This document shows, piece after piece, positions 1 through 64,000 of a DNA stretch of 64,000 nucleotides. Position 1 is the stretch's first letter. The number at the start of each line of letters is the position of its first letter. Location of the stretch: positions 5,146,001 to 5,210,000 of the forward strand of contig NZ_JAJFZL010000001.1 in NCBI RefSeq assembly GCF_020733635.1, given 5' to 3'. The notes beneath the pieces are model-generated. The model had not been told where the DNA came from. It saw only the letters and a program-made list of their open reading frames with translations, and did no database searches. This stretch comes from Nocardia spumae. Its GTDB lineage: Bacteria; Actinomycetota; Actinomycetes; Mycobacteriales; Mycobacteriaceae. The position numbers were made by a program, and so were the translations under genes.

Positions 1-2126
1 ATGCGGATGTAGTACAGCGTCTTGATGCCTTGGCGCCAGGCGTAGATCTGAGCGCGGTTGACGTCGCGGGTGGTGGCGCTGTCCTTGAAGAACAGGGTCA
101 GCGACAGGCCCTGATCCACGTGCTGGGTGGCCGCGGCATAGGTGTCGATGATCTTCTCGTAGCCGATGTCGTAGGCGTCGGCGAAATAGTCGAGATTGTC
201 GTTGGTCAGGTAGGGGGCCGGGTAGTAGACGCGGCCGATCTTGCCTTCCTTGCGGATCTCGATCTTGGAAGCCACCGGGTGGATCGAACTGGTGGAGTGA
301 TTGATGTAGGAAATGGATCCGGTCGGCGGCACGGCCTGCAGGTTCTGGTTGTAGATACCGTGCGCCATGACCGAGGCCTTCAGCTCGCGCCAGTCGTCCT
401 GAGTCGGGATGTGCACGCCCGCCTCGGCGAAGATCTCGCGCACCCGTTCGGTTTTCGGCTCCCACACCTGCTCGGTGTACTTGTCGAAATACTCACCGTT
501 GGCGTACTTGGAATCCGGGAAGCCGCCGAAGGCGGTACCACGCTCGATGGCGAGCTTGTTGGAGGCCCGCACCGCGTGGAACGCGACGGTGTAGAAGTAG
601 ATGTTCGTGAAGTCCACACCCTCTTCGGATCCGTAGTGGACCCGCTCACGCGCCAGATACCCGTGCAGGTTCATCTGGCCCAGGCCGATGGCGTGGGACT
701 GGTTGTTGCCCTGCTCGATCGAGGGCACCGAGTAGATGTGGGTCTGATCCGAGACCGCGGTCAGCGCCCGGATCGACGTCTCGATGGTCTGCCCGAAATC
801 CGGTGAGTCCATGGCCTTGGCGATGTTGAGCGAGCCCAGATTGCACGAGATGTCCTTGCCGACGGTGGCATAGGACAGATCGTCGTTGAACACCGACGGC
901 GTGGAGACCTGCAGGATCTCCGAGCACAGGTTCGAGTGGGTGATCTTGCCCGCGATCGGGTTGGCCCGGTTCACCGTGTCCTCGTACATGATGTACGGGT
1001 AGCCGGACTCGAACTGCAGCTCGGCGATGGTCTGGAAGAACTCGCGCGCGTTGATCTTCGACTTGCGAATGCGCTTGTCGTCGACCATCTCGTAGTACTT
1101 CTCGGTGACGTCGATATCGGCGAACGGCACCCCGTAGATGCGCTCCACGTCGTAGGGCGAGAACAGGTACATGTCCTCGTTCTTCTTCGCCAGCTCGAAG
1201 GTGATGTCGGGGATCACCACACCCAGCGACAGCGTCTTGATGCGGATCTTCTCGTCCGCGTTCTCCCGCTTGGTATCGAGGAAGCGGTAGATATCGGGGT
1301 GATGGGCGTGCAGATACACCGCGCCCGCGCCCTGACGCGCACCGAGCTGATTGGCGTAGGAGAACGAATCCTCGAGCAGCTTCATGATCGGGATGACGCC
1401 CGAGGACTGGTTCTCGATCTTCTTGATCGGCGCGCCGTGCTCGCGAATGTTGCTGAGCAGCAGGGCGACACCGCCGCCGCGCTTGGACAGCTGCAACGCG
1501 GAGTTGATGGAACGCCCGATGGATTCCATATTATCTTCTATGCGTAAAAGAAAGCAGCTAACTGGCTCACCACGCTGTTTCTTCCCGGAATTCAAGAAGG
1601 TCGGCGTGGCCGGCTGGAAGCGACCGTCGATGATCTCCTCGACCAGCTGCTGCGCCAGGATCTCGTCACCGGCGGCCAGCGTCAGCGCGACCATGCAGAC
1701 GCGATCCTCGAACCGCTCCAGATAGCGCTTACCGTCGAAGGTCTTGAGCGTGTACGAGGTGTAGTACTTGAACGCGCCGAGGAAGGTCGGGAACCGGAAC
1801 TTCTTGGCGTAGGCCTGCTGGAACAGCTTCTTCACGAACGCCCGGCTGTACTGGTCCAGCACCTCGGACTCGTAGTAGTTCTCCTCCACGAGATAGTCGA
1901 GCTTCTCGTCGAGATTGTGGAAGAAGACGGTGTTCTGGTTGACGTGCTGCAAGAAGTACTGACGGGCGGCGGCGACATCCTTGTCGAACTGGATCTCGCC
2001 GTTCGGACCGTACAGATTCAGCATCGCGTTGAGCGCGTGGTAGTCCAGCCCCTCGGTCGAGGTCTCGTTACTGACCGGGCGCTCTAGGCGGGCCGTCTTT
2101 CCGGCCGGTGCTGTTGTCGTTGCCAA
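1..2126 (-). CDS. nrdE: Ribonucleoside-diphosphate reductase class Ib, alpha subunit (partial, C-terminus outside window)
   Basis: Large catalytic subunit that reduces ribonucleoside diphosphates to deoxyribonucleotides with NrdF. The frame follows actinobacterial NrdE closely: [10 protein letters not shown] near the N-terminus, [20 protein letters not shown] with the redox-active Cys codon at 1554-1556, and a glycine-rich loop after it. The window edge falls just after the IKTLYYIR region, so about 20 codons with the C-terminal redox Cys pair are missing. The chosen start is TTG at 2126, 42 bases inside nrdI, because the reading frame and homologue length continue upstream of the first ATG (2024). 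It is the third gene of nrdHIE. Codons 1527-1562 are strikingly AT-rich (see findings). Confidence 0.95.
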
Positions 2127-2587
2127 AACAATCCCAATCCCTCTCGGACGCGCTCGACGTCCTCGGCGGTTCCCATCAGTTCGAAGCGATACAGGTAAGG
2201 CACTCCGCATTTGCGCGAGATCACCTCTCCCGCATAGCAATACGTATCGCCGAAGTTCGTGTTGCCGGCCGCGATCACCCCGCGCAACAGCGCACGATTA
2301 TGCGGATCGTTGAGGAACTTCGCCACTTGCCGTGGCACGAATTCCTTATCCGACCGGCCGGATGCTCCTGCGCCGCGCTGCGCGTCGAAAACATGCCGGC
2401 CGCCACCGTAGGTGGGACAGATCAACACGTAGGGCGCATCGACGCGCAGCGAATCGGCGGTGTGGAGCGGAATGCGAACGGCGGGCAAACCCAGCCGCTC
2501 GACGAAGCGGTGCGTGTTCTCCGAGGCGCTCGAGAAGTAGACCAGAGCGGGCGTCGATCGGGTTTCTTCCCCAGACAACCCAGCCAT
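2084..2587 (-). CDS. nrdI: NrdI flavodoxin-like activator of class Ib RNR
   Basis: Flavodoxin-like protein of 167 residues that supplies the oxidant needed to assemble the Mn(III)2-tyrosyl radical of NrdF. Visible family marks are the FMN phosphate loop [16 protein letters not shown] near residue 17, CPTYGGG around residue 57, and the [19 protein letters not shown] stretch near residue 107 that lines the flavin. It lies 48 bases downstream of nrdH, and its end overlaps the proposed TTG start of nrdE by 43 bases, so translation of nrdI and nrdE is probably coupled. Length is normal for actinobacterial NrdI, with a short basic tail. Confidence 0.95.
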
Positions 2588-2635
2588 CCCACTCCCCCTT
2601 ACTCTGCTATCGGACGAACGGCGACCGGGGGCGGA

Positions 2636-2869
2636 TCAGGCCGCGGCGGTCACCAGGGACTTGATGCGGTCCGGACGGAAGCCGGACCAGTGGTCGTCAC
2701 CCGCGACGACCACGGGGGCCTGCAGGTAACCCAGCGCCATCACGTAGTCGCGGGCCTCGGGGTTCTCGGAGATATCGACGACCTCGTACTCCACACCGGC
2801 CTTGTCGAGAGCGCGGTAGGTGGCATTGCACTGGACACAAGCGGGCTTGGTGTAGACCGTGATACTCAT
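2636..2869 (-). CDS. nrdH: NrdH glutaredoxin-like electron donor for RNR
   Basis: Small 77-residue redoxin that passes electrons from thioredoxin reductase to NrdE. The active-site CVQC motif is at residues 11-14, in the context YTKPACVQCNATYRALDKAG. The C-terminal WSGFRPDRI motif is the NrdH signature that separates it from ordinary glutaredoxins. The ATG is preceded by a GAGAGGG Shine-Dalgarno. It is the first gene of nrdHIE and sits about 180 bases downstream of a tandem NrdR site. No nrdF gene lies in the window. Confidence 0.96.
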   Translation of the reverse strand: MSITVYTKPACVQCNATYRALDKAGVEYEVVDISENPEARDYVMALGYLQAPVVVAGDDHWSGFRPDRIKSLVTAAA

Positions 2870-3048
2870 GGGGGACCCTCTCTCCTTGCCTTATCCGATG
2901 CAGCCTTGAATCGATATGCCATCTGCGGTGAGTTCCGTGCTGAGCAACGATCCGTGCGGTACTGCGCAAACCCCTGGAAGTAGGGGCGCCACCGGTGATC
3001 ACCCTGCGGTGATCGGCTCGGAATTCGTCTCCCCTTCCAGTGCCGTAG

Positions 3049-3096
3049 ACACTACACCTAGTGGCCGACAGATTCATACAACACGACATGTTGCGA
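3049..3096 (-). promoter_or_regulatory. Tandem NrdR boxes upstream of nrdH
   Basis: Two 16-base elements, ACACTACACCTAGTGG (3049-3064) and ACACGACATGTTGCGA (3081-3096), start 32 bases apart, about three helical turns. That is the layout known for NrdR, the nucleotide-sensing repressor of RNR operons. They agree at 10 of 16 positions, and the first is close to the published NrdR consensus. A possible -10 (TATGAAT on the minus strand) lies between them. The rest of the 2870-3338 interval shows no gene. Confidence 0.75.
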
Positions 3097-3270
3097 ACCA
3101 CAAAGATGAAATTCGCCGCCGGTAAGTACCTGGACAGTCGATTCGCAACCCGACACGACAGTGGCACAGATCACGATTTTGTGTCGTAGCTCTCTCTCAG
3201 CAAACCCAATGCCACCTCTGGCAACATCGGCCACAACCACCCCGGCAAACTACACCCAGCACACGAGAAA

Positions 3271-3319
3271 CGGCCGAACGCCACTTCCGCCCCCTGGGAG
3301 CGCAAGCGGCATTCGGCCG
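3271..3319 (-). terminator. Hairpin terminator downstream of rpmJ
   Basis: Arms 3271-3282 and 3308-3319 pair over 12 positions with one wobble (CGGCCGAACGCC with GGCATTCGGCCG). On the minus strand the stem is followed by TTTCTCGT. It ends the rpmJ transcript before the nrd control region. Confidence 0.55.
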
Positions 3320-3338
3320 TCGAACGCCGGACCGCGAC

Positions 3339-3461
3339 TCAGCCCTGACGGGCCTTGAACCGCGGATCCTTCTTGTTGATCACGTAGGTCTTGCCCCGGC
3401 GGCGCACGACCTGCGCGCCCGGCTTGTCCTTGAGTGAGCGCAACGAGTTCCGCACCTTCAT
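3339..3461 (-). CDS. rpmJ: 50S ribosomal protein L36, zinc-independent (C-minus) paralogue
   Basis: Forty-residue protein beginning [20 protein letters not shown] and ending [11 protein letters not shown]. It matches the alternative L36 form in which the four zinc-ligand Cys/His residues of the housekeeping L36 are absent. In the family such C-minus paralogues replace the zinc-containing version under zinc starvation, releasing zinc. The start has a near-perfect AGGAGGAAT Shine-Dalgarno (3467-3475). A Zur-like palindrome lies directly upstream, which supports zinc control. It is monocistronic, with a terminator hairpin just after the stop. Confidence 0.93.
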
Positions 3462-3476
3462 GATCATTCCTCCTAT

Positions 3477-3491
3477 TGGAAATGGTTTTCA
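3477..3491. promoter_or_regulatory. Putative Zur operator
   Basis: TGGAAATGGTTTTCA is close to the actinobacterial Zur consensus TGAAAATSATTTTCA and lies 16 bases upstream of the rpmJ start, next to its Shine-Dalgarno. Zinc-bound Zur would repress the zinc-free L36 paralogue. The match is imperfect in the left arm. Confidence 0.6.
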
Positions 3492-3650
3492 TATCCTATA
3501 GGACGGGGCGTCGGTCCCCTAGGACGCGGATCACGCCCGACCGCGCCCTCGGATCGGCGGCGGACCGACGAGACCCGCCGCGGCGACGCCGAGGGGCCGC
3601 ACCACCGGGTACGGCCCCTCGAAACGGCGTGCAGCGCGCGATCTCCGCCG

Positions 3651-4223
3651 TCAGGCGTCGACCGACTGACGCGCGGCGGCCACCAGCTCGGTCACCACGG
3701 CGGCGAGCTGGGTCAGCGCCTCGGCATCATCGCGCGGGTGCGACTCGGCGAACCGCTGACCGATCGTGGCGAAGTGCAGATGCGCGCTCTCCACGACCGT
3801 GCCACCGGCCACCCCGGCGGCCTTGACGGTGTCACCGTGCGCCCACTTGGCGGCGTTCTGGCTGATCGAGGCACTGACCACGGCGATCGGCTTGCCCTTG
3901 ATCGAGCCGGCGCCATAGGGGCGGGAAGCCCAGTCGATCGCATTCTTGAGCGCGGCGGGAATGGTGCCGTTGTACTCCGGCACGAACAGCAACAGAGCGT
4001 CGGCGGCGCCCACCGCGTCGCGCAGAACCTGCGCGGTCGCCGGAACCTGACCCGGAACGTCGATGTCCTCGTTGTAGAAAGGAATATCTCCGAGGCCGTC
4101 GAAGATATCGACCTGGACACCCTCCGGTGCGGTATGGGCGGCGGCCTCGGCCAGCTGCCGGTTGATGGAACCGGCACGCAAGCTGCCGACGAGAGCCAGA
4201 ATGCGAGTCTGTGACATGATCAC
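3651..4223 (-). CDS. NAD(P)H-dependent FMN reductase family protein
   Basis: Flavodoxin-fold reductase of 190 residues that probably uses NADPH to reduce FMN or quinone-like substrates in the cytoplasm. The N-terminal ALVGSLRAGSINRQLAEA is the FMN phosphate loop. FVPEYNGTIPAALKNAIDW (about residues 100-118) is the family signature, followed by KGKPIAVVSAS. Cys residues are absent, as in azoreductase-type members. It is divergent from a TetR gene with a palindromic site between them, so its expression is probably induced by an electrophile or quinone that releases that repressor. The exact substrate is unknown. Confidence 0.85.
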   Translation of the reverse strand: MIMSQTRILALVGSLRAGSINRQLAEAAAHTAPEGVQVDIFDGLGDIPFYNEDIDVPGQVPATAQVLRDAVGAADALLLFVPEYNGTIPAALKNAIDWASRPYGAGSIKGKPIAVVSASISQNAAKWAHGDTVKAAGVAGGTVVESAHLHFATIGQRFAESHPRDDAEALTQLAAVVTELVAAARQSVDA

Positions 4224-4266
4224 TCCTTGTGCGGTGAGGCGATGGCGTCCGCTTTCACGAGACGAT

Positions 4267-4286
4267 AACCGGACTACAGTCCGTTT
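4267..4286. promoter_or_regulatory. Putative TetR operator between FMN reductase and tetR
   Basis: The core CGGACT-AC-AGTCCG (4270-4283) is a perfect inverted repeat with a two-base centre, extended by flanking AA/TT. It lies midway between the divergent FMN reductase and tetR genes. Confidence 0.6.
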
Positions 4287-4315
4287 TCATTCCCGGGCCC
4301 TGGGGTAGCCGAACC

Positions 4316-5050
4316 GTGAACTGCGACACTCCGAGTTCGACACCGTCGAATTCATTCCGCTCGTCCGATCCGAACGCATCGGATCTGCCACTCGCCGCCG
4401 AGCCACGTCCCGGCGCGCTGCCACTCGAGGCCATCGAGGTGGAGATACCCGCCCACGCGGTCGTCACCGCCCTGCCGGTGGCCGAACACGCCGAACGCAG
4501 CGATGCCGCCCGGAATCGGCAGCTGCTGCTCGATGCCGCCGAGGCACTGGTCCGGGAGTTCGGGGCCGACGGGGTGACCATGGACGCGGTCGCCAAACGC
4601 GCCGGGGTCGGCAAGGGCACCGTATTCCGGCGGTTCGGGAACCGGGCCGGTCTGATGCTGGCCCTGCTCGACCAGTCCGAGCAGAAGTTGCAGGCCGCGT
4701 TCATGTTCGGGCCGCCGCCGCTGGGCCCGGGCGCACCGCCGATGCAGCGGCTGATCGCGTTCGGCCGCGCGCGGCTGGCCGGGATCGAGGTGGAGGGCGA
4801 AATGCGCCGGGCGGCAGACGAATCCGGCCGCTACGCCAGCGCCCCGTACAACATCTCCAAAACCCATGTGTCGCTGTTGCTTCGGCAGATCGGCGTCACC
4901 GGCGACATCACCCTGCTGGCCGATACCCTGCTGGCCAATCTGGACGCCGCACTGGTGCTGCATCAGATACGGGTCGTCGGTTATCGCCCCGAGCAGATCG
5001 CCGACCACTGGGAAAACGTGGTGCGCGCACTGGTGACACCCGCCCAGTAG
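4316..5050 (+). CDS. TetR-family transcriptional regulator
   Basis: DNA-binding repressor with the helix-turn-helix in RNRQLLLDAAEALVREFGADGVTMDAVAKRAGVGKGTVFRRFGNRAGLM, about residues 66-114. The ligand-binding domain follows, for 244 residues in total if GTG 4316 is used. About 60 low-complexity Ser/Pro-rich residues precede the HTH, which is longer than usual. GTG 4478 is a credible later start giving a typical length. The gene is divergent from the FMN reductase and probably controls both through the palindrome at 4267-4286. nadE begins 10 bases after its stop. Confidence 0.9.
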   Translation: MNCDTPSSTPSNSFRSSDPNASDLPLAAEPRPGALPLEAIEVEIPAHAVVTALPVAEHAERSDAARNRQLLLDAAEALVREFGADGVTMDAVAKRAGVGKGTVFRRFGNRAGLMLALLDQSEQKLQAAFMFGPPPLGPGAPPMQRLIAFGRARLAGIEVEGEMRRAADESGRYASAPYNISKTHVSLLLRQIGVTGDITLLADTLLANLDAALVLHQIRVVGYRPEQIADHWENVVRALVTPAQ

Positions 5051-5059
5051 AGTGAGCGC

Positions 5060-5905
5060 ATGGGGCAGCTGCGCGAACAGATCATCGCCGAATTGGGTGT
5101 CGTGGCCGATATCGAGCCGAAGGTCGAGGTGCGGCGCCGGGTCGAATTCCTGGTCGAGTATCTGAGTTCCACCCCGGCATCGGGTTTCGTGCTCGGTATC
5201 AGCGGCGGCCAGGACAGCAGCCTCACCGGCAGGCTGTGCCAGCTCGCCGTCGAGGAGTCGCGCTCGCGTGGTCGCGACGCGACATTCGTCGCGGTCCGGC
5301 TGCCGTACGGCACTCAGGCCGATGCCGAGGACGCGCAGCGGGCGCTGGATTTCATCGGCCCCGACCGCACGGTCGAGGTCAACGTCAAACCGGGCGCCGA
5401 TGCCGTGGCCGCCGCGACGGCGGAGGGTGTGCGCGAACTGCTCGGTGACGATGTACAGCTGCGCGATTTCGTACGCGGCAATATCAAGGCCCGCGAACGC
5501 ATGGTGATCCAGTACGCGATCGCCGGTCAGCTGAATCTGGTCGTGGTGGGTACCGATCACGCCGCCGAGGCGGTGACGGGTTTCTTCACCAAGTACGGCG
5601 ACGGCGGTGTCGACATCACACCGCTGACCGGTCTCACCAAGCGGCAGGGCGCGGCGTTGCTGCAGGAATTGGGCGCCCCGCCGAGTATCTGGGAGAAGGT
5701 GCCCACCGCCGACCTCGAGGACGACCGCCCGGCGCTACCCGACGAGGTGGCACTCGGCCTGAGGTATGCCGAGATCGACGACTACCTCGAGGGCAAGGAC
5801 GTCACACCCGAGGTCGCCGAGCGCCTGGAGACGATCTTCCGTAACACCCGCCACAAGCGTGCGGTCCCCGTGACACCGCTGGACACCTGGTGGAAAGAGG
5901 GCTGA
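5060..5905 (+). CDS. nadE: Ammonia-dependent NAD+ synthetase
   Basis: Catalyses the last step of NAD synthesis, amidating deamido-NAD with ATP and ammonia. The ATP-pyrophosphatase P-loop SGGQDSS lies at about residues 48-54. [20 protein letters not shown] near residue 165 carries the family substrate loop, and the [13 protein letters not shown] ending is typical. At 281 residues it is the short, single-domain, NH3-dependent form with no glutaminase domain. It begins 10 bases after tetR with no Shine-Dalgarno. TAGAGT, which starts in the tetR stop codon (5048-5053), sits six bases before the ATG as in leaderless promoters, so nadE may have its own transcript. Confidence 0.96.
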
Positions 5906-5908
5906 CGC

Positions 5909-6151
5909 TCAACCACCCGCGAACGGTGGCAGGACGTCGACCCGCGCGGTCAGGTGGACGGTGTCGTCGCGGGTGAGTTCTTCGCCGACCAGGTAGGCGC
6001 AGACCTTGAGCATCGGATCGAGATCCGCACCGTAGGCGGCGCGCAACGCGGCGCGCAGGTCGGCGATCGTCGCCGCGTCGGGCAGGTCGAGTTGTTCGCT
6101 GGATTTGCCGACGACGTCGGCGATCGCGGCGAAATATCGGACCTCAACCAC
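5909..6151 (-). CDS. moaD: MoaD, small subunit of molybdopterin synthase
   Basis: Ubiquitin-like sulfur carrier of 80 residues whose C-terminal thiocarboxylate donates sulfur to cyclic pyranopterin monophosphate together with MoaE. The start is GTG 6151, giving [20 protein letters not shown], the usual MoaD N-terminus, and overlapping the end of moaA by eight bases. The C-terminus is PPFAGG with the required terminal Gly-Gly. A longer frame upstream exists but runs inside moaA. It is convergent with nadE, with only three bases between the stop codons. Confidence 0.92.
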
Positions 6152-7202
6152 CGATGGCTCCCATCGTGCGTTCCGGGGGCACGAAGTCGGCGGCGTCGAT
6201 GCCGTGTCCTGCCCACTTGTTCCACATCGCGCCACGCCAGCGCTGTGCGAGCTCCTCGTCGGTGGCGCCGGCCCGCAACAGTGACCGCAGGTCGTACTCC
6301 TGATCGCTGAACAGGCAGGAGCGGATCATGCCGTCCGCGGTCAGGCGGGTGCGATCGCAGTCACCACAGAATCGCCGGGTTACCGAGGCGATGATGCCGA
6401 CCGTGGCGGGCCCGCCGTCGACCAGCCAGGTTTCGGCCGGCGCGGACGGATCGGTGCGCCCGGCCGCGGTGAGGGTGAAACCGACGCCGAGAACGTCGAG
6501 CAGTTCGTCCGCGGTGACCATATTCGCCCGCGCCCATTCGTGATCGGCGTCGAGCGGCATCTCCTCGATGAACCGCAGCTCACAGCCCTCGTCCAGACAC
6601 CATCGCAGCAGATCGGCTGCGCCGGAGAGGGTTTCGCGCATCAGCACGGCATTGACCTTGACCGGCGCCAGGCCGGCGGCGTGGGCCGCGCGAATCCCCG
6701 ACAGCACCGAGCCGAGCCGGTCGCGCCGGGTCAGCCGGGCGAATCCGGCGCGGTCGACGGTATCGAGAGAGACATTGACCCGGCCCAGGCCCGCGGCGGC
6801 GAGCGCGGCGGCGCGGTATTGCAGTCCGACGCCGTTGGTGGTCATCGCCAGCGGCGTTTCCGGCACCGCCGCGTGGCAACCGGCGACGATCCGTTCGAGA
6901 TCGCGCCGCATCAGCGGCTCACCCCCGGTGAATCGCACCTCCCGCACACCCAGCCGCCGCACCGACAGCTCGACCAGCCGCACGATCTCCTCGGCCGAGA
7001 GCAACTCGTCGGCGGGAATGGCGGGCAGACCCTCTTCCGGCATGCAGTAGGTACAGCGCAGCGAACATTTCTCGGTGATCGATACGCGCAGATCCCGTGC
7101 GGTGCGCCCGAATTTGTCGATGAGCAGGTCGGTGTCGGGTCGTCCGTCCAGCGAGGGCCGCCCGCCCCGGACGGCGGGAATCCCCATGAGAACGACGGTC
7201 AC
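6144..7202 (-). CDS. moaA: GTP 3',8-cyclase (radical SAM)
   Basis: First enzyme of molybdenum cofactor synthesis, converting GTP to 3',8-cyclo-GTP. The SAM-binding 4Fe-4S cluster is held by C46, C50 and C53 in [15 protein letters not shown]. The second cluster comes from [18 protein letters not shown] near residue 280. The chain ends in Gly-Gly, which is essential for activity in characterised MoaA proteins. Length 352 is normal. The GTG start at 7202 has CATAAT exactly six bases upstream and no proper Shine-Dalgarno, so the message is probably leaderless. moaD is translationally coupled downstream. Confidence 0.97.
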
Positions 7203-7556
7203 TCCCCCATTATGGCCGCCACCCCCACCTCACGTCCGTGGAGTCACCGACTGTGAGCTCAACCGATTCCACATCACAGGCCGCCCCGCCGTCTCCTACG
7301 CCGCGATCGCGGAACCCCCGGAACCGATTCGGTGTGAAAGACCAGCAACCGAGCGAGGAACCGGCGCACCGCCCGCGGGACGCCGGCGCGGCGAAACACC
7401 GCGCACAATGAAAATCGAGCCCGGGCGCGTCGGACGGCGACACGCCCCCGGCCGCCGTCGAACCCGCCGGCCCTCGGCAGCGCCACCATCGGACCCGCCC
7501 CGGCGAAGCGGAGGCCGACGACACAGCCCGCGGGGCGGAGGCCGATAATCACCTCT
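7203..7556. other. Divergent moaA/moeA intergenic region
   Basis: No gene recognised in 354 bases. It carries a moaA -10 (CATAAT, minus strand, 7209-7214), a moeA -10 (GATAAT, 7544-7549), and a direct repeat GCGGAGGCCGA at 7508-7518 and 7535-7545 just upstream of moeA. I could not recognise a Moco riboswitch. Confidence 0.5.
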
Positions 7557-8762
7557 ATGAGTACCCGGCCTGCCGCGACTTCGGCTCGGTCCGTCGAGGA
7601 CCATCGTGAGCGGATCGAACAGCTGTTGCGCCCGCTGGCGGGGCGCGAGGCCGAGCGGGTGGCTCTGTCCGCCGCGCGGGGGCGGATGCTCGCGGAGGAT
7701 GTGCGGTCGCCGCTGGATCTTCCGGTGTTCCGTAATTCCGGTATGGACGGGTACGCGGTGCGGGCGGAGTCGGTCGCGGTGACGCCGGTGACGTTGCCGG
7801 TCGCGGGCGTGGTCGCGGCAGGGCAGGGCGGTCCGGACGGGCTGGCCGTGGGGACCGCGGTGAAGGTGATGACGGGTGCGCCGATTCCGCCCGGCGCCGA
7901 CTGTGTGGTGCCGGTGGAGGACACCCGGGCCGAGGCGGATCGGGTACTGATCGAACGTGGCCGCAGCGCGGGCGATTTCGTGCGTGAGGCGGGGACCGAT
8001 ATTCGCCGCGGCGAGTTGCTGGTCGCGGCGGGGGCGTTGCTGTCGGCGCATCGGATCGCGGCGCTGGCGGCGGTGGGTTTCGGTTCGGTGCCGGTGGCAC
8101 GGCCGGTGCGGGCGGCGGTGCTGACCACCGGTGACGAGCTGGTGGCCGCGGGGATGGCGTTGCGACCGGGCCAGATCTACAACTCGAACGGGATCGCCTT
8201 GGCGGCGGCGCTGGGCGCCAACGGGATCGATGTGGTGGATGTGTCGCACAGTCGCGACGATCCGGCCGAGTTCCGCCGCAAGCTGGCGGTCGCGACGGGC
8301 GCGGCGGATGTGGTGTTCACCTCGGGCGGAGTATCGCAGGGCGATTTCGAGGTCGTCAGGGATGTGCTCACCGAGGTCGGCGGGGAGTTCGGCGCGGTGG
8401 CGGTGCAGCCGGGCGGCCCGCAGGGTGTCAGTGTGGTCGACGGGGTTCCGATTCTGAGTTTCCCGGGAAATCCGGTGAGCACCATGGTGTCGTTCGAAGT
8501 CTTCGCCCGGCCGATCCTCCGGCGATTGACCGGCTTGCCCGAAGTGCCGAACAGCGAAGTGCCGCTGCTGGATTCGGTACGGTCCCCAGCCGGTCGGCGC
8601 CAGTTCCTGCGGGGCCGCCGCGAGGGTGCGGGCGTGCGGTCGGTATCGGGTCCCGGATCACATCTGGTGGCCGCGATGGCGCAGGCCGATGTTCTGATCG
8701 ATATTCCGGCCGAGGTCACCGCGGTGGCGGCCGGTTCGCTGGTGAAGGTGCGCGAACTGTGA
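7557..8762 (+). CDS. moeA: Molybdopterin molybdenumtransferase
   Basis: Inserts molybdate into adenylylated molybdopterin. Of its 401 residues, FRNSGMDGYAVRAE near residue 59, VKVMTGAPIPPGADCVVPVE near residue 101, TGDELV near residue 189, the FTSGGVSQGDFEVV loop near 258 and LSFPGNPVSTMVSFEVF near 299 are all MoeA family motifs. The last domain ends in VKVREL. There is no Shine-Dalgarno. GATAAT lies seven bases before the ATG, so the transcript is probably leaderless. It leads the moeA/moaC-mog/moaE operon, with its stop overlapping the next start by four bases (GTGA). Confidence 0.96.
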   Translation: MSTRPAATSARSVEDHRERIEQLLRPLAGREAERVALSAARGRMLAEDVRSPLDLPVFRNSGMDGYAVRAESVAVTPVTLPVAGVVAAGQGGPDGLAVGTAVKVMTGAPIPPGADCVVPVEDTRAEADRVLIERGRSAGDFVREAGTDIRRGELLVAAGALLSAHRIAALAAVGFGSVPVARPVRAAVLTTGDELVAAGMALRPGQIYNSNGIALAAALGANGIDVVDVSHSRDDPAEFRRKLAVATGAADVVFTSGGVSQGDFEVVRDVLTEVGGEFGAVAVQPGGPQGVSVVDGVPILSFPGNPVSTMVSFEVFARPILRRLTGLPEVPNSEVPLLDSVRSPAGRRQFLRGRREGAGVRSVSGPGSHLVAAMAQADVLIDIPAEVTAVAAGSLVKVREL

Positions 8763-9883
8763 GCGATATATCGCACGGCGGCGAGGGCCTGTCGCATGTG
8801 GATGCCGAAGGCCGGGCCCGCATGGTCGATGTGAGCGCCAAGGCGGAGACGTCACGAGTAGCGGTGGCGGCCGGTGAGCTGCGCACGACGCCGCATGTGG
8901 TGGCCCTGGTGCGCGCCGACGAGATGCCGAAGGCCGATGTGCTGTCCACGGCGCGGATCGCCGGTATCGCGGGAGCGAAGAAGACCTCCGAACTGATTCC
9001 GCTGTGCCATCAGCTGGCGTTGTCGTCGGTGGATGTGCGGTTCGGTTTCACCGAGGATGCCATCACGATCGAGGCGCGGGCGAAGACCAAGGGGCCCACC
9101 GGTGTCGAGATGGAGGCCCTGACGGCGGTCGCGATCGCCGGTCTCACACTGCACGACATGGTCAAGGCGGTGGATCCGGCGGCGGTGCTCGACGGGGTTC
9201 GGTTGCTGACGAAGGAGGGCGGCAAGCGCGGCCATTGGAAGCGCTCCGATATCGCCGCCGAATCCGTTGCGGCCCAAGAGATCCCGGAATCCGCGGTGAG
9301 CGACGGAGCGCCGCGCGGGGCAGCGCCGGTCGTCGAGCACGAACACTCGGCGCGCCCGCATCGCGGCGACGAACCGTCGGCGCCCGGCTTCCCGCACTCG
9401 GACGCGGGTTCCCGTTCCGCCGTGGTGGTGGTGGCCTCCACCGGCGCCGCGGCCGGGACCCGGGTCGACCGGACCGGACCGGTGCTGGCGGATTGGCTGA
9501 CCGGACTGGGCTTTTCGGTGCGTGGACCACTGATCGTCGCCGATGCCGAGATCGCGTCCGGTCTGCGGGATGCGCTCGACGGTGCGCCCGGGCTGGTGAT
9601 CACCACCGGCGGCACCGGCGCCGCGCCGAGCGACGCCACCCCGGAGGCGACATCGGCCGTCCTGGACCGGGAATTGCCGGGGGTGGCCGAGTCGATCCGT
9701 CAGCGTGGGACCGCCGCTTTTCCCTTGGCGGCGTTGAGTCGTGGCGTGGCCGGGCTGTCCGGCAGTACGGTGATCGTGAACCTGCCCGGTTCGCCGGGTG
9801 GGGTCCGCGACGGGATCGCGGTTCTGGAACCATTGCTGGACCATCTGCTGGCCCAGGTCGCCGGAGGAGGGCGCCATGAGTGA
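8759..9883 (+). CDS. Bifunctional MoaC-MogA/MoaB fusion for molybdenum cofactor synthesis
   Basis: Fusion of two cofactor enzymes in 374 residues. Residues 1-165 are MoaC (cyclic pyranopterin monophosphate synthase): VDVSAKAETSRVAVAAGEL, LIPLCHQLALSSVDV and GPTGVEMEALTAV with the catalytic Lys/His pattern. A linker of about 45 residues follows. From about residue 220 (VVVASTGAAAGTRVDRTGPVL) to the end is a MogA/MoaB molybdopterin adenylyltransferase with the TTGGTGAAPSDATPEA loop and NLPGSPGGVRDG. Such MoaC/MoaB fusions are known in actinobacteria. The start overlaps moeA by four bases and the stop overlaps moaE by eight. Confidence 0.94.
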   Translation: MSDISHGGEGLSHVDAEGRARMVDVSAKAETSRVAVAAGELRTTPHVVALVRADEMPKADVLSTARIAGIAGAKKTSELIPLCHQLALSSVDVRFGFTEDAITIEARAKTKGPTGVEMEALTAVAIAGLTLHDMVKAVDPAAVLDGVRLLTKEGGKRGHWKRSDIAAESVAAQEIPESAVSDGAPRGAAPVVEHEHSARPHRGDEPSAPGFPHSDAGSRSAVVVVASTGAAAGTRVDRTGPVLADWLTGLGFSVRGPLIVADAEIASGLRDALDGAPGLVITTGGTGAAPSDATPEATSAVLDRELPGVAESIRQRGTAAFPLAALSRGVAGLSGSTVIVNLPGSPGGVRDGIAVLEPLLDHLLAQVAGGGRHE

Positions 9884-10301
9884 GCACACGCCGCTCACCC
9901 GGATCAGTGATCAGCCGCTGAATCCCGACGAGGTCGAGCGAGCGGTCACCGGCCCGGAGCACGGCGCGGTGGTCGTCTTCACCGGTAAGGTGCGCAATCA
10001 CGATGGCGGACAGGCGGTTTCGGCATTGGAGTATTCGGCACACCCGGAGGCGGAGAAGTTCCTGGCCCGGGTGTGCGCGCAGGTGTCGGCGGCCTCGGGC
10101 CTGCCGGTCGCGGCCGCTCACCGCGTCGGCGCGCTCACCATCGGCGACGCGGCGATCACGGTCGCGGTCGCGGCGCCGCATCGCCGGGAAGCCTTCGAGA
10201 CCTGCGCCGAGCTGGTGGACCGGATCAAACACGAGGTGCCGATCTGGAAACGCCAGCTCTTCGCCGACGGTATGTCCGAGTGGGTCAACGCCTGCGGTTG
10301 A
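9876..10301 (+). CDS. moaE: MoaE, large subunit of molybdopterin synthase
   Basis: Catalytic subunit of 141 residues that receives sulfur from MoaD to make molybdopterin. The start ATG 9876 has a strong GGAGGAGG upstream inside moaC-mog. Family marks are GAVVVFTGKVRNHDGG (about residues 30-45), LEYSAHPEAEKFL, HRVGALTIGDAAI, and the catalytic VPIWKRQLFADG with its Lys near residue 123. It ends the moeA operon and is convergent with marR 16 bases away. With moaA and moaD opposite, the window holds most of the pathway. Confidence 0.95.
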   Translation: MSEHTPLTRISDQPLNPDEVERAVTGPEHGAVVVFTGKVRNHDGGQAVSALEYSAHPEAEKFLARVCAQVSAASGLPVAAAHRVGALTIGDAAITVAVAAPHRREAFETCAELVDRIKHEVPIWKRQLFADGMSEWVNACG

Positions 10302-10316
10302 CGCCGGCCGTACCGA

Positions 10317-10754
10317 TCAGCGCGGCTGCGCGCCGCCGTCGGTCAGATTCGCTTCGATCCGTCGTAGCGTCCGCACCAGCCCGGAACGTTCGGCCGCGCT
10401 GAAGCCGATCAGCGCCCGTTCGGTCAGTCCGGCGCTTTCGGCCTCGATCTCACGCTCCAGTTCGCGTCCGCGCTCGGTCAGATGCAGGCGAACCAGCCGG
10501 CGGTCGGTGGGGTGCGGTTCTCGCCGGACCAGTCCGGCCGCCTCCATGCGCGTCGTCGCGCGGGTGACGGTCGGGGTCGCCAGTCCCAGCCGTTTGGCCA
10601 CCTGACCGGGCGTGAGCCCATCCTCCTGCCACAGTTGCCGCAGAATGAACTGCTGCCCCTCGTACACGCCGTGCCGGGCGTAGGCAGTGGCCGCCGCCGC
10701 GGCGAGCGCGTGTTTGGTGGACCAGAAGGCCGTCTGGAAGTCGTCGTCGGTCAT
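10317..10754 (-). CDS. MarR-family regulator
   Basis: Winged-helix regulator of 145 residues. The recognition region is QLWQEDGLTPGQVAKRLGLATPTVTRATTRMEAAGLVRREPHPTDRRL (about residues 42-89), with the wing DRRLVRLHLTERG typical of MarR proteins. It is divergent from an F420-type LLM oxidoreductase with an inverted repeat TTAGCCG/CGGCTAA between them, so it probably represses that enzyme and itself. The inducer is not predictable. It ends 16 bases from moaE. Confidence 0.9.
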   Translation of the reverse strand: MTDDDFQTAFWSTKHALAAAAATAYARHGVYEGQQFILRQLWQEDGLTPGQVAKRLGLATPTVTRATTRMEAAGLVRREPHPTDRRLVRLHLTERGRELEREIEAESAGLTERALIGFSAAERSGLVRTLRRIEANLTDGGAQPR

Positions 10755-10784
10755 GGTGGGTTCAGCGTAGATGCCTTGTATTCA

Positions 10785-10819
10785 TTAGCCGACTCACGTT
10801 ATGGTCGTTACCCGGCTAA
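10785..10819. promoter_or_regulatory. Inverted repeat in the marR/LLM divergent promoter
   Basis: TTAGCCG (10785-10791) and CGGCTAA (10813-10819) are exact inverse complements, with centres 28 bases apart. They lie between the two divergent starts and are a candidate MarR binding region, possibly two half-site regions. Confidence 0.45.
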
Positions 10820-10840
10820 CAAATCCGAAGGGAACACCTC

Positions 10841-11752
10841 GTGAAACTCGGCATCGCCATCACCGACTTCTCCTGGCCCATCCCGGGGGGCGACATCGGC
10901 ACTGCCGTAGGGGAAGTCGCACGCACAGCCGACGTCGCCGGAGTCGACAGCCTGTGGGTGATGGATCACTTCTTCCAGATCGGCATCTCCGGACATCCGC
11001 CGGAATCACCCATGCTCGAGGCCTACGCGGCGCTCGGCTTTCTCGCGGGAATCACCACCCGCATCCGGCTCGGCACGCTGGTCACGGCGGCCCCCTACCG
11101 CCATCCGGGAGTGCTGCTCAAATCCGCGACCACCATCGATGTCCTCAGTGGCGGCCGGCTGATCTTCGGCGTCGGCGCGGGCGCGCCGTTCGATCCCGAG
11201 CCGATGGGCCCGCGCACCTCATTCGAGGCCGAGGGCCTGGGTATTCCGTTCCCGCGGCTGGCCCGGCGGTTCGAGCAGCTCGAGGAATTGCTGCAGATCG
11301 CACACCGCATGTGGAGCGAGGACGAAACGCCCTATCACGGAACACATTACAAGCTGACACGGCCGCTCAATTCACCGAACTCCGTCCAGCGTCCACATCC
11401 CCCGATCCTGATCGGGGGCAGCGGTGAACGCAAGACGCTGCGCCTGGTGGCCCGGTACGGCGACGCCTGCAACCTGTTCGACCTGCCCGGCACCGGCTAC
11501 GCCGACAACCTGACGCACAAGCTCGAGGTACTGCGCCGGCACTGCCGCGATATCGGACGTGACCATACCGAGATCGAGACCACCGTCACCACCGCGCTCG
11601 ATATCGACGCGGGCCGAACCGACGTCCTCGATCACCTGAAGCGACTGGCCGACATCGGCATCGATCACGTCCTGCTCGGGCCGAGGGGGCCGTGGACGGC
11701 GCGCCGCCTCGATCGGATCATCGAGCTGCTGCCCGATATTCACGCACTCTGA
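10841..11752 (+). CDS. LLM-class F420-dependent oxidoreductase
   Basis: Luciferase-like TIM-barrel flavin/F420 oxidoreductase of 303 residues. Family marks are SLWVMDHFFQIG near residue 42, LGTLVTAAPYRHPGVLLKSATTIDVLSGGR (residues 76-105), and PPILIGGSGERKTLRLVARYGDACN near residue 187. The SD AAGGGA precedes a GTG start. It is controlled by the divergent MarR. It is related to the second LLM gene at 29386-30249. The substrate is unknown. Its end overlaps the convergent GTPase gene by 13 bases. Confidence 0.88.
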   Translation: MKLGIAITDFSWPIPGGDIGTAVGEVARTADVAGVDSLWVMDHFFQIGISGHPPESPMLEAYAALGFLAGITTRIRLGTLVTAAPYRHPGVLLKSATTIDVLSGGRLIFGVGAGAPFDPEPMGPRTSFEAEGLGIPFPRLARRFEQLEELLQIAHRMWSEDETPYHGTHYKLTRPLNSPNSVQRPHPPILIGGSGERKTLRLVARYGDACNLFDLPGTGYADNLTHKLEVLRRHCRDIGRDHTEIETTVTTALDIDAGRTDVLDHLKRLADIGIDHVLLGPRGPWTARRLDRIIELLPDIHAL

Positions 11753-12789
11753 TCGTCGATATCGCGCGGCACGTACCGCCAGACCGGCAGTAATGCCTCT
11801 TCGTCCAGCGGTTCCGGGCCGGTGTGGGTGGTGGCGTGCAGGCGGGTGACGGCGGCGTCGGCGTCGAGGCCGGAGCCGATGAGCACCAGCCGGGTCTCGC
11901 GACTCTCACCGCGCGACCACGGCGCCGGTTCGAACACCACATGACGGCCGACCATGTGCAGCAGGAACTTTCGATTCTCGCCACGCACCCCGAACGCGGC
12001 GGCGCCCTTGGCCCGGAACAGGCCGGCGGGCGGATCCTCCAGGAATCCGACCAGACCTCGCGGGTCGAGATCGGTGGCGCTGGTGAAGGATACGCTGTCG
12101 TACCCGTCGTGCAGATGGTGGTGATCCGGATCGTCGTGATCGTGGTCGTCGAGCAGTTCGTCGAACGACAGCTGTTGCGCCACTCGCGGCGTCGCCCGCT
12201 CGGGCACGTCGAACAGCAGCGCCGGATCGATACGTCCGTGTGCGGTCGAATGGACCGGTACCGGCCCGGCGATCCGCGCGAGCTGCGCCCGGAGCTCCTC
12301 CCTCCGCGCGGCCGGCACCCGATCGGCCTTGTTGAGCACGATCAGATCCGCGAGCCGCAGGTGGGCGGCGAGCTCGGGATGCCGGGCGCGGCTGTCGTCG
12401 AAGTGTTCGGCGTCCACCACCTCGATCAGTCCGCCGTAGCGCAGACGCGGATTGTCGCTGCCGATCACCATGCGGATCAGATTCCGGGGTTCGGCCAAGC
12501 CGCTGGCCTCCACCACGATCACGTCGATACGCTGCCGCGGTTCGGCCAAGCGGGCGAACAGCTCGTCGAGCTCGCTCACATCCACCGCGCAGCACACGCA
12601 GCCGTTGCCGAGCGAAACCATCGCGTCGACCTGTCCCGCGACCAGCATGGCGTCGATGTTGACCGCGCCGAAATCGTTGACCACCACACCGATCCGGGCC
12701 TCACGCCGTCGCAGCAGCCGGTTCAGCAATGTGGTCTTACCGGCCCCCAGAAATCCCGCCACCACCAGAACAGGTATGCGCCGATCCAT
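11740..12789 (-). CDS. CobW/COG0523-family metal-chaperone GTPase
   Basis: G3E GTPase that loads metal into client proteins. The P-loop GFLGAGKTTLLNRLL is near residue 12, the metal site GNGCVCC near residue 63, and NKAD near residue 153 gives guanine specificity. A His/Asp-rich stretch DDHDHDDPDHHHLHDG around residue 215 should bind zinc or a similar metal. The C-terminal CobW domain ends in a V-E-P-A-type region. The ATG at 12789 starts directly at the conserved domain; an upstream in-frame ATG only adds a non-conserved 21 residues. Zinc is the likely metal by family and His content, but cobalt or another metal cannot be excluded. Confidence 0.88.
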   Translation of the reverse strand: MDRRIPVLVVAGFLGAGKTTLLNRLLRRREARIGVVVNDFGAVNIDAMLVAGQVDAMVSLGNGCVCCAVDVSELDELFARLAEPRQRIDVIVVEASGLAEPRNLIRMVIGSDNPRLRYGGLIEVVDAEHFDDSRARHPELAAHLRLADLIVLNKADRVPAARREELRAQLARIAGPVPVHSTAHGRIDPALLFDVPERATPRVAQQLSFDELLDDHDHDDPDHHHLHDGYDSVSFTSATDLDPRGLVGFLEDPPAGLFRAKGAAAFGVRGENRKFLLHMVGRHVVFEPAPWSRGESRETRLVLIGSGLDADAAVTRLHATTHTGPEPLDEEALLPVWRYVPRDIDDQSA

Positions 12790-12863
12790 TCCGGCGAGCT
12801 TACCCAGTCCCGGACACAGCCGTGCCCGCCCCTCGTGCGGGGGGGCGGGCACGGCGGGACGAA

Positions 12864-14312
12864 TTACTTACTCGACCCCATGAGGGTGGAGACCAGGGTG
12901 TAGGCGAGATTGATCAATTCGGAATCGAGCGCGCTGTCGTCCATACCGAGCGATTTCGCCAGCGGAAGCAGGAACCGCATCGCCGTGCCGGTCAGACCGT
13001 TGGCGGCCGAGCCCGACCCGGGTTTGCTCTGCTGCGTCCCGGCCTGCCCGGGCAGGGCCTGCGCACTGGTTCCGGGGTTCGCCGGTTGCTGCGGTGCCGC
13101 ACCGGAAGTGCCGGGATCGGTGGTCGAATAGGTGCCCGGCGCGGTCTGGTAGGTCCCGGGCGGCGAACTCGCCGGATTCGAACCCGCGATCCCCGGTTGC
13201 GCCGCACCGGGCGCGGCCGAGGTGCCCGGAGCCGCCTGGGTCGCGCCCGGAGCGGGTTCGGCGGGTACCGCACGCGGCGCACCTCGCAAGGCGTCGGTGG
13301 CCGAATTCTGTTGGGGTGCTGTCGAATTCTGCTGAGCGGCCCCCGGCGGCGCCGGATTCCCGGGCACCGCGGTCGGTGCTGTCGCGCCGGGCCAGGTCGC
13401 ATTCGGCGCGGTCGCACCCGGTGCGGCGGGACTCTGCTCGGCCGGAGCCGACTGCGGCACATTCGCGGGACTGTCGGACGGTACCGGCGCCGGCGACGGC
13501 GCACCGGGCGCCGCTCCGATCAGATAGCTGACCAGACCGGTCGTGATGGCGATCGCATGCTCGAGTTGCCCGTCGGGCGACTCCAGCATTTTCGCGTCGT
13601 CGACATTGGCGCCGTTGCCCATCTCGATGAAGACGTCGGGCACCTGGGTAAGCGCCGGGCCCGCGATATCGGAACGGGTCTGCAGTCCGTCGACCGCACC
13701 GGCATAGTTCGCCGGTGTGAATCCCGCCTGAACGTAGGCGTCACGCACGGCCTTGGTGGCCACCTGTCCGGGGCCGGACTGCGCCTGATTCGCCGCGGCG
13801 TCGGGAATCGGCAGCTGGGGCACGATCAGATGGAAGCCGTGGTCCTGTTCGGGCGCCCCGTCGGCGTGAATACTGACCGCCACGGCGGCGCCCGAGCGAT
13901 TGGCCGCGGCCGCGCGTTCGTCGACGCATCCGCCCCAGCCGGTGTCGTCCTGACGGCTCAGCACGACCTGCGCGCCCAAGGCCTCGAGCGACTGCCGGAC
14001 CAGCTGGGCGACATTCCAGTTGATGGTGTGTTCGGGGACGCCGTTGCGGCTGATCATGCCGGTGGTCTGGCATTCCTTGGTACCGCCGCGGCCGTTGTCC
14101 ACCTGTCGGTTGAGATCGCCCGGATCACCGGCGCCCTGATGGCCCGGGTCCAGGAAGACCGTCTTACCGGCCAATCTGGTCGACATATCGGGATCTGCGG
14201 GCGCAGGCGCAGCCGGTGCGGCGAAGGCAGCGGTGGGCACGAGCAGACCGGCCGTGGTGACCGTGGCGACGGCGAGCCCGAGTCCGGTCTTGATGATGCG
14301 TGGATGGTTCAT
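12864..14312 (-). CDS. Secreted N-acetylmuramoyl-L-alanine amidase (Rv3717-like)
   Basis: Zinc amidase (Amidase_3) that removes the peptide stem from peptidoglycan. A signal peptide (residues 1-31, ending AAFAAPA) is followed by the catalytic domain. Its zinc ligands are the His in DPGHQG, the Glu in PEHTINWNVA and the His in SIHADG; a catalytic Glu lies in VFIEMGNGANVDDA. From about residue 260 comes a long Ala/Pro/Gly-rich tail of roughly 180 residues, and then a helical C-terminus ending STLMGSSK. The ATG 14312 is chosen because it begins the signal peptide; the open frame extends upstream. An MtrA-type box lies about 100 bases upstream. The tail is much longer than in Rv3717. Confidence 0.9.
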   Translation of the reverse strand: MNHPRIIKTGLGLAVATVTTAGLLVPTAAFAAPAAPAPADPDMSTRLAGKTVFLDPGHQGAGDPGDLNRQVDNGRGGTKECQTTGMISRNGVPEHTINWNVAQLVRQSLEALGAQVVLSRQDDTGWGGCVDERAAAANRSGAAVAVSIHADGAPEQDHGFHLIVPQLPIPDAAANQAQSGPGQVATKAVRDAYVQAGFTPANYAGAVDGLQTRSDIAGPALTQVPDVFIEMGNGANVDDAKMLESPDGQLEHAIAITTGLVSYLIGAAPGAPSPAPVPSDSPANVPQSAPAEQSPAAPGATAPNATWPGATAPTAVPGNPAPPGAAQQNSTAPQQNSATDALRGAPRAVPAEPAPGATQAAPGTSAAPGAAQPGIAGSNPASSPPGTYQTAPGTYSTTDPGTSGAAPQQPANPGTSAQALPGQAGTQQSKPGSGSAANGLTGTAMRFLLPLAKSLGMDDSALDSELINLAYTLVSTLMGSSK

Positions 14313-14415
14313 GTTCGGACGGCGCACCCGGAGATGGGCACGCCCCTCCCTTCCCACTAGTAACATCAAACCCAGTGGTTCACTGTGGCAACGGTGGTAC
14401 ACATACGCAACCCCA

Positions 14416-14431
14416 GTTACCGAACCGTTAC
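14416..14431. promoter_or_regulatory. Putative MtrA box upstream of the amidase
   Basis: GTTAC-N6-GTTAC, which reads GTAAC-N6-GTAAC on the amidase coding strand, is an exact match to the direct-repeat consensus reported for MtrA in actinobacteria. It lies 104 bases before the start of a cell-wall hydrolase, a class of gene MtrA is known to control. Confidence 0.6.
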
Positions 14432-15027
14432 CCCCAGTCTGTCTGCGATCGCCGCCAATTCGACCTGGACACGACGATAGACGCACGACACTGCGGACAC
14501 CATCGAGTCAACTGGCCATTTCAGAGCAATCTCACCGGACACGCCGGCACAGCCGGAGCCGAGATGGACAGAACAACCGGAAGGTTTGTGTCACTGAGCA
14601 CATTCTTCCGAAAGTCGGACGGCGCGATCGTCATTGCCCGAATGTCGCTGACAGCCGTGAGATCGACATATTGCATTGCTGTCCAGCGACGTAGCCGAAA
14701 ACAGCCGGAATGCCCGCCGTAGATCATTCGCAATACTAATTGAAATCTGAAACATAAGCCATGTTGCACGTGTCGTCGACGCTGCAGTACCTTCCCATCT
14801 CGCACCTCGGACGGATGCATCGTGTGAGGCGCCGTCCCCGTGGGCCCGAGGGGATCCCGCGGGGACATTTCGAAATCCGGCGACCATTTGTCGAATCTCC
14901 AGATATTTCACCGATCCGGTCCGGGGTCCCCCGAATTCTGATAAACCAAGGCCCCGGAAGATGCGGGGATCTTCTCCGGCCGCGATAGTCGATCAGCGGT
15001 CGTTGTGCGATGTCGAGGAGGACCGCC
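14432..15027. other. Intergenic region, relatively AT-rich, with a strong hairpin
   Basis: About 600 bases without a supported gene. The part from 14600 to 14800 is noticeably lower in GC than its surroundings. Arms 14834-14844 and 14856-14866 (GTCCCCGTGGG with CCCGCGGGGAC) form an 11-pair stem with one wobble. I cannot tell whether this is a terminator or part of a non-coding RNA or leader. Confidence 0.45.
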
Positions 15028-15432
15028 GTGCGTGGACGCACGTTTGTGATCGCCGGGGCCGTCGCGTCCACGGTGACAATGCTCGGATCGGGCGCCGCTG
15101 CCGCCGATCCGGCCACGAGCATTCCCGGTGACGGGCTCTACCGGGTAGGTGTCGATATCGCACCCGGGATCTATCAGTCCGCAGGGCCGGCGGATCCCGC
15201 GCACGCCTGCTCCTGGCAGCGGTTGTGGGAGATCGCCCCGCCCGGCGATACCGCCGACCCGAACAAGTACATCGTCGCCAGCGACGACACCCGGACCAAT
15301 CCGGTGCGGGTGCTGATCAAACCGAACGACGTCGCATTCCACGCGAGCAACTGCGGCGGCTGGGTGATGATGCCGGCGCCACCGCCGACCGGCTCCTACG
15401 GGCCGGGCGGATCGTTCGGCGGCGAGTACTGA
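15028..15432 (+). CDS. Small secreted protein of unknown function
   Basis: Protein of 134 residues starting at GTG 15028, which has GAGGAGG seven bases upstream; the earlier ATG at 15010 precedes that SD. The N-terminus has a typical signal peptide (RGRTFVIAGAVASTVTMLGSGAAAA, cleaved near residue 26). The mature part is GDGLYRVGVDIAPGIYQS, and then two Cys residues about 80 apart (ACSWQRLW and SNCGGWVMM) that could form a disulfide. The GLYRVGVDIAPGIYQS pattern resembles small exported proteins common in Nocardia and Rhodococcus, but I know of no function. The tail is Pro/Gly-rich. It is monocistronic, with a hairpin after the stop. Confidence 0.8.
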   Translation: MRGRTFVIAGAVASTVTMLGSGAAAADPATSIPGDGLYRVGVDIAPGIYQSAGPADPAHACSWQRLWEIAPPGDTADPNKYIVASDDTRTNPVRVLIKPNDVAFHASNCGGWVMMPAPPPTGSYGPGGSFGGEY

Positions 15433-15443
15433 TCCCAGCCGCT

Positions 15444-15478
15444 CCGGCGTGGCACGCCGACCTGGTGTGCCGCGCCGG
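15444..15478 (+). terminator. Hairpin after the small secreted protein
   Basis: CCGGCG-t-GGCAC and GTGCC-g-CGCCGG pair perfectly apart from one central mismatch, with an 11-base loop. There is no T tract. Confidence 0.45.
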
Positions 15479-15537
15479 ATCCGGCCGTGGGCGGTGTTAC
15501 TGTCCGCTGAGATCCGGGGATCGAGCGGAGGGATGTG

Positions 15538-16635
15538 ATGGCGCGGTCGAGTCCGGTCCTGAGTCGCCGGTCGCTGGCCGACGGACGCGAGATCATCTAT
15601 TTCGACAGCGATCCCGTCGCTCGTACCGCCACCGACACCCGCGATCTGCCACCGACCGACACCCATTCCCAGGTCCGGTTCGATCCACTGCTCGGCGAAT
15701 GGGTCGTGATCGCCTCCCATCGGCAGACCCGGACCTTCCTCCCGCCGGCGGATCTGTGCCCGCTGTGCCCGTCCCGGCCAGGGCATCCCTCCGAGATACC
15801 CGAATCCGATTACGGAGTGGTCGTCTTCGAGAACCGCTTCCCCTCGCTGTCGGCCGGACGCGCCGATCTGCCCGATCATGTCGAGGGATCGCCGGAGACA
15901 CTGCTGCGCAACGGTTTCGGACGCTGCGAGGTGGTCTGTTTCACCAGCGACCACGACAGCTCGTTCGCCCGCCTGGATCCGGACCGAGCCCGGCTGGTGG
16001 TGGACGTGTGGGCACAGCGCAGCGCCGAACTCGGCGCGATCGACGGGGTGGCACAGGTGTACTGCTTCGAGAATCACGGGGAGGAGATCGGTGTCACCCT
16101 GTCCCATCCGCACGGGCAGATCTATGCCTATCCCTTCCCCACGCCGCGCGCGGTGACAATGGCGGCGAATGTGGCGCGGCATCGACGAGCGCACGGGAGC
16201 AATCTGTTCGGTGATCTGCTCGGCGCCGAACGCGCGGCCGGGCTGCGGGTGGTCGCCGGCAACGAGGAATGGACCGCCTTCGTGCCGCCGTTCGCGCGAT
16301 GGCCCTACGAGATTCAGCTGTACCCTCATCGCCGGGTCGCCGATATCCCGGATCTCGACGATGCCCAGCGCGACGGGTTCGCACATCTGTATCTGGATGT
16401 GCTGCAACGCTTCGCCCGCCTGTTCGAGACGCCGATGCCCTACGTCGCGGCCTGGAATCAAGCGCCGAGATCGGTTGCACCCCGCGAGGACTGGTGGCTG
16501 CACCTGCAACTGTTCTCGATCCGGCGCACCGCGCACAAGCTCAAGTATCTGGCCGGGTCGGAATCGGGTATGAACGTCTTCATCAGTGACACCACGCCCG
16601 AGACGGTCGCCGCGGAACTGCGGGAGGTGCGGTGA
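15538..16635 (+). CDS. galT: Galactose-1-phosphate uridylyltransferase
   Basis: Leloir-pathway enzyme exchanging UMP between UDP-glucose and galactose-1-phosphate. The active-site HPHGQIYAYP (nucleophilic His in the HPH motif) is near residue 200. Zinc-site CPLCPSRPGHPSEIP is near residue 78, VVVFENRFPSLS near 101 and a second His motif WWLHLQLF near 320. ATG 15538 is preferred over the adjacent GTG 15535 because GCGGAGGG is six bases upstream. Length is 365 residues. The stop overlaps galK by four bases, so the two are coupled. No galE lies nearby. Confidence 0.96.
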   Translation: MARSSPVLSRRSLADGREIIYFDSDPVARTATDTRDLPPTDTHSQVRFDPLLGEWVVIASHRQTRTFLPPADLCPLCPSRPGHPSEIPESDYGVVVFENRFPSLSAGRADLPDHVEGSPETLLRNGFGRCEVVCFTSDHDSSFARLDPDRARLVVDVWAQRSAELGAIDGVAQVYCFENHGEEIGVTLSHPHGQIYAYPFPTPRAVTMAANVARHRRAHGSNLFGDLLGAERAAGLRVVAGNEEWTAFVPPFARWPYEIQLYPHRRVADIPDLDDAQRDGFAHLYLDVLQRFARLFETPMPYVAAWNQAPRSVAPREDWWLHLQLFSIRRTAHKLKYLAGSESGMNVFISDTTPETVAAELREVR

Positions 16636-17741
16636 CACCACAGCCCGGCCGCGGGGTCTGGGTCGCGCCCGGGCGCGTCAACATCATCGGCGAGCACACC
16701 GATTACAACGACGGCTACGCCCTGCCGATCGCGCTGCCCCAGGTCGTGACCTGCACCGCGGAGGCGACCACCGACGCGACCGTGCGGGTGAGCTCCGTCC
16801 AGCACCCCGGGCGGCCGGTCGTCGAACCGATCGACGGATTGGCCGATGCCGCGGTCACCGGCTGGGCGCGCTACCCGCTGGGCGTGGTGTACGAATTCGA
16901 GCGCCGCGGCTACGACCTGCCCGGCGTGGTCCTGGGCCTCGACGGCGCGGTGCCGGTCGGAGCGGGACTGTCGTCATCGGCGGCCGTGGAATGTGCTGTC
17001 GCCCTGGCGATCCGGGATCTGTTCGCCCTCGACGTGGAGCTCGCGGAGCTGATCGCTATCGGGCAGGCAGCGGAGAATTCCTACGTCGGCGCCGCCACCG
17101 GGACGCTGGATCAGTCCGCCGCGCTGCTGTGCACCGCGGGCCACGCCCTGTTCCTGGACTTCGCCACCGGCGAATCCGCACAGGTGCCCTTCGATCTCGC
17201 CTCCGCCGGACTGCAGCTGCTGGTCGCCGACACCGATACCCCGCATCGGCTGGCCGACGGCGACTACGGCCGGCGACGCCGCGAATGTGAGACCGCGGCC
17301 CGCGAGCTCGGTGTCCATTCGCTCCGCGCGATCACCGATCCCGGCGAGATCCGGCGACTGGCGGATCCGGTGCTGCGCCGCCGGGCTCGCCATGTGGTCA
17401 CCGAGAACGCACGCGTGCTGACGGTGGTGGAACTGTTGCGGGACGGGCGTGATCCGCGCGCGATCGGGCCGCTGTTGACCAGTGGCCATCACTCGCTGCG
17501 CGACGATTTCGAGGTTTCCACCGCGCAATTGGACGCGGCGGCCGAGACCGCGGTCGAGGCCGGCGCACACGGTGCGCGGATGGTCGGCGGCGGATTCGGC
17601 GGGAGCGTCATCGCGCTCACCGATCTCGAGCGCACCGACTCCGTGGCCGCCGCCATCCGGCGGCGGTTCCGGCACGACGGTTTCACACCGCCGCGGTTCT
17701 TCGTCGCCGTACCCGCCGCGGGGGCTCGCCGGATTTCCTGA
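16632..17741 (+). CDS. galK: Galactokinase
   Basis: GHMP kinase phosphorylating galactose at C1 with ATP. The signature GRVNIIGEHTDYNDGYALPIAL is at residues 12-33. The ATP loop VPVGAGLSSSAAVECAVALA is near residue 105. The C-terminal motif ARMVGGGFGGSVIALTDLE is near residue 318. At 369 residues it is slightly shorter than E. coli GalK. The GTG start overlaps the galT stop (GTGA). The operon is galTK only. Confidence 0.96.
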   Translation: MTPQPGRGVWVAPGRVNIIGEHTDYNDGYALPIALPQVVTCTAEATTDATVRVSSVQHPGRPVVEPIDGLADAAVTGWARYPLGVVYEFERRGYDLPGVVLGLDGAVPVGAGLSSSAAVECAVALAIRDLFALDVELAELIAIGQAAENSYVGAATGTLDQSAALLCTAGHALFLDFATGESAQVPFDLASAGLQLLVADTDTPHRLADGDYGRRRRECETAARELGVHSLRAITDPGEIRRLADPVLRRRARHVVTENARVLTVVELLRDGRDPRAIGPLLTSGHHSLRDDFEVSTAQLDAAAETAVEAGAHGARMVGGGFGGSVIALTDLERTDSVAAAIRRRFRHDGFTPPRFFVAVPAAGARRIS

Positions 17742-17773
17742 ACCCCCGTCCGCGCCCACACTAGGGTTGGGCC

Positions 17774-18523
17774 ATGACCAGGCGCAGAATTCTCATCACC
17801 GGGGCGAGTGCGGGTCTGGGGGCCGAGATGGCCCGGCAGTTCGCCGCCCGCGGACGCGATCTGGCGCTGTGCGCCCGCCGCACGGACAATCTGCACGCCC
17901 TGCGCGATGAGCTGGCCGGGGCCCATCCCGATATCCGGATCTCGGTACGGGCGCTCGATGTCGACGACCATGCCGCGGTCGAACGCGTCTTCGGCGAATT
18001 CCGCACGGAGTTCGACGGACTGGACCGGGTGATCGTCAATGCGGGCCTGGGCAAGGGAGCCCCCGTGGGGTCCGGCCGGGCGCGCGCGAATATCGCCACG
18101 GCAACAACGAATTTCGTGAGTGCCCTCGCCCAGGCCGAGGCGGCGCTGGAGATCTTCCGCGGCCAGAACGCCGGCCATCTGGTCCTGATCTCGTCAATGA
18201 GCGCGGTGCGCGGCCTGCCCGGCAAGAAGGCCGCGTACTCCGCCAGTAAAGCCGGATTGTCCACGTTGGGTGAGGGTTTGGCCATCGAGCTGCGCCGCAG
18301 TCCGATCGCGGTGACCACGGTGCAACCCGGATTCATCGCGACCGAGATGTCGGCTCGCGCCGACGACGCTCGCCTGGTCGTTCCGCTCGAGCGAGGCGTT
18401 GCCGCGATGGTCGCCGCGATCGAGGCCGAACCGGTTCGCGCGTGTGTGCCGCAATGGCCTTGGCGCGCACTGAACCTCGTCCTGCCCCGGCTGCCGCGAT
18501 CGGTCATGGCACGGTTGGGCTGA
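17774..18523 (+). CDS. Short-chain dehydrogenase/reductase
   Basis: Classical SDR of 249 residues. The NAD(P) loop TGASAGLGAEMARQFA is at residues 9-24, RVIVNAG near residue 85, SSMSAV supplies the catalytic Ser, and YSASKAG gives the Tyr/Lys pair near residue 155. The Arg-rich start of the second strand (CARRTDNL) favours NADP(H). There is no Shine-Dalgarno. TAGGGT lies six bases before the ATG, suggesting a leaderless transcript. It lies 32 bases after galK but probably has its own promoter. The substrate is unknown; M. tuberculosis has similar membrane-lipid-associated SDRs. Confidence 0.88.
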   Translation: MTRRRILITGASAGLGAEMARQFAARGRDLALCARRTDNLHALRDELAGAHPDIRISVRALDVDDHAAVERVFGEFRTEFDGLDRVIVNAGLGKGAPVGSGRARANIATATTNFVSALAQAEAALEIFRGQNAGHLVLISSMSAVRGLPGKKAAYSASKAGLSTLGEGLAIELRRSPIAVTTVQPGFIATEMSARADDARLVVPLERGVAAMVAAIEAEPVRACVPQWPWRALNLVLPRLPRSVMARLG

Positions 18524-18884
18524 GCGCCGCGCGACATCGCTTCCCGCTACCGCGCGCGGTTGTCGAGTCCACGCGCGAACGGTGAAGTCACTCACAATCG
18601 GGACCGCTGTCCGCTGTGAAGGTTCACCACTAATCACTCACTCTGCGGGTTAGCCGAACTCCGAAACAGGCGAAGCCTCGTCAGCTGTGCGGTGGTAGTT
18701 GCCTGACACCATCGATTGCTGATCAATTACTGATTTCTGATACCGGGGGTCACAAACACTCTTCGCCGGCGATCGAACGCCGGATGCGCCGAGATGCGGC
18801 CGCGCCGCGCGCTAGTTACTCTCGGGTAGCATCAACGCTCGTACGAATTCCGTAAGCTTTTGTCATGCCATTCCAGGAGGCGGC
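18524..18884 (+). promoter_or_regulatory. Control region of the nlt-type operon
   Basis: No gene in 361 bases. A GC hairpin (18527-18533 with 18553-18559) just after the SDR stop, followed by TTGT, may terminate that gene. The region then becomes more AT-rich towards the thiolase start, with an AGGAGG Shine-Dalgarno nine bases or so before the ATG. I see no clear operator. Confidence 0.45.
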
Positions 18885-19934
18885 ATGCCGCATTCTCGTT
18901 TCGAATCCATCGGCGCATATCTACCCGAAAAGCGGGTGACAACGGAGGAATTGATCGCCCGGCTCGCAGTGCCGCCCGCCTTCGATCTCGAAAAGATCAC
19001 AGGAGTACGCGAACGCCGCGTCCACGACACCCGGCCGGAGTCCTACGAAGACTCCTTCACCCTGGCATGCAAGGCGCTGGACGACTGTCTGAGCAGTTCA
19101 CAGTATGCGGGCTCGGAGATAGAGGTGGTCATCTCCACCTCCATCACCCGCAGCAAGAACGCCACAAGAATGTATATGGAGCCGTCATTCGCCTCTGCCC
19201 TGGCACAGCGAATAGGGGCAGAGAACGCGATTACTTTCGACCTTTCCAACGCGTGTGCCGGAATGTTGAGCGGAACCTACATTCTCGATCGCATGATTCG
19301 CTCCGGAATGGTGCGTAACGGCATCGTCGTCAGCGGTGAGGCCATTACTCCTATCGCCGATACCGCGGTCCGGGAAATATCCGACAAATACGATCTACAA
19401 TTCGCTTCGCTGACCGTCGGGGACTCCGCGGCGGCCGTGGTCCTCGACCGGTCCGTCGACGAGGCCGACCGGATCGACTACATCGAACTGGTGACCGCCT
19501 CGGAGTTCTCGCACCTGTGCCTGGGCATGCCCAGTGACAAGTCCCCGGGCGTGGCGCTCTACACCGACAACCGCAAGATGCACAACGAGGACCGGTTCGT
19601 GCTGTGGACCGACTCGCAGCGGATGTTCTACGACAAGCGCGGCACCACCTTCGCCGAGGAGAACTTCGACTTCATCATCCACCACCAGTTCGGCGCGGCC
19701 GCGATTCCGTTCATGAACGCCATCGCCGAGCGGGAGTTCGGTGCGCCGATGCCACCGGACCTCAACGTCATCAGCGAATACGGAAATACCTCCAGCACTT
19801 CACATTTCATCGTGTTGCACGACCAGTTGAGCCGTAACGAGATCCCGGCCGGCTCGAAGCTGCTGATGGTGCCCGCCGCTTCCGGCGTCGTCGGCGGCTT
19901 CCTGTCCACCACGATTTCGTCACTGAAGGTCTGA
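18885..19934 (+). CDS. nltA: OleA-like thiolase, NltA-type (catalytic Cys present)
   Basis: Condensing enzyme of the KAS III/OleA group. In the known nocardiolactone pathway NltA and NltB together join two fatty acyl-CoAs head to head to a beta-keto acid. It has 349 residues. The nucleophile is C124 in FDLSNACAGMLSG. The oxyanion His is in IIHHQFGAAA near residue 264, and the Asn in SEYGNTSSTS near residue 303. E99 in MEPSFASALA corresponds to the OleA motif that carries its catalytic base. A perfect AGGAGG precedes the ATG. It is followed 10 bases later by a second, Cys-less thiolase. Assignment to nltA rests on gene order with nltB, nltC and nltD. Confidence 0.88.
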   Translation: MPHSRFESIGAYLPEKRVTTEELIARLAVPPAFDLEKITGVRERRVHDTRPESYEDSFTLACKALDDCLSSSQYAGSEIEVVISTSITRSKNATRMYMEPSFASALAQRIGAENAITFDLSNACAGMLSGTYILDRMIRSGMVRNGIVVSGEAITPIADTAVREISDKYDLQFASLTVGDSAAAVVLDRSVDEADRIDYIELVTASEFSHLCLGMPSDKSPGVALYTDNRKMHNEDRFVLWTDSQRMFYDKRGTTFAEENFDFIIHHQFGAAAIPFMNAIAEREFGAPMPPDLNVISEYGNTSSTSHFIVLHDQLSRNEIPAGSKLLMVPAASGVVGGFLSTTISSLKV

Positions 19935-19944
19935 GGTACTGGTC

Positions 19945-20853
19945 ATGGGCGTTCGCATCACATCCACCGGAATCAGCCGTGCCGAGGGCACTTTCAGCAT
20001 CGTCGAACACAGCGGCCGGGCAGCGCGGCGCAGTCTCGAACGCGCCGGGGTGGCTCCCGATCAGGTCGGGGTGCTCATCAATGCCGGCATCTTCCGCGAC
20101 TCCAACACCGTGGAACCCGCCATCTCCGCGCTGATCCAGAAGGAGGCGGGCATCGGATTGGACTATCGCTTCGGTGATCCGCGCTCGTTCTCCTTCGACC
20201 TGATGAACGGCGCCACCGGCGTCCTCAACGCGGTGCAGGTCGCCCAGTCGATTCTGGAGACCGCGGGCGCGGGACATGTGCTGATCGTCTCCGGCGACAC
20301 GCATCCCTCGCTCACCCGATCGGTGGCCGACGACGAGTTCCCGTACGCGACCGCGGGCGCGGCGCTGCTGCTCGAACACACCACCGAGGCAGTGGGTTTC
20401 GGCCGGGTGCACACCGTCTCGGGAGCCGGCGGGCCGGGCGTCGAGTCATATGTGGACGTCACCACCATGGGTACGGCGGGACGCGGACTGATGACCGTGG
20501 AACGCGAGCCCGGATTCGAAGACCGGCTGCTCGAGCTCGCGGCCGAGGCCGGGCGGCGAGCGCTGGACGACCCGGACGGGATCGATCCCGCCGCCACCGT
20601 CCTCATCGCCTCCACTCCGAGCCCGAAGTTCCCGCAGCTGCTGGCCGATACGCTCGGCATCGGGGCGGTGCGGATCCCCGACCTCACCGACGGCGATCCG
20701 CACACCGCCGCCCTGCCTCTGGCCTATCACCGTGCGGTGGAGCAGGGTTCACTGTCGGGATTCACGACAGTGCTGTTCGTGGCCGCCGGTGCCGGACCGT
20801 CCGCGGCGGCCGCGGTGTACCGGCTGCCCGTCGCTACCGGTGTGGCGGCGTGA
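19945..20853 (+). CDS. nltB: OleA-like thiolase homologue lacking catalytic Cys, NltB-type
   Basis: Thiolase-fold partner of 302 residues. Aligned to its neighbour, the nucleophile position in SFDLMNGATGVLN is Ala (residue 90) instead of Cys. The active-site His and Asn regions are also replaced (IASTPSPKF, GDGDPHTAALPL). VEPAISALIQKEAG keeps a Glu (E57) at the position that in OleA supplies the base to the partner subunit. It is shorter by about 47 residues, mainly at the N-terminus. Together with NltA it should form an obligate heterodimer in which only one chain has the Cys. Its stop overlaps the synthetase start by four bases. Confidence 0.85.
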   Translation: MGVRITSTGISRAEGTFSIVEHSGRAARRSLERAGVAPDQVGVLINAGIFRDSNTVEPAISALIQKEAGIGLDYRFGDPRSFSFDLMNGATGVLNAVQVAQSILETAGAGHVLIVSGDTHPSLTRSVADDEFPYATAGAALLLEHTTEAVGFGRVHTVSGAGGPGVESYVDVTTMGTAGRGLMTVEREPGFEDRLLELAAEAGRRALDDPDGIDPAATVLIASTPSPKFPQLLADTLGIGAVRIPDLTDGDPHTAALPLAYHRAVEQGSLSGFTTVLFVAAGAGPSAAAAVYRLPVATGVAA

Positions 20854-22520
20854 ACGGAACCTACTGGCGCGCGATCGATCGGTTCCGCGCCGTCGTCGCG
20901 GCGCAACCCGACCGCGCGGCGGTCTACTCCGCGGAGCCCGGCGGTGCGGGGATGCCGCAGTATCGCCGGCTCAGCTACGCCGACCTCGACCGGTGGTCGG
21001 ACACCATCGCCGAACGCCTCATCGCCGCCGGGGTGGGCAGCGGCACCCGCACCATCGTGCTGGTCCTGCCCAGCCCCGAGCTGTACGCGATCATGCTGGG
21101 GCTGTTGAAGATCGGCGCGGTGCCGGTCGTCATCGACCCCGGGATGGGGCTGCGCCGGATGCTGCGCTGTCTGCGGGCGGCCGAGGCCCAGGCGTTCATC
21201 GGAATACCGCGGGCGCACGCCGCGCGGGTGGTGTTTCGCCGCTACTTCCGCGGCGTGCGCGTCGCGGTGACGGTCGGGCCACGGTGGTTCTGGGGCGGGG
21301 CACGACTGCGGGCGTGGGGACGCCGGCCCACCGGTGCCCTGCCGGCCAGGACCCCGGCCCCCGATGACGATCTCCTGCTGATCGCGTTCACCACCGGCAG
21401 CACGGGGCCGGCCAAGGCCGTGGAAATGACCCACGGCAATCTCTCGGCCATGGTCGAGCAGGTCCACGCCGCGCGCGACGGGGTGCCGCCGGAAAGCTCG
21501 CTGATCACTCTGCCGCTGGTCGGGATCCTCGACCTGCTGCTCGGCTCGCAGTGTGTGCTGCCGCCGCTGATCCCCAGCAAAGTGGGATCCACCGATCCGG
21601 CGCAGGTGGCCGCCGCGATCGACCGGTTCGGCGTACGTACCCTCTTCGCCTCCCCGGCGGTGCTGATTCCGCTGCTGCGTCACCTCGAACGCAGCGGCGC
21701 CGCGCTGCCGACACTGCGCAGCGTGTATTCCGGCGGAGCGCCGGTCCCGGACTGGTGTATCGCGGGTCTGCGGGCGGTCCTCGACGAGGATGTCCGCATC
21801 TACGCCGGGTACGGCTCCACCGAGGCACTGCCGATGTCGATGATCGAATCGCGGGAGCTGCTGGCGGGCCCGGCAGACCGCGCGCGTACGGGTGCGGGCA
21901 CCTGCATCGGCCGGACCGCCGACCGGGTGCGGGCCCGGATCGTCGCGATCACCGACGATCCGCTGCCCACCTGGGCACACGCGCAGGACCGGGCATCGGA
22001 ACTCGACAGCACCCGCGGCATCGGGGAACTCGTGGTCGCGGGACCGAATGTGAGCACTCGCTACTACTGGCCGCCGGACGCCAACGTGACGGGCAAGATC
22101 ATCGACGGCGAGACGGTCTGGCACCGCACCGGCGATCTGGCCTGGATCGACGACGAGCGGCGAATCTGGTTCTGCGGACGTAAATCTCAGCGCGTGCGCA
22201 CCGCCGACGGACCGCTGTTCACCGTCCAGATCGAGCAGATCTTCAACGCGGTGGAGGGCGTGGCTCGCACGGCACTGGTCGGAGTGGGCGCCGCGGGCGC
22301 CCAGCGGCCCGTGCTGTGTGTGCAAACGCTGCCCGGCGCCGATCGCACCGGGATCGAGGCCGCACTGCGGGCCCGCGGCGCCGAATTCGAACTCACCGCG
22401 AAGATCTCGGAGTTCTTGTTCCATCCGGAGTTCCCGGTGGATATCCGGCACAACGCGAAGATCGGGCGCGAGCAGCTCGCGGTCTGGGCGAGCGGGCAAT
22501 CGATGAGGGGACCGCGATGA
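20850..22520 (+). CDS. nltC: OleC-type beta-lactone synthetase (AMP-forming), NltC-type
   Basis: ANL-superfamily adenylating enzyme of 556 residues that turns a beta-hydroxy acid into a beta-lactone using ATP. The AMP loop FTTGSTGPAKAVEMTHGN is near residue 183. IYAGYGSTEALPMSMIES near residue 318 is the OleC version of the A5 motif, and WHRTGDLAWIDDERRIWFCGR is near residue 425. The C-terminal FPVDIRHNAKIGREQLAVWA contains the family Lys. These last features match OleC rather than ordinary acyl-CoA ligases. It is coupled to NltB by ATGA/GTGA-type overlaps on both sides. The lactone product is inferred. Confidence 0.9.
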   Translation: MNGTYWRAIDRFRAVVAAQPDRAAVYSAEPGGAGMPQYRRLSYADLDRWSDTIAERLIAAGVGSGTRTIVLVLPSPELYAIMLGLLKIGAVPVVIDPGMGLRRMLRCLRAAEAQAFIGIPRAHAARVVFRRYFRGVRVAVTVGPRWFWGGARLRAWGRRPTGALPARTPAPDDDLLLIAFTTGSTGPAKAVEMTHGNLSAMVEQVHAARDGVPPESSLITLPLVGILDLLLGSQCVLPPLIPSKVGSTDPAQVAAAIDRFGVRTLFASPAVLIPLLRHLERSGAALPTLRSVYSGGAPVPDWCIAGLRAVLDEDVRIYAGYGSTEALPMSMIESRELLAGPADRARTGAGTCIGRTADRVRARIVAITDDPLPTWAHAQDRASELDSTRGIGELVVAGPNVSTRYYWPPDANVTGKIIDGETVWHRTGDLAWIDDERRIWFCGRKSQRVRTADGPLFTVQIEQIFNAVEGVARTALVGVGAAGAQRPVLCVQTLPGADRTGIEAALRARGAEFELTAKISEFLFHPEFPVDIRHNAKIGREQLAVWASGQSMRGPR

Positions 22521-22819
22521 CGACGCGAGTAGTCGCGCTGCGGCTCGTTCCGATCGCCGGTTGGCTGTTTCTGCTGGCCGGTCCGGTGATCGCCACCTCC
22601 GGACGCCGGTGGCTGCGCACGCTGTGGTGGATCGACGCGGTACTCAGCGTCGGGGTGCACGCCGCGCAGATTCCCGCCGCACTGCGCGCCGCCGAGCACA
22701 GCGGACGGTCGCGGCTGCACACCGCTGTCATGACCCAGATCTTCGGCCTCACCTGGTGGCGTACCCGCCCTGCGCGAACCTCGTGCGGCACCGATACTTT
22801 CGATCGGAGAACGCGGTGA
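22517..22819 (+). CDS. Small two-helix membrane protein between nltC and nltD
   Basis: Protein of 100 residues overlapping nltC by ATGA and the next gene by GTGA, so it is a true member of the operon. Two hydrophobic segments are clear (LRLVPIAGWLFLLAGPVIA, residues 9-27, and LWWIDAVLSVGVHAAQIPAAL, residues 37-57), and FGLTWWR near residue 77 may be a third short one. The WWxD and HAAQ residues recall small DUF1145-like or Erg28-like membrane proteins, but I cannot place it. It may anchor the lactone enzymes at the membrane or help pass the lipid to the transporter downstream. Function unknown. Confidence 0.8.
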   Translation: MTTRVVALRLVPIAGWLFLLAGPVIATSGRRWLRTLWWIDAVLSVGVHAAQIPAALRAAEHSGRSRLHTAVMTQIFGLTWWRTRPARTSCGTDTFDRRTR

Positions 22820-23856
22820 GAGCATTGGTCACCGGGGCATCCGGATTCCTGGGTGGCGCGTTGGCGCGCCGTCTGGCCGCCGAGGGCGGACACGAGGTCA
22901 CGGTGCTCGCGCGCCGCACCAGCAACCTGGGCGAACTGCGCGATCTCGACGGCGTGCACGTCGTCTACGGCGATCTCACCGACGAGGCTTCACTGCGGCG
23001 CGCCTGCACCGGTGTCGACGTGGTGTTCCACAGCGCCGCCCGGGTCGACGAGCGCGGCACCCGCGAACAGTTCCACAACGAGAATGTGCGCGGCACCGAA
23101 TATCTGCTCCGCGCCGCGCGGACGGCCGGTGCCACCCGCTTCGTCTTCATCTCCAGCCCCAGCGCGTTGATGGACCGTGACGGCGGCGACCAGATCGATA
23201 TCGACGAATCGGTGCCGTATCCGAGCCGGTACCTGAATCCGTACGCCGAAACCAAGGCCGCCGCCGAACGTGCCGTATTGGCCGCCGACACTGCCGATTT
23301 CACCACCTGTGCCCTGCGCCCGCGCGCGATCTGGGGCGCCGGTGACCGATCCGGCCCGATCGTGCGTCTGCTCGGGCGCACGGCACAGGGACGGCTGCCC
23401 GATCTGTCCTTCGGTCGATCGGTTCAGGCATCGCTGTGCCATGTGGAAAATATCGTGCACGCCTGTCTGGGGGCCGCCGCCTCCGACCGGGTGGGTGGCC
23501 GGGCCTATTTCGTCGCCGACGCCGAGAAGACCGATGTGTGGGCATTTCTGGCGGAGGTCGCCGCCCGGCTCGGTTACCCGCCACCCAGCCGCCGGCCCGA
23601 TCCCCGGGTGCTCGCCGCCGCGGTGGCGGTGATCGAAACCCTGTGGCGCATACCGGCGGTCGCCCGGCGCTGGTCACCTCCGCTGTCGCGCTACGTCGTG
23701 GCGTTGATGACCCGAACCGCCACCTACGACACCGGCGCGGCCGCACGCGATTTCGGATACGCGCCGATCGTCGACCGCGACCGCGGGCTCGAGCAGTTCC
23801 TGTCCTGGCTCGGATCCCAAGGCGGTATCGAGCACCTCACCCGCGAGTTGCGGTAA
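22816..23856 (+). CDS. nltD: OleD-type NAD(P)-dependent reductase, NltD-type
   Basis: Extended SDR of the 3-beta-HSD/OleD group, reducing the beta-keto acid to the beta-hydroxy acid before lactone formation. The start is GTG 22816, overlapping the membrane-protein stop. This places VTGASGFLGGALARRLA (Rossmann loop) at residues 5-21. DVVFHSAARVDERG follows near 68, SSPSAL holds the catalytic Ser, and NPYAETKAAAER the Tyr/Lys near residue 143. RPRAIWG and LCHVENIVHA are family motifs. At 346 residues its length suits OleD. The open frame extends upstream but only antisense to family logic. Confidence 0.88.
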   Translation: MRALVTGASGFLGGALARRLAAEGGHEVTVLARRTSNLGELRDLDGVHVVYGDLTDEASLRRACTGVDVVFHSAARVDERGTREQFHNENVRGTEYLLRAARTAGATRFVFISSPSALMDRDGGDQIDIDESVPYPSRYLNPYAETKAAAERAVLAADTADFTTCALRPRAIWGAGDRSGPIVRLLGRTAQGRLPDLSFGRSVQASLCHVENIVHACLGAAASDRVGGRAYFVADAEKTDVWAFLAEVAARLGYPPPSRRPDPRVLAAAVAVIETLWRIPAVARRWSPPLSRYVVALMTRTATYDTGAAARDFGYAPIVDRDRGLEQFLSWLGSQGGIEHLTRELR

Positions 23857-23872
23857 CGCACAGTAGGAGCCG

Positions 23873-25072
23873 ATGATCATGAGCACCGTCTTCCGGCGGC
23901 GAATCTCGCCCACCGAGCGCATGTACTTTCCCATGCGCGATATGGCGCCGCCGTTCCTGATGCAATTGGCCATTTCCGGAACGGGCGGCCTCGACGCGGA
24001 GCGAGTGCGGCGTGCTGTCGCCACCGCCGCGGCGGTCTGCCCCGGCGCCCGGCTGCGCCGTGAAGGTCGCTACTGGGTCGATACCGGAGTCCCGCCCGCG
24101 GTACGTGAAATAAGCGGTCACACACTGGATCTCGAACATCTGGAAGCGGACTCCGTGCTGGGTTCCGCGATCGGCCCGACACCGGGGACCACCTGCGAGG
24201 TACTTCTGCTGACCGGAGATCCGGTCACGATGATCTTCCGGGTGTTCCACGGGGTCATGGACGGTATGGGCATGGTGCTGTGGGCACGCACCGTGCTGGC
24301 CGCCTTGCGCGGCGAACGGCCCGAACCGCTCGGCGATCCGATCGCCGACCGGGAATTGGTGCGCCGTATCGGCACCTCCGGTCGTCCCGCCGCGATGGTC
24401 CCCCGGTACCGCGCGGCGGTCGGCCACGGGCGCCAGGATCCGGGGGCGGCGCGACATCTGTTGCGGCGCCGCACCATCGCCGCCGCCGGACCCGGCGCCG
24501 TCGCGCGGGTGTCGGCGCTGCTGGCCGACCACGCGGGCGCCACCGCCCGCATCATGGTGCCGGTCGACCTGCGCCGCCACGATCCGCGGCTGCGATCGAC
24601 GGCGAATCTGGCGCTGCCGCTGTTCCTCGATATTCGCCCGGGCGAGCAGTGGCCTCAGGTCCGGGATCGGATGCGTGCCGGCCTGCGTGACCGCACCGAA
24701 CTCGATCAGATGGCGTCGAGTGCGATCGGCAACGCGCCGCATGCGGTCGGTCGCGCCATCCTGCGCGCCACCAATGCCCTCGGAGCCCGCTTCGGCCGCA
24801 ACCTGGCCTCGGCGACGGTATCGCATATGGGCCGTTTCGATCTCGACGAGCTCGCCGTCCCCGGCTGGACTCCCACCACGGTGTTCGTACTGCCGCAACA
24901 CAGCGTGGCGATGCCGCTGCTGTTCGCGATGGTGGAATGCGGTGGGCGCACCGAACTGTCGGTATCGGCCCGCAACGGCCGTGGCATCGAACAGCGGCTC
25001 GAAGCCCTGCTCGATCGCATCGCCGAGACCCTGGAAGCCGAACTGCCACAAACCGATTCGGCCCCGGCATGA
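23873..25072 (+). CDS. HxxxDG (condensation/PapA-like) acyltransferase
   Basis: Protein of 399 residues with the fold marks of CoA-dependent acyltransferases: FHGVMDGMGM near residue 125 gives the catalytic HxxxDG (the preceding His of HHxxxDG is Phe), and a second half has MVPVDLRRHDPRLRSTANLALPLFLD and the VSHMGRFDLDEL loop. This is the superfamily of NRPS condensation domains, PapA and WS/DGAT. It starts 16 bases after nltD and ends coupled to the MMPL gene. In mycobacteria, PapA-type enzymes paired with MmpL transporters finish and export complex lipids. A similar acylation of a nocardiolactone-related lipid is my inference. Confidence 0.8.
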   Translation: MIMSTVFRRRISPTERMYFPMRDMAPPFLMQLAISGTGGLDAERVRRAVATAAAVCPGARLRREGRYWVDTGVPPAVREISGHTLDLEHLEADSVLGSAIGPTPGTTCEVLLLTGDPVTMIFRVFHGVMDGMGMVLWARTVLAALRGERPEPLGDPIADRELVRRIGTSGRPAAMVPRYRAAVGHGRQDPGAARHLLRRRTIAAAGPGAVARVSALLADHAGATARIMVPVDLRRHDPRLRSTANLALPLFLDIRPGEQWPQVRDRMRAGLRDRTELDQMASSAIGNAPHAVGRAILRATNALGARFGRNLASATVSHMGRFDLDELAVPGWTPTTVFVLPQHSVAMPLLFAMVECGGRTELSVSARNGRGIEQRLEALLDRIAETLEAELPQTDSAPA

Positions 25073-27216
25073 GCCGCTGGGCACGATTGGTGACCACCCG
25101 CCCGACACTGATCCTCGGCGCCGCGATCGGTATCGCGGTGCTGTTCGGACTGTTCGGCGCCGATGTGCAGCAGCGGGTGAGCGCGGCCGGATTCGCCGAT
25201 CCCGGTAGTGAATCCGCCCTGGTCGATCAGGTGGTCACCGCGCATCTGGGCCGACAGAATCCCGACGTGATCGCGATCTACACCGCACCCGCCGGACAGG
25301 ATCTCGGCGCGCTCACCCCGCGGGTGCGCGACGCCGTCGGCCGCATCGATCCTGCCCTGCTGGCCCAGCCGGTGCAGACCTATTGGAACAACAGCCCGCC
25401 GCGGCAGGCCGTGCTGCGGTCGGCGGACGGACGACAGGGGCTGGCCGTCGTGTTCGCGTCCGGCGACGACGATCAGCGCATCGCGGCTTATCACGACATC
25501 GCGGCGGCGCTGCGGATTCCCGGCGTCGCGGTCCGATTCACCGGCTACAGCGCCCTGGCCGACGAGATCGACACCCAGTCCCGGCACGATCTCGTACTCG
25601 CCGAATCCCTGTCGCTGCCGATCACCCTCGCGATCCTGGTCCTGGTCTTCGGCGGCGTGGTCGCGGCGGGACTGCCGCTGCTGGTCGGCATTCTCGCGGT
25701 CGTGGGGTCGCTCGGTGCGGTCGGCCTGATCGCACACCTCACCGAGGTGAGTGTGTTCGCCGTGAACGTGGCCTCGCTGCTGGGGCTCGGACTGGCCATC
25801 GACTACGGACTGTTCGTGGTGACCCGATTCCGCGAGGAGCTCGCCGCGGGGGCTCCCCCGCCCGCCGCGGTCGCCCGCACGCTGGCCACCGCCGGTCGCA
25901 CCGTCGGATTCTCGGCCCTGCTGCTGGCCTGCGCCTTCGCCGGGACGTTCGTCTTCCCGCAAGCCGTGTTGCGCTCGCTGGGCTTCGGTGCCATCGCGGC
26001 GGTCCTGCTGGCGGCCGGGCTGTCGCTGACCGTACTGCCCGCGTCCTTGGCGCTGCTCGGACCGCGAATCGGCGCCTGGAGCTGGCGGCGCGACGCCTTC
26101 GACCGCGGCCGGCGCCGGGCCGAGCGCTGGTGGGGCCGGGTGGTCGACGTGGTCGTACGCCGCCCGGGGATCGTCGCGGTCACGGTCGGCGGGTTACTGC
26201 TGGCGCTGGCGACCCCGGTACTCGGCGTACGGCTGGGCGATGTGGACCACACGGCGCTGCCCGCGGGTAATTCGGTGCGCGCGGGGGTGGACGAACTCGC
26301 CGCGCGGTTCCCCGCCGCGGGCAGCGGCGCCACGGTACTGCTGCGCGGTGAGGGCGCACCGCCCGATTCCGCCCCGACCGCGGCCGCGATCCGGGGGATC
26401 GGCGCGGTCCCCGGTGTCCACGACGTCCAGCGATTGGCCACGGTCGACGACGCGGTGGTCGTGCACGTCGCGCTCGACGATCCCGACCGCTCCCCCGCGG
26501 CGATCGAAACCGTCTCTCGTATCCGGGATCTCGCCGTTCCGGCCGATATCGATATGCGGGTGGGCGGAGATACGGCGGCCACCGTCGACAGCGTCGCGGC
26601 CATCACCTCCCGGATGCCGGCGATGATCGCGGTCATGGTGCTCGCGACGCTGGTCCTGCTGGGTGCGGCGTTCCGATCGGCGGTGCTGCCGCTGAAGGCG
26701 GTGCTGCTCGCATCGCTCAGCCTGGCCGCGACCTTCGGCATCCTGACCTGGATCTTCTGCCGAGGCCACCTCGCGGAGGCGCTGCGGGTGAGTGTCGGCC
26801 CGCTGTCGGCGGGCATGATGGTGCTGATCATCGCCGTCGTCTTCGGGTTGTCGACCGACTACGAGGTGTTTCTGCTGTCCCGCATGGTGGAGGCCCGAAA
26901 CTCCGGGGCCGGCACCGTCGCGGCCGTTCGCACCGGCACCGTCCGGACCGCTCGCGTGATCACCGCCGCCGCAACGCTTCTGGTGATCATTACCGGCGCC
27001 TTCACACTGTCGCCGCTCACTCCGATGCGCTTTCTCGGCCTGGGCATGATCCTGGCACTGATCATCGACGCCACGCTGGTCCGGATGCTGCTGGTCCCGG
27101 CGCTGGTGACGCTCATGGGACCGGCGAACTGGTGGCCCATGCGGCCCGGCCGCCGCGATGGTTACCCGGTAGGTAATGGACTGCGCACATCGGCACGGGC
27201 AAGCTCGACCTCATGA
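25069..27216 (+). CDS. MMPL/RND-family lipid transporter
   Basis: Inner-membrane RND transporter of 716 residues starting at ATG 25069 (overlap ATGA with the acyltransferase). TM1 spans PTLILGAAIGIAVLFGLFG. A first periplasmic loop of about 150 residues is followed by five helices with the GLGLAIDYGLFVVTRFREELA motif near residue 240. A second half repeats the layout, with FGLSTDYEVFLLSRMVEARNSGAGTVAAV near residue 595. The paired Asp-Tyr motifs in TM4 and TM10 are the proton-relay sites of MmpL proteins. It lacks the long C-terminal tail of mycolate transporters. Likely exports the product of this operon. Confidence 0.92.
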   Translation: MSRWARLVTTRPTLILGAAIGIAVLFGLFGADVQQRVSAAGFADPGSESALVDQVVTAHLGRQNPDVIAIYTAPAGQDLGALTPRVRDAVGRIDPALLAQPVQTYWNNSPPRQAVLRSADGRQGLAVVFASGDDDQRIAAYHDIAAALRIPGVAVRFTGYSALADEIDTQSRHDLVLAESLSLPITLAILVLVFGGVVAAGLPLLVGILAVVGSLGAVGLIAHLTEVSVFAVNVASLLGLGLAIDYGLFVVTRFREELAAGAPPPAAVARTLATAGRTVGFSALLLACAFAGTFVFPQAVLRSLGFGAIAAVLLAAGLSLTVLPASLALLGPRIGAWSWRRDAFDRGRRRAERWWGRVVDVVVRRPGIVAVTVGGLLLALATPVLGVRLGDVDHTALPAGNSVRAGVDELAARFPAAGSGATVLLRGEGAPPDSAPTAAAIRGIGAVPGVHDVQRLATVDDAVVVHVALDDPDRSPAAIETVSRIRDLAVPADIDMRVGGDTAATVDSVAAITSRMPAMIAVMVLATLVLLGAAFRSAVLPLKAVLLASLSLAATFGILTWIFCRGHLAEALRVSVGPLSAGMMVLIIAVVFGLSTDYEVFLLSRMVEARNSGAGTVAAVRTGTVRTARVITAAATLLVIITGAFTLSPLTPMRFLGLGMILALIIDATLVRMLLVPALVTLMGPANWWPMRPGRRDGYPVGNGLRTSARASSTS

Positions 27217-27614
27217 TCGATACCGAGGGAACCCAGCTGTTCCACAGCACGATGCCGTTCACCGAGAAACTCGGGGTCGAGGTGCTCGAGCACGGGCCGA
27301 AACTCGTGCGCAGCCGCCTCGCCTGGGACGAGAGCCTGTGCACGCTGGGCGGCGCCCTGCACGGCGGGGTGCTGATGTCGCTGGCCGACGCCACCGGCGC
27401 GGTCTGCGCCTACCTGAATCTGCCGGAAGGCAAACAGGGCACCACGACCGTGGAATCGAAGACGAACTTCCTGCGGGCCGTGCGGTCCGGCCATGCGGTG
27501 GCGACCTCGACTCCGTTGCACGCCGGCCGCAGCTTCATCGTCGTGGAGACCGAAATCCACGACGACGCCGGGAAGCTCGTCGGCAAGGTCACCCAGACGC
27601 AGGCGGTGCTGTGA
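27213..27614 (+). CDS. PaaI-type hotdog thioesterase
   Basis: Hotdog-fold acyl-CoA thioesterase of 133 residues. GGALHGGVLMSLADATGAVCA (about residues 46-66) is the HGG motif with the conserved Asp in the long helix. TVESKTNFLRAVRSGHAVATSTPLHAGRS follows, as in PaaI/YbgC relatives. It overlaps the MMPL stop by four bases and is the last gene of the operon. In olefin and lactone pathways a thioesterase could clear mis-primed acyl-CoA or release the beta-keto acid from CoA; here that is inference from position. Confidence 0.88.
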   Translation: MIDTEGTQLFHSTMPFTEKLGVEVLEHGPKLVRSRLAWDESLCTLGGALHGGVLMSLADATGAVCAYLNLPEGKQGTTTVESKTNFLRAVRSGHAVATSTPLHAGRSFIVVETEIHDDAGKLVGKVTQTQAVL

Positions 27615-27626
27615 GCGCGGTCGCGC

Positions 27627-28556
27627 TCACCGGGCGCCCTCCGCGCTGAGCGCCACCCGGCCGAGGTTGCGGCGGGTGGCGATCGAGTCCACGACCGCGT
27701 CCATCTCCACCCAGCCGCGTACCTCCACCTGTGGCCGGATCATGTTCTCGCGCAGCAGTTTCCACAGCGTCGCCCGGTCGCCATCGATGACCTGCGGCCG
27801 GGTTCGGGCCGGTAGCCCCATCGAGAATCCGGTGACGGTTTTCAATCCACCCAGCAGCGTGGAGGTATCGACCGCGCCGCCGCCGGCACTGAAGACGACC
27901 ACGGTGCCGTGGGGGGCGAGAATGTCCACACCGCGCTGGACGAGTTCACCGCCGACGCCGTCCAGGACGATATCGATGCCGTCCGGCCACGGCTGCTCGT
28001 AGGTCAGCGCCGCGTCGGCCCCGCACCTGCCGACGAACTCGAACTTGGCGGCCGAGGAGACCGCGGCGACCACCCGGAACGCGCCCGCCACCCGGGCGAG
28101 TTGCAGTGCCAGGTGGCCACATCCGCTGGCGGCCCCGGTGATCAGCACCGACTTCCCGGTCACCGCTCCGGCCGCGCGCACGGCCCCCATGGCGACGAGG
28201 CCGCCACGCACCAGCGCCAGCGCCGCGTCCGCCGCCACATCATCCGGAATCGCGGCGACCAACGCCGGTGTGGCGCACACATATTCGGCGTACAGCGATT
28301 CGAACACCACGCCACCGACCCGGGTGCCGACCCACCCCTCGTCGACACCGGCACCGACCGCGACGACCGATCCGACCATCTCACCGCCGGGATTCGCCGC
28401 GGCATCGGCACGCAGCATACGCACCAACCCGACACCGACACCGGTCAATTCGGTGCGGACCAGCAGTTGTCCCGGCCCCGGCTCCGGTCGCGGCACCTCG
28501 GTGATCCGGGCCCCGGGGAGATGATCGGCTCGGGCCGAGAACTGAATTGCTTGCAT
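27627..28556 (-). CDS. MDR-family NADP-dependent quinone/alcohol oxidoreductase
   Basis: Zinc-free medium-chain reductase of 309 residues. The GroES-like half is MQAIQFSARADHLPGARITE to GGVVFESLYAEYV. The Rossmann half carries VLITGAASGCGHLALQLARVAG near residue 140 and DIVLDGVGGELVQRGVDIL near residue 195. No structural zinc Cys cluster is present. The start is ATG 28556 with AAAGGCA upstream; an earlier in-frame ATG adds non-conserved residues. It is divergent from a TetR gene that has two matching operators in the shared promoter. Its leader holds a seven-residue ORF and a 12-pair hairpin. Convergent with the thioesterase gene 12 bases away. Confidence 0.9.
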   Translation of the reverse strand: MQAIQFSARADHLPGARITEVPRPEPGPGQLLVRTELTGVGVGLVRMLRADAAANPGGEMVGSVVAVGAGVDEGWVGTRVGGVVFESLYAEYVCATPALVAAIPDDVAADAALALVRGGLVAMGAVRAAGAVTGKSVLITGAASGCGHLALQLARVAGAFRVVAAVSSAAKFEFVGRCGADAALTYEQPWPDGIDIVLDGVGGELVQRGVDILAPHGTVVVFSAGGGAVDTSTLLGGLKTVTGFSMGLPARTRPQVIDGDRATLWKLLRENMIRPQVEVRGWVEMDAVVDSIATRRNLGRVALSAEGAR

Positions 28557-28610
28557 TGGCAGTGCCTTTCGAACCGAGCGGCACACGGCCGCGAACTGTC
28601 GGAGCGGAAT

Positions 28611-28640
28611 CGGTGTGGCCGGCGAGCACCGGCCACACCG
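28611..28640 (-). promoter_or_regulatory. Perfect 12-pair leader hairpin upstream of the oxidoreductase
   Basis: Arms 28611-28622 and 28629-28640 are exact inverse complements (CGGTGTGGCCGG with CCGGCCACACCG), with a six-base loop. The hairpin begins five bases after the stop of the short leader ORF and about 55 bases before the oxidoreductase start. No T tract follows, so Rho-dependent or translational attenuation is more likely than simple termination. Confidence 0.65.
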
Positions 28641-28645
28641 GATGA

Positions 28646-28669
28646 TCAGCAGCTGTTACGGGGCAACAT
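28646..28669 (-). CDS. Seven-codon leader ORF (MLPRNSC)
   Basis: ATG TTG CCC CGT AAC AGC TGC TGA, preceded by a perfect AGGAGG (28675-28680) with five-base spacing, which is better than the Shine-Dalgarno of the oxidoreductase itself. It lies just downstream of a good promoter and just upstream of a 12-pair hairpin. The peptide ends in Cys. I infer a regulatory upstream ORF, sensing ribosome progress at Pro, Arg or Cys codons. Confidence 0.55.
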   Translation of the reverse strand: MLPRNSC

Positions 28670-28682
28670 GGCAACCTCCTCA

Positions 28683-28753
28683 TTTTTACGACGGACGTAA
28701 GATTATGTCCATCCGATGAAATACGTCAAGGCGATTTTTACAACGGTGGTAAC
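28683..28753. promoter_or_regulatory. Divergent promoters with two copies of a TetR operator
   Basis: TTTTTACGACGGACGTAAG (28683-28701) and TTTTTACAACGGTGGTAAC (28735-28753) share 15 of 19 bases, start 52 bases apart and each contain a TTAC/GTAA inverted repeat. For the leftward gene, TTGACG (28724-28729) and TAATCT (28700-28705) form a -35/-10 pair with an 18-base spacer, so the first operator covers its start site. For tetR, TAACAT (28750-28755) lies six bases before its GTG, overlapping the second operator. Confidence 0.7.
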
Positions 28754-28761
28754 ATTTGCCC

Positions 28762-29394
28762 GTGACCACCGCCACCGCGCCGGGGCTCCGGGAAACGAAG
28801 AAACAGCAGACCCGCCAGGAGATCTCCGATACCGCCACCCGCCTGTTCATCGAGCGCGGATTCGAACCGACCACGATCGCGGAGATCGCCGAGGCAGCCC
28901 GGGTCGCGAAGAAGACCGTCACCAACTACTTCCCGCGCAAGGAGGATCTGGCGCTCGATCATCACGAGCGCTTCGTCGCCGTCCTCGCCGAGACCGTCGA
29001 GTCCCGCGACGACGGCGAATCGGCCCTCGCCGCCCTGCGGCGCCGATTCCGCGCCGCCGCACAGGCGCATTCCGCGGACGTCGGCTTCTCGGGCCCCGAT
29101 TTCAGCCGGATGCTCGCCGAGAGCCCGACGCTCACCGCCCGGTTGCGCGAACTACACGATCTGCGCGAACAGGCGCTGGCAACAGTTCTGCCGGGCGACG
29201 ACCTGTTGCGCCGGGCGGCGGCCGCGCAGTTCGCCGCCGCCTACCGGCTGCTGTTCGAGCGCATCCAGGAACGACAGCTGTCCGGCGCCACACGCCGGCG
29301 CATCGCCACCGCCGTCACCGCCGAGGCCGAGCGAATCTTCGATCTGCTGGAACCCGCTCTCGGCGACTACGGTGTGCGCGGCGAATCAGAATGA
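28762..29394 (+). CDS. TetR-family transcriptional regulator
   Basis: Repressor of about 210 residues with HTH TRQEISDTATRLFIERGFEPTTIAEIAEAARVAKKTVTNYFPRKEDLAL near the N-terminus, followed by a helical ligand domain. GTG 28762 is chosen over TTG 28756 because TAACAT ends six bases before it, giving a leaderless message. It should bind the two copies of the 19-base operator in the divergent promoter and control the oxidoreductase and itself. Its end overlaps the convergent LLM gene by nine bases. Confidence 0.92.
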   Translation: MTTATAPGLRETKKQQTRQEISDTATRLFIERGFEPTTIAEIAEAARVAKKTVTNYFPRKEDLALDHHERFVAVLAETVESRDDGESALAALRRRFRAAAQAHSADVGFSGPDFSRMLAESPTLTARLRELHDLREQALATVLPGDDLLRRAAAAQFAAAYRLLFERIQERQLSGATRRRIATAVTAEAERIFDLLEPALGDYGVRGESE

Positions 29395-30249
29395 ACGCAA
29401 CCGCGGCACCAGCGCCGCCGCGCGTTCGGTATATGCCACCGGATCCCCGTCCGGCATGATATCGAGCTGTGTGATGCCCAGGGCCGCATAGCGTTCCGCG
29501 TCCGCGACGAAAGCGTCGGGATCGTCGGTGACCGGGCCGAGATAGGTGGCGGTCTTGCGGATGGCGTCGTAGTCGCGGCCCTCCGCCTCGCAGTGCGCCC
29601 GCAGCACCTCGAGCTTGTGCGTCACATCCTCGGTCGTCGAGGCGAACAGATTGCAGGCATCGGCATAGCGGGCGACGAACAGCAGCGTCTTCTTCTCGCC
29701 GCCACCACCGATCAGAATCGGCGGGCGCGGGCGGGTCAACGGCGCGGGGACGCACAGCGTTTCGGCCAGCTGGTAGTACGTGCCCGCATAGGGCCCGTTG
29801 TCGTCACTCCACATCTGCAGGCAGATCTGCAGCGTCTCCTCGAGCCGCTCGAACCGCTCCCCCATCGGCACCAGCGGCACGCCCAGCCCCCGCTGCTCCC
29901 GCTCGTACCAGGAGGCGCCGATACCGAGCTGTGCGCGACCGCCCGACAGGACGTCGAGCGTGGTGACGATCTTGGCCAGCAGGCCCGGATACCGGTACAT
30001 CACCCCGGTCACCAGGACCGACAACCGCATCCGCTCGGTCAGCGCGGCCACGTAACCGAGGGTGGTGTACGCCTCCAGCATCGGCTCCTCGGCCGTCCCG
30101 CGAAGCTCCATCTGGAAGTAGTGGTCCATCACGGTGAACTCCGCGAAGCCCGCCTCCTCGGCGATGCGGGCGCTCTCCGCGATGGATCCGGCCGTACGCG
30201 CCGGATCGGCGGGAGTGGAGAAGTTCCAGTAGTGCAGGCTCAGATCCAT
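29386..30249 (-). CDS. LLM-class F420-dependent oxidoreductase
   Basis: TIM-barrel oxidoreductase of 287 residues: FTVMDHYFQMELRG near residue 38, LSVLVTGVMYRYPGLLAKIVTTLDVLSGGRAQLGIGASWYEREQ around residues 70-115, and PPILIGGGGEKKTLLFVARYADACNLF near residue 168. It is clearly related to the LLM gene at 10841-11752 in the placement of these motifs. The start ATG 30249 begins at the conserved beta strand, and a GAGGCG lies upstream. The open frame continues further but is not conserved in style. The substrate is unknown. Confidence 0.87.
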   Translation of the reverse strand: MDLSLHYWNFSTPADPARTAGSIAESARIAEEAGFAEFTVMDHYFQMELRGTAEEPMLEAYTTLGYVAALTERMRLSVLVTGVMYRYPGLLAKIVTTLDVLSGGRAQLGIGASWYEREQRGLGVPLVPMGERFERLEETLQICLQMWSDDNGPYAGTYYQLAETLCVPAPLTRPRPPILIGGGGEKKTLLFVARYADACNLFASTTEDVTHKLEVLRAHCEAEGRDYDAIRKTATYLGPVTDDPDAFVADAERYAALGITQLDIMPDGDPVAYTERAAALVPRLRSF

Positions 30250-30628
30250 GACGCCTCGATTCTGCGCAGCGGCGGACAGGGCGGTCTCCGCGCTCAGCCT
30301 ATCCCGCCCCGATACCGGGCTCGGCCGAAAGCGGCCCGATGCGCCGGCGCCCGCGGGGGCGGCGAGTCGGGCACGCACCGGCTCGCCCGCGGCGAGCGGA
30401 CCGGATCAGCGGGCGGTCGGTGGGCGAATTCGGCGAGCGGGCGGGCGGCCGGAGCGGAAATCCCCTGTTTCGGGCGGTCGGGACGCGGATTTCCGGCACC
30501 GCGGCGCCCGAAACGAACGATTGTCAGCACGCCTCGAGGCCGCGGTCGGCGCCGCGCCCGGCACACCGTGACTGGTTCGATACTGGTTAATCGTCCGCTA
30601 CTTGACCCGCTGGACTTATCCTGCCCAC
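30250..30628. other. Intergenic region
   Basis: 379 bases with very GC-rich, Arg-coding false frames and no supported gene. Near its right end TATCCT (30617-30622) sits six bases before the next ATG, a leaderless-type -10. Confidence 0.4.
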
Positions 30629-31219
30629 ATGACAACCAGCAAAGAGGGAGTTTACGTAGGGCCATTGCACCAACTGGCCCGCGGCGCATGGCAATCATTG
30701 CTGGTCATCGGCCTGCTGTCGGTGATCGTCGGCATCATTGTGCTCGTCTGGCCCGGTCCGACGCTCGCAGTAGCCGGCATTCTCTTCGGCATCTACCTGC
30801 TGATTTCCGGAATCCTGCAGCTGATCGCCGCATTCGGACCGCACGTCGGAACCGGCTATCGGGTGCTGAGCCTGATCAGCGGCATCCTGTCGTTCATCCT
30901 GGCCTTCTTCGCCTTCCGCAGCATCGGCAACTCCCTGGTCCTGCTGGGACTGTGGATCGGCATCAGCTGGCTGTTCCGCGGCATCGCGGCCATGGTCGCC
31001 GGGGCCGAAGCGCCGCACGGGGTCCCGGGCCGCGGCTGGTCGATCTTCTTCGGGATCCTGCTGCTGATCGGCGGTATCGCCCTGGTGGTCTGGCCCATCC
31101 ACTCGATCACGGTGCTGGCGCTGGTGGTGGGCTGGTGGCTGATCTTCATGGGGGCCATGGAGATCGTCTACGCCTTCGAGGTCCGCCACGTCGCCAAGAA
31201 GACCCCCGCCGACATATAG
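30629..31219 (+). CDS. HdeD-like DUF308 membrane protein
   Basis: Six-helix membrane protein of 196 residues. The helices come in repeated DUF308 units: SLLVIGLLSVIVGIIVLVWPGPTLAVAGILFGIYLLISGILQLIAAF, then VLSLISGILSFILAFFAFRSIGNSLVLLGLWIGISWLFRGIAAMV, then WSIFFGILLLIGGIALVVWP and VLALVVGWWLIFMGAMEIVYAFEVR. The WPGPT/W-P-I-H repeats after alternate helices are the family mark. HdeD relatives are linked with acid or envelope stress, but most are uncharacterised. ATG 30629 lacks a Shine-Dalgarno and is probably a leaderless start. A strong terminator follows. Confidence 0.88.
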   Translation: MTTSKEGVYVGPLHQLARGAWQSLLVIGLLSVIVGIIVLVWPGPTLAVAGILFGIYLLISGILQLIAAFGPHVGTGYRVLSLISGILSFILAFFAFRSIGNSLVLLGLWIGISWLFRGIAAMVAGAEAPHGVPGRGWSIFFGILLLIGGIALVVWPIHSITVLALVVGWWLIFMGAMEIVYAFEVRHVAKKTPADI

Positions 31220-31233
31220 CGCCCCGGCCGCTC

Positions 31234-31266
31234 CTCCGCCCCGGGCCCGAATCGCCCGGGGCGGAG
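31234..31266 (+). terminator. Perfect 13-pair hairpin after the HdeD-like gene
   Basis: CTCCGCCCCGGGC (31234-31246) pairs exactly with GCCCGGGGCGGAG (31254-31266), with a seven-base loop and no T tract. Confidence 0.65.
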
Positions 31267-31424
31267 TCGTATCCGCACACAGACCTCCGGTAATACCCGC
31301 AAGAACGCTATTCACACGACATAGCGCCGGTCCGGTGAACATCGGCACATGCGCCTGCGAATCAGGGCCGTCCCTTGTTACCGTCGGATCCCCCAGTACC
31401 GGTTGCCCGCAAGGAGATTTCACC

Positions 31425-31688
31425 ATGGGTATCATCACGATGATCATCATCGGCCTGATCGCCGGCGCCATCGCTCGCCTGCTGGTCCCCGGCAAGGAGA
31501 ACTTCGGCTGGATCCTGACGATCGTCCTGGGAATCGTCGGCGGCTACGTCGGTGGCACCCTGGGCAGTCTGGTCTTCGCACCGCACAAGTTCAGCGTGCA
31601 TCCGCCGGTGCAACACACCTTCCTCGGCGCGATCGTCGGCGCGGTGATCATCCTGTTCATCTACAAGGCGATTCGCAGCCGGGCCTGA
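31425..31688 (+). CDS. GlsB/YeaQ/YmgE family stress membrane protein
   Basis: Small membrane protein of 87 residues with three helices: MGIITMIIIGLIAGAIARLLVPG, GWILTIVLGIVGGYVGGTLGSLVF and HTFLGAIVGAVIILFIYKAI. The GxIAGxIARxLxPGK and GILGAxIG-like glycine patterns define the transglycosylase-associated (misnamed) GlsB family. AAGGAG lies nine bases upstream of ATG 31425. Members in E. coli and Gram-positives respond to general or envelope stress. It follows the HdeD-like gene, another stress membrane protein, but is separated from it by a terminator. Confidence 0.9.
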   Translation: MGIITMIIIGLIAGAIARLLVPGKENFGWILTIVLGIVGGYVGGTLGSLVFAPHKFSVHPPVQHTFLGAIVGAVIILFIYKAIRSRA

Positions 31689-31730
31689 GCCCGCGGGCCC
31701 GCCCCGGCCCCGCCCGCGCCTGCGGCGGGG

Positions 31731-32774
31731 TCAGGGGCGGCACACCGCCGAATGCGCATGACCGCCGATCTGCGACCAGATCCCGCGCGGAAACAGGATG
31801 CCGTAGAGCGAGATGTCCAGCGAGCACACGTAGGCGTTGGCGTAGGCGCCGTCCTGGGAGAACTTCCCCACATCGGACAGGATCCCCGGCAGATCGATCG
31901 CGGCCTGGTCCAGTTTCGCCCCGTTGTCCAACAGCAGGGTCAGCGCGTCGCGGGTGGAGTTCTGCACCGGAGCCAGCTTCGGCTGCACCTGGCCGACCAT
32001 CGCGACCAAACTGTCGGTGGCATGGGCGATCTGGGTCGTCGACGCCAGCAGCGACTGGCCCTGCTCGTAGAGTCCGCCGATCAGCGCGCGCGTCTGTGTG
32101 ATGAGGGTTTCCAGTTCATTGCTGCGCTTGGCCAGCCCCGACATGACGCCCGACAGATTGGTGATGATGTCACCCAGAATCGCGTCGCGACGCTGGAAGT
32201 CCGACGCCAGCCCGGCGGCCTGGACGATGAAGGTGGACAACGACACCCCATCCCCCTGGAGGGCCTGGATCAAGGTCGTGGACAGATCGTTGACCTGCTC
32301 GGGCAGCAGATTCTCGAACAGCGGCTGAAAGCCGTTGAGGAATGCCGAGATGTCGAAGGAGGGTTCGGTGCGCTCGAGCGGTATCCGGGCACCGGCGGAG
32401 AGCACCTGTGAATCGGGCGCGGTTCCGGGCGCCAGTGCGAGATACCGCTGGCCGATCAGGTTCTGGTAGCGCACCATCGCCTTGGTGTCGGAGTACAGGT
32501 GCTGATCGCGCTGCACATCGAAACTCACCTTGGCCGAGGGCTTGTTGGTCTTGGGGTCGTACTCGAGTCCGATCGCGGTGATCTTGCCGACCCGCACCCC
32601 CGCGATGCGCACATCGTCGTTGGGCCGCAGCCCGAGCACATCGCTGAAGACCGCCGAATAGCCGTTGACCGGACCACTCACCGTGCGCGCCAGCGTATTC
32701 CAGATCACGACCGTGACCAGGATCGAGACGATGGCGAACGCGCCGAAGCCGATCGCCTGCTTACGGATGCTCAT
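31731..32774 (-). CDS. Stand-alone MCE (MlaD-domain) protein, MceB-like
   Basis: MCE-family lipid-transfer protein of 347 residues. One N-terminal helix (AIGFGAFAIVSILVTVVIW, residues 6-24) is followed by the MCE/MlaD domain (YSAVFSDVLGLRPNDDVRIAGVRVGKITAIGLEYD, about residues 39-73, then VRYQNLIGQRYLAL near 102). A helical needle-like region follows, to about residue 300. The C-terminus ANAYVCSLDISLYGILFPRG resembles MceB proteins. In mce loci six such genes follow yrbEAB; here it is alone between unrelated genes. ATG 32774 is taken; a GTG two codons upstream is equally possible. Confidence 0.85.
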   Translation of the reverse strand: MSIRKQAIGFGAFAIVSILVTVVIWNTLARTVSGPVNGYSAVFSDVLGLRPNDDVRIAGVRVGKITAIGLEYDPKTNKPSAKVSFDVQRDQHLYSDTKAMVRYQNLIGQRYLALAPGTAPDSQVLSAGARIPLERTEPSFDISAFLNGFQPLFENLLPEQVNDLSTTLIQALQGDGVSLSTFIVQAAGLASDFQRRDAILGDIITNLSGVMSGLAKRSNELETLITQTRALIGGLYEQGQSLLASTTQIAHATDSLVAMVGQVQPKLAPVQNSTRDALTLLLDNGAKLDQAAIDLPGILSDVGKFSQDGAYANAYVCSLDISLYGILFPRGIWSQIGGHAHSAVCRP

Positions 32775-32912
32775 GGGCACCCGAAACCACGAACGAGCAA
32801 ACCACGCCTCCTCGAAATTCCATCCGAAACCCGAACACCGGCAATGATTGCGTTGACCGCAGGCACTGTAATCGGCCGTCGCGGGTTGTGATCAGTGCCA
32901 CGCCGGTCGGAG

Positions 32913-32950
32913 ACGACAACAACCCGGCGCTTGGGGCGCCGGGCTGTCGT
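32913..32950. terminator. Strong hairpin terminator
   Basis: ACGACA...CCCGGCGC pairs with GCGCCGGG.TGTCGT (8 plus 6 pairs around small mismatches, TTGG-type loop). It lies between the start side of the MCE gene and the stop of the DUF2637-like gene, and probably ends the latter. Confidence 0.55.
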
Positions 32951-32979
32951 TTCGGACGATTCGAGAGGTGTGGGGCGGA

Positions 32980-34179
32980 TCAGTCCACGATCGACCCGTT
33001 GGCTGCGCGCTGCTTGGCGGCACGAGCGCGCTTGCGCTCGGCCCGGATATCGGCGAGCTCCTGTTCGAGCGAGTCCGCGATGCGGAACTGGCCGGTGTCG
33101 TAGGCACTCAGCGGATCCGAGTCGACATCGGCCGCATCGGACTTCGACGACTTGCCGGGCTTGCCGTCGGCAACCGAATCCGCCGCGGCGGTATCGGAGC
33201 GAACACTCGACTTCTTCGGCGTCCAGATATCGGGTTCGACCACCGGGTCCACGGTTTCGACGGTGCGGGCCGTTTCCCGGTGATCCGATTCGGTGGACGT
33301 GGCGTCCGAAGCGCCGGGCAGCGCGGCCATGGGAGTGGGCCGGGTATCCGGTGCCGACTGCCGGATGAAGCTGACGAAGGTCGGCATGCTGCGGCGGATC
33401 TGCTCGGCCGGATCGGGCAGATCGCGCACCGTATCGGTGGCCTGGGTGATCGCCTGGCCGTACCGCTGACTGGCCGCGTCGTGCACCAGCAGGGCGACAC
33501 CGATCATCACCGGCGCGACCGCGTGGACGCCGACGTTGTACCAGTCACCGCTGCGCAGGTAGGGGTAGGTGTTGAGGCCGACCGTCAGCGCCAGCAGGGC
33601 CAATTCGGCGACCGCGACCTGCCGGCGACTGTGCAGGATGCCCCATTCGGAGACCTTGTTGGTGCCGATCATGATGATGACCAGACACACGCTGATCATG
33701 GCTTCGAGCAGGTAGCTGAACCAGTACAGCGGATCGCTCGCGCCGCCGGGCGCGATATTGTGCTGCACGTTGACCGCCGACCACAGCATGCCCGCGATGA
33801 CCACGCCCGCGAGGGCGCGCATCGACCAGGCCCGGTGGCGATACAGCGATGCCAGCTTGGCATGCGGGCTGGATTCCCGTCGCTGCGCCGCAATTGCCTT
33901 GCGGGCCATCAACAGATCTCGCATATCGGCCTTCGCGATCGCTTCGGAGGTCTGCCTGGCGCGGTCGGACGTCGACGCCGCCGCCTGTACATTCTTCCAG
34001 CGCTGTTCGCGTTCCTGCTCACGGATCTTCTCCGCGAGCTCGCGCTCGGCGTGGAGCTCGCCCTCCGAGAGGGCCTCGGTCAACGCCGGATCGAATTGGT
34101 ACGCAAGCCGCCCGCGGGCCTTCTCGACCCGTCGCGCGAGCTGCCTGACCTCATCTTCCCCGGGGTGTTCGACGGTCAA
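32980..34179 (-). CDS. DUF2637-like four-helix membrane protein with coiled-coil ends
   Basis: Protein of 399 residues. A charged helical N-terminus (residues 1-110, rich in Glu/Arg, likely coiled coil) precedes four membrane segments: SMRALAGVVIAGMLWSAVNV near 118, LYWFSYLLEAMISVCLVIIM near 150, VAVAELALLALTVGLNTYPYL near 187 and VGVHAVAPVMIGVALLVHD near 217. The SA.NVQHN and LNTYPYL patterns are those of DUF2637/SpdB-like proteins of actinobacterial plasmids and chromosomes. A disordered acidic/basic tail ends in a Lys/Arg-rich coil. The start appears to be TTG at 34179; a later start is possible. Function unknown. Confidence 0.72.
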   Translation of the reverse strand: MTVEHPGEDEVRQLARRVEKARGRLAYQFDPALTEALSEGELHAERELAEKIREQEREQRWKNVQAAASTSDRARQTSEAIAKADMRDLLMARKAIAAQRRESSPHAKLASLYRHRAWSMRALAGVVIAGMLWSAVNVQHNIAPGGASDPLYWFSYLLEAMISVCLVIIMIGTNKVSEWGILHSRRQVAVAELALLALTVGLNTYPYLRSGDWYNVGVHAVAPVMIGVALLVHDAASQRYGQAITQATDTVRDLPDPAEQIRRSMPTFVSFIRQSAPDTRPTPMAALPGASDATSTESDHRETARTVETVDPVVEPDIWTPKKSSVRSDTAAADSVADGKPGKSSKSDAADVDSDPLSAYDTGQFRIADSLEQELADIRAERKRARAAKQRAANGSIVD

Positions 34180-34367
34180 CTAGACCACCGCCCGATCAGA
34201 TACGGTGGCCGGCAAGTGTTCACGAAGTGGGAACGGCACATGCCATTCATAGTCGATGAACGGCCATCCGCGAAACTATGGATTTGCAGCAATGCGAGAG
34301 TTATTCGGCGTGTCGCCCGCGCCACGCCGTATCGGCGTGTCGCAATGGGTCTGCGAGGCAGCGAATT

Positions 34368-34396
34368 TCGGCCGATTCCGGCCGATTCCGGCCGAT
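34368..34396. repeat. Three tandem copies of a 10-base unit
   Basis: GCCGATTCCG-type units repeat head to tail from 34371, with a partial flanking copy, in the gap between the DUF2637-like gene and the next small gene. No function evident. Confidence 0.6.
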
Positions 34397-34435
34397 CACG
34401 CCTCGCCGGAGACGGGACACATCCGGACTCTCGGA

Positions 34436-34786
34436 TCAGGCCGCCGCGGCGACGGTGAGCATGCGGCGAATATCGTCGGGGTCGTCGACATCGACCACCA
34501 CCCGGGTGAATTCGGTGCCCCGCAGCTCGATCCGTACTCCACGCCCGTCGAAACGGGTATCCCAGAACTCCTTACGGCCCTTGCCGCGGAAGATCCCGGC
34601 CGCGATGACGCCGGGGAAGAACGTGCCCGGTGCGCGCATCCACGGCGGCCGCAGATCCACCTCCGCGGGCGCGACGGCGACGATGTCCGACAGATCGAAG
34701 CGCACTCGCTCACACAGCGAGAGCAGCCGGTGGGTGCCCCGTACATGAACGGTGACCGTCGTACCCGTGATCTCGATATCGACCAT
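34436..34786 (-). CDS. Conserved hypothetical protein with PH-like beta fold
   Basis: Protein of 116 residues starting at ATG 34786 with AGGTG six bases upstream. It is mostly predicted beta strand: VDIEITGTTVTVHVRGTHRLLSLCERVRFDLSDIVAV, then RPPWMRAPGTFFPGVIAAGIF, then EFWDTRFDGRGVRIELRGTEFTRVVVDVDDPDDIRRML. That order (a PxWxRAPGTFxPGVI motif and then FWDxRxxGRGVRIEL) is familiar from small actinobacterial proteins resembling bacterial PH domains, which have no assigned role. No membrane segment. It reads in the same direction as the ferredoxin-reductase gene upstream, but 167 bases from it. Confidence 0.78.
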   Translation of the reverse strand: MVDIEITGTTVTVHVRGTHRLLSLCERVRFDLSDIVAVAPAEVDLRPPWMRAPGTFFPGVIAAGIFRGKGRKEFWDTRFDGRGVRIELRGTEFTRVVVDVDDPDDIRRMLTVAAAA

Positions 34787-34953
34787 CGCACACCTCATCT
34801 CGCCGAGTTCGTCCTCGGGATCCATGGTGCCTATCGGGCCTGACGGCAATCTGTGTCGTTCCTATGATTTTCCTCAGATTCGAATCCGATCCGAGGACAC
34901 CCGCTACCCGGTGCGATCGGCACCGGGGCGGCGCCACCTCCGCCGACTGCCGG

Positions 34954-36000
34954 CTACAGCTCCAGTTCGACGGTGTCGCCCGCCGCGCGCGACACACAGG
35001 GGAGCATCGTCGTCTCGCGTTCGGCGGGGCTCAGCCGCCGATCCCGATGGTCGACGGCCCCGGCGCGCACGGTCACCGCGCAGGTACCGCAGAAGCCCTG
35101 ACGACACGAATAGGCCACATCGGGCAGCACCCGGCCGATGGCGGTGAGCGCCGACTCGTCGGCCGCGACGTCGACACTGTGGCCGCTGCGACGCAACTCG
35201 ATACGGAACGGACGTCCGTGCCGGACGGGTGGCGGCGAGAAGCGTTCGGTGTGCACCGAGACGGTCGGATCCTGGGCGGCCGGCGCGTCCAAGGCGGCGG
35301 CCATCAGCGGCGGTGGCCCGCAGACGTAGACGGCGGCCCCGCGCGGGACGCCGGTGAGGACCCGGTCGATATCGGCCACCCCGCACTCGTCGTCGGGCAG
35401 GATCTCGAGCCTGCCGCCCCGCCGGGCCGCCAGCTCGTCCAGAAACGGCATCGTATCGCGGCTGCGGCCCAGATAGACCAGTCGCCAGTCGGCCCTTCGG
35501 CGTTCGGCGTCGGCGACCATCGGCAGCAGCGGGGTGATTCCGATTCCCCCGGCGAGGAAGACATAGCGGGGAGCGTCGATATAGGGGAAGGCATTGCGCG
35601 GCCCGCGCACCCACAGCCGATCCCCCACCGCCGCGGTGCGATGGATCTCGTCGGAGCCGCCCCCGCCGTCGGGCAGGTGCCGCACGGCGATGCGATAGCT
35701 CTCCCGGTCGGCGGGATCACCGTTGAGCGAGTACTGCCGTTGCCGTCCCGACGGCAGGATCAGATCGATGTGGGCACCCGGAATCCAGCGCGGCAACGGC
35801 CGCCGGTAGGGCGCGATCAGGGTCAGCACGACCACGTCGCCGGCCTGGACCTCACGCCGAGCGACGATCAGTTCCCGTTCGAAACCGCTGTGGCGCACCG
35901 GATTCGGTCGTGACAGCAGTCCGGCGGTGGTGGAGCGCCGATACAGATCGAAGACCGCCCCGACAGCCCGCAGCGGCAGCGATGGCCGATACCCCGTCAC
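34954..36000 (-). CDS. PDR/VanB-type ferredoxin-NAD(P)H reductase
   Basis: Class IA-type reductase of 348 residues combining a flavin domain (RQYSLNGDPADRESYRIAVR with the RxYS motif near residue 88), an NAD(P) domain (FLAGGIGITPLLPMVADAERR near 148, YVCGPPPLMAAAL near 235) and a C-terminal plant-type 2Fe-2S domain (CRQGFCGTCAVTVRAG plus a later MLPCVSRA Cys). It could pass electrons from NAD(P)H to a monooxygenase or P450. The GTG start at 36000 overlaps the hydrolase stop by four bases. A longer open frame upstream is not coding. The same operon is controlled from the TetR palindrome at 36915. Confidence 0.92.
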   Translation of the reverse strand: MTGYRPSLPLRAVGAVFDLYRRSTTAGLLSRPNPVRHSGFERELIVARREVQAGDVVVLTLIAPYRRPLPRWIPGAHIDLILPSGRQRQYSLNGDPADRESYRIAVRHLPDGGGGSDEIHRTAAVGDRLWVRGPRNAFPYIDAPRYVFLAGGIGITPLLPMVADAERRRADWRLVYLGRSRDTMPFLDELAARRGGRLEILPDDECGVADIDRVLTGVPRGAAVYVCGPPPLMAAALDAPAAQDPTVSVHTERFSPPPVRHGRPFRIELRRSGHSVDVAADESALTAIGRVLPDVAYSCRQGFCGTCAVTVRAGAVDHRDRRLSPAERETTMLPCVSRAAGDTVELEL

Positions 36001-36872
36001 CGCTCCCCTGCCCGCGCCGCCGGCGACTGAGCCAGGTAGCGCAGGGCGTTGTCCATGCTCCCGAGCTGGGAGGGGTGGAAGCCGGGCCGCAGGTAGCGCG
36101 GAATCTCGGTGAAGAATGTCGACATCCGCGGCACCACGCCGCGGGCCGAGGCGCTGAGCAGTTGCCACGGCCAGAACTTGCCCTTGGCGGGTTCGGGATC
36201 CTTCTCGAACAGATATCCGCCGGCGATCACGAACAACACCAGCAGCGATGAACTGGCGACCACGGCGGTGCGGGCCTTGCGCAGATATCCACCGTCCACG
36301 TGCATGTAGGCGTCGTAGACGACGCTGCGATGTTCGACCTCTTCGGCCCCGTGCCAGCGGATCAGGTCCAGCATCGCCGGATGCATGTCCTTGGCCTCGA
36401 GGACGTTGTTGGTGAGCAGCCACTCGCCGATCACCGCGGTGTAGTGCTCCATACCGGCGAACAATCCCAGCCGTTCGGCCAGCCACTCGCGTTTCGCGCG
36501 ACCGCTCAGGCCGTGATCGCCGAGCACCCGGTCGACCAGCCAGCCGACCGTCTCGACCATCGGCGCCACGTCGAGCCCGAGAGTTTCCAGATGGCGGCGG
36601 GCCTGCGCGTGCGAGTTCGCGTGCTGATTCTCCTGCCCGATGAAGCCCTGCACCTCTTCGCGCAATCGCTCGTCGTCGATATAGGGCAGGGCCTCGGCCA
36701 GCGCGGCGGCCATCGCCCGCTCACCCTCCGGGAGCACCAGGTGCATGACGTTGATGATGTGGGTCGCCATCACCTCGCCGGGAATGTAATGCATGGGGAC
36801 GGACTCGAAATCGAATCGCACATCGCGAGCCTTGATCGCGTGGGCTTGGTCCTCGTAGACCACTGTCTTCAT
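35997..36872 (-). CDS. Predicted metal-dependent hydrolase (PF10118)
   Basis: Protein of 291 residues in the all-helical, ferritin-like family of predicted metal-dependent hydrolases. Conserved Glu/His pairs are EVQGFIGQENQHANSHAQA near residue 75, MEHYTAVIGEWLL near 140 and WHGAEEVEHRSVVYDAY near 170, forming a probable di-metal site. A hydrophobic segment (VVASSSLLVLFVIAGGYLF) lies near residue 200. In related genomes these proteins sit next to PDR-type reductases, and the present overlap with one supports a two-protein oxygenase or hydrolase system. ATG 36872 is preferred because AAGGAC lies upstream. Confidence 0.85.
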   Translation of the reverse strand: MKTVVYEDQAHAIKARDVRFDFESVPMHYIPGEVMATHIINVMHLVLPEGERAMAAALAEALPYIDDERLREEVQGFIGQENQHANSHAQARRHLETLGLDVAPMVETVGWLVDRVLGDHGLSGRAKREWLAERLGLFAGMEHYTAVIGEWLLTNNVLEAKDMHPAMLDLIRWHGAEEVEHRSVVYDAYMHVDGGYLRKARTAVVASSSLLVLFVIAGGYLFEKDPEPAKGKFWPWQLLSASARGVVPRMSTFFTEIPRYLRPGFHPSQLGSMDNALRYLAQSPAARAGER

Positions 36873-36914
36873 GGTGCGTCCTTGCATCTGCTCGAAGCGG
36901 TGCCCCGACCCTAT

Positions 36915-36938
36915 TGTTGACATCACGAGATGTCAACA
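36915..36938. promoter_or_regulatory. Perfect palindromic TetR operator
   Basis: TGTTGACATC-ACGA-GATGTCAACA has exact 10-base arms. It lies between the hydrolase start (36872) and the divergent tetR start (36991). A partial third half-site GTGATGTC follows at about 36943-36950. Confidence 0.75.
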
Positions 36939-36990
36939 ACGCGTGATGTCGAAACCCGTGGTAAACGCGAGCCCCGGTAGCATCACGACC

Positions 36991-37653
36991 ATGGTCGATT
37001 CGCCGCACACCCCGAAGACGGGCAGCCGACCGTGGCGCGGACGCGAGCCGGCCGATCGCATCGCCGCCCGTCGGGAGCGGCTCATGGAGGCCTGTTTCGA
37101 ACTCATGGCGGGCTCCGGCGCGGCCGACACCTCGATGCGCGGAGTATGCCGACAGGCCGGGCTCACCGAACGTTATTTCTACGAGAGTTTCGCCAATCTC
37201 GACGATCTGATGACCACCGTCCTCGAGAAGACCGTGCAGCAGTGCCGAGATCGCCTGCTCGAGGCGCTGGCCGACGCGCCTTCGGACCGGGATCTGCTGT
37301 TCGGTCACGTCGTGCGGGCATTCACCGATTTCCTGCTCGAGGATCCCCGGCGCGGACGCATCCTGTTCGTGGAGTCGCTGGCGACTCCGGCGCTCACCCG
37401 GCGCGGTAACGAACTGGTGGAGTTGATCACCGGGCCGATCGCGGCCGTCATCGCCGCCGACGACACCGAGAACCCGACCCCGGACGAGACCGATGCGAGC
37501 CTCAACGCGATGGCGATCTTCGGCGCCCTCGCCTATTGCTACCGCCCCTACCTGATCGGCGAGATCGCGATCGACCGCGAGCGGTTCGACAACCACGCCG
37601 CCGCCATCATCCGGCAGCTGAGCACGGTGCGCTCGGCGCCGGTGCTGCGCTGA
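36991..37653 (+). CDS. TetR-family transcriptional regulator
   Basis: Repressor of 220 residues. HTH: RIAARRERLMEACFELMAGSGAADTSMRGVCRQAGLTERYFYESFANLDDLM (about residues 22-73). ATG 36991 is chosen: TAGCAT ends seven bases upstream, no Shine-Dalgarno is present, and the extra upstream frame would run through the operator. It probably represses the divergent hydrolase/reductase operon through the palindrome at 36915-36938. The ligand is unknown. cyp51 begins 187 bases downstream. Confidence 0.9.
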   Translation: MVDSPHTPKTGSRPWRGREPADRIAARRERLMEACFELMAGSGAADTSMRGVCRQAGLTERYFYESFANLDDLMTTVLEKTVQQCRDRLLEALADAPSDRDLLFGHVVRAFTDFLLEDPRRGRILFVESLATPALTRRGNELVELITGPIAAVIAADDTENPTPDETDASLNAMAIFGALAYCYRPYLIGEIAIDRERFDNHAAAIIRQLSTVRSAPVLR

Positions 37654-37840
37654 ATCCGAACTCACTCCCGTCCACCGAAGCGGCGCCGCCCGCGCTCGGG
37701 ACCGATGCCGCTCATCCGCGCGATCCACACTGTTCCCACCGCGCGCAACCGGTGCCGGACCTTGCCTCACCCACCCTTCCGTAGTAGCGTCCAGACACGT
37801 GTCCATCACGGGTGGATCAGGGATTGCGGAAGGATTTCTC

Positions 37841-39196
37841 ATGACGTTGGTCAAGCCGCGGCAGGTGTCCGGGGGCGAACACGAGCACGGCCACCTCGAA
37901 GAGTTCCGCACCGATCCGATCGCGCTGATGCGGCGGGTACGCACGGAGTGCGGCGACGTCGGTTCGTTCCGGCTGGCCGACAAGGATGTCATCCTGCTCT
38001 CGGGATCCGAGGCGAACGAATTCTTCTTCCGGGCCGCGGACGAGGACCTCGACCAGGGCGCCGCCTACCCGTTCATGAAGCCGATCTTCGGTGACGGCGT
38101 GGTCTTCGACGCCAGCCCCGAGCGGCGCAAGGAAATGCTGCACAATCAGGCGCTGCGTGGTGAGCACATGCGCGGGCACGCGGAAACCATCGCGCGCGAG
38201 GTCTATCGAATCGTCGAGCGCTGGGACGACGAAGGCGAGATGGACCTGCTCGAGTTCTTCGCCGAGCTGACCATCTACACCTCATCGGCCTGCCTGATCG
38301 GCAAGAAGTTCCGCGAGGAACTCGACGATCGCTTCGCACACCTCTACCACGAGCTCGAGCAGGGCACCGACGCGCTGTGCTACGTCGACCCCTACGCACC
38401 GATCGAGAGCTTCCGCCGCCGCGACGAGGCGCGCGCACAGCTGGTCGAACTGGTGCAGGGCATCATGGACGGCCGCATCGCGAATCCGCCGCAGGGCAAA
38501 GAGGATCGCGACATGCTCGACGTCCTCGTCTCGATTCGCGACGAGCAGGGCGAGCTGCGGTTCTCGGCGAGCGAGATCACCGGCATCTTCATCTCGATGA
38601 TGTTCGCCGGGCACCACACCACCTCCGGTACCGCGGCCTGGACGGTCATCGAACTGCTGCGCAATCCGGATCTGCTGGCCGGGGTCGTCGGTGAGCTCGA
38701 CGAGCTCTACGCCGACGGCCAGGACGTGAGTTTCCACGCGCTGCGCCAGATTCCGCAGCTGGAGGCGACGCTGAAGGAGACGCTGCGGCTGCATCCGCCG
38801 CTGATCATCCTCATGCGGATCGCGCGCGATGAATTCGAGGTGTGCGGTAACAAGATCGAACCGGGCGATATGGTCGCGGCCACCCCGGCCATCTCCAACC
38901 GGATTCCCGAGGACTTCCCGGAGCCCGATCGTTTCGACCCGAGCCGCTACATCGATCCCAACCAGGCCGACCTGATCAATCGCTGGACCTGGATCCCGTT
39001 CGGCGCCGGGCGGCACCGCTGCGTGGGCGCGGCCTTCGCCCTCATGCAGCTCAAGGCCATCTTCTCGATTCTGCTGCGGGACTGGGAGTTCGAGATGACC
39101 CAGCCGTCGGAGAGCTACCGCAACGACCACTCCAAGATGGTGGTGCAGCTGCGGCAGCCGTGCACCGTCCGCTACCGGCGCCGGCAGCAGGCGTGA
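37841..39196 (+). CDS. cyp51: Sterol 14-alpha-demethylase, cytochrome P450 CYP51
   Basis: P450 of 451 residues very close to M. tuberculosis CYP51: QVSGGEHEHGHLEEFRTDPI at the N-terminus, VVFDASPERRKEMLHN, the B'/F region SACLIGKKFREELDDRF, the I-helix FISMMFAGHHTTSGTA, ExxR in KETLRLHPP, and the heme loop PFGAGRHRCVGAAFALMQ. Mycobacterial CYP51 removes the 14-alpha methyl of lanosterol-type sterols in vitro; its natural role in actinobacteria is unsettled. ATG 37841 gives the correct N-terminus. It is coupled (GTGA) to an SDR as in M. tuberculosis, but the usual 3Fe-4S ferredoxin gene is not adjacent. Confidence 0.95.
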   Translation: MTLVKPRQVSGGEHEHGHLEEFRTDPIALMRRVRTECGDVGSFRLADKDVILLSGSEANEFFFRAADEDLDQGAAYPFMKPIFGDGVVFDASPERRKEMLHNQALRGEHMRGHAETIAREVYRIVERWDDEGEMDLLEFFAELTIYTSSACLIGKKFREELDDRFAHLYHELEQGTDALCYVDPYAPIESFRRRDEARAQLVELVQGIMDGRIANPPQGKEDRDMLDVLVSIRDEQGELRFSASEITGIFISMMFAGHHTTSGTAAWTVIELLRNPDLLAGVVGELDELYADGQDVSFHALRQIPQLEATLKETLRLHPPLIILMRIARDEFEVCGNKIEPGDMVAATPAISNRIPEDFPEPDRFDPSRYIDPNQADLINRWTWIPFGAGRHRCVGAAFALMQLKAIFSILLRDWEFEMTQPSESYRNDHSKMVVQLRQPCTVRYRRRQQA

Positions 39197-40026
39197 GCGC
39201 GCGCCTGCCGGGCACGGTCGTCGCCATCACCGGCGGCGCCCGCGGCATCGGCTATTCGATCGCGGAGCAGTTGCAGCGCGGCGGAGCCCGGGTCGCCCTC
39301 GGTGACATCGACGCCGCCGCGGTGCGAGAGGCCGGTTCCCGGCTCGGCGCCGCGGCCGCGCTCCCGCTCGATGTCACCGATCCGCGATCGTTCACCACCT
39401 TCCTGTCGGAGGTCGCCGAACAGGCCGGTCCGGTGGACGTACTGATCAACAACGCCGGCATCATGCCGGTCGGCCGGTTCACCGCCGAATCCGACACCAT
39501 TACCCGCCGGATCCTCGAGGTCAATGTGCTCGGCGTGATGAACGGCACCAAGGCCGCATTGCCGCAGATGCTTTCACGTAAACACGGACATATCGTGAAT
39601 ATCGCCTCGCTCGCCGGTGAGAATCCGACGCCGGGTATGGCGACCTATTGCGCGAGTAAACAGGCGGTCATCGGATTCACCGAGGCGATGCGATTGGAAT
39701 ATCGCGGCAGCGGCGTGCATTTCTCGACGGTCCTGCCGACCTTCACCCGCACCGAGCTGATCGCCGGAACGAAGGCCCCGATGGGACTGCTCGCCGAACC
39801 CGAGGATGTGGCGCGGGCGGTGGCGCGATTGATCGAGCGGCCGCGGCGGCGGATCACGGTCACCCGGCTGGCCGGAGTGGCGATGGCATTCAACAAGCTC
39901 ACACCGCGCGCATTCGGGGAATTCACCGCGCGCCGGATGGGCGTGCATCGCATTTTCACCGATGAGGTCGACCACGCCGCGCGCGCCGGCTACAACCGCC
40001 GGGTGGGCACCGCGGACAACGAGTGA
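39193..40026 (+). CDS. Short-chain dehydrogenase next to cyp51
   Basis: SDR of 277 residues. VVAITGGARGIGYSIAEQLQ (residues 9-28) is the cofactor loop, with D at GDIDAAAV favouring NAD. LINNAGIMPVGRF is near 90, the Ser is in VNIASLAGEN and the catalytic YCASKQA near residue 163. The C-terminal RRMGVHRIFTDEVDHAARAGYNRR resembles the SDR (Rv0765c type) beside cyp51 in M. tuberculosis. The GTG start overlaps the cyp51 stop by four bases. It probably acts on the same sterol or alcohol substrate as the P450. Confidence 0.9.
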   Translation: MSARLPGTVVAITGGARGIGYSIAEQLQRGGARVALGDIDAAAVREAGSRLGAAAALPLDVTDPRSFTTFLSEVAEQAGPVDVLINNAGIMPVGRFTAESDTITRRILEVNVLGVMNGTKAALPQMLSRKHGHIVNIASLAGENPTPGMATYCASKQAVIGFTEAMRLEYRGSGVHFSTVLPTFTRTELIAGTKAPMGLLAEPEDVARAVARLIERPRRRITVTRLAGVAMAFNKLTPRAFGEFTARRMGVHRIFTDEVDHAARAGYNRRVGTADNE

Positions 40027-40107
40027 TCGCGGATCGGTTCGAATTCATGTGCGCCCTGGTCATCGCCCAGAAATAGGCGATCGCCGGGGCGCACGCGCAC
40101 ATCCCTC

Positions 40108-40133
40108 CTTTTGAGAATCGCGCTGACGGGTAC
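40108..40133 (+). promoter_or_regulatory. Possible SigB/SigF-type promoter of the sigma gene
   Basis: GGGTAC (40128-40133) is the expected -10 of SigF/SigB-type promoters (GGGTAY), with CTTTT 15 bases before it as a weak -35. It would give a transcript starting about 35 bases before the sigma gene, suggesting autoregulation. Confidence 0.4.
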
Positions 40134-40173
40134 CCCATTCTGGTCGGCTTCGGTTGGAAGCGAGGTATCTCGG

Positions 40174-40986
40174 ATGACAGATGAACCGATCGCCCGGAAT
40201 GCGGAGACCGCCGCGCGCCACGGCGCCAACAGCTACGACGATATCGAGCCGTGGTTCGATAAGTTGGCCGCCCTGGACGCTGCTGATCCGCACCGCGAAT
40301 CGGTGCGCGCGGAAATCATCGAACTATGCCTGCCGCTGGCCGAACATATCGCCCGCAGATTTTCCGGGCGCGGCGAATTGTTCGACGATCTGCATCAGGT
40401 GGCGAGGCTCGGCCTGGTCCTGGCCGTCGATCGTTTCGACCCGGCGCGGGGAAATTCTTTCCTGTCCTTCGCCGTCCCCACCGTGATGGGTGAGGTGCGC
40501 CGCCATTTCCGCGACTACACCTGGTCCACCCGGGTGCCGCGGGCGACGAAGGAATTGTGGCTGCGCATCGGTCCGATGACCGAACAATTCGCCCACGAAC
40601 ACGGTCGGATGCCGACGGCCGGGGAACTGTCCGAGGCCCTGGGCGTGGATGATCGCGAGATCGTGCAGGCGATGATCGCCGGTAACGCCTATCAGCCCAA
40701 TTCGATCGACGCCGTGGTCGACCCCGACGACGGCGCGATTCTGGAGAAACTGGGCGCCGAGGAGCGGTGTTACCGGCTGACCGAGGACGCGATGGCGGTG
40801 CGGCCGCTGATCGATGCGCTGCCCACCCGGGAACGCCGCATCCTCGTCATGCGCTTCTTCGAATCCAAGACTCAGAGCCAGATCGCGAAGAAGCTGGACA
40901 TCTCGCAGATGCACGTCTCGCGGATCCTGACTCGCACCCTGGCCGGCATTCGGCGGCAGGCGCTCTGCGACTCACTCCCGTCCTGA
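40174..40986 (+). CDS. SigB/SigF/SigG-family RNA polymerase sigma factor
   Basis: Sigma-70 of the general-stress/sporulation group, 270 residues. Region 2 is HIARRFSGRGELFDDLHQVARLGLVLAVDRFDPARGNSFLSFAVPTVMGEVRRHFRDYTW. Region 3 follows from VPRATKELWLRI to LGVDDREIVQAM. Region 4 is LPTRERRILVMRFFESKTQSQIAKKLDISQMHVSRILTRTL. Q..RLGL instead of the common Q.G..GL is a small variation. ATG 40174 has a GCGAGG nine bases upstream. No anti-sigma (RsbW) gene is adjacent, unlike M. tuberculosis usfY-rsbW-sigF. Probably controls stress genes such as the usfY-like/katA pair in this window. Confidence 0.9.
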   Translation: MTDEPIARNAETAARHGANSYDDIEPWFDKLAALDAADPHRESVRAEIIELCLPLAEHIARRFSGRGELFDDLHQVARLGLVLAVDRFDPARGNSFLSFAVPTVMGEVRRHFRDYTWSTRVPRATKELWLRIGPMTEQFAHEHGRMPTAGELSEALGVDDREIVQAMIAGNAYQPNSIDAVVDPDDGAILEKLGAEERCYRLTEDAMAVRPLIDALPTRERRILVMRFFESKTQSQIAKKLDISQMHVSRILTRTLAGIRRQALCDSLPS

Positions 40987-41056
40987 TCCCCGGGGATTCG
41001 ACACGGGCAGGGCCCGATCGCGGCCCGAGATCAATAGTTCCGGCCATAATGGTTCT

Positions 41057-42112
41057 ATGCACACCGTCGAGACGCCCGAGGTCCGCACCTGGAACTTCCC
41101 CCGCGGGATCGCCAGCGTCGCGGTGATGACGGAATTCGCAGCCGCATACGGCGTGCCGGCCGACCGGCTGCTCACCGGATCGGGCATCGGCCCGGCCGCC
41201 CTCACCGATCCCGGCGTCCAGATTCCGGCCGAGTCCGAACTGACGGTGGTACGCAATCTGGTCGCCGAGCTCGGGCACGTTCCGGCCCTGGGCGTCGAGA
41301 TCGGGCGACGGTACCGGTTGAGCACCTTCGGCATCTTCGGCTTCGCCTGCGTCACCAGTCCCACACTGCGCGAGGCGATTTCGCTGGCGATGCGATATTA
41401 CCGGCTCGGGTTCGCCTTCTGCACACCGATTGTCGAGTACCGGCGCGACGATGTGATCGCCTGGATCCACCACGAGCTCATCCCGCCCGATGTGCAGCAG
41501 TTCCTGGTGGAGCGCGATATCGTCGCGATGCACCGGGTGATGAGCGATCTCCTCGGCCACGACTTCGCCCTCGCCCGTATCGAATTCGGCTACGACGAAC
41601 CGCCGCACGCGGACCGGCTCGAGGCGGTGCTGGGAGCGCGGGCGCGATTCGGGCGGCCGCACACCATGTTCACCGTCGCACCGGAGATCCTGGCCCAGCC
41701 GCTACCGCAGGCCAATCAGCAGACCTGGGCGGTGTGCATCGCGCAGTGCCGGGATCTGGTGCAGCGTCGCAGCGCGCGCACGGGTATCGCGGCCGAGGTG
41801 CGCGAGCGGCTGCTGCCCGGCAGCGGCGCGACCGGTATCACCACACCACCGCCGATCGAGACCGTGGCCCGTGAGCTCAACATGAGCGTGCGCACGCTGC
41901 GGCGACGCCTGACCGATGCCGGAACCAGCTATCGGGCACTGCTCGACGAGGTACGCCGGGCGCTCGCCCAGGAGATGCTCTCCGGCACGCCGCTGACCAT
42001 CGACGACATCGCCATCCGGCTGGGCTACGCCGAGGCCACGCCGTTCATCCACGCCTTCAAACGCTGGACCGGCACCACCCCGGCCGCCTATCGGCGTGAC
42101 CGGAACTATTGA
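41057..42112 (+). CDS. AraC-family regulator with arabinose-binding-like domain
   Basis: Activator-type regulator of 351 residues. The N-terminal sensing domain is of the PF12625 type (LGVEIGRRYRLSTFGIFGFACVTSPTLREAISLAMRYY near residue 75). The C-terminal double HTH is SVRTLRRRLTDAGTSYRALLDEVRRALAQEML and DDIAIRLGYAEATPFIHAFKRWTGTTPAAYR. There is no Shine-Dalgarno; CATAAT lies exactly six bases before the ATG, a leaderless start. It is followed 84 bases later by choD in the same direction, so sterol or fatty acid sensing and control of choD is a reasonable guess. Confidence 0.9.
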   Translation: MHTVETPEVRTWNFPRGIASVAVMTEFAAAYGVPADRLLTGSGIGPAALTDPGVQIPAESELTVVRNLVAELGHVPALGVEIGRRYRLSTFGIFGFACVTSPTLREAISLAMRYYRLGFAFCTPIVEYRRDDVIAWIHHELIPPDVQQFLVERDIVAMHRVMSDLLGHDFALARIEFGYDEPPHADRLEAVLGARARFGRPHTMFTVAPEILAQPLPQANQQTWAVCIAQCRDLVQRRSARTGIAAEVRERLLPGSGATGITTPPPIETVARELNMSVRTLRRRLTDAGTSYRALLDEVRRALAQEMLSGTPLTIDDIAIRLGYAEATPFIHAFKRWTGTTPAAYRRDRNY

Positions 42113-42196
42113 TTAGTTGGCCGCCGATCTCTTCGGACGACTCCGCTCCGCGCCTACGGTACGAGGAGACGATCGAGACGAGGAAAGGCGCCGGCG

Positions 42197-43897
42197 ATGG
42201 GATTCGACTACGACGTGGTAGTCATCGGGTCGGGATTCGGTGGCAGCGTGAGCGCGCTGCGCCTGACCGAGAAGGGCTACCGGGTCGGAGTGCTCGAAGC
42301 CGGCCGGCGCTTCGCCGACGACGAATTCGCGAAGAACTCCTGGCGCGCCCGGCAGTTCCTGTGGGCGCCGCGACTGGGCTGCTTCGGCATCCAGCGCCTG
42401 ACCCTGCTGAAGGACACTTTCATCATGAGCGGCGCGGGCGTCGGCGGCGGCTCACTGGTGTACGCCAACACCCTCTACGAACCGCCCGCCACATTCTTCG
42501 ACGATTCGCAGTGGGCACACATCACCGACTGGGGCGCCGAACTCGCACCGCATTACGACCAGGCCAAACGCATGCTCGGGGTAGCCACGAATCCGGCGAC
42601 CACGGCATCGGACCGCATCCTGCGGGAGGTGGCCGAGGAATTGGGCGTGGGCTCGACATTCCGGTCCACTCCGGTGGGAGTCCTGTTCGGCGGTAAGGGA
42701 ACCCGGCCCGGCCAGGAGGTGCCCGACCCGTACTTCGGCGGGGTGGGCCCGGCCCGTCGCACCTGCACCCATTGCGGTGAATGTATGACCGGCTGCCGGC
42801 ACAACGCCAAGAACACCCTGGTGAAGAACTACCTTTATCTCGCCGAAAAAGCCGGGGCCACAGTGCATCCGAATACCACGGTGGTGGATGTGGTGCCGCT
42901 GGCCTCGGGCGGATACCGGATCGACACCGTCCGTACCGGGCGCTGGGTACGCAAGGCACGCCGCGGTTTCACCGCCGAACAGGTGATCTTCGCCGCCGCG
43001 GCGCTGGGCACCCAGCGACTGCTGCACCGGTTGCGCGACCGGGGATCGCTACCGGCGGTGTCCGGGCGCCTCGGCTATCTGTCGCGCACCAATTCCGAAG
43101 AGCTGCTGTCGATTCGGAGCCGGCGGGCGGACACCGACTTCACCAGGGGTGTCGCCATCACCTCCTCCATCCATCCCGACGCCGACACCCATATCGAACC
43201 GGTGCGATACGGCAAGGGCAGCAATGTGCTGTCGCTGATGACCACCGTCATGTACGACGAGGACGGCCGCACCGGGCGCGGCCGGCTGTGGGCGCGCGAG
43301 AACTGGCGCCGCCGGCGCGATCTGCACCGGGTGCACAACCCCCGGCACTGGTCGGAGCGGATGATCGGCCTGCTGGTGATGCAGTCGGTGGACAACTCCC
43401 TGACCACCTTCACCGAACGCGGCCTGTTCGGACGCCGGATGACCACCAGACAGGGTGAGGGCGAACCGAATCCGACCTCCATCCCGGCCGGTCACGAGGT
43501 GGCGCACCGGGTGGCCGACAAGATCGACGGCATCCCCACCGGCGGTATCAGCAGCCTGTTCGGCATTCCGATGACCGGTCACTTCATCGGCGGCTGCGTG
43601 ATCGGGGATTCGCCGGACACCGGTGTCGTGGACCCCTACCAGCGAATGTACGGGCATCCGGGACTGCATATCGTCGACGGCTCGGCCATCTCGGCGAATC
43701 TCGGTGTCAATCCGTCACTGACCATCACCGCGCAAGCCGAACGAGCCCTGTCGCTGTGGCCCAACAAGGGCGAATCCGATCCGCGGCCGGCGCTCGGCGC
43801 GCCCTACCGCAGGATCGCCCCGGTCGCACCCCTGATGCCGGTGGTCCCGGCCGGTGCACCAGCCGGACTCCGGCTGCCGATCGTCGACATCACCTGA
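42197..43897 (+). CDS. choD: Cholesterol oxidase ChoD-type GMC oxidoreductase
   Basis: FAD-dependent oxidoreductase of 566 residues, colinear with M. tuberculosis ChoD. FAD loop VVVIGSGFGGSVSALRLTEKGYRVGVLEAGRRF is at residues 8-40. Other marks are FIMSGAGVGGGSLVYANTLY near 75, a ferredoxin-like CTHCGECMTGCRHNAKNTLVKNYL near 190, and the C-terminal HIVDGSAISANLGVNPSLTITAQAERA. The Cys stretch is conserved in the ChoD group. A GAGGAAAGG lies upstream of the ATG. ChoD oxidises sterols or related substrates; its role in cholesterol growth is debated in mycobacteria. Convergent with the aldolase gene, five bases apart. Confidence 0.92.
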   Translation: MGFDYDVVVIGSGFGGSVSALRLTEKGYRVGVLEAGRRFADDEFAKNSWRARQFLWAPRLGCFGIQRLTLLKDTFIMSGAGVGGGSLVYANTLYEPPATFFDDSQWAHITDWGAELAPHYDQAKRMLGVATNPATTASDRILREVAEELGVGSTFRSTPVGVLFGGKGTRPGQEVPDPYFGGVGPARRTCTHCGECMTGCRHNAKNTLVKNYLYLAEKAGATVHPNTTVVDVVPLASGGYRIDTVRTGRWVRKARRGFTAEQVIFAAAALGTQRLLHRLRDRGSLPAVSGRLGYLSRTNSEELLSIRSRRADTDFTRGVAITSSIHPDADTHIEPVRYGKGSNVLSLMTTVMYDEDGRTGRGRLWARENWRRRRDLHRVHNPRHWSERMIGLLVMQSVDNSLTTFTERGLFGRRMTTRQGEGEPNPTSIPAGHEVAHRVADKIDGIPTGGISSLFGIPMTGHFIGGCVIGDSPDTGVVDPYQRMYGHPGLHIVDGSAISANLGVNPSLTITAQAERALSLWPNKGESDPRPALGAPYRRIAPVAPLMPVVPAGAPAGLRLPIVDIT

Positions 43898-43902
43898 TCG
43901 GA

Positions 43903-44922
43903 CTACACCGGCTGCCGCTCGGCGAGCAGGGTCAGCGCGATATCCATGATCATGTCCTCCTGCCCGCCGACGAGACGGCGCCGGCCGGCCTCCATCAGCA
44001 GGGTGCGGGCATCGATCCCGTAGCGCCGGCTCGCGGCCTCGGCATGCCGCAGGAAGCTGGAGTAGACCCCCGCGTAGCCCAGTGTCAGGGTTTCCCGGTC
44101 GACCCGAACCGGGCGATCCTGCAGCGGGCGGACCAGGTCGTCGGCGGCGTCCTGCAGCGCGAACACATCGCAGCCGTGCCGCCACTCCAGCAGATCGGCC
44201 ACCGCGATGAACGCCTCGATCGGGGTGTTGCCCGCTCCCGCGCCGTGACCGGCCAGCGAGGCGTCCACGCGCACAGCGCCGTGCTCGACCGCGGTCACCG
44301 AGTTGGCGACCGACAGCGACAGATTCTCGTGGGCGTGGATACCGATCTCGGTTCCGGCGTCGAGGATGTCGCGATAGGCGCGGATCCGCTCGCCCACGCC
44401 GTGCATGGTCAGCCTGCCACCGGAGTCGGTGACGTAGACACAGTGCGCCCCATAACTTTCCATCAGCTTGGCCTGCGCGGCCAGATGCGCGGCCGGGATC
44501 ATATGGCTCATCATGAGGAAGCCCGCCACATCCATACCCATCTCGCGGGCGGTCGCGATGTGCTGTGCGGACACATCGGCCTCGGTGCAGTGGGTCGCCA
44601 CCCGGACCGAACGGACCCCGAGATCGTAGGCGCGCCGCAGATCCGCGGCCGTGCCCACACCGGGCAGCAGCAACGTGGTGAGCCGGGCCCGCGACAGATT
44701 CGCCGCCGCCGACTCGATCCAGGCCCAGTCGCTGTGCGAACCCGGCCCGTAGTTGACCGAGCCGCCCGCGAGCCCGTCACCGTGGGCGACCTCGATCGCG
44801 TCCACACCGGCGGCGTCGAGTGCGGCGACGATGCGGCCCACATCCTGCGGGCTGATCCGATGCCGGACCGCGTGCATACCGTCGCGCAGCGTGACGTCCT
44901 GGACGTACAGGTTCGGACTCAT
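43903..44922 (-). CDS. 4-hydroxy-2-oxovalerate (oxohexanoate) aldolase, HsaF/BphI/MhpE type
   Basis: DRE-TIM aldolase of 339 residues that cleaves 4-hydroxy-2-oxoacids to pyruvate and an aldehyde. [17 protein letters not shown] (residues 7-23) holds the metal Asp and catalytic Arg. [15 protein letters not shown] is near 45 and metal-binding [16 protein letters not shown] is near residue 198. It overlaps the dehydrogenase gene by four bases; the two proteins form a channeling complex in known systems. Whether the substrate comes from cholesterol rings (HsaF) or an aromatic compound cannot be told from sequence. Confidence 0.93.
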
Positions 44923-45890
44923 CGGAGGTCCTCCTCGGGCCGGCTGCTCTGCGCGATCCGCTCGGCGATCCGCAGCGCCGCAGAGGTCATGATGTCGAGA
45001 TTTCCGGCGTAGGCCGGCAGATAGTGTGCGGCGCCCTCGACCTCGAGGAACACCGACACCCGGTGGGTCGGCGCCGCGACGCTGCCGTCGGCCAGCAGGG
45101 TGTGCACCGGCTGGTCGGCCGGGATTTCGTCGATCTGCACCTGCTGCTTGAGCCGATAGCCCGGCACATAGGCCGACACCTCACCGACCATCTTCTCGAC
45201 CGAGGCGCGGATCAGCTCGTGGGTGTCCGGTTCCGGGGCGTCGACGAGGCAGAAAACGGTGTCGCGCATGATCAGCGGCGGCTCGGCCGGATTCAGGATG
45301 ATCACCGCTTTACCGCGCGCGGCCCCGCCGACGGCCTCGATCGCATGCGAGGTCGTCTCGGTGAACTCGTCGATATTGGCGCGGGTTCCCGGCCCCGCCG
45401 ATTTGGCGGCGATCGAGGCGACGATCTCGGCGTAGGCGACCGGCACGACCGCCGACACGGCCGCGACGATCGGAATGGTCGCCTGTCCGCCGCAGGTCAC
45501 CATGTTCACGTTGGGGGCGCCGAGATGTTCGTCGGCATTGACCGCGGGCACCACGAACGGACCGATCGCGGCCGGTGTCAGATCGATCAGCCGTTTGCCC
45601 AGCGGTGCGAGCCGGGCGTTGTTGACCTCGTGCGCCTTGGCCGAGGTCGCGTCGAACACGATCTCGATCTCGTCGAAGCCGGGCAGCGCCACCAGACCCT
45701 CGACACCCTCGTGGGTGGTGGCCACGTTCATGCCGGCGGCGCGAGCGAGACCGTCGGATTCCGGATCGATACCCACCATCGCGGCCATGTCCAGGTACTG
45801 CGAATGTCGCAGGACCTTGATCATCAGATCGGTGCCGATATTGCCCGAGCCGATGATGGCGACCTTGGTGCGGCCGCTGCTCGCGCTCAT
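44919..45890 (-). CDS. Acylating acetaldehyde/propionaldehyde dehydrogenase, HsaG/BphJ/MhpF type
   Basis: Oxidises the aldehyde handed over by the aldolase to acyl-CoA with NAD and CoA. It has 323 residues. The NAD loop [19 protein letters not shown] is at residues 10-28. The catalytic Cys is in [12 protein letters not shown] near residue 138, and the C-terminal dimer region includes [17 protein letters not shown]. It overlaps both neighbours by four bases (ATGA/GTGA), in the order hydratase, dehydrogenase, aldolase, the standard lower meta-cleavage order. Confidence 0.94.
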
Positions 45891-46711
45891 CGGCCCGCCT
45901 CCCGATCCGCACCGAAAGACGCGGTGACACTGCCGAGTCCGGAGACCGTGGCGGTGACCGTCGCCCCCGGATGCAGGGGGCGCATCGGGCCGAGAGCGCC
46001 GGAGAGGATCACCTGTCCGGCCCGCAGCGGGTCACCGAACTCGCGGGCGCGGCGGGCCAGCCACGACAGTGCGTTCAGCGGGTCGCCGAGACAGTCGGCG
46101 CCCGTTCCGGTCGACACCGGTTCACCGTCGATCCGCATCGTCATGGTCACGTCGACGGGCTCGAATTCGCGCAGCGCGCGACGGTGCTCGCCCAGAACGT
46201 ACACACCGGCGGACGCGTTGTCGGCGACGGTGTCGGCGAAGGAGATGTCCCAGTCGGTGATCCGGCTGTCGACGATCTCGAGTGCGGCGACGGCATAGTC
46301 CACCGCGGCCCGGCACTGCTCGACATCCAGCTCACCGTCGGCCAGATCGCGCGCCAGGACGAAGGCGACCTCGGCCTCGGCCCGCGGCTGCAGCAACCGT
46401 CCCATCGGGATCTCGGCGCCGTCGCGATAGTCCATATCGGCGAACAGCACACCGAAGTCGGGCTGATCCACGCCGAGCTGATCCTGCACGGCCTTCGAGG
46501 TCGCGCCGATCTTGCGGCCCACCACACCGGTGCGGGCGGCGTTGAAATGCTCCTGCACCCGGTAGGCGGTCGCGATGTCGTCGGGGCCGATCAGATCGCG
46601 GATGGGTGCGCACGGCCGCCGGGTGGCGGCGGCTTCGGCGAGTCGACGCGCCGCCGAGACGACGACCGCCTCGTCGACGCGCTCACCCGCGTGGTCGGTT
46701 GCAGTGGACAC
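45887..46711 (-). CDS. 2-hydroxypentadienoate hydratase, HsaE/BphH/MhpD type
   Basis: Fumarylacetoacetase-fold hydratase of 274 residues that adds water to 2-hydroxypenta-2,4-dienoate-type acids. Family marks are [29 protein letters not shown] near residue 50, the metal ligands in [14 protein letters not shown] (Glu-x-Glu) near 110, and [14 protein letters not shown] near 215. GTG 46711 has AAAGGAG with good spacing; the frame upstream would cross the divergent operator. First gene of the three-gene operon, divergent from iclR with an IclR-type site between them. Confidence 0.92.
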
Positions 46712-46779
46712 AACCGCTCCTTTCCTTTCGTCGGACACCCCACAGTGCACCCGAGGCGCTGGCCCTGGAACAGTAAAAT

Positions 46780-46796
46780 GGTCCACTGAATGGACC
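46780..46796. promoter_or_regulatory. Putative IclR operator
   Basis: GGTCCA-CTGAA-TGGACC is a perfect six-base inverted repeat with a five-base spacer, a form typical of IclR-family sites. It lies between the hydratase start and the divergent iclR gene, 34 bases upstream of the latter. Confidence 0.65.
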
Positions 46797-46829
46797 GAAC
46801 GGGCCGTGAACTTGTCATCGAGGAGCGAT

Positions 46830-47597
46830 ATGGCGGAATCGGGGCTGCCGGACACCTCGGTGCTGGGTCGCACGATGCTGATCCTCGAGGCCTTCGGAGT
46901 CGAGGATCAGACGGTGGGGCTGTCGGAGCTCGCCAGGCGCACGGGGCTGCCGAAACCCACCGTGCACCGCATCGCGAAGGATCTCGTGACGGCCCGGTTG
47001 CTGTCCGCCACACCGAGCGGCTATCGCCTGGGCCGGGGATTGTTCGAACTGGGCATGCGAGCCGCACCGGAGCGCACCCTGCTCGAGATCGCGGTGCCGT
47101 TTCTGCAGGATCTGTTCGGCCGGACCCGCGAAACGGTCCATCTGGGCGTACTCGAAGGTGATGAGGTCGTCTACATCAGCAAGATCGGCGGACACCGCCA
47201 GGCCCGGTCGCCGTCTCGGCTCGGCGGTCGAATGCCGCTGTACTGCACCGGAATAGGCAAGGCGCTCCTCGCCCACAGCGATCGCCCGACCATCGACCGG
47301 ATCCTGGCGGGTCCGCTCCCACGCCGGACCCCGCGCACGATCATCGCGCCCGGGCTGCTGCGCCGCCAGCTGGATCAGATCGTCGAACAGGGCGTGGCCT
47401 ACGAATACGAGGAGTCCGCCCGCGGCATCGTGTGTGTCGCGGCACCGGTGCTCGGGACCGACGATCGCCCGCTGGCGGCTATTTCGGTCACCGGCCCGGT
47501 CGCCCAGTTCCGGCCGGATCAGCACGCCACCTCGGTGCGGGCCGCGGCGGCCGGCATCTCGTCGATTCTGGCCCGCCGCGCCGGCGCGGCGCCGTAG
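46830..47597 (+). CDS. IclR-family regulator of the meta-cleavage operon
   Basis: IclR regulator of 255 residues. Winged HTH: SVLGRTMLILEAFGVEDQTVGLSELARRTGLPKPTVHRIAKDLVTARLL (residues 9-58). Effector domain: VHLGVLEGDEVVYISKIGGHRQ, RMPLYCTGIGKALLA near residue 135 and the Cys-containing YEESARGIVCVAAPVLG near residue 195. ATG 46830 has AGGAG five bases upstream. It is divergent from the hydratase operon with a palindrome between, so local control is very likely; the inducer may be a hydroxydienoate or an upstream aromatic acid. Confidence 0.93.
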   Translation: MAESGLPDTSVLGRTMLILEAFGVEDQTVGLSELARRTGLPKPTVHRIAKDLVTARLLSATPSGYRLGRGLFELGMRAAPERTLLEIAVPFLQDLFGRTRETVHLGVLEGDEVVYISKIGGHRQARSPSRLGGRMPLYCTGIGKALLAHSDRPTIDRILAGPLPRRTPRTIIAPGLLRRQLDQIVEQGVAYEYEESARGIVCVAAPVLGTDDRPLAAISVTGPVAQFRPDQHATSVRAAAAGISSILARRAGAAP

Positions 47598-47633
47598 CGC
47601 CGCTTCCCACCCGGGCAGCGGAGTCACTCGAAA

Positions 47634-47670
47634 GCAGCGCCGGGCGGAACCGATCCGCTACCGGCGCTGC
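47634..47670. terminator. Bidirectional terminator between iclR and katA
   Basis: GCAGCGCCGG (47634-47643) and CCGGCGCTGC (47661-47670) are exact inverse complements. An inner GCGGA/TCCGC pair extends the stem. It separates two convergent genes. Confidence 0.65.
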
Positions 47671-47681
47671 GCTCCGCGGGC

Positions 47682-49211
47682 TCAGGCCTTGCGCTGCGCC
47701 GAGGAGCGGGCCGGATTGTGTTGTCCGGCCGCTTTCGGATCCTTCTCGTCCCGCTTCGCGGCCACCCCGGCCTCCACCCGGTCGCCCAGGTCCTTGTCGA
47801 CATTGCGCCAGTATTCGAACGCGCGGGTCAGCACCGGGGCGCTGACACCGTTGAGCAGATGGCCGACGATATTGTCCACCAGCCGATCCCGGGCCGCGTC
47901 GTCGAGCACGTCGCGCACCATGGTGCCGGCCTGCCCCCAATCGTCGTCGTCTCGGCGCCGGGTATAGGCGGCCCGGACCATCTCACCGTCGGCGTACCAG
48001 CCGGCAGTGGGACCGGCGCGCTCGGGCTCGGCGTGCGGACCGCCCTTCGAATTCGGGACGTAGACCGGATCACCGGGATTGTGGTGTCGCATCGCCCCGT
48101 CCTTGCTGTAGGAGTGCAGCGGCGAGGTGGGCGCGTTGACCGGTAGCTCCTTGTAATTGGCGCCGATCCGGTGACGATGCGCGTCCGGATAGGAGAACCA
48201 GCGCCCGAGCAGCATCTTGTCCGGACTCGGTCCGGTGCCCGGCACCGCGTTGCTCGGCTCGAACGCGGCCTGTTCGATCTGGGTGTGATAGTCGGAAGGG
48301 TTACGGTTCAACGTCATCCGGCCGACCTCGTGCAGCGGATAGTCTCCGTGCGGCCAGACCTTGGTCAGATCGAACGGGTTGAAGCGATAGGTCTTGGCCT
48401 CCTCGAACGGCATGATCTGCATCTTCAGCGTCCAGCTCGGATGATCGCCGCGGTCGATCGCCTCCCACAGATCCCGGGTGTGGTAGTCGGTATCCATCGA
48501 CGCCATCTGGTCGCCCTCGTCCTGGGTGAAGAACTCGACGCCCTGATCGGTGAGGAAATGATATTTCACCCAGTACTTCTCACCCTCGGCGTTGACCCAC
48601 AGATAGGTGTGGCTGGAGTAGCCGTTCATATGGCGCCAGGTGCGGGGAATCCCGCGATCCCCCATCAGCCAGGTGACCTGGTGCGCGGACTCCGGTGACA
48701 GCGTCCAGAAATCCCACTGCATATCGTGATCGCGTAAGTTGTTGTCCGCGCGGCGTTTCTGGGAGCGAATGAAGTCCTGGAACTTCATCGGATCACGCAT
48801 GAAGAAGATCGGCGTGTTGTTGCCGACCAGATCGAAGTTGCCGTCTTCGGTATAGAACTTCAGGGCGAATCCGCGCGGATCCCGCCAGGTGTCCGGGCTG
48901 CCGCGTTCTCCGGCGACCGTGGAGAATCGGGCCAGCATCGGTGTCTTCTGCCGCGGCTGGAATACCTTCGCGCAGGTATAGGCACTCATATCCTGCGTCA
49001 CCTCGAAGATGCCGAACGCGCCGCCGCCTTTGGCGTGCGGCTGGCGCTCGGGTACCCGTTCGCGATTGAACGCGGCCATCTTCTCGATCAGATACGCGTC
49101 GTTGAGCAGGATCGGACCGTCGGGACCGACGGTCAGCGAGTCCACATCACTGGCAACCGGAATTCCGGCGTCGTCGGTGGTGAAGCCACCGGCTCGAGTC
49201 GTGTCGACCAT
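47682..49211 (-). CDS. katA: Monofunctional heme catalase
   Basis: Small-subunit catalase of 509 residues. The catalytic His is in [19 protein letters not shown] (about residue 58). The Asn is in [23 protein letters not shown] near 130. The heme-ligand Tyr is in [18 protein letters not shown] near residue 338. AGAGGAG lies upstream of ATG 49211; an earlier in-frame ATG would enter the upstream gene. It is 31 bases downstream of the usfY-like gene in the same direction, so the two are probably cotranscribed, and a SigF-type promoter may precede the pair. Confidence 0.95.
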
Positions 49212-49242
49212 GGCTCTCCTCTTCGCTATCGGTGATCTCGGT

Positions 49243-49563
49243 TCAGTGCCCCTGCCGCTGCATGGGTTCCCACTGGTCACGGCGACTGGTCCGCCGGCTC
49301 TCGACCACGAGCCAGGTGATGCCGCCGATCAGGCAGATCGCGCAGACGACTCCGGCCACGATCGCCCAGCCGGCGAATCCGTATCCGGCCGCGGTCAGGG
49401 CGAGGGCCAGCGCCACGGCCCCCAGGGCACACAGCACGATGCCCGGAATGTTTCCGGTGTCCTCGATCCCCTCACCGGCATGCCGACGGGTTGTCGGCTT
49501 CCACCGTCGTCGTTCCCGAGTGGGCTCCGACGTACTGGTGCGGGCCGGTTGTGGTCCGGTCAT
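49243..49563 (-). CDS. UsfY-like small membrane protein
   Basis: Protein of 106 residues with a basic N-terminal region and two membrane helices ([23 protein letters not shown], about residues 41-63, and [23 protein letters not shown], 66-88). [19 protein letters not shown] before the first helix and TWLVVESRR after the second resemble mycobacterial UsfY, encoded upstream of rsbW-sigF and under SigF control. Here it precedes katA instead. The function of UsfY is unknown. The identification is by remembered pattern, not alignment. Confidence 0.65.
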
Positions 49564-49627
49564 GATGGCACCTCCGTTTCCCGGTTTCGGCCATACAGGG
49601 CACGGTCGCCCCCTGCTCAGGGACGTA

Positions 49628-49654
49628 CTACCCGGACCGAGCCGTTCGAATCAC
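49628..49654 (-). promoter_or_regulatory. Possible SigF-type promoter for usfY-katA
   Basis: GGGTAG on the minus strand (49628-49633) with TGATT 15 bases before it resembles GNTTN-N15-GGGTAY promoters of the SigF/SigB group. The -35 is weak. Confidence 0.35.
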
Positions 49655-49767
49655 GCGGTGGCGCCCGCCGCCGGATACGCACCGCGCCACCCCTGGAATA
49701 CGGGTTGCCGACGGGGTGTGACCGGTGTTTACTACCTTCCGGCGCGCATGGAAAGGAGGTGGTCGCA

Positions 49768-49857
49768 ATGCCGGACGACAGTCACAGACGTCACTGTGCC
49801 AACAATTCACCGGGCGGCCACTCCCGTGTCCCGCGCCGCGCGTATCCGTCGCGGTAG
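49768..49857 (+). CDS. 29-codon leader ORF upstream of mgtC
   Basis: Small ORF MPDDSHRRHCANNSPGGHSR... ending YPSR, preceded by a near-perfect AAAGGAGGTG with good spacing, better than the SD of mgtC. It ends 41 bases before the mgtC ATG. It is rich in Arg, His, Ser and Pro (four Pro). No signal or membrane segment. Position and strong initiation suggest a regulatory leader peptide similar in logic to mgtL or mgtP of Salmonella, but unrelated in sequence. A genuine small protein is the alternative. Confidence 0.6.
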   Translation: MPDDSHRRHCANNSPGGHSRVPRRAYPSR

Positions 49858-49898
49858 CCTGCGCGCGAGTCCCTCGCCCTCCATCGAAGGGTGTTCAC

Positions 49899-50609
49899 AT
49901 GTCGACTTGGGAAATGCTGCTGCGCCTCGCGACCGGCGTCGGCCTCGGCGCGGTGATCGGGTTCGAACGCCAGTACCGGGCCCGGATGGCCGGGCTGCGG
50001 ACCAACGCGCTGGTCTCGGCCGGAGCGGCGTTGTTCGTACTGCTGTCGGCCCACGGATTCCACGGGGGCGCGGCCGATCCCACCCGGGTCGCGGCTCAGA
50101 TCGTTTCCGGTATCGGTTTTCTCGGCGCGGGTGTGATCATCCGCGACGGCCTGAACGTGCGCGGACTCAACACCGCGGCCACCCTCTGGTGCGCCGCCGC
50201 GGTCGGCGCGCTGTCCGGGGCGGGGATGTACGGCACGGCGGCGGCGGGAACGGTGGCGGTCGTCATCGTCAACATCGCGTTACGCGCGGCCGGCCGCGCG
50301 GTGGACCGCCAGCCGGAGTCCGGTGACGAACAGCCGGCGCACTACGCGTTCACCGCGGTCACCGACGACGCGCACGAGGCGCATGTACGGGCCTTGCTGG
50401 TACAGGCGTTGTCTCGGACCGATTTCCGGCTCGTCGCCGTCGCCAGCGCGAATGCCGCGGACGCCGGCCGCGTGCAGGTGCGCGCGAATCTGGTCGGCGA
50501 TCAGCGCGACGATCGGCAGATGGAATCGGCGGTCAGCCGGTTGAGCCTGGAGCCGTCGGTGACCAGCGTGGGATGGCATACCGCCGAGCCGGTCGGGCCG
50601 CCGCTGTAG
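49899..50609 (+). CDS. mgtC: MgtC/SapB-family membrane protein
   Basis: Inner-membrane protein of 236 residues. The MgtC domain spans LLRLATGVGLGAVIGFERQYRARMAGLRTNALVSAGAALFVL, RVAAQIVSGIGFLGAGVIIRDGLNVRGLNTAATLWCAAAVGALSGAGMY and GTVAVVIVNIALR, giving four to five helices and the conserved Cys near residue 108. A soluble ACT-like C-terminal domain of about 95 residues follows (YAFTAVTDDAHEAHVRALL..). MgtC supports growth at low magnesium and survival in macrophages in Salmonella and M. tuberculosis. A weak AAGGG (49887-49891) serves as SD and could pair with CCCT motifs just upstream. A hairpin follows the gene. Confidence 0.92.
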   Translation: MSTWEMLLRLATGVGLGAVIGFERQYRARMAGLRTNALVSAGAALFVLLSAHGFHGGAADPTRVAAQIVSGIGFLGAGVIIRDGLNVRGLNTAATLWCAAAVGALSGAGMYGTAAAGTVAVVIVNIALRAAGRAVDRQPESGDEQPAHYAFTAVTDDAHEAHVRALLVQALSRTDFRLVAVASANAADAGRVQVRANLVGDQRDDRQMESAVSRLSLEPSVTSVGWHTAEPVGPPL

Positions 50610-50627
50610 CGTCGCGAGCCGGCCTAC

Positions 50628-50675
50628 GCGGTGCGGGCGCCGGGCAAGGCCGTGAGCGCCCGCGATACGCACCGC
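50628..50675 (+). terminator. Hairpin after mgtC
   Basis: GCGGTGC...GGGCGC pairs with GCGCCC...GCACCGC, with a five-base bulge on one side; total 13 pairs. No T tract. Confidence 0.5.
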
Positions 50676-50721
50676 TGAGCGCTCGACCTGCGCCGATCGT
50701 CCGGCTCACTATGCTGGCGCC

Positions 50722-51969
50722 GTGAGCACCCCGATGGTTTGCATTCCCGCCGACCTGGACGCCGTCACCGCGGTCGGCCCCGAGGACGATCCCGCGGCGG
50801 CGGGGCTGACCCGCGCCGACGTCGAGGCCATCTGGGAGTCGGTGCGCGCGTGGTACCGGCTCGGCACCACTCCGGCCATCCAGATCTGTCTGCGGCGCCG
50901 CGGCTCGATCGCGCTGAACCGGGCGATCGGTCACGGCCGGGGTAACGCTCCCGCCGACGGCCCGGACGCCGACCGCGAACCGATCACCGTCGACACCCCG
51001 TTCTGCGGCTTCTCCACCGCCAAGGGCGTGGCCGCGACGGTGATGTCGATGCTGATGGAGCAGGGCGTGTTCGCCGCGGAAGACCGTGTGTGCGACTACA
51101 TTCCGGAATTCGCGGCGCACGGCAAGGGCCGAATCACCATCGCCGATGTGCTCGGCCACGCGGCCGGGGTGCCGTTCATGCCGGCGGGTTATCGGGGATT
51201 CGACGCCGTCGTGGACGAGGAGGTCGCGGTGCGGGCCCTCGTCGAGCTGCGGCCCAGCTGGCCGCCCGGGCGTTTCCGCGTCTACCACGCGCTGACCAGC
51301 GGACTGATCCTGCGCCTGCTGGTGCAGCGCGCGACCGGGAAGCGGATGCGCGACCATCTGGCCGAGCAGGTGCTGGATCCGCTGGGTTTCCGCTGGACCA
51401 ACTTCGGTGTGCGGCCCGAGGACGTGGGCCGGGTGGTGCCGAGTGTGCGCACCGGGCCGCGGCCGTCACGGGCGTGGTCGGTGGTGGCCGGGAAGGCCCT
51501 CGGCGGTGGTATGAGCTCGTCCATGCCGGAGTCGGCGATCCGCGACTTCCTCACCGCGGAACTGCCCTCGGGCAATCTCGTCACGACCGCCGCGGAACTG
51601 TCGCGCTTCTACGAAATACTCAGCCGTGGAGGCGAACTCGACGGCGTGCGCGTTCTGTCCCCCGAGATATTGCGGAACGCGATCCGGCCAGCGCCGCGGA
51701 TCCCCGGTATCGCCGGGCGGGTCAGCCGGGCCGGATTCGAACTGGGCGGGAGGCGGTCGAAATTCGGCCCGCACACCGAATCCCACTTCGGCCGGAGCGG
51801 ATTGACCACCCAGTACGGCTGGGCCGATCTCCGCCGCGGACTTGCGGGAGCCATCCTGACCAGCGGCAAGGCCACCACAGATACCGAGCGCCCGTGGCAG
51901 CTGTGCGCACAGATCTCGGCCCTGGTCCCCCGCGATGCCGCGGCGCCCGGACTGTCGGCACTCGACTGA
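50722..51969 (+). CDS. Class C beta-lactamase-like serine hydrolase/esterase
   Basis: Serine hydrolase of 415 residues without a signal peptide. FSTAKGVAATVMSMLMEQG near residue 96 gives the SxxK nucleophile and base, and the second motif is YHALTSGLILRLLV near residue 196 (Y-x-A rather than YxN). A third region is HFGRSGLTTQYGWADL near residue 357 (HxG-like). Family members in mycobacteria (LipD/LipE/LipL type) are cytoplasmic or wall-associated lipases and esterases, not antibiotic hydrolases. TATGCT lies six bases before the GTG start, with no SD, so the message is probably leaderless. Confidence 0.88.
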   Translation: MSTPMVCIPADLDAVTAVGPEDDPAAAGLTRADVEAIWESVRAWYRLGTTPAIQICLRRRGSIALNRAIGHGRGNAPADGPDADREPITVDTPFCGFSTAKGVAATVMSMLMEQGVFAAEDRVCDYIPEFAAHGKGRITIADVLGHAAGVPFMPAGYRGFDAVVDEEVAVRALVELRPSWPPGRFRVYHALTSGLILRLLVQRATGKRMRDHLAEQVLDPLGFRWTNFGVRPEDVGRVVPSVRTGPRPSRAWSVVAGKALGGGMSSSMPESAIRDFLTAELPSGNLVTTAAELSRFYEILSRGGELDGVRVLSPEILRNAIRPAPRIPGIAGRVSRAGFELGGRRSKFGPHTESHFGRSGLTTQYGWADLRRGLAGAILTSGKATTDTERPWQLCAQISALVPRDAAAPGLSALD

Positions 51970-51987
51970 TCTTGTGTGCCGCGGCGG

Positions 51988-54330
51988 TCAGGCGGAGCGC
52001 TGCGGGAGCCGAAGCCCTTTGAGCGACACCGCGTTCAGCGCGACGATGATGCTGGATCCGGACATGGTCAGGGCGGCGATCTCGGGGCGCAGCGTGAATC
52101 CGAAGGCCGGCTCGAACACCCCCGCGGCGATCGGCAACGCGACGGTGTTGTATCCGACCGCCCACGCCAGGTTCTGACGCATCTTGCGCAGGGTGCCCCG
52201 CCCGATCCGCAGCGCGGTGGGCACATCGAGCGGATCCGAACGCATCAGCACCACGTCCGCGGTATCGATGGCCACATCGGTGCCGGCGCCGATCGCGATG
52301 CCGAGATCGGCCTGCGCCAGTGCGGGGGCGTCGTTCACGCCGTCGCCGACCATCGCGACTTTTCTTCCTGCGGACTGCAATTCGGCGATGGTGGCGGCCT
52401 TGTCGCCGGGCAGGACCTCCGCGATCACGGTATCGATCCCCAGTTCCCCGGCGATCCGGTCGGCGGTGGCCCGATTGTCACCGGTGAGCATCACGACCTC
52501 GGCCCCCAGCCCGTGCAGTTCGCGGACCGCGTCCGCGGCGGTGTCGCGAGGCGCGTCGGCGATCCCGACGACCGCGACCGGCTTGTCGTCGATCGCCACG
52601 AGGACCGCGGTGCGTCCGCCTTCCGCGATATCGGCACGGGGACCGGCCCAGTCGCCGAGTTCGATCCCTTCGCGTTCGAGCAGCCGCCGGTTGCCGACGA
52701 CCACTCGATGTCCCTCGACGGTAGCGATCGCGCCGTGCCCGGCCACGTTCTCGAAACCCTCGGCACGCCGCCGGACGGCGCCGTGGGCGTCGGCATAGCG
52801 CACGATCGCCTGCGCGAGCGGATGTTCGGACTCCCGCTCCACCGCCGCTACCGCCGCGAGTAGTTCCGGCGACGGCTCGGTCTCCTTGGTCACGAACTCG
52901 GTGACCTCGGGTTCCCCCTTGGTCAAGGTGCCGGTCTTGTCCATCACGACCACGTCGACGCGGGCCGACGTCTCCAGTGCCAGCGCGTTCTTGAACAGCA
53001 CGCCGCGCCGGGCGCCCAGCCCGGTGCCGACCATGATCGCCGTCGGCGTCGCCAGCCCGAGTGCGTCCGGGCAGGTGATGACGACGACGGTGATCGCGAA
53101 CAGCATCGCGGTGGCGAAGGTCGCCCCGGCGAGCAACCAGCCCAGCAGGGTCGCGGCACCACCGATCAGCGCCACCAGGACCAGCCAGAACGCGGCCCGA
53201 TCCGCCAGCTTCTGCCCGGGAGCCTTCGAATTCTGCGCCTGCTGCACGAGTTGCACGATCTGCGCGAGCGCGGTGTCGGATCCGACCTTGTCCGCGCGCA
53301 CCCGCAGGGTGCCGTCCACGTTGATACTCGCGCCGATCACCGCGGATCCGGGCTCTTTGTGCACCGGCAGACTCTCGCCGGTGACCATCGACTCGTCGAC
53401 CTCGCTGTCGCCCTCGGTCACGACGCCGTCCACCGGGATCTTCGCGCCGGGCCGCACCAGCAGCAGATCTCCGACGACGACCTCGGCGGTCGGAATCTCG
53501 ACCTCCCGGCCGTCGCGCAGCACCACCGCGCGCGGCGGGGCCAGATCCAGCAGGGTGCGGATGGCATCGGTGGCGCCGCCGCGCGCCCGCATCTCGAACC
53601 AGTGCCCGAGCAGGACGAAGGTGGCCAGCATGGTCGACGCCTCGTAGAAGACCTCGCCGCCGCCGCTGATCGTGATCGCCAGCGAATACAGCCAGCCGGC
53701 CCCGATCGCCACCGCGACCAGCACCATCATGTCGAGAGTGCGAGCCCGCAGTGCCCGCAGTGCCCCGGTGAAGAAGATCGTCGAGGAGTACCCGATCACC
53801 GGCAGGCTCAGGATCAGCGCCCACACGTCCTGCCGCAGCCCGAACGGTACCGGCAGGTCGATGCCGAACATATCCGTCGCCATCGGCGACCAGAGCATGA
53901 CCAGCACCGAGAACACCAGCGCGACCAGGAACCGATTGCGCATATCGGCGGCCATATCCGCCATCGACATGTCGTGGTGGGCGTGGGTCCCGTGCATCCC
54001 GGCGTCGCGGTCACCGTCGGATCCCGCCTCGTGTCCGGCGTGCGGGGACACGCCGTCGGCGTGGGACGGTTCGGCCAGAGGATCGCACAGATGCCGGGGC
54101 ACGGATTGCCCGCTGCAGTGCAATCCGCAATCGCGCAGCCAGCCACGCAGGTCGCGCACCGAGGTGCGGGCCGGGTCGAAGGTGACGGTGGCGGTCTGGG
54201 CCACGGGGTTGATCGCCGCCGCGACCACCCCGGGGCGGCGCCGCAGTACGCGAGCCGCGGTGTCCTGACTGCTCGCCCATGCCAGCCCGCGCACATCCAG
54301 CACCACGGTTCCGTATTCGGTGTCGTCCAC
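51988..54330 (-). CDS. P1B-type heavy-metal ATPase with CPD motif, probably copper
   Basis: Metal-exporting ATPase of 780 residues from GTG 54330 (AGAGGAG nine bases upstream). The N-terminus has a degenerate HMA domain ([21 protein letters not shown], without CxxC), and then a Cys-rich [15 protein letters not shown] and a His/Met-rich stretch ([18 protein letters not shown]) able to bind Cu or Ag. Then come eight helices, [12 protein letters not shown], the unusual membrane motif [14 protein letters not shown] (CPD instead of CPC or CPH), [23 protein letters not shown] and [25 protein letters not shown] CsoR-type site upstream supports copper; the CPD class itself is poorly characterised. 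Confidence 0.93.
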
Positions 54331-54372
54331 GGCAACGGCTCCTCTCATCGGCTCCGGCAACCACCCGAACAT

Positions 54373-54389
54373 ATACCCTATGGGGGTAT
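54373..54389. promoter_or_regulatory. CsoR-type operator
   Basis: ATACCCTATGGGGGTAT, a near-palindrome with the TACCC/GGGTA core of copper-sensing CsoR sites, lies 43 bases upstream of the ATPase start. No csoR gene is in the window. Confidence 0.75.
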
Positions 54390-54518
54390 CTTGCAAGAGA
54401 TGGCCTCCCACCACTGCGGAGAGGTCCGGACTCGGCGCCGCCGTGGACTGTCGTTAACATGGGCAGCCCGGGGAGCGACTATTCGACAACAACGATGATT
54501 CCGGCGGCGGAGGTTTCG

Positions 54519-55601
54519 ATGACGATGTCGAACTCCCGCGGCGGGCGCGAGACCGTCGATATCGCGCTGGTGGTGCCCGGTAGCGGGCCGGCGGGTCTGT
54601 TCGGCCCGTCGTGTGAGGCATGTGCCGCGCTGGCGGTCGAGGATGTGAACCGCGCGGGTGGAATTCTGGGACGACCGGTGCGACTGCACACGGTCGACGC
54701 GGGCGCGCCGTTGCCGCTGCTGGCTCAGCGCATCGACCGGATGATCGGCACCGGCGCCATCGACGGGGTGGTCGGCTGGCATCTGTCCAATGCCCGCCGG
54801 GTGCTCACACCCCGCACCGCCGGCCGGGTGCCCTACATCTACACCACCTTCTACGAGGGCGGGGAGAATTCCGACGGGGTGTACATGGTCGGAGAGACCC
54901 CGGAACACCAACTGTTTCCCGCCCTGCGCTGGTTGCGGGCGGAGAAGGGCATCCGGCGCTGGTGCATCATCGGCAACGACTACGTCTGGCCGCGCGAGAC
55001 GGCCCGGGTCACCCGCGAATCGGCGGCACTGTGCGATATCGAGATCGTCGGCGAGGCGTACGTGCCGCTGGGCGGCCGGGCGTTCGGGCCCGCGCTCGAC
55101 CTCATCCGGACCTCGTCGGCACAGGGCGTCCTGCTGTTCATGGTCGGCGCCGACTGCGCGGCGTTCAATCGCGCCTTCGCCGACGCGGGACTCGACGAGC
55201 ACCGGCTGCGATTGAGCATGATGATCGGCGAGGATGTGCTGTACGCGGGCGGCCCCGACAGCACCCACGGATTGTTCACCGCCTCAGGCTATTTCGAGAG
55301 CGTCATATCGCCGGCGGCCATGGACTTCGGCAGCCGCTACACCGCGCGCTACGGCACCTTCGCGCCCGCGCTGAACAATATCGGCGAATCCTGTTACGAG
55401 GGTCTGCTGTTGTTCGCCTCCCTGGCCGAAGCGGCGCGCAGCCTCGATGTGCGCGAGATCGAACGGCATGCGGGCCGGGTCCGGTACGGCGGCCCGCGCG
55501 GTGAGGTGAAGGTCCGCGGCGCCCACACCACCCAGCCGGTGTTCCTCGCTGGGGCCGACGGCGTCGATTTTCAGGTGGTCAGCGAATTACGCCGAGCCTG
55601 A
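54519..55601 (+). CDS. Orphan AmiC/FmdD-like amide-binding protein without signal peptide
   Basis: Periplasmic-binding-protein-fold (type I, Peripla_BP_5/6) protein of 360 residues. VDIALVVPGSGPAGLFGPSCEACAALAVEDVNRAGGILGRPV opens the domain. GVVGWHLSNARRVLTPRTAGRVPYIYTTFYEGGE and YFESVISPAAMDFGSRYTARYG resemble urea/short-amide binding proteins and the cytoplasmic regulator AmiC. ATG 54519 has GGAGG upstream and gives no signal peptide, and no ABC permease or ATPase lies nearby, so a cytoplasmic sensing role is more likely than uptake. Its end overlaps the convergent membrane-protein gene by 15 bases. Confidence 0.8.
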   Translation: MTMSNSRGGRETVDIALVVPGSGPAGLFGPSCEACAALAVEDVNRAGGILGRPVRLHTVDAGAPLPLLAQRIDRMIGTGAIDGVVGWHLSNARRVLTPRTAGRVPYIYTTFYEGGENSDGVYMVGETPEHQLFPALRWLRAEKGIRRWCIIGNDYVWPRETARVTRESAALCDIEIVGEAYVPLGGRAFGPALDLIRTSSAQGVLLFMVGADCAAFNRAFADAGLDEHRLRLSMMIGEDVLYAGGPDSTHGLFTASGYFESVISPAAMDFGSRYTARYGTFAPALNNIGESCYEGLLLFASLAEAARSLDVREIERHAGRVRYGGPRGEVKVRGAHTTQPVFLAGADGVDFQVVSELRRA

Positions 55602-56993
55602 GGCGTATTCGCCCGAGATGGCGGCCTCGCGCGACGCCGGGACTTCCGGGGCCCCGCCGCGGTCCGGCCGGAGCCGATCGATCAGCAGGACTATCGCGGC
55701 ACAGCCGATTCCGAGGCCCGCCGCCGCGATCCCGGGCAGCGCCGTATGCCCGGCATCCGCGCTGCGATACCACGTCTGCGAGTAGGCGAGCCGGCCGATA
55801 TCCCGGCCCTGCAGGGCCACGCCGGCCGACGGGACGAACAGGATCGTGATCCCGATGACGGCGCTGGTCGCGCGCGGGCCGACGGCACTGCCCACCGCGT
55901 ACCCGGCGACCGCGGCGAGGACGAGAGAGCCGGGGACGGTCACCGCCGCGGTCGTCGTGTCGACCACCACCGCGGTCACCGCGGCCGCCACCGCCAGCAC
56001 CACCGACGCCGCCACCGCCGCGAACGGCTTGCGGCGCCGCCACCCCACGTACATGCCCGCGCCGGCCGTCAGCACGATCAGAATCGTCGACCAGCCGGGC
56101 CGGGGCACGGTCAGCACGGTGGATCCGGCCGAGGCGAAGGCGACCATCACCACCACCAGCATCCCGTCTCGCTCCGGCAGCAGCAGTGCCGCGGCCGCGG
56201 TCGCGAGGAGCAGGACCGCACCGGCTGCCACGATCGTCACCACGGCGCCGCTGCGTGCCAGCCACACCGAGGTGGCCAGGATCGCGGAGACGATCACCAC
56301 ACCGGAGACCACCGGTTTCAGCGGCACGACGGACAGGGTTTCGGGCTCGGACCGGCGGCCCTGCCGGAACAACACGGCCGTGATCAGCATCAGCACGATG
56401 GCAACCAGGATCAGCCAGACCGGCGGCGCACCGCGCAGCAGGTCGTCCCCCGGCGCGGTCGACGCGAAATCGGGCGCCTGGGTGAGATCGGCGACCAGGA
56501 TCGAGCCGAGCGCACCGAACAGATAACCCCCGGCCGGGGCACGCCGATCCCAGACGGCCGCCGCCAGACAGCCGAGGATGACCCCGGCGAGCATCGAGTC
56601 GACGTAGTTCAGCGTCGACAACGTCCGGGTCTCCAACCGGACGAGCAGCACGTGATTCACGAGCATCGCCGCGGTCGCACAGAACACCGCGCACCAGGCC
56701 AGGCGGCTGCTACCGATCGCGGCCGACACCGACACCGCGATCACCGCGATCAACGCGCCGGCGGTCAGGGCCAGCGGCATATTGAAGATCAGCAGGTCGA
56801 CCTGCAGGGCCGAGCCGGGTGACAGCCAGGATCGGCTGATGGGCAGCATCATCGCCAGTCCGGCCATCCCCGCGGCTACGCAGGCCGCCGCGGTCTCGGC
56901 GGCCACCCGCAGCGAGGGCGTATCGGTGATGCCGGCCGACAGCCGATGTGCGTACTCCCGGATATCCGGGAGACCGAAAGTCACAGCACTCAC
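55587..56993 (-). CDS. Polytopic membrane protein of unknown function
   Basis: Integral membrane protein of 468 residues with 12 to 13 predicted helices spread evenly from residue 31 (TAAACVAAGMAGLAMMLPI) to residue 440 (GIAAAGLGIGCAAIVLLIDRL). Between them are a short NYVDSMLAGVILG and a periplasmic-type loop with DLTQAPDFASTAPGDDLLRGAPP. I recognise no transporter motif; glycine/alanine-rich helices recall the actinobacterial (type VII or arabinan-related) multispan proteins of unknown role. GTG 56993 is preferred, with GGAG six bases upstream; the frame remains open a further 21 codons to 57056. A short tail ends YASGSA. Confidence 0.72.
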   Translation of the reverse strand: MSAVTFGLPDIREYAHRLSAGITDTPSLRVAAETAAACVAAGMAGLAMMLPISRSWLSPGSALQVDLLIFNMPLALTAGALIAVIAVSVSAAIGSSRLAWCAVFCATAAMLVNHVLLVRLETRTLSTLNYVDSMLAGVILGCLAAAVWDRRAPAGGYLFGALGSILVADLTQAPDFASTAPGDDLLRGAPPVWLILVAIVLMLITAVLFRQGRRSEPETLSVVPLKPVVSGVVIVSAILATSVWLARSGAVVTIVAAGAVLLLATAAAALLLPERDGMLVVVMVAFASAGSTVLTVPRPGWSTILIVLTAGAGMYVGWRRRKPFAAVAASVVLAVAAAVTAVVVDTTTAAVTVPGSLVLAAVAGYAVGSAVGPRATSAVIGITILFVPSAGVALQGRDIGRLAYSQTWYRSADAGHTALPGIAAAGLGIGCAAIVLLIDRLRPDRGGAPEVPASREAAISGEYASGSA

Positions 56994-57308
56994 GCCGGGC
57001 TCCGTTCCCGGGCAGGTGACACCTGGACGTGAAAACCCCGCCGATTCGATAGCCAAATGATTGCCGAATCGACACTACCGGAGCACGAAAACCCGCCAGG
57101 CCCCAAGAATTAACCGATAGTCGGCTATTTCCACCATCAGATGAGGGTTTGCTAACGGTCCGGACCCGAGTGATATAGCTTTCGCATCACTTTCGGTAAC
57201 AACTGTGGCTCACCGCAGGTGGCGACGAAAACGACCGCCCCTCGGGAGCACACGCCCGTTGCCGAATCGTGTCCGAGCAGACGAACAGATCGGCATCGGG
57301 AACCGGGA

Positions 57309-57467
57309 TCAGCGGACGCCGTCGTCGACCGGCGTCTCCGTGCCGTCGGGTCCGGCGGCCGACGAACCGGCGCTGCGGAACAGGGGCCGGTGCGCTACCC
57401 CACCGGCCGGCGCCGGCGTTTCGATCGGTACCGGACCGTGGCTGAATAGATTCGGCTGCTCGCTCAT
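57309..57467 (-). CDS. Small hypothetical protein
   Basis: ORF of 52 residues, MSEQPNLFSHGPVPIETPAP and then Gly/Ser/Ala-rich, ending DDGVR, with AAAGGG eight bases before the ATG. It has no membrane segment and no Cys, so a disordered small protein or a false call are both possible. The flanks (56994-57308 and 57468-57683) show no other gene; the first is AT-rich around 57110-57200 and may hold the promoter of the membrane protein. Confidence 0.35.
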   Translation of the reverse strand: MSEQPNLFSHGPVPIETPAPAGGVAHRPLFRSAGSSAAGPDGTETPVDDGVR

Positions 57468-57611
57468 ATCGGATGCCCTTTCCTGCGAACGGTGACCCGG
57501 ACCCGCCTTCGACGCTTTCGTCCGGCCGACGAATCGGCCGTACGCCTCGGCGCCCGGCGGTACTCGATCGATCACCGACACAATGACAGTACACCCCGAA
57601 TCAGCGGCGGC

Positions 57612-57661
57612 CGCCGCGAACCGGCTCGACGGCGCGTCACGGAATCGGTTCGGCGGCGGTG
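57612..57661 (-). terminator. Hairpin downstream of the DUF5313 gene
   Basis: CCGCCGCGAACCG pairs with CGGTTCGGCGGCGG with a single bulge and a loop of about 20 bases, just after the stop of the leftward DUF5313 gene. Confidence 0.4.
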
Positions 57662-57683
57662 GTTTACGCGACCGCGGGCGTGT

Positions 57684-58061
57684 TCAGCCGCGCCCGTGCC
57701 GTAGTTCGTAGCGCTCGCGTTCCTCGGCCGCGCGGCGGCGTTCGCCGATATCGGCGAGTTCGGGGTCGAGTCCGTGCCGCAGCAGCCGGTGGCGCCGGTA
57801 CACGTACATCAGCGCGACGGTGAAGTAGATCAGCGGTATGTACAGCAGCGCCATCATCGACAGACCGATCCACAGCGGGCCGGGGATCAGTAGGAACAGG
57901 CACAGCACCGGGATGACCGGCACCAGGAATCGCACCAGGTAGCGGCGTGCGGCGCCGGGCCCGGTCAGATCCCGCAGCACCCACTCGCGCATCGACGGCG
58001 GCAGTGTCGCACCGCAGATATAACGCACTCGCTGAATCGGATTGGGCTCGAGCTCACTCAT
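57684..58061 (-). CDS. DUF5313 membrane protein
   Basis: Protein of 125 residues. PNPIQRVRYICGATLPPSMREWVLRDLTGPGAARRYLVR at the N-terminus is the DUF5313 signature common in Nocardia and mycobacteria. Two helices follow (FLVPVIPVLCLFLLIPGPLWIGL, about 45-67, and MALLYIPLIYFTVALMYVYRR, 70-90), then a charged tail (RHGLDPELADIGERRRAAEERERYELRHG). It overlaps the end of ohrR-like marR by eight bases, so it is cotranscribed with that regulator and may be under its control. Function unknown. Confidence 0.85.
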   Translation of the reverse strand: MSELEPNPIQRVRYICGATLPPSMREWVLRDLTGPGAARRYLVRFLVPVIPVLCLFLLIPGPLWIGLSMMALLYIPLIYFTVALMYVYRRHRLLRHGLDPELADIGERRRAAEERERYELRHGRG

Positions 58062-58524
58062 CGCCGGCTCCCTGAATTTCGGCGGCCCGCCGGGCGGCGG
58101 AGTTGACGCGGGTCAGCACCTCGCGCAATTCCTCGAGATCGGCGAGGCTCACCCCCAACCGCTCGACGACGGCCGGTGGTATGCGCTCGGCCCGGGCGCG
58201 CAGCGCGCGGCCGGCGTCGGTCAGATCGATCAGCAGCGCGCGTTCGTCGCGGCGGTCGCGGCGGCGGGTGATGAGATCGGCGGCCTCGAGTCGCTTGAGC
58301 AGCGGGGACAACGTCGCGGAATCGAGCTGGATCGCCTCGGCGATGGCCTTCACCGACATCGGCGCCTCGCCCCACAGTGCCAGCATCACCAGATACTGCG
58401 GATGGGTGAGCCCCATCGGTTCCAGCAGCGGGCGGTAGACCGTCAGCACCGATCGATTCGCGACGGCCAGGGCGAAACACACCTGCCGGTCCAGCCGCAA
58501 CGGGTCCTCGACCTCGGTCTTCAT
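58054..58524 (-). CDS. OhrR-like MarR-family organic peroxide sensor
   Basis: MarR protein of 156 residues. LRLDRQVCFALAVANRSVLTVYRPLLEPMGLTHPQYLVMLALWG (about residues 10-54) is the OhrR N-terminus, with the reactive peroxidatic Cys in RQVCFAL. The HTH SVKAIAEAIQLDSATLSPLLKRLEAADLITRRRDRRDERA follows. ATG 58524 has a perfect AGGAGGTGGG. A 12-base perfect inverted repeat sits just upstream, a likely autoregulatory site. The usual partner ohr (peroxiredoxin-like) is not adjacent; instead a DUF5313 gene is cotranscribed. Confidence 0.88.
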   Translation of the reverse strand: MKTEVEDPLRLDRQVCFALAVANRSVLTVYRPLLEPMGLTHPQYLVMLALWGEAPMSVKAIAEAIQLDSATLSPLLKRLEAADLITRRRDRRDERALLIDLTDAGRALRARAERIPPAVVERLGVSLADLEELREVLTRVNSAARRAAEIQGAGDE

Positions 58525-58557
58525 ATCCCACCTCCTCGGGTCGGACATAAAGCTATC

Positions 58558-58589
58558 GCACTAATAGTTAATACACAAACTATTAGTGC
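58558..58589. promoter_or_regulatory. Perfect 12-base inverted repeat upstream of the OhrR-like gene
   Basis: GCACTAATAGTT (58558-58569) and AACTATTAGTGC (58578-58589) are exact inverse complements with an eight-base AT-rich spacer. It lies 34 bases upstream of the regulator start, in a promoter-like AT-rich stretch. Confidence 0.75.
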
Positions 58590-58606
58590 GCCAACACACA
58601 CCCGGC

Positions 58607-59191
58607 TCAGCGGCTGATACCGGCCGTCAGCAAGCCGGCCAGCTCCCGGTAGGCCATAGCGTCGTCGAGTCCGGTCGCCGCGCGCACGCCGCCCTGCTGG
58701 ATACGCACCATCATCGCCGCCGCGAGATCGGCCGCGAATGCCGCGTGGACATCGCGGAATTCGCCCGCCTCCACCCCCTCGGTGACGAGTTCGCGAACCC
58801 GATCGGCGGCGATCCGGGTGTTGATCTCGTAGACCTCCCGGGCCGGCGCGAAGGCATCGAGGTCGCTCATGAAGCGCTCGGAGGCCGCCGAGAGCGCGAC
58901 CCCCACCGCGGACAGGTAGCCGGTGATGCGGTCGGCCGCACCGGACAGTCGCGCCACCTCGGACTCCACCGCATCGGTGGCGCGCCGGAAGAAGTGCACG
59001 GTGGCCACCCGGACCAACTGCTCCTTACTTCCCGCCAGTGCGTACAGGGTCGATTTCGAGCACCGCAGCCGGGCGGCGATGTCGTCGAGAGTCAGGTGGG
59101 CGAACCCCTCGGCGAGGAACAAATCGACCAGGGCATCGAAGAGTTCACTGCGCCGCCGGGTGGCGAACTCGGGCCGGGTGAGCTGGTCCAT
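58607..59191 (-). CDS. TetR-family regulator of the acyl-CoA dehydrogenase
   Basis: Repressor of 194 residues. HTH: RRRSELFDALVDLFLAEGFAHLTLDDIAARLRCSKSTLYALAGSKEQLV (about residues 12-60). The ligand domain has few Cys. It is divergent from an acyl-CoA dehydrogenase with four AGTACT boxes between them; its own -10 (TACTAT on the minus strand, 59199-59204) lies seven bases before the ATG and overlaps the first box, so it is probably autoregulated and leaderless. An acyl-CoA is the likely ligand by context. Confidence 0.9.
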   Translation of the reverse strand: MDQLTRPEFATRRRSELFDALVDLFLAEGFAHLTLDDIAARLRCSKSTLYALAGSKEQLVRVATVHFFRRATDAVESEVARLSGAADRITGYLSAVGVALSAASERFMSDLDAFAPAREVYEINTRIAADRVRELVTEGVEAGEFRDVHAAFAADLAAAMMVRIQQGGVRAATGLDDAMAYRELAGLLTAGISR

Positions 59192-59200
59192 ACCCGCGAT

Positions 59201-59262
59201 AGTACTGGGCGGGGCTTTGCAGTACTGTTCACAATCAGTACTCTGCCCAGTAATTCAGTACT
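59201..59262. promoter_or_regulatory. Four AGTACT boxes in the tetR/acyl-CoA dehydrogenase promoter
   Basis: AGTACT occurs at 59201, 59221, 59237 and 59257, giving start intervals of 20, 16 and 20 bases. Three copies continue as AGTACTG and three are preceded by C. The array fills the divergent promoter. Confidence 0.7.
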
Positions 59263-59298
59263 GTTTTCGCCGCTGTCTCGCATCCCAGAGGAGTCGCC

Positions 59299-60438
59299 GT
59301 GCCCGTCGACCGCCTGCTACCCACCACCGAAGCGCACGATCTGATCCGGCTCACCCGCGATATCGCGGACAAGACACTGCTGCCCATCGTGGACGAACAC
59401 GAGAAGTCCGAGACCTATCCCGAGGGCGTGTTCGCGACTCTGGGCGAGGCCGGGCTGCTGAGCCTGCCGTATCCGGTCGAATGGGGTGGCGGCGGTCAGC
59501 CCTACGAGGTGTATCTGCAGGTACTGGAGGAGATCGCGGCCCGCTGGGCGGCGATCGCGGTGGCCGTGAGCGTCCATTCGCTGGCCTGCCATCCGTTGTT
59601 CGCATTCGGCACCGAGGAACAGCAGCGGCGCTGGCTTCCGGAGATGCTGGGCGGCAGCACGATCGGCGCCTACAGCCTGTCGGAACCGCAGGCCGGATCC
59701 GATGCGGCCGCACTCGCCTGCAAGGCCACCGCGACCACCGACGGCTACCGTGTCAACGGCACCAAGGCGTGGATCACCCACGGCGGCATCGCCGACTTCT
59801 ACAACGTATTCGCCCGCACCGGTGAGGGATCGCGCGGCATCTCCTGTTTCCTGATCCCCGCCGGCACCGAAGGGCTCAGCTTCGGCAAGCCCGAGGACAA
59901 GATGGGACTGACCGCGGTTCCGACCACCTCGGCGCATTACGACAATGCCCTCGTGGCGGCGGAGCGCCGGATCGGCGCGGAGGGCCAGGGGCTCCAGATC
60001 GCCTTCAGCGCACTGGATTCGGGACGGCTCGGCATCGCCGCGGTCGCGACCGGCCTGGCACAGGCGGCGCTGGACGAGGCGGTCGCTTACGCCCAGCAGC
60101 GAACCGCGTTCGGCCGCAAGATCATCGACCATCAGGGACTGGGATTCCTGCTCGCCGATATGGCGGCCGCGGTGGATTCCGCCCGCGCCACCTACCTCGA
60201 CGCCGCTCGCCGTCGCGATGCGGGACAGCCGTACTCGCGCAATGCCTCGGTCGCCAAACTGGTCGCCACCGACGCCGCCATGAAGGTCACCACCGATGCC
60301 GTCCAGGTATTGGGCGGATACGGCTACACCCGCGATTTCCGGGTCGAACGGTATATGCGCGAGGCCAAGATCACCCAGATCTTCGAGGGCACCAACCAGA
60401 TTCAGCGTCTGGTGATCGCCCGCTCACTGGCCGGCTGA
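59299..60438 (+). CDS. Acyl-CoA dehydrogenase
   Basis: FAD-dependent dehydrogenase of 379 residues introducing the alpha-beta double bond in acyl-CoA. Flavin motif YSLSEPQAGSDAAAL is near residue 132 and NGTKAWITHGG near 153. VQVLGGYGYTRDFRVERYMREAKITQIFEGTNQIQRLVIARSLAG closes the chain, with the catalytic Glu in IFEGTNQ, as in short/branched-chain members. GAGGAG lies upstream of the GTG start. It is probably repressed by the divergent TetR acting on the AGTACT array. The chain-length preference cannot be told with certainty. Confidence 0.93.
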   Translation: MPVDRLLPTTEAHDLIRLTRDIADKTLLPIVDEHEKSETYPEGVFATLGEAGLLSLPYPVEWGGGGQPYEVYLQVLEEIAARWAAIAVAVSVHSLACHPLFAFGTEEQQRRWLPEMLGGSTIGAYSLSEPQAGSDAAALACKATATTDGYRVNGTKAWITHGGIADFYNVFARTGEGSRGISCFLIPAGTEGLSFGKPEDKMGLTAVPTTSAHYDNALVAAERRIGAEGQGLQIAFSALDSGRLGIAAVATGLAQAALDEAVAYAQQRTAFGRKIIDHQGLGFLLADMAAAVDSARATYLDAARRRDAGQPYSRNASVAKLVATDAAMKVTTDAVQVLGGYGYTRDFRVERYMREAKITQIFEGTNQIQRLVIARSLAG

Positions 60439-60536
60439 GCCGTCACCGGGCGTGCGGATCCGATCTGTTTGACGATCCCGAGGGCGGCTATATCGGGACT
60501 ACAAGAGTCCATCGAGGTTGAGAATCGGTAATAGCC

Positions 60537-60968
60537 ATGATCGTATTCATCGGGTTGATCATTCTTTTCGCCGCACTGGTCGTCGGAGTGGCCGCCGCCA
60601 TAGCCAATTCCGGCGACACCCACGTGCTCGCGACTGAATTCACCGTTTTCGGAGCCCATTTCACCCCCACTCAGAACGAACTGTTCACCGCGGGCGCCGC
60701 GGTCGGCGCAGTCGGGATGCTCGGCCTGGGCATCGCCCTGCTCGGCGCGTTCTCGGCTTCACGCCGACACGCGGAGATCCGGCGCGAACTGCGCCACTCG
60801 CGCCGTGAAATGAACGCCACGCGCAGGGATCTCGCGAAGACGACGGCGGAGCGCCCGGCGGTTCCGGAGACCGCGCGGCCGACAGCCACGAAAACGAAGC
60901 CGCGCTTGCGCAATCCGTTCACCCGCCGCGGAACCGGGCTGTCGGGTAGCGCCCAGCCACAGGCCTGA
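60537..60968 (+). CDS. Hypothetical two-helix membrane protein with basic coiled-coil tail
   Basis: Protein of 143 residues. Helix 1 is IVFIGLIILFAALVVGVAAAIAN (residues 2-24), then a loop with FTVFGAHFTPTQNELF, and helix 2 is AVGAVGMLGLGIALLGAFSAS (55-75). A coiled coil rich in Arg/Glu follows (RRHAEIRRELRHSRREMNATRRDLAKTTAE) and then a Lys/Arg/Pro-rich tail. This layout is common in Nocardia and Streptomyces small membrane proteins (LapA-like) of unknown function. Initiation signals are weak. A double hairpin follows the stop. Confidence 0.75.
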   Translation: MIVFIGLIILFAALVVGVAAAIANSGDTHVLATEFTVFGAHFTPTQNELFTAGAAVGAVGMLGLGIALLGAFSASRRHAEIRRELRHSRREMNATRRDLAKTTAERPAVPETARPTATKTKPRLRNPFTRRGTGLSGSAQPQA

Positions 60969-60988
60969 TCCCTTCGCGCACCGAGCCT

Positions 60989-61053
60989 CCGGCCGGACAT
61001 CCGGCCGGACCCGGGTGTGCGGGGTGGACCCCTCGGCATCCACCCCGCACACC
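60989..61053. terminator. Double bidirectional terminator
   Basis: CCGGCCGG-ACAT-CCGGCCGG (about 60990-61009) is followed by a perfect 15-pair stem, arms 61014-61028 and 61039-61053, with a 10-base loop. They lie between two convergent genes. Confidence 0.75.
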
Positions 61054-61083
61054 ACCGTCAGCGGCTCCGCTCGCGCCGAACGC

Positions 61084-62088
61084 TCATACCAGCACGGTCT
61101 GTTTGCGAATTCGGCGTTGCACGTCCCGCATCATCATCTTGGTTCCGGAGAACCGGATGAACTTGGGAATGAAGCGATTGACGAAACCGACGAACTGGAA
61201 CAGATGCTCGAACCGGCGTTGATCGGCCGCACTCCACTCCACGCCCATCTGCTCGCGGAAATGCGGGGGCAGGAATCCAGCGGTCAGAAAGCGCAGCAGA
61301 CCACCGAACAGGATCCGCAGGTACCAGTGGATCATCCGAAGATGCAGCAGATCACCGATATACGCGCGGAAAGCGTCGTCGACGATCACCTGCCGGCACG
61401 CCTCGACCCAGTACTCGTCGAATTCGGCCCGCGTCTTCGGCCACATATCGGGATGTACCTGCAAGGTGGTGCCGAACGTATCCGCCCCCTGATAGAACGC
61501 CTCGAGTTCCTCGGGTGACATCTTGCCGTTGATGAGTTGGTGAGAATCCTCGAAGCCGATGTAGATACACGCCGCCACATACAGCTGCAGATGCCGGTCG
61601 AAGGCGTTGTACTTGACCTTGGATCCGGGCTTGGAACGCACCTGGCGGTGCGCGACGTTGACAGCCTCCCGGAATTCCTTCTTCTCCTCGGGCGTGCCGA
61701 GAATGGCCACCGCGAGATAGGAGGCCGTGGTTCGCAGCCGCTTCCACGGATGCACCATCAGCGCACCGGATTCCACGGTGCTCTCCATGACACCGGCGGC
61801 CACCGCGGGATGGGCGAACTGCATCGCGACATTGGCGGCGGCGCCGGCGAACATCCAGAAGTCGAGCGAGTCGGGCAACTGCGCCGGCCGCTTGCGCGGC
61901 GACCGGTAGAAGTCCGGAATGTGAATGCGGGTCCGCGCCAGGGGCAACGGCGGCAGTCGCGTGCCGGCAGAGTCCGGTACGCGATCGGCTTCCGCCGCCC
62001 GCGACACCGGCACCGACTCCTCCACGACATACGAATCACTGTGCGGGTCGGTGTAATTCGGCTCCCAAGGCTGCGTTGCCGTTGTCAT
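61084..62088 (-). CDS. DUF2236 (oxygenase MpaB-like) protein
   Basis: Protein of 334 residues from ATG 62088, with GAGAGAGGA upstream. DSLDFWMFAGAAANVAMQFAHPAVAAGVMESTVESGALMVHPWKRLRTTASYLAVAILG (from about residue 75) and the RQVRSKPGSKVKYNAFDRHLQLYVAACIYIGFEDSHQL stretch with its Tyr/His residues are typical of DUF2236, the family of the rubber oxygenase Lcp and fungal MpaB, thought to bind heme through His. A long disordered N-terminus is present. Its substrate is unknown; Lcp-type activity would need testing. Confidence 0.88.
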   Translation of the reverse strand: MTTATQPWEPNYTDPHSDSYVVEESVPVSRAAEADRVPDSAGTRLPPLPLARTRIHIPDFYRSPRKRPAQLPDSLDFWMFAGAAANVAMQFAHPAVAAGVMESTVESGALMVHPWKRLRTTASYLAVAILGTPEEKKEFREAVNVAHRQVRSKPGSKVKYNAFDRHLQLYVAACIYIGFEDSHQLINGKMSPEELEAFYQGADTFGTTLQVHPDMWPKTRAEFDEYWVEACRQVIVDDAFRAYIGDLLHLRMIHWYLRILFGGLLRFLTAGFLPPHFREQMGVEWSAADQRRFEHLFQFVGFVNRFIPKFIRFSGTKMMMRDVQRRIRKQTVLV

Positions 62089-62157
62089 GCCAGTCCTCTC
62101 TCCGTACGTTTCGCCGGTCCGACGCACACCCCTCCGGCTGCGGGAACCACAGCCACT

Positions 62158-62185
62158 ATGTTACTCACAATTCTGATCCGATCAA
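62158..62185 (-). promoter_or_regulatory. Probable promoter of the DUF2236 gene
   Basis: TTGATC (62180-62185) and TAACAT (62158-62163), read on the minus strand, form a -35/-10 pair with a 16-base spacer in an AT-rich stretch. The start site would be about 60-65 bases before the ATG. Confidence 0.45.
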
Positions 62186-62261
62186 TGGCAATAGGTGAGC
62201 ATTAATTGACCACTTCGACATTTAAGTTTCTCGATATTCTCGCCACTGAGTGCGGAGTCCG

Positions 62262-63518
62262 CTACGGAGCGGGGTGACCGAACAGCGTCGTCGCCATCAA
62301 TCCGACCACGTGCTCGCGCGGGCAGATCCGCTGATCGTTGCCGAACAGTCGCCCCAGCCCGACCACCAGCCCGAATCCGGCGTGCACCAGGATGCGCGCC
62401 TGCGCCCGGGGCAACCGCGGCCGGGAATCCACCAGTAGCTCCACCCATTCGGCCACGACCAGCCGCTGGATATTGCGCAGCACCGTGCGTTCGTAGGTGC
62501 TCACATTGCCGAACTCCGCGTAGTACACGAAGGTCAGTTCCCGTTCGGCGAACGAGCCGTCGACATAGAGACCGATCAGCGTGTCCAACGCCTCCGACGA
62601 GGATGGCGACGATTCCACCGCCGGTGCGATCACGGCCGCCATCCGATCGGCGACCCGCCGGAACGCCGCCGCCAGCAGAGCGTCCTTGCTCCGGTAGTAG
62701 CGATACACCGCCGAGGCCGCCGACAGGTCCGCTGCCGCCGCGATATCCTCCACGCTCACATTGGGATAGCCGCGTTCATGGAACAACTCGACGGCCTTGT
62801 CGATCAGGACCTGATGTTTGAACAGTTGGGGAATCTCGGCCGCCGGTGGCGGCTCCGGCACGGCGACATCGGCACTCGGCAGATCCGCCCGCACCACCGA
62901 CCACGCGGCCTCGCTCAGCACCACCGCCAGCGCTTTCGCCGGCAGCTGGGCATGATGATCACCGATGCTGCTGACCACACTGAACACGGCGACGGCGCGC
63001 ACCAGCCGGTCCCGCCGGGACAGCTCCGGCCGGACACCGCCGATCAGGGCGCGCAACGTGGAGATGGCGCTGCTGAACCGCTCGTCGAAGAGCACTCGGT
63101 CGTCCGGATTCAGATATCGGGCCTCCCACCGTGCCAACGCCGCTGTCGGGCGATTGCCGATCGTCTCGGCGACGATCGCGTCGATGACCATGCCCAGCTG
63201 CTCCTCGGCCGGGCGCTCGGCGGCGCGCGCGGGCAACGTCACCGCGGTCACCGCGGCCGCCGCCAGCCGCAGCAACTCCTCCCGGAACAGCGCGTACTTA
63301 CTCGGATAGTGCCGGTACAGCGCGGCCGAGGAGATGCCGAGCCGCGCCGCGATCTCCTCCATGCTCACGCCGTGATAGCCCAGCGATCCGAAGGCGGCGG
63401 CCGATTCGGAGGCGATCTGCGCACGGCGGTTCTTGGGCCGACGACGGATCACGCGCTGCGCGTCATGTGTCGTCGACGGCCCCGCGGCCTTCGCCCGACC
63501 GTCCTGTGCGCGGCTCAC
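62262..63518 (-). CDS. Tandem double-domain TetR-family regulator
   Basis: Protein of 418 residues carrying two complete TetR units. The first HTH is RRAQIASESAAAFGSLGYHGVSMEEIAARLGISSAALYRHYPSKYALF near residue 32. The second is HQVLIDKAVELFHERGYPNVSVEDIAAAADLSAASAVYRYYRSKDALL near residue 227. Each is followed by a helical domain. A single-chain pseudo-dimer of this kind occurs in some mycobacterial and Nocardia regulators. GTG 63518 is chosen because it lies eight bases after the stop of the upstream gene; the longer open frame would overlap it. It is cotranscribed with the Mce-associated gene and may control the mce locus. Confidence 0.85.
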   Translation of the reverse strand: MSRAQDGRAKAAGPSTTHDAQRVIRRRPKNRRAQIASESAAAFGSLGYHGVSMEEIAARLGISSAALYRHYPSKYALFREELLRLAAAAVTAVTLPARAAERPAEEQLGMVIDAIVAETIGNRPTAALARWEARYLNPDDRVLFDERFSSAISTLRALIGGVRPELSRRDRLVRAVAVFSVVSSIGDHHAQLPAKALAVVLSEAAWSVVRADLPSADVAVPEPPPAAEIPQLFKHQVLIDKAVELFHERGYPNVSVEDIAAAADLSAASAVYRYYRSKDALLAAAFRRVADRMAAVIAPAVESSPSSSEALDTLIGLYVDGSFAERELTFVYYAEFGNVSTYERTVLRNIQRLVVAEWVELLVDSRPRLPRAQARILVHAGFGLVVGLGRLFGNDQRICPREHVVGLMATTLFGHPAP

Positions 63519-63526
63519 AGTTGTTG

Positions 63527-64000
63527 CTACGACCGCGGCGGCAGCGGCGCGAGCGGGGTACTGATCTTGTCGACCAGCCAGCGGTCGCCCTGCTTCTGCA
63601 GCCGCATCACCGTCGACAATTGCCCAGGCTCCGGTTTGCCCTGGGTGCCCAGACTCGTGATCGTCTGGCCGATCACGACGATCGCCTCCGCCGAATTCTC
63701 GTCCCCGGAGCGGATCGCGCACTGCACATCCGTCGACTTCGCGACCACCTCGCCCTTGGCGAGCACATCGCTGAGGTCCTTGCTGTTCGATTCGAACTGC
63801 TTCTTCCAGTCTCCGCTGGCACCCGCCAGCACATCGCGCACGTACCGGTCGAGATGTTCGGAATCATAGGTGGACACCACCGGCCCGTAGGCGCAGGCGG
63901 CCTGGCGGGCCTGCTCCTGCGCGGCCAGGACATCCCGGTGGCCCTTGTCCTGCAAATAGAAGAAGATGCTGGTGCCGACCGCGGCGCCGAGGACCACCGC
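63527..64000 (-). CDS. Mce-associated membrane protein (partial, N-terminus outside window)
   Basis: The visible 157 residues begin inside a membrane helix (VVLGAAVGTSIFFYLQDKG) and continue as an NTF2/SnoaL-like extracytoplasmic domain: ACAYGPVVSTYDSEHLDRYVRDVLAGASGDWKKQFESNSKDLSDVL, VVAKSTDVQCAIRSGDENSAEAIVVIGQTITS and VMRLQKQGDRWLVDKIS. This is the layout of Mam/Mas proteins encoded at the ends of mce operons, which stabilise Mce transporters. The two Cys residues may pair. The N-terminus lies beyond the right edge, where an mce cluster is expected. Confidence 0.9.
   Translation of the reverse strand, partial: AVVLGAAVGTSIFFYLQDKGHRDVLAAQEQARQAACAYGPVVSTYDSEHLDRYVRDVLAGASGDWKKQFESNSKDLSDVLAKGEVVAKSTDVQCAIRSGDENSAEAIVVIGQTITSLGTQGKPEPGQLSTVMRLQKQGDRWLVDKISTPLAPLPPRS

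Follow-up and report, generated by a model that had tools for sequence, protein, structure and literature searches.

The eight-gene stretch at positions 18885 to 27614 of the window (the whole 64,000-nucleotide piece of Nocardia spumae DNA analysed) holds a seven-gene unit and a neighbouring thioesterase gene. In our reading, the nocardiolactone (nlt) locus is the most likely identity of the unit, an assignment resting partly on database names, and there is a fair probability that it derived from a lipstatin-type operon through the loss of the adenylation (A) and carrier (T) domains of an NRPS and of a formyltransferase. Judged from its genes, its probable function is to produce a beta-lactone lipid and to export it. 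Such a descent would provide an origin and a testable job for each unexplained gene of a natural-product locus that is widespread in Nocardia, and, through a loss of NRPS parts that can be traced, would tie nocardiolactone to lipstatin, from which an obesity drug derives.

Features of the eight-gene stretch (window positions)
Feature	Position	Strand	Basis
KASIII subunit A, LstA/OleA-like, presumed NltA	18885..19934	+	PF08545, PF08541; catalytic residues; OleA PDB matches
KASIII-like subunit B, LstB-like, presumed NltB, catalytic Cys lost	19945..20853	+	aligned rows
OleC-like AMP-binding enzyme, probable beta-lactone synthetase, presumed NltC	20850..22520	+	PF00501, PRK09274
M4, small membrane protein, by homology a detached C-terminal OleC domain	22517..22819	+	M4 profile, Streptomyces fusions
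OleD-like 2-alkyl-3-oxoalkanoate reductase, presumed NltD	22816..23856	+	PF01073
AT6, stand-alone HxxxDG acyltransferase, by homology an orphaned N-terminal lipstatin-type NRPS domain	23873..25072	+	fusions, tree
HGVMDG motif of AT6, residues 126-131	24248..24265	+	alignment
MMPL7, MmpL3-like transporter	25069..27216	+	PF03176, MmpL3 chain scores
TE8, hotdog thioesterase, neighbour outside the unit	27213..27614	+	PF03061, distribution in Nocardia

Layout of the operon and its recurrence in Nocardia

The first-pass annotation had described eight same-strand genes with gaps of 16 bases or fewer and five four-base overlaps, and the ORF coordinates bear this out: all eight frames lie on the plus strand without internal stops, and the junctions measure, in gene order, +10, -4, -4, -4, +16, -4 and -4 bases. 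AT6, the sixth protein, is 397 aa long in its database entry, two codons fewer than the ORF used here, which would make the gap before AT6 22 bases instead of 16.

The genus was surveyed through 138 Nocardia loci, which are all the OleC matches other than the window's own. AT6 lies near OleC in 100 of them (type I), a count that leaves out L092 and L140, which look type I and are cut by contig ends. An MMPL gene is present in 93 of the 100 (including one 49-residue fragment in L111 and one match cut by a contig end in L042) and M4 in 85; the KASIII pair is missing from four because these loci begin at a contig end. With start codons picked by script, the two KASIII genes are spaced by 20 bases or fewer in 95 of 96 loci, and a four-base overlap joins KASIII-B to OleC in 82/96, OleC to M4 in 66/85, M4 to OleD in 63/85 and AT6 to MMPL in 67/93. 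Since tight junctions recur in the 100 other Nocardia loci, the coupling exceeds chance. M4 is missing in 15 of the 100 loci and MMPL in 7, and each is thus dispensable. In the type II Nocardia OleC loci, the KASIII pair is divergent. In flanking relatives, the complete operon is missing at the site, and a promoter and terminator scan gave matches at chance level. The dN/dS ratios (NG86, against five relatives) range from 0.03 to 0.30 for seven of the eight genes and from 0.26 to 0.56 for M4.

The first-pass annotation had also placed four extra genes in one pathway with the oleACD-type genes and had proposed comparing neighbourhoods across the genus. This comparison keeps three of them, AT6, MMPL and M4, beside the operon at the frequencies given above and leaves the thioesterase, which adjoins the MMPL gene or the operon in only 12 of 100 loci, as a bystander. 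The first-pass annotation had not recognised AT6 as an NRPS domain or M4 as part of OleC, nor the loss of the Cys from the second KASIII.

The probable beta-lactone enzymes and M4

An nlt operon is a Nocardia cluster in which two KASIII genes stand with OleC and OleD, and OleB is absent. The window has the same set, none of the eight genes coding for an alpha/beta hydrolase, and the initial assignment to an oleACD/nlt-type operon is upheld by the clustering of these four genes and by the recurrence of the layout in 100 Nocardia loci. Moreover, a putative N. brasiliensis genome yields a single OleC match at E <= 1e-100, the type I locus, and a type I AT6 is matched by a database protein bearing the name N. 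brasiliensis.

The PDB matches of KASIII-A include X. campestris OleA chains, and its C124, H267 and N301 are invariant in 113/113 aligned rows. In KASIII-B, the Cys position is occupied by Ala in 98 and by Gly in 15 of the 113 rows, and E57 is invariant in all of them; a Cys stands one position later in 14 rows. The pair thus has the composition of a lipstatin-type heterodimer, in which one subunit carries Cys-His-Asn and the other lacks the Cys and has an essential Glu, and its sites match those of LstAB. By its position, E57 may be the counterpart of LstB E60. The OleC-like protein scores 588 bits with NCBIfam PRK09274 (cut-off 478), and 500 and 378 bits with the olefin beta-lactone synthetase models, below their NCBIfam cut-offs of 900 and 850; profile and context together suggest a probable beta-lactone synthetase. 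Likewise, OleD reaches 223 bits with NF042422 (oxyalk_red_OleD), below the cut-off of 580.

M4 of the window has no Pfam match, and membership of a known family was rejected, the 17 relatives giving scattered weak matches (best 0.0049). Its profile matches the end of the annotated Streptomyces OleC in L225, L226 and L227 (E 6.5e-33 to 3.5e-31), and in L212 and L213 M4 is read in frame with OleC. Both of these loci contribute rows to the profile, so that the E-value of L212 arises by construction and the evidence for its fusion is the reading frame. OleC and M4 are fused in 5/5 Streptomyces loci where this is readable. On this homology, M4 corresponds to the C-terminal domain of OleC, now detached, and might hold OleC at the membrane.

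AT6, its NRPS relatives and the transporter

In Rhodococcus-type relatives, the operon slot of AT6 is occupied by an AT-A-T NRPS (about 1000 aa), next to which lies a formyltransferase. Rhodococcus L021 and plasmid NZ_CP023721.1 share the Nocardia order, with M4 as its own gene, MMPL last and five four-base overlaps, and differ from Nocardia by the full AT-A-T NRPS and the formyltransferase. The latter adjoins the operon in L021, L024, L203, L204, L205 and L206 (PF00551 in two of the six); in L204, no MMPL match was found in the approximately 3 kb read after the NRPS. The Streptomyces lst-type operons have the KASIII pair, OleC and OleD in the order shared with Nocardia, and in them the AT6 homologue is the first NRPS domain. 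In contrast to these lst-type operons, the Nocardia operon has neither formyltransferase nor A-T domains, encodes M4 in a separate gene and additionally carries an MmpL3-like transporter. Plasmid records were read in context for 3/23 on the Streptomyces side and 1/2 in Rhodococcus. The Rhodococcus plasmids would be predicted to direct formylated lipstatin-like lactones.

AT6 stops at 399 aa, with no NRPS adenylation and carrier domains; no A domain follows it in the Nocardia loci, and a formyltransferase occurs in 0/138 Nocardia OleC loci. In the AT tree of 74 rows, the stand-alone rows from Nocardia, 26 in number (the window plus 25 of the 100 loci), form one clade (100/100) inside the 48 fused rows, taken from 44 of 120 proteins listed and from 4 loci; in the OleC trees, the branching order of the NRPS-type groups is unsettled. 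That the long AT6 frames are MMPL fused to AT6 was considered and rejected, the extra part being A-T. AT6 of the window has no Pfam match, a PDB profile search with it found nothing, and one of 47 relatives matches WS_DGAT_cat (1.3e-4); it carries the HxxxDG motif of condensation, PapA and WS/DGAT acyltransferases. Taken together, the fusions and the tree indicate that AT6 began as the N-terminal domain of a lipstatin-type NRPS and is now orphaned, a condensation-like domain that would have survived the loss of its module while keeping its active site.

AT6 might instead be a non-catalytic relic or a scaffold for complex assembly, with plain nocardiolactone as the end product. The loss of its own A-T partner would fit this, as would the published description of nocardiolactone from Nocardia as a dialkyl beta-lactone. 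However, H126 and D130 are invariant in 100/100 stand-alone sequences (and in 48/48 fused ones), G131 is fixed in the stand-alone clade (100/100 vs 14/48 fused) and the dN/dS of AT6 is 0.15-0.24, and we regard a relic as unlikely.

MMPL7 scores 398-409 bits with MmpL3 chains vs 79-89 with MmpL4/5. It resembles MmpL3, the trehalose monomycolate exporter, along residues 3-702 with both Asp-Tyr stretches present, and differs from it in having 715 aa and in scoring 473 bits with the MmpL3 NCBIfam equivalog, below the cut-off of 1400. Its best paralogue in its own genome is 39% identical; in the MMPL tree, the operon MMPLs fall to one side, a split that is weakly supported (62/82), and the genome's own paralogues sit on long branches. 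The chain scores, the alignment and the Asp-Tyr stretches suggest that MMPL7 works like MmpL3, possibly with the operon's lipid as cargo.

In the pathway that we propose from these homologies, the KASIII heterodimer would condense two acyl-CoAs, using the Cys of the A subunit and the Glu of the B subunit; OleD would reduce the resulting 2-alkyl-3-keto acid, and OleC, tethered at the membrane by M4, would close the beta-lactone. AT6 may then acylate the lactone or its open precursor at a hydroxyl, with an acyl-CoA or acyl-ACP donor replacing the lost carrier domain, and the MmpL3-like transporter would carry the lipid out across the inner membrane. We suggest only tentatively that nocardiolactone is not the end product, AT6 acting as a free O-acyltransferase on the beta-lactone or the strained lactone serving as acyl donor to an envelope alcohol (e.g. 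trehalose), with the transporter delivering a mycolate-like lipid to the outer envelope. If true, this would represent a Pks13-independent route to a 2-alkyl-3-hydroxyacyl lipid.

TE8 and unlinked NRPS genes

TE8 could be an eighth member, editing the acyl chains destined for the lactone or releasing them. In agreement with this, it overlaps MMPL by four bases in 8 of the 12 adjoining loci, is under strong constraint (dN/dS 0.03-0.11) and co-occurs with type I loci, albeit weakly (odds ratio 2.05, p 0.08). Nevertheless, among the 108 of 150 Nocardia genomes with a TE8 orthologue, 31 have no type I locus and 22 no OleC match at E <= 1e-100, and 23/100 type I genomes lack TE8 at the cut-off used. 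Because TE8 is elsewhere in most Nocardia that carry it, is found in genomes without such an OleC match and persists in two that have lost the operon, we reject it as a pathway member and consider the eight-gene alternative very improbable.

It is hardly credible that an unlinked NRPS-formyltransferase pair supplies the missing NRPS half to give a lipstatin-like ester: such a pair was found in Nocardia L207, with an AT domain in the sister group of the stand-alone AT6 clade, but a long-frame AT6 homologue occurs in only 7/150 genomes, the window's genome has a single AT6 match and the L207-type pair has its own AT domain.

Ole loci of Nocardia and the genes that accompany them

In the window sequence, the eight open reading frames, their strand and their junctions are as the first-pass annotation had described them. 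Their protein families (Pfam/NCBIfam) are KASIII twice, AMP-binding, 3-beta-HSD/SDR, MMPL and 4HBT, and neither Pfam nor NCBIfam gave a match for the fourth protein (M4, a small membrane protein) or the sixth (AT6, a stand-alone HxxxDG protein). The host genome is 7.07 Mb (genus searched as Nocardia), and the window OleC is 82-84% identical to that of N. africana, N. elegans, N. aobensis, N. nova, N. mikamii and N. kruczakiae. Earlier work reports 36 nocardiolactone clusters, six originally labelled lipstatin-type (mSystems, PMC7413640), an oleACD cluster without oleB in the beta-lactone producer N. brasiliensis (mBio, PMC7064751), whose genome is 9436348 bp (PMC9909415), and the lipstatin KASIII residues LstA C128, H271 and N305 and LstB E60 (PMC12141560). 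Our literature search, which did not extend to the papers on the nocardiolactone (nlt) and lipstatin operons, turned up no publication dealing with AT6, M4 or MMPL as parts of this operon. The natural-product locus itself was already known; the anatomy described here is apparently new and is well supported, and the steps after lactone formation we infer.

OleC matches (E <= 1e-100) were present in 112/150 Nocardia genomes, the window's own counted, and every match except the window's own was fetched, giving 138 loci. Type I, organised like the window operon and presumed to be nlt, comprises 100 loci with AT6 nearby and 2 loci cut by contig ends. At these 100 loci, matches to MMPL were present in 93/100 and to M4 in 85/100, and the thioesterase gene TE8 adjoins 12/100. 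The seven loci without MMPL lack it despite 8.5-8.7 kb read downstream of AT6, and in the 15 without M4, OleC and OleD overlap by 4 bases. One genome (G031) has a single OleC match, of type I; another (G029) carries two type I operons (L070, L077), whose AT6 proteins sit in different parts of the AT tree. In eleven loci (L013-L018, L023, L025-L028), OleC matches span 1755-2217 bases versus 1668, as if OleC of these Nocardia had an insertion.

Type II (L062, L124, L134 and 18 more loci) is a second Nocardia ole cluster, with OleC and OleD, M4 matched in 9, and a divergent pair of KASIII genes, which run on the other strand at 21/21 loci (identity 52-56% and 40-46%); these 21 loci gave no AT6 or MMPL7 match. 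A LuxR-type regulator follows the KASIII pair in L062, and an alpha/beta hydrolase, perhaps OleB-like, follows OleD in L124. The third, more distant cluster, type III (15 loci, L158-L172), has 44-51% identity, with a more distant MMPL (38-39%) in 5. In L160 and L169, the frame after OleD resembles by eye a cytochrome P450.

AT6, M4 and their fused relatives

AT6 matches were found in 54/401 genomes of the family, 19 of them outside Nocardia: 13 with frames of at least 1005 aa, 2 with pieces at contig ends, and 4 with distant matches only (28-33%, frames of 564-658 aa). In the Rhodococcus qingshengii locus L021, a 996 aa frame holds the AT6 domain, then AMP-binding, AMP-binding_C and PP-binding; L205 has the identical domain set in a frame of 1010 aa. 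A formyltransferase adjoins this NRPS in L021, L203, L205 and L206, and in L204 and L024 it separates OleD from the NRPS; the sequence of L022 ends before that position. The annotated order on the Rhodococcus plasmid NZ_CP023721.1 is KASIII, hypothetical, CoA ligase, hypothetical, epimerase, NRPS, formyltransferase, MMPL. On three Streptomyces plasmids it is KASIII, hypothetical, CoA ligase, epimerase, NRPS, formyltransferase, with no MMPL in the displayed stretch; in one of them the epimerase is annotated short, followed by a hypothetical protein.

The 138 Nocardia OleC loci gave no formyltransferase match. A-domain matches outside the OleC hit occurred in 7/138, and AT6 was never followed by one. 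Five of the seven come from N-terminal pieces of OleC, one is encoded on the opposite strand, and the last belongs to a type III locus, ~8 kb downstream. In the AT tree (74 rows), the stand-alone rows (26/26) fall into a single clade (100/100) nested among the 48 fused rows, and their sister group is Nocardia NRPS (99/82), including that of L207, around which no ole genes were found within the ~10 kb read. The OleC trees group types I and II with NRPS-type Mycobacteriales and separate them from both type III and Streptomyces; support for the Nocardia branch is 86/96, and the two trees disagree on how the NRPS-type groups are ordered. The simplest history would be that A-T and the formyltransferase were lost once, in the line leading to the Nocardia operon.

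H126 and D130 never vary (100/100 stand-alone, 48/48 fused sequences), and every stand-alone sequence has G131 (Gly in 14/48 fused); together with a dN/dS of 0.15-0.24, this conservation speaks for AT6 being a working enzyme. Its putative assignment as an acyltransferase draws on the motif, the position in the NRPS, the names of database entries (mostly 'peptide synthetase' where an entry is named, 'Condensation domain-containing' for 4 among 120 listed) and a single weak hit to WS_DGAT in a set of 47 relatives.

The annotated OleC of the three Streptomyces plasmids is 652-670 aa long, and the M4 profile matches its last 80-odd residues. Moreover, L212 and L213 each have M4 and the end of OleC within one open frame, so that the fusion is seen in 5/5 Streptomyces loci readable there. 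Judged from these fusions, M4 is an OleC domain that has its own gene in Nocardia and Rhodococcus. Its hydrophobic stretches suggest that it may anchor OleC at the membrane.

The transporter and TE8

MMPL7 scored 398-409 bits against MmpL3 chains versus 79-89 bits against MmpL4/5. The host has 11 MMPL matches including the window gene, the best other being 39-40% identical to MMPL7; operon MMPLs of other genera reach 58% (L021), 56% (L205, 306 residues) and 46% (L203, 162 residues). Because OleA and OleD chemistry yields 2-alkyl-3-hydroxy acids, which share the head pattern of mycolic acids, an MmpL3-like carrier for the operon lipid is plausible.

Coordinates of individual features in the window and in fetched loci
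Sequence	Position	Feature
Window	27161-27212	Final 52 bases of the MMPL7 gene ahead of the TE8 start; also precede TE8 at operon-less sites
L222	2300-2642	Operon-less site; short MMPL7 3' scraps ahead of the thioesterase gene, shorter pieces near the MMPL7 end
L223	1825-2031	Operon-less site; as for L222
L207	180-3886	NRPS and formyltransferase genes, 4-base overlap
L224 (NZ_CP023721.1)	15967-16810	Predicted chloramphenicol exporter gene ~2 kb past the operon

TE8 orthologues (at least 78% identity) occur in 108/150 genomes. By genome, 77 have both type I and TE8, 23 the operon only, 31 TE8 only and 19 neither (odds ratio 2.05, p 0.08). In two genomes with no OleC match (G086, G140), galactokinase and TE8 lie close together, with a dehydrogenase after TE8. 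Between galactokinase and TE8, both sites hold a 44 bp MMPL7 match, at 86% and E 2e-10 in L222 and weaker in L223 (75%, E 0.002). L222 reads as a site where the operon was deleted and TE8 left in place; L223 would fit the same history, its scraps alone being weak. The end of MMPL7 may have begun as a leader of TE8, because its last bases recur ahead of TE8 without the operon and the tail differs among clades.
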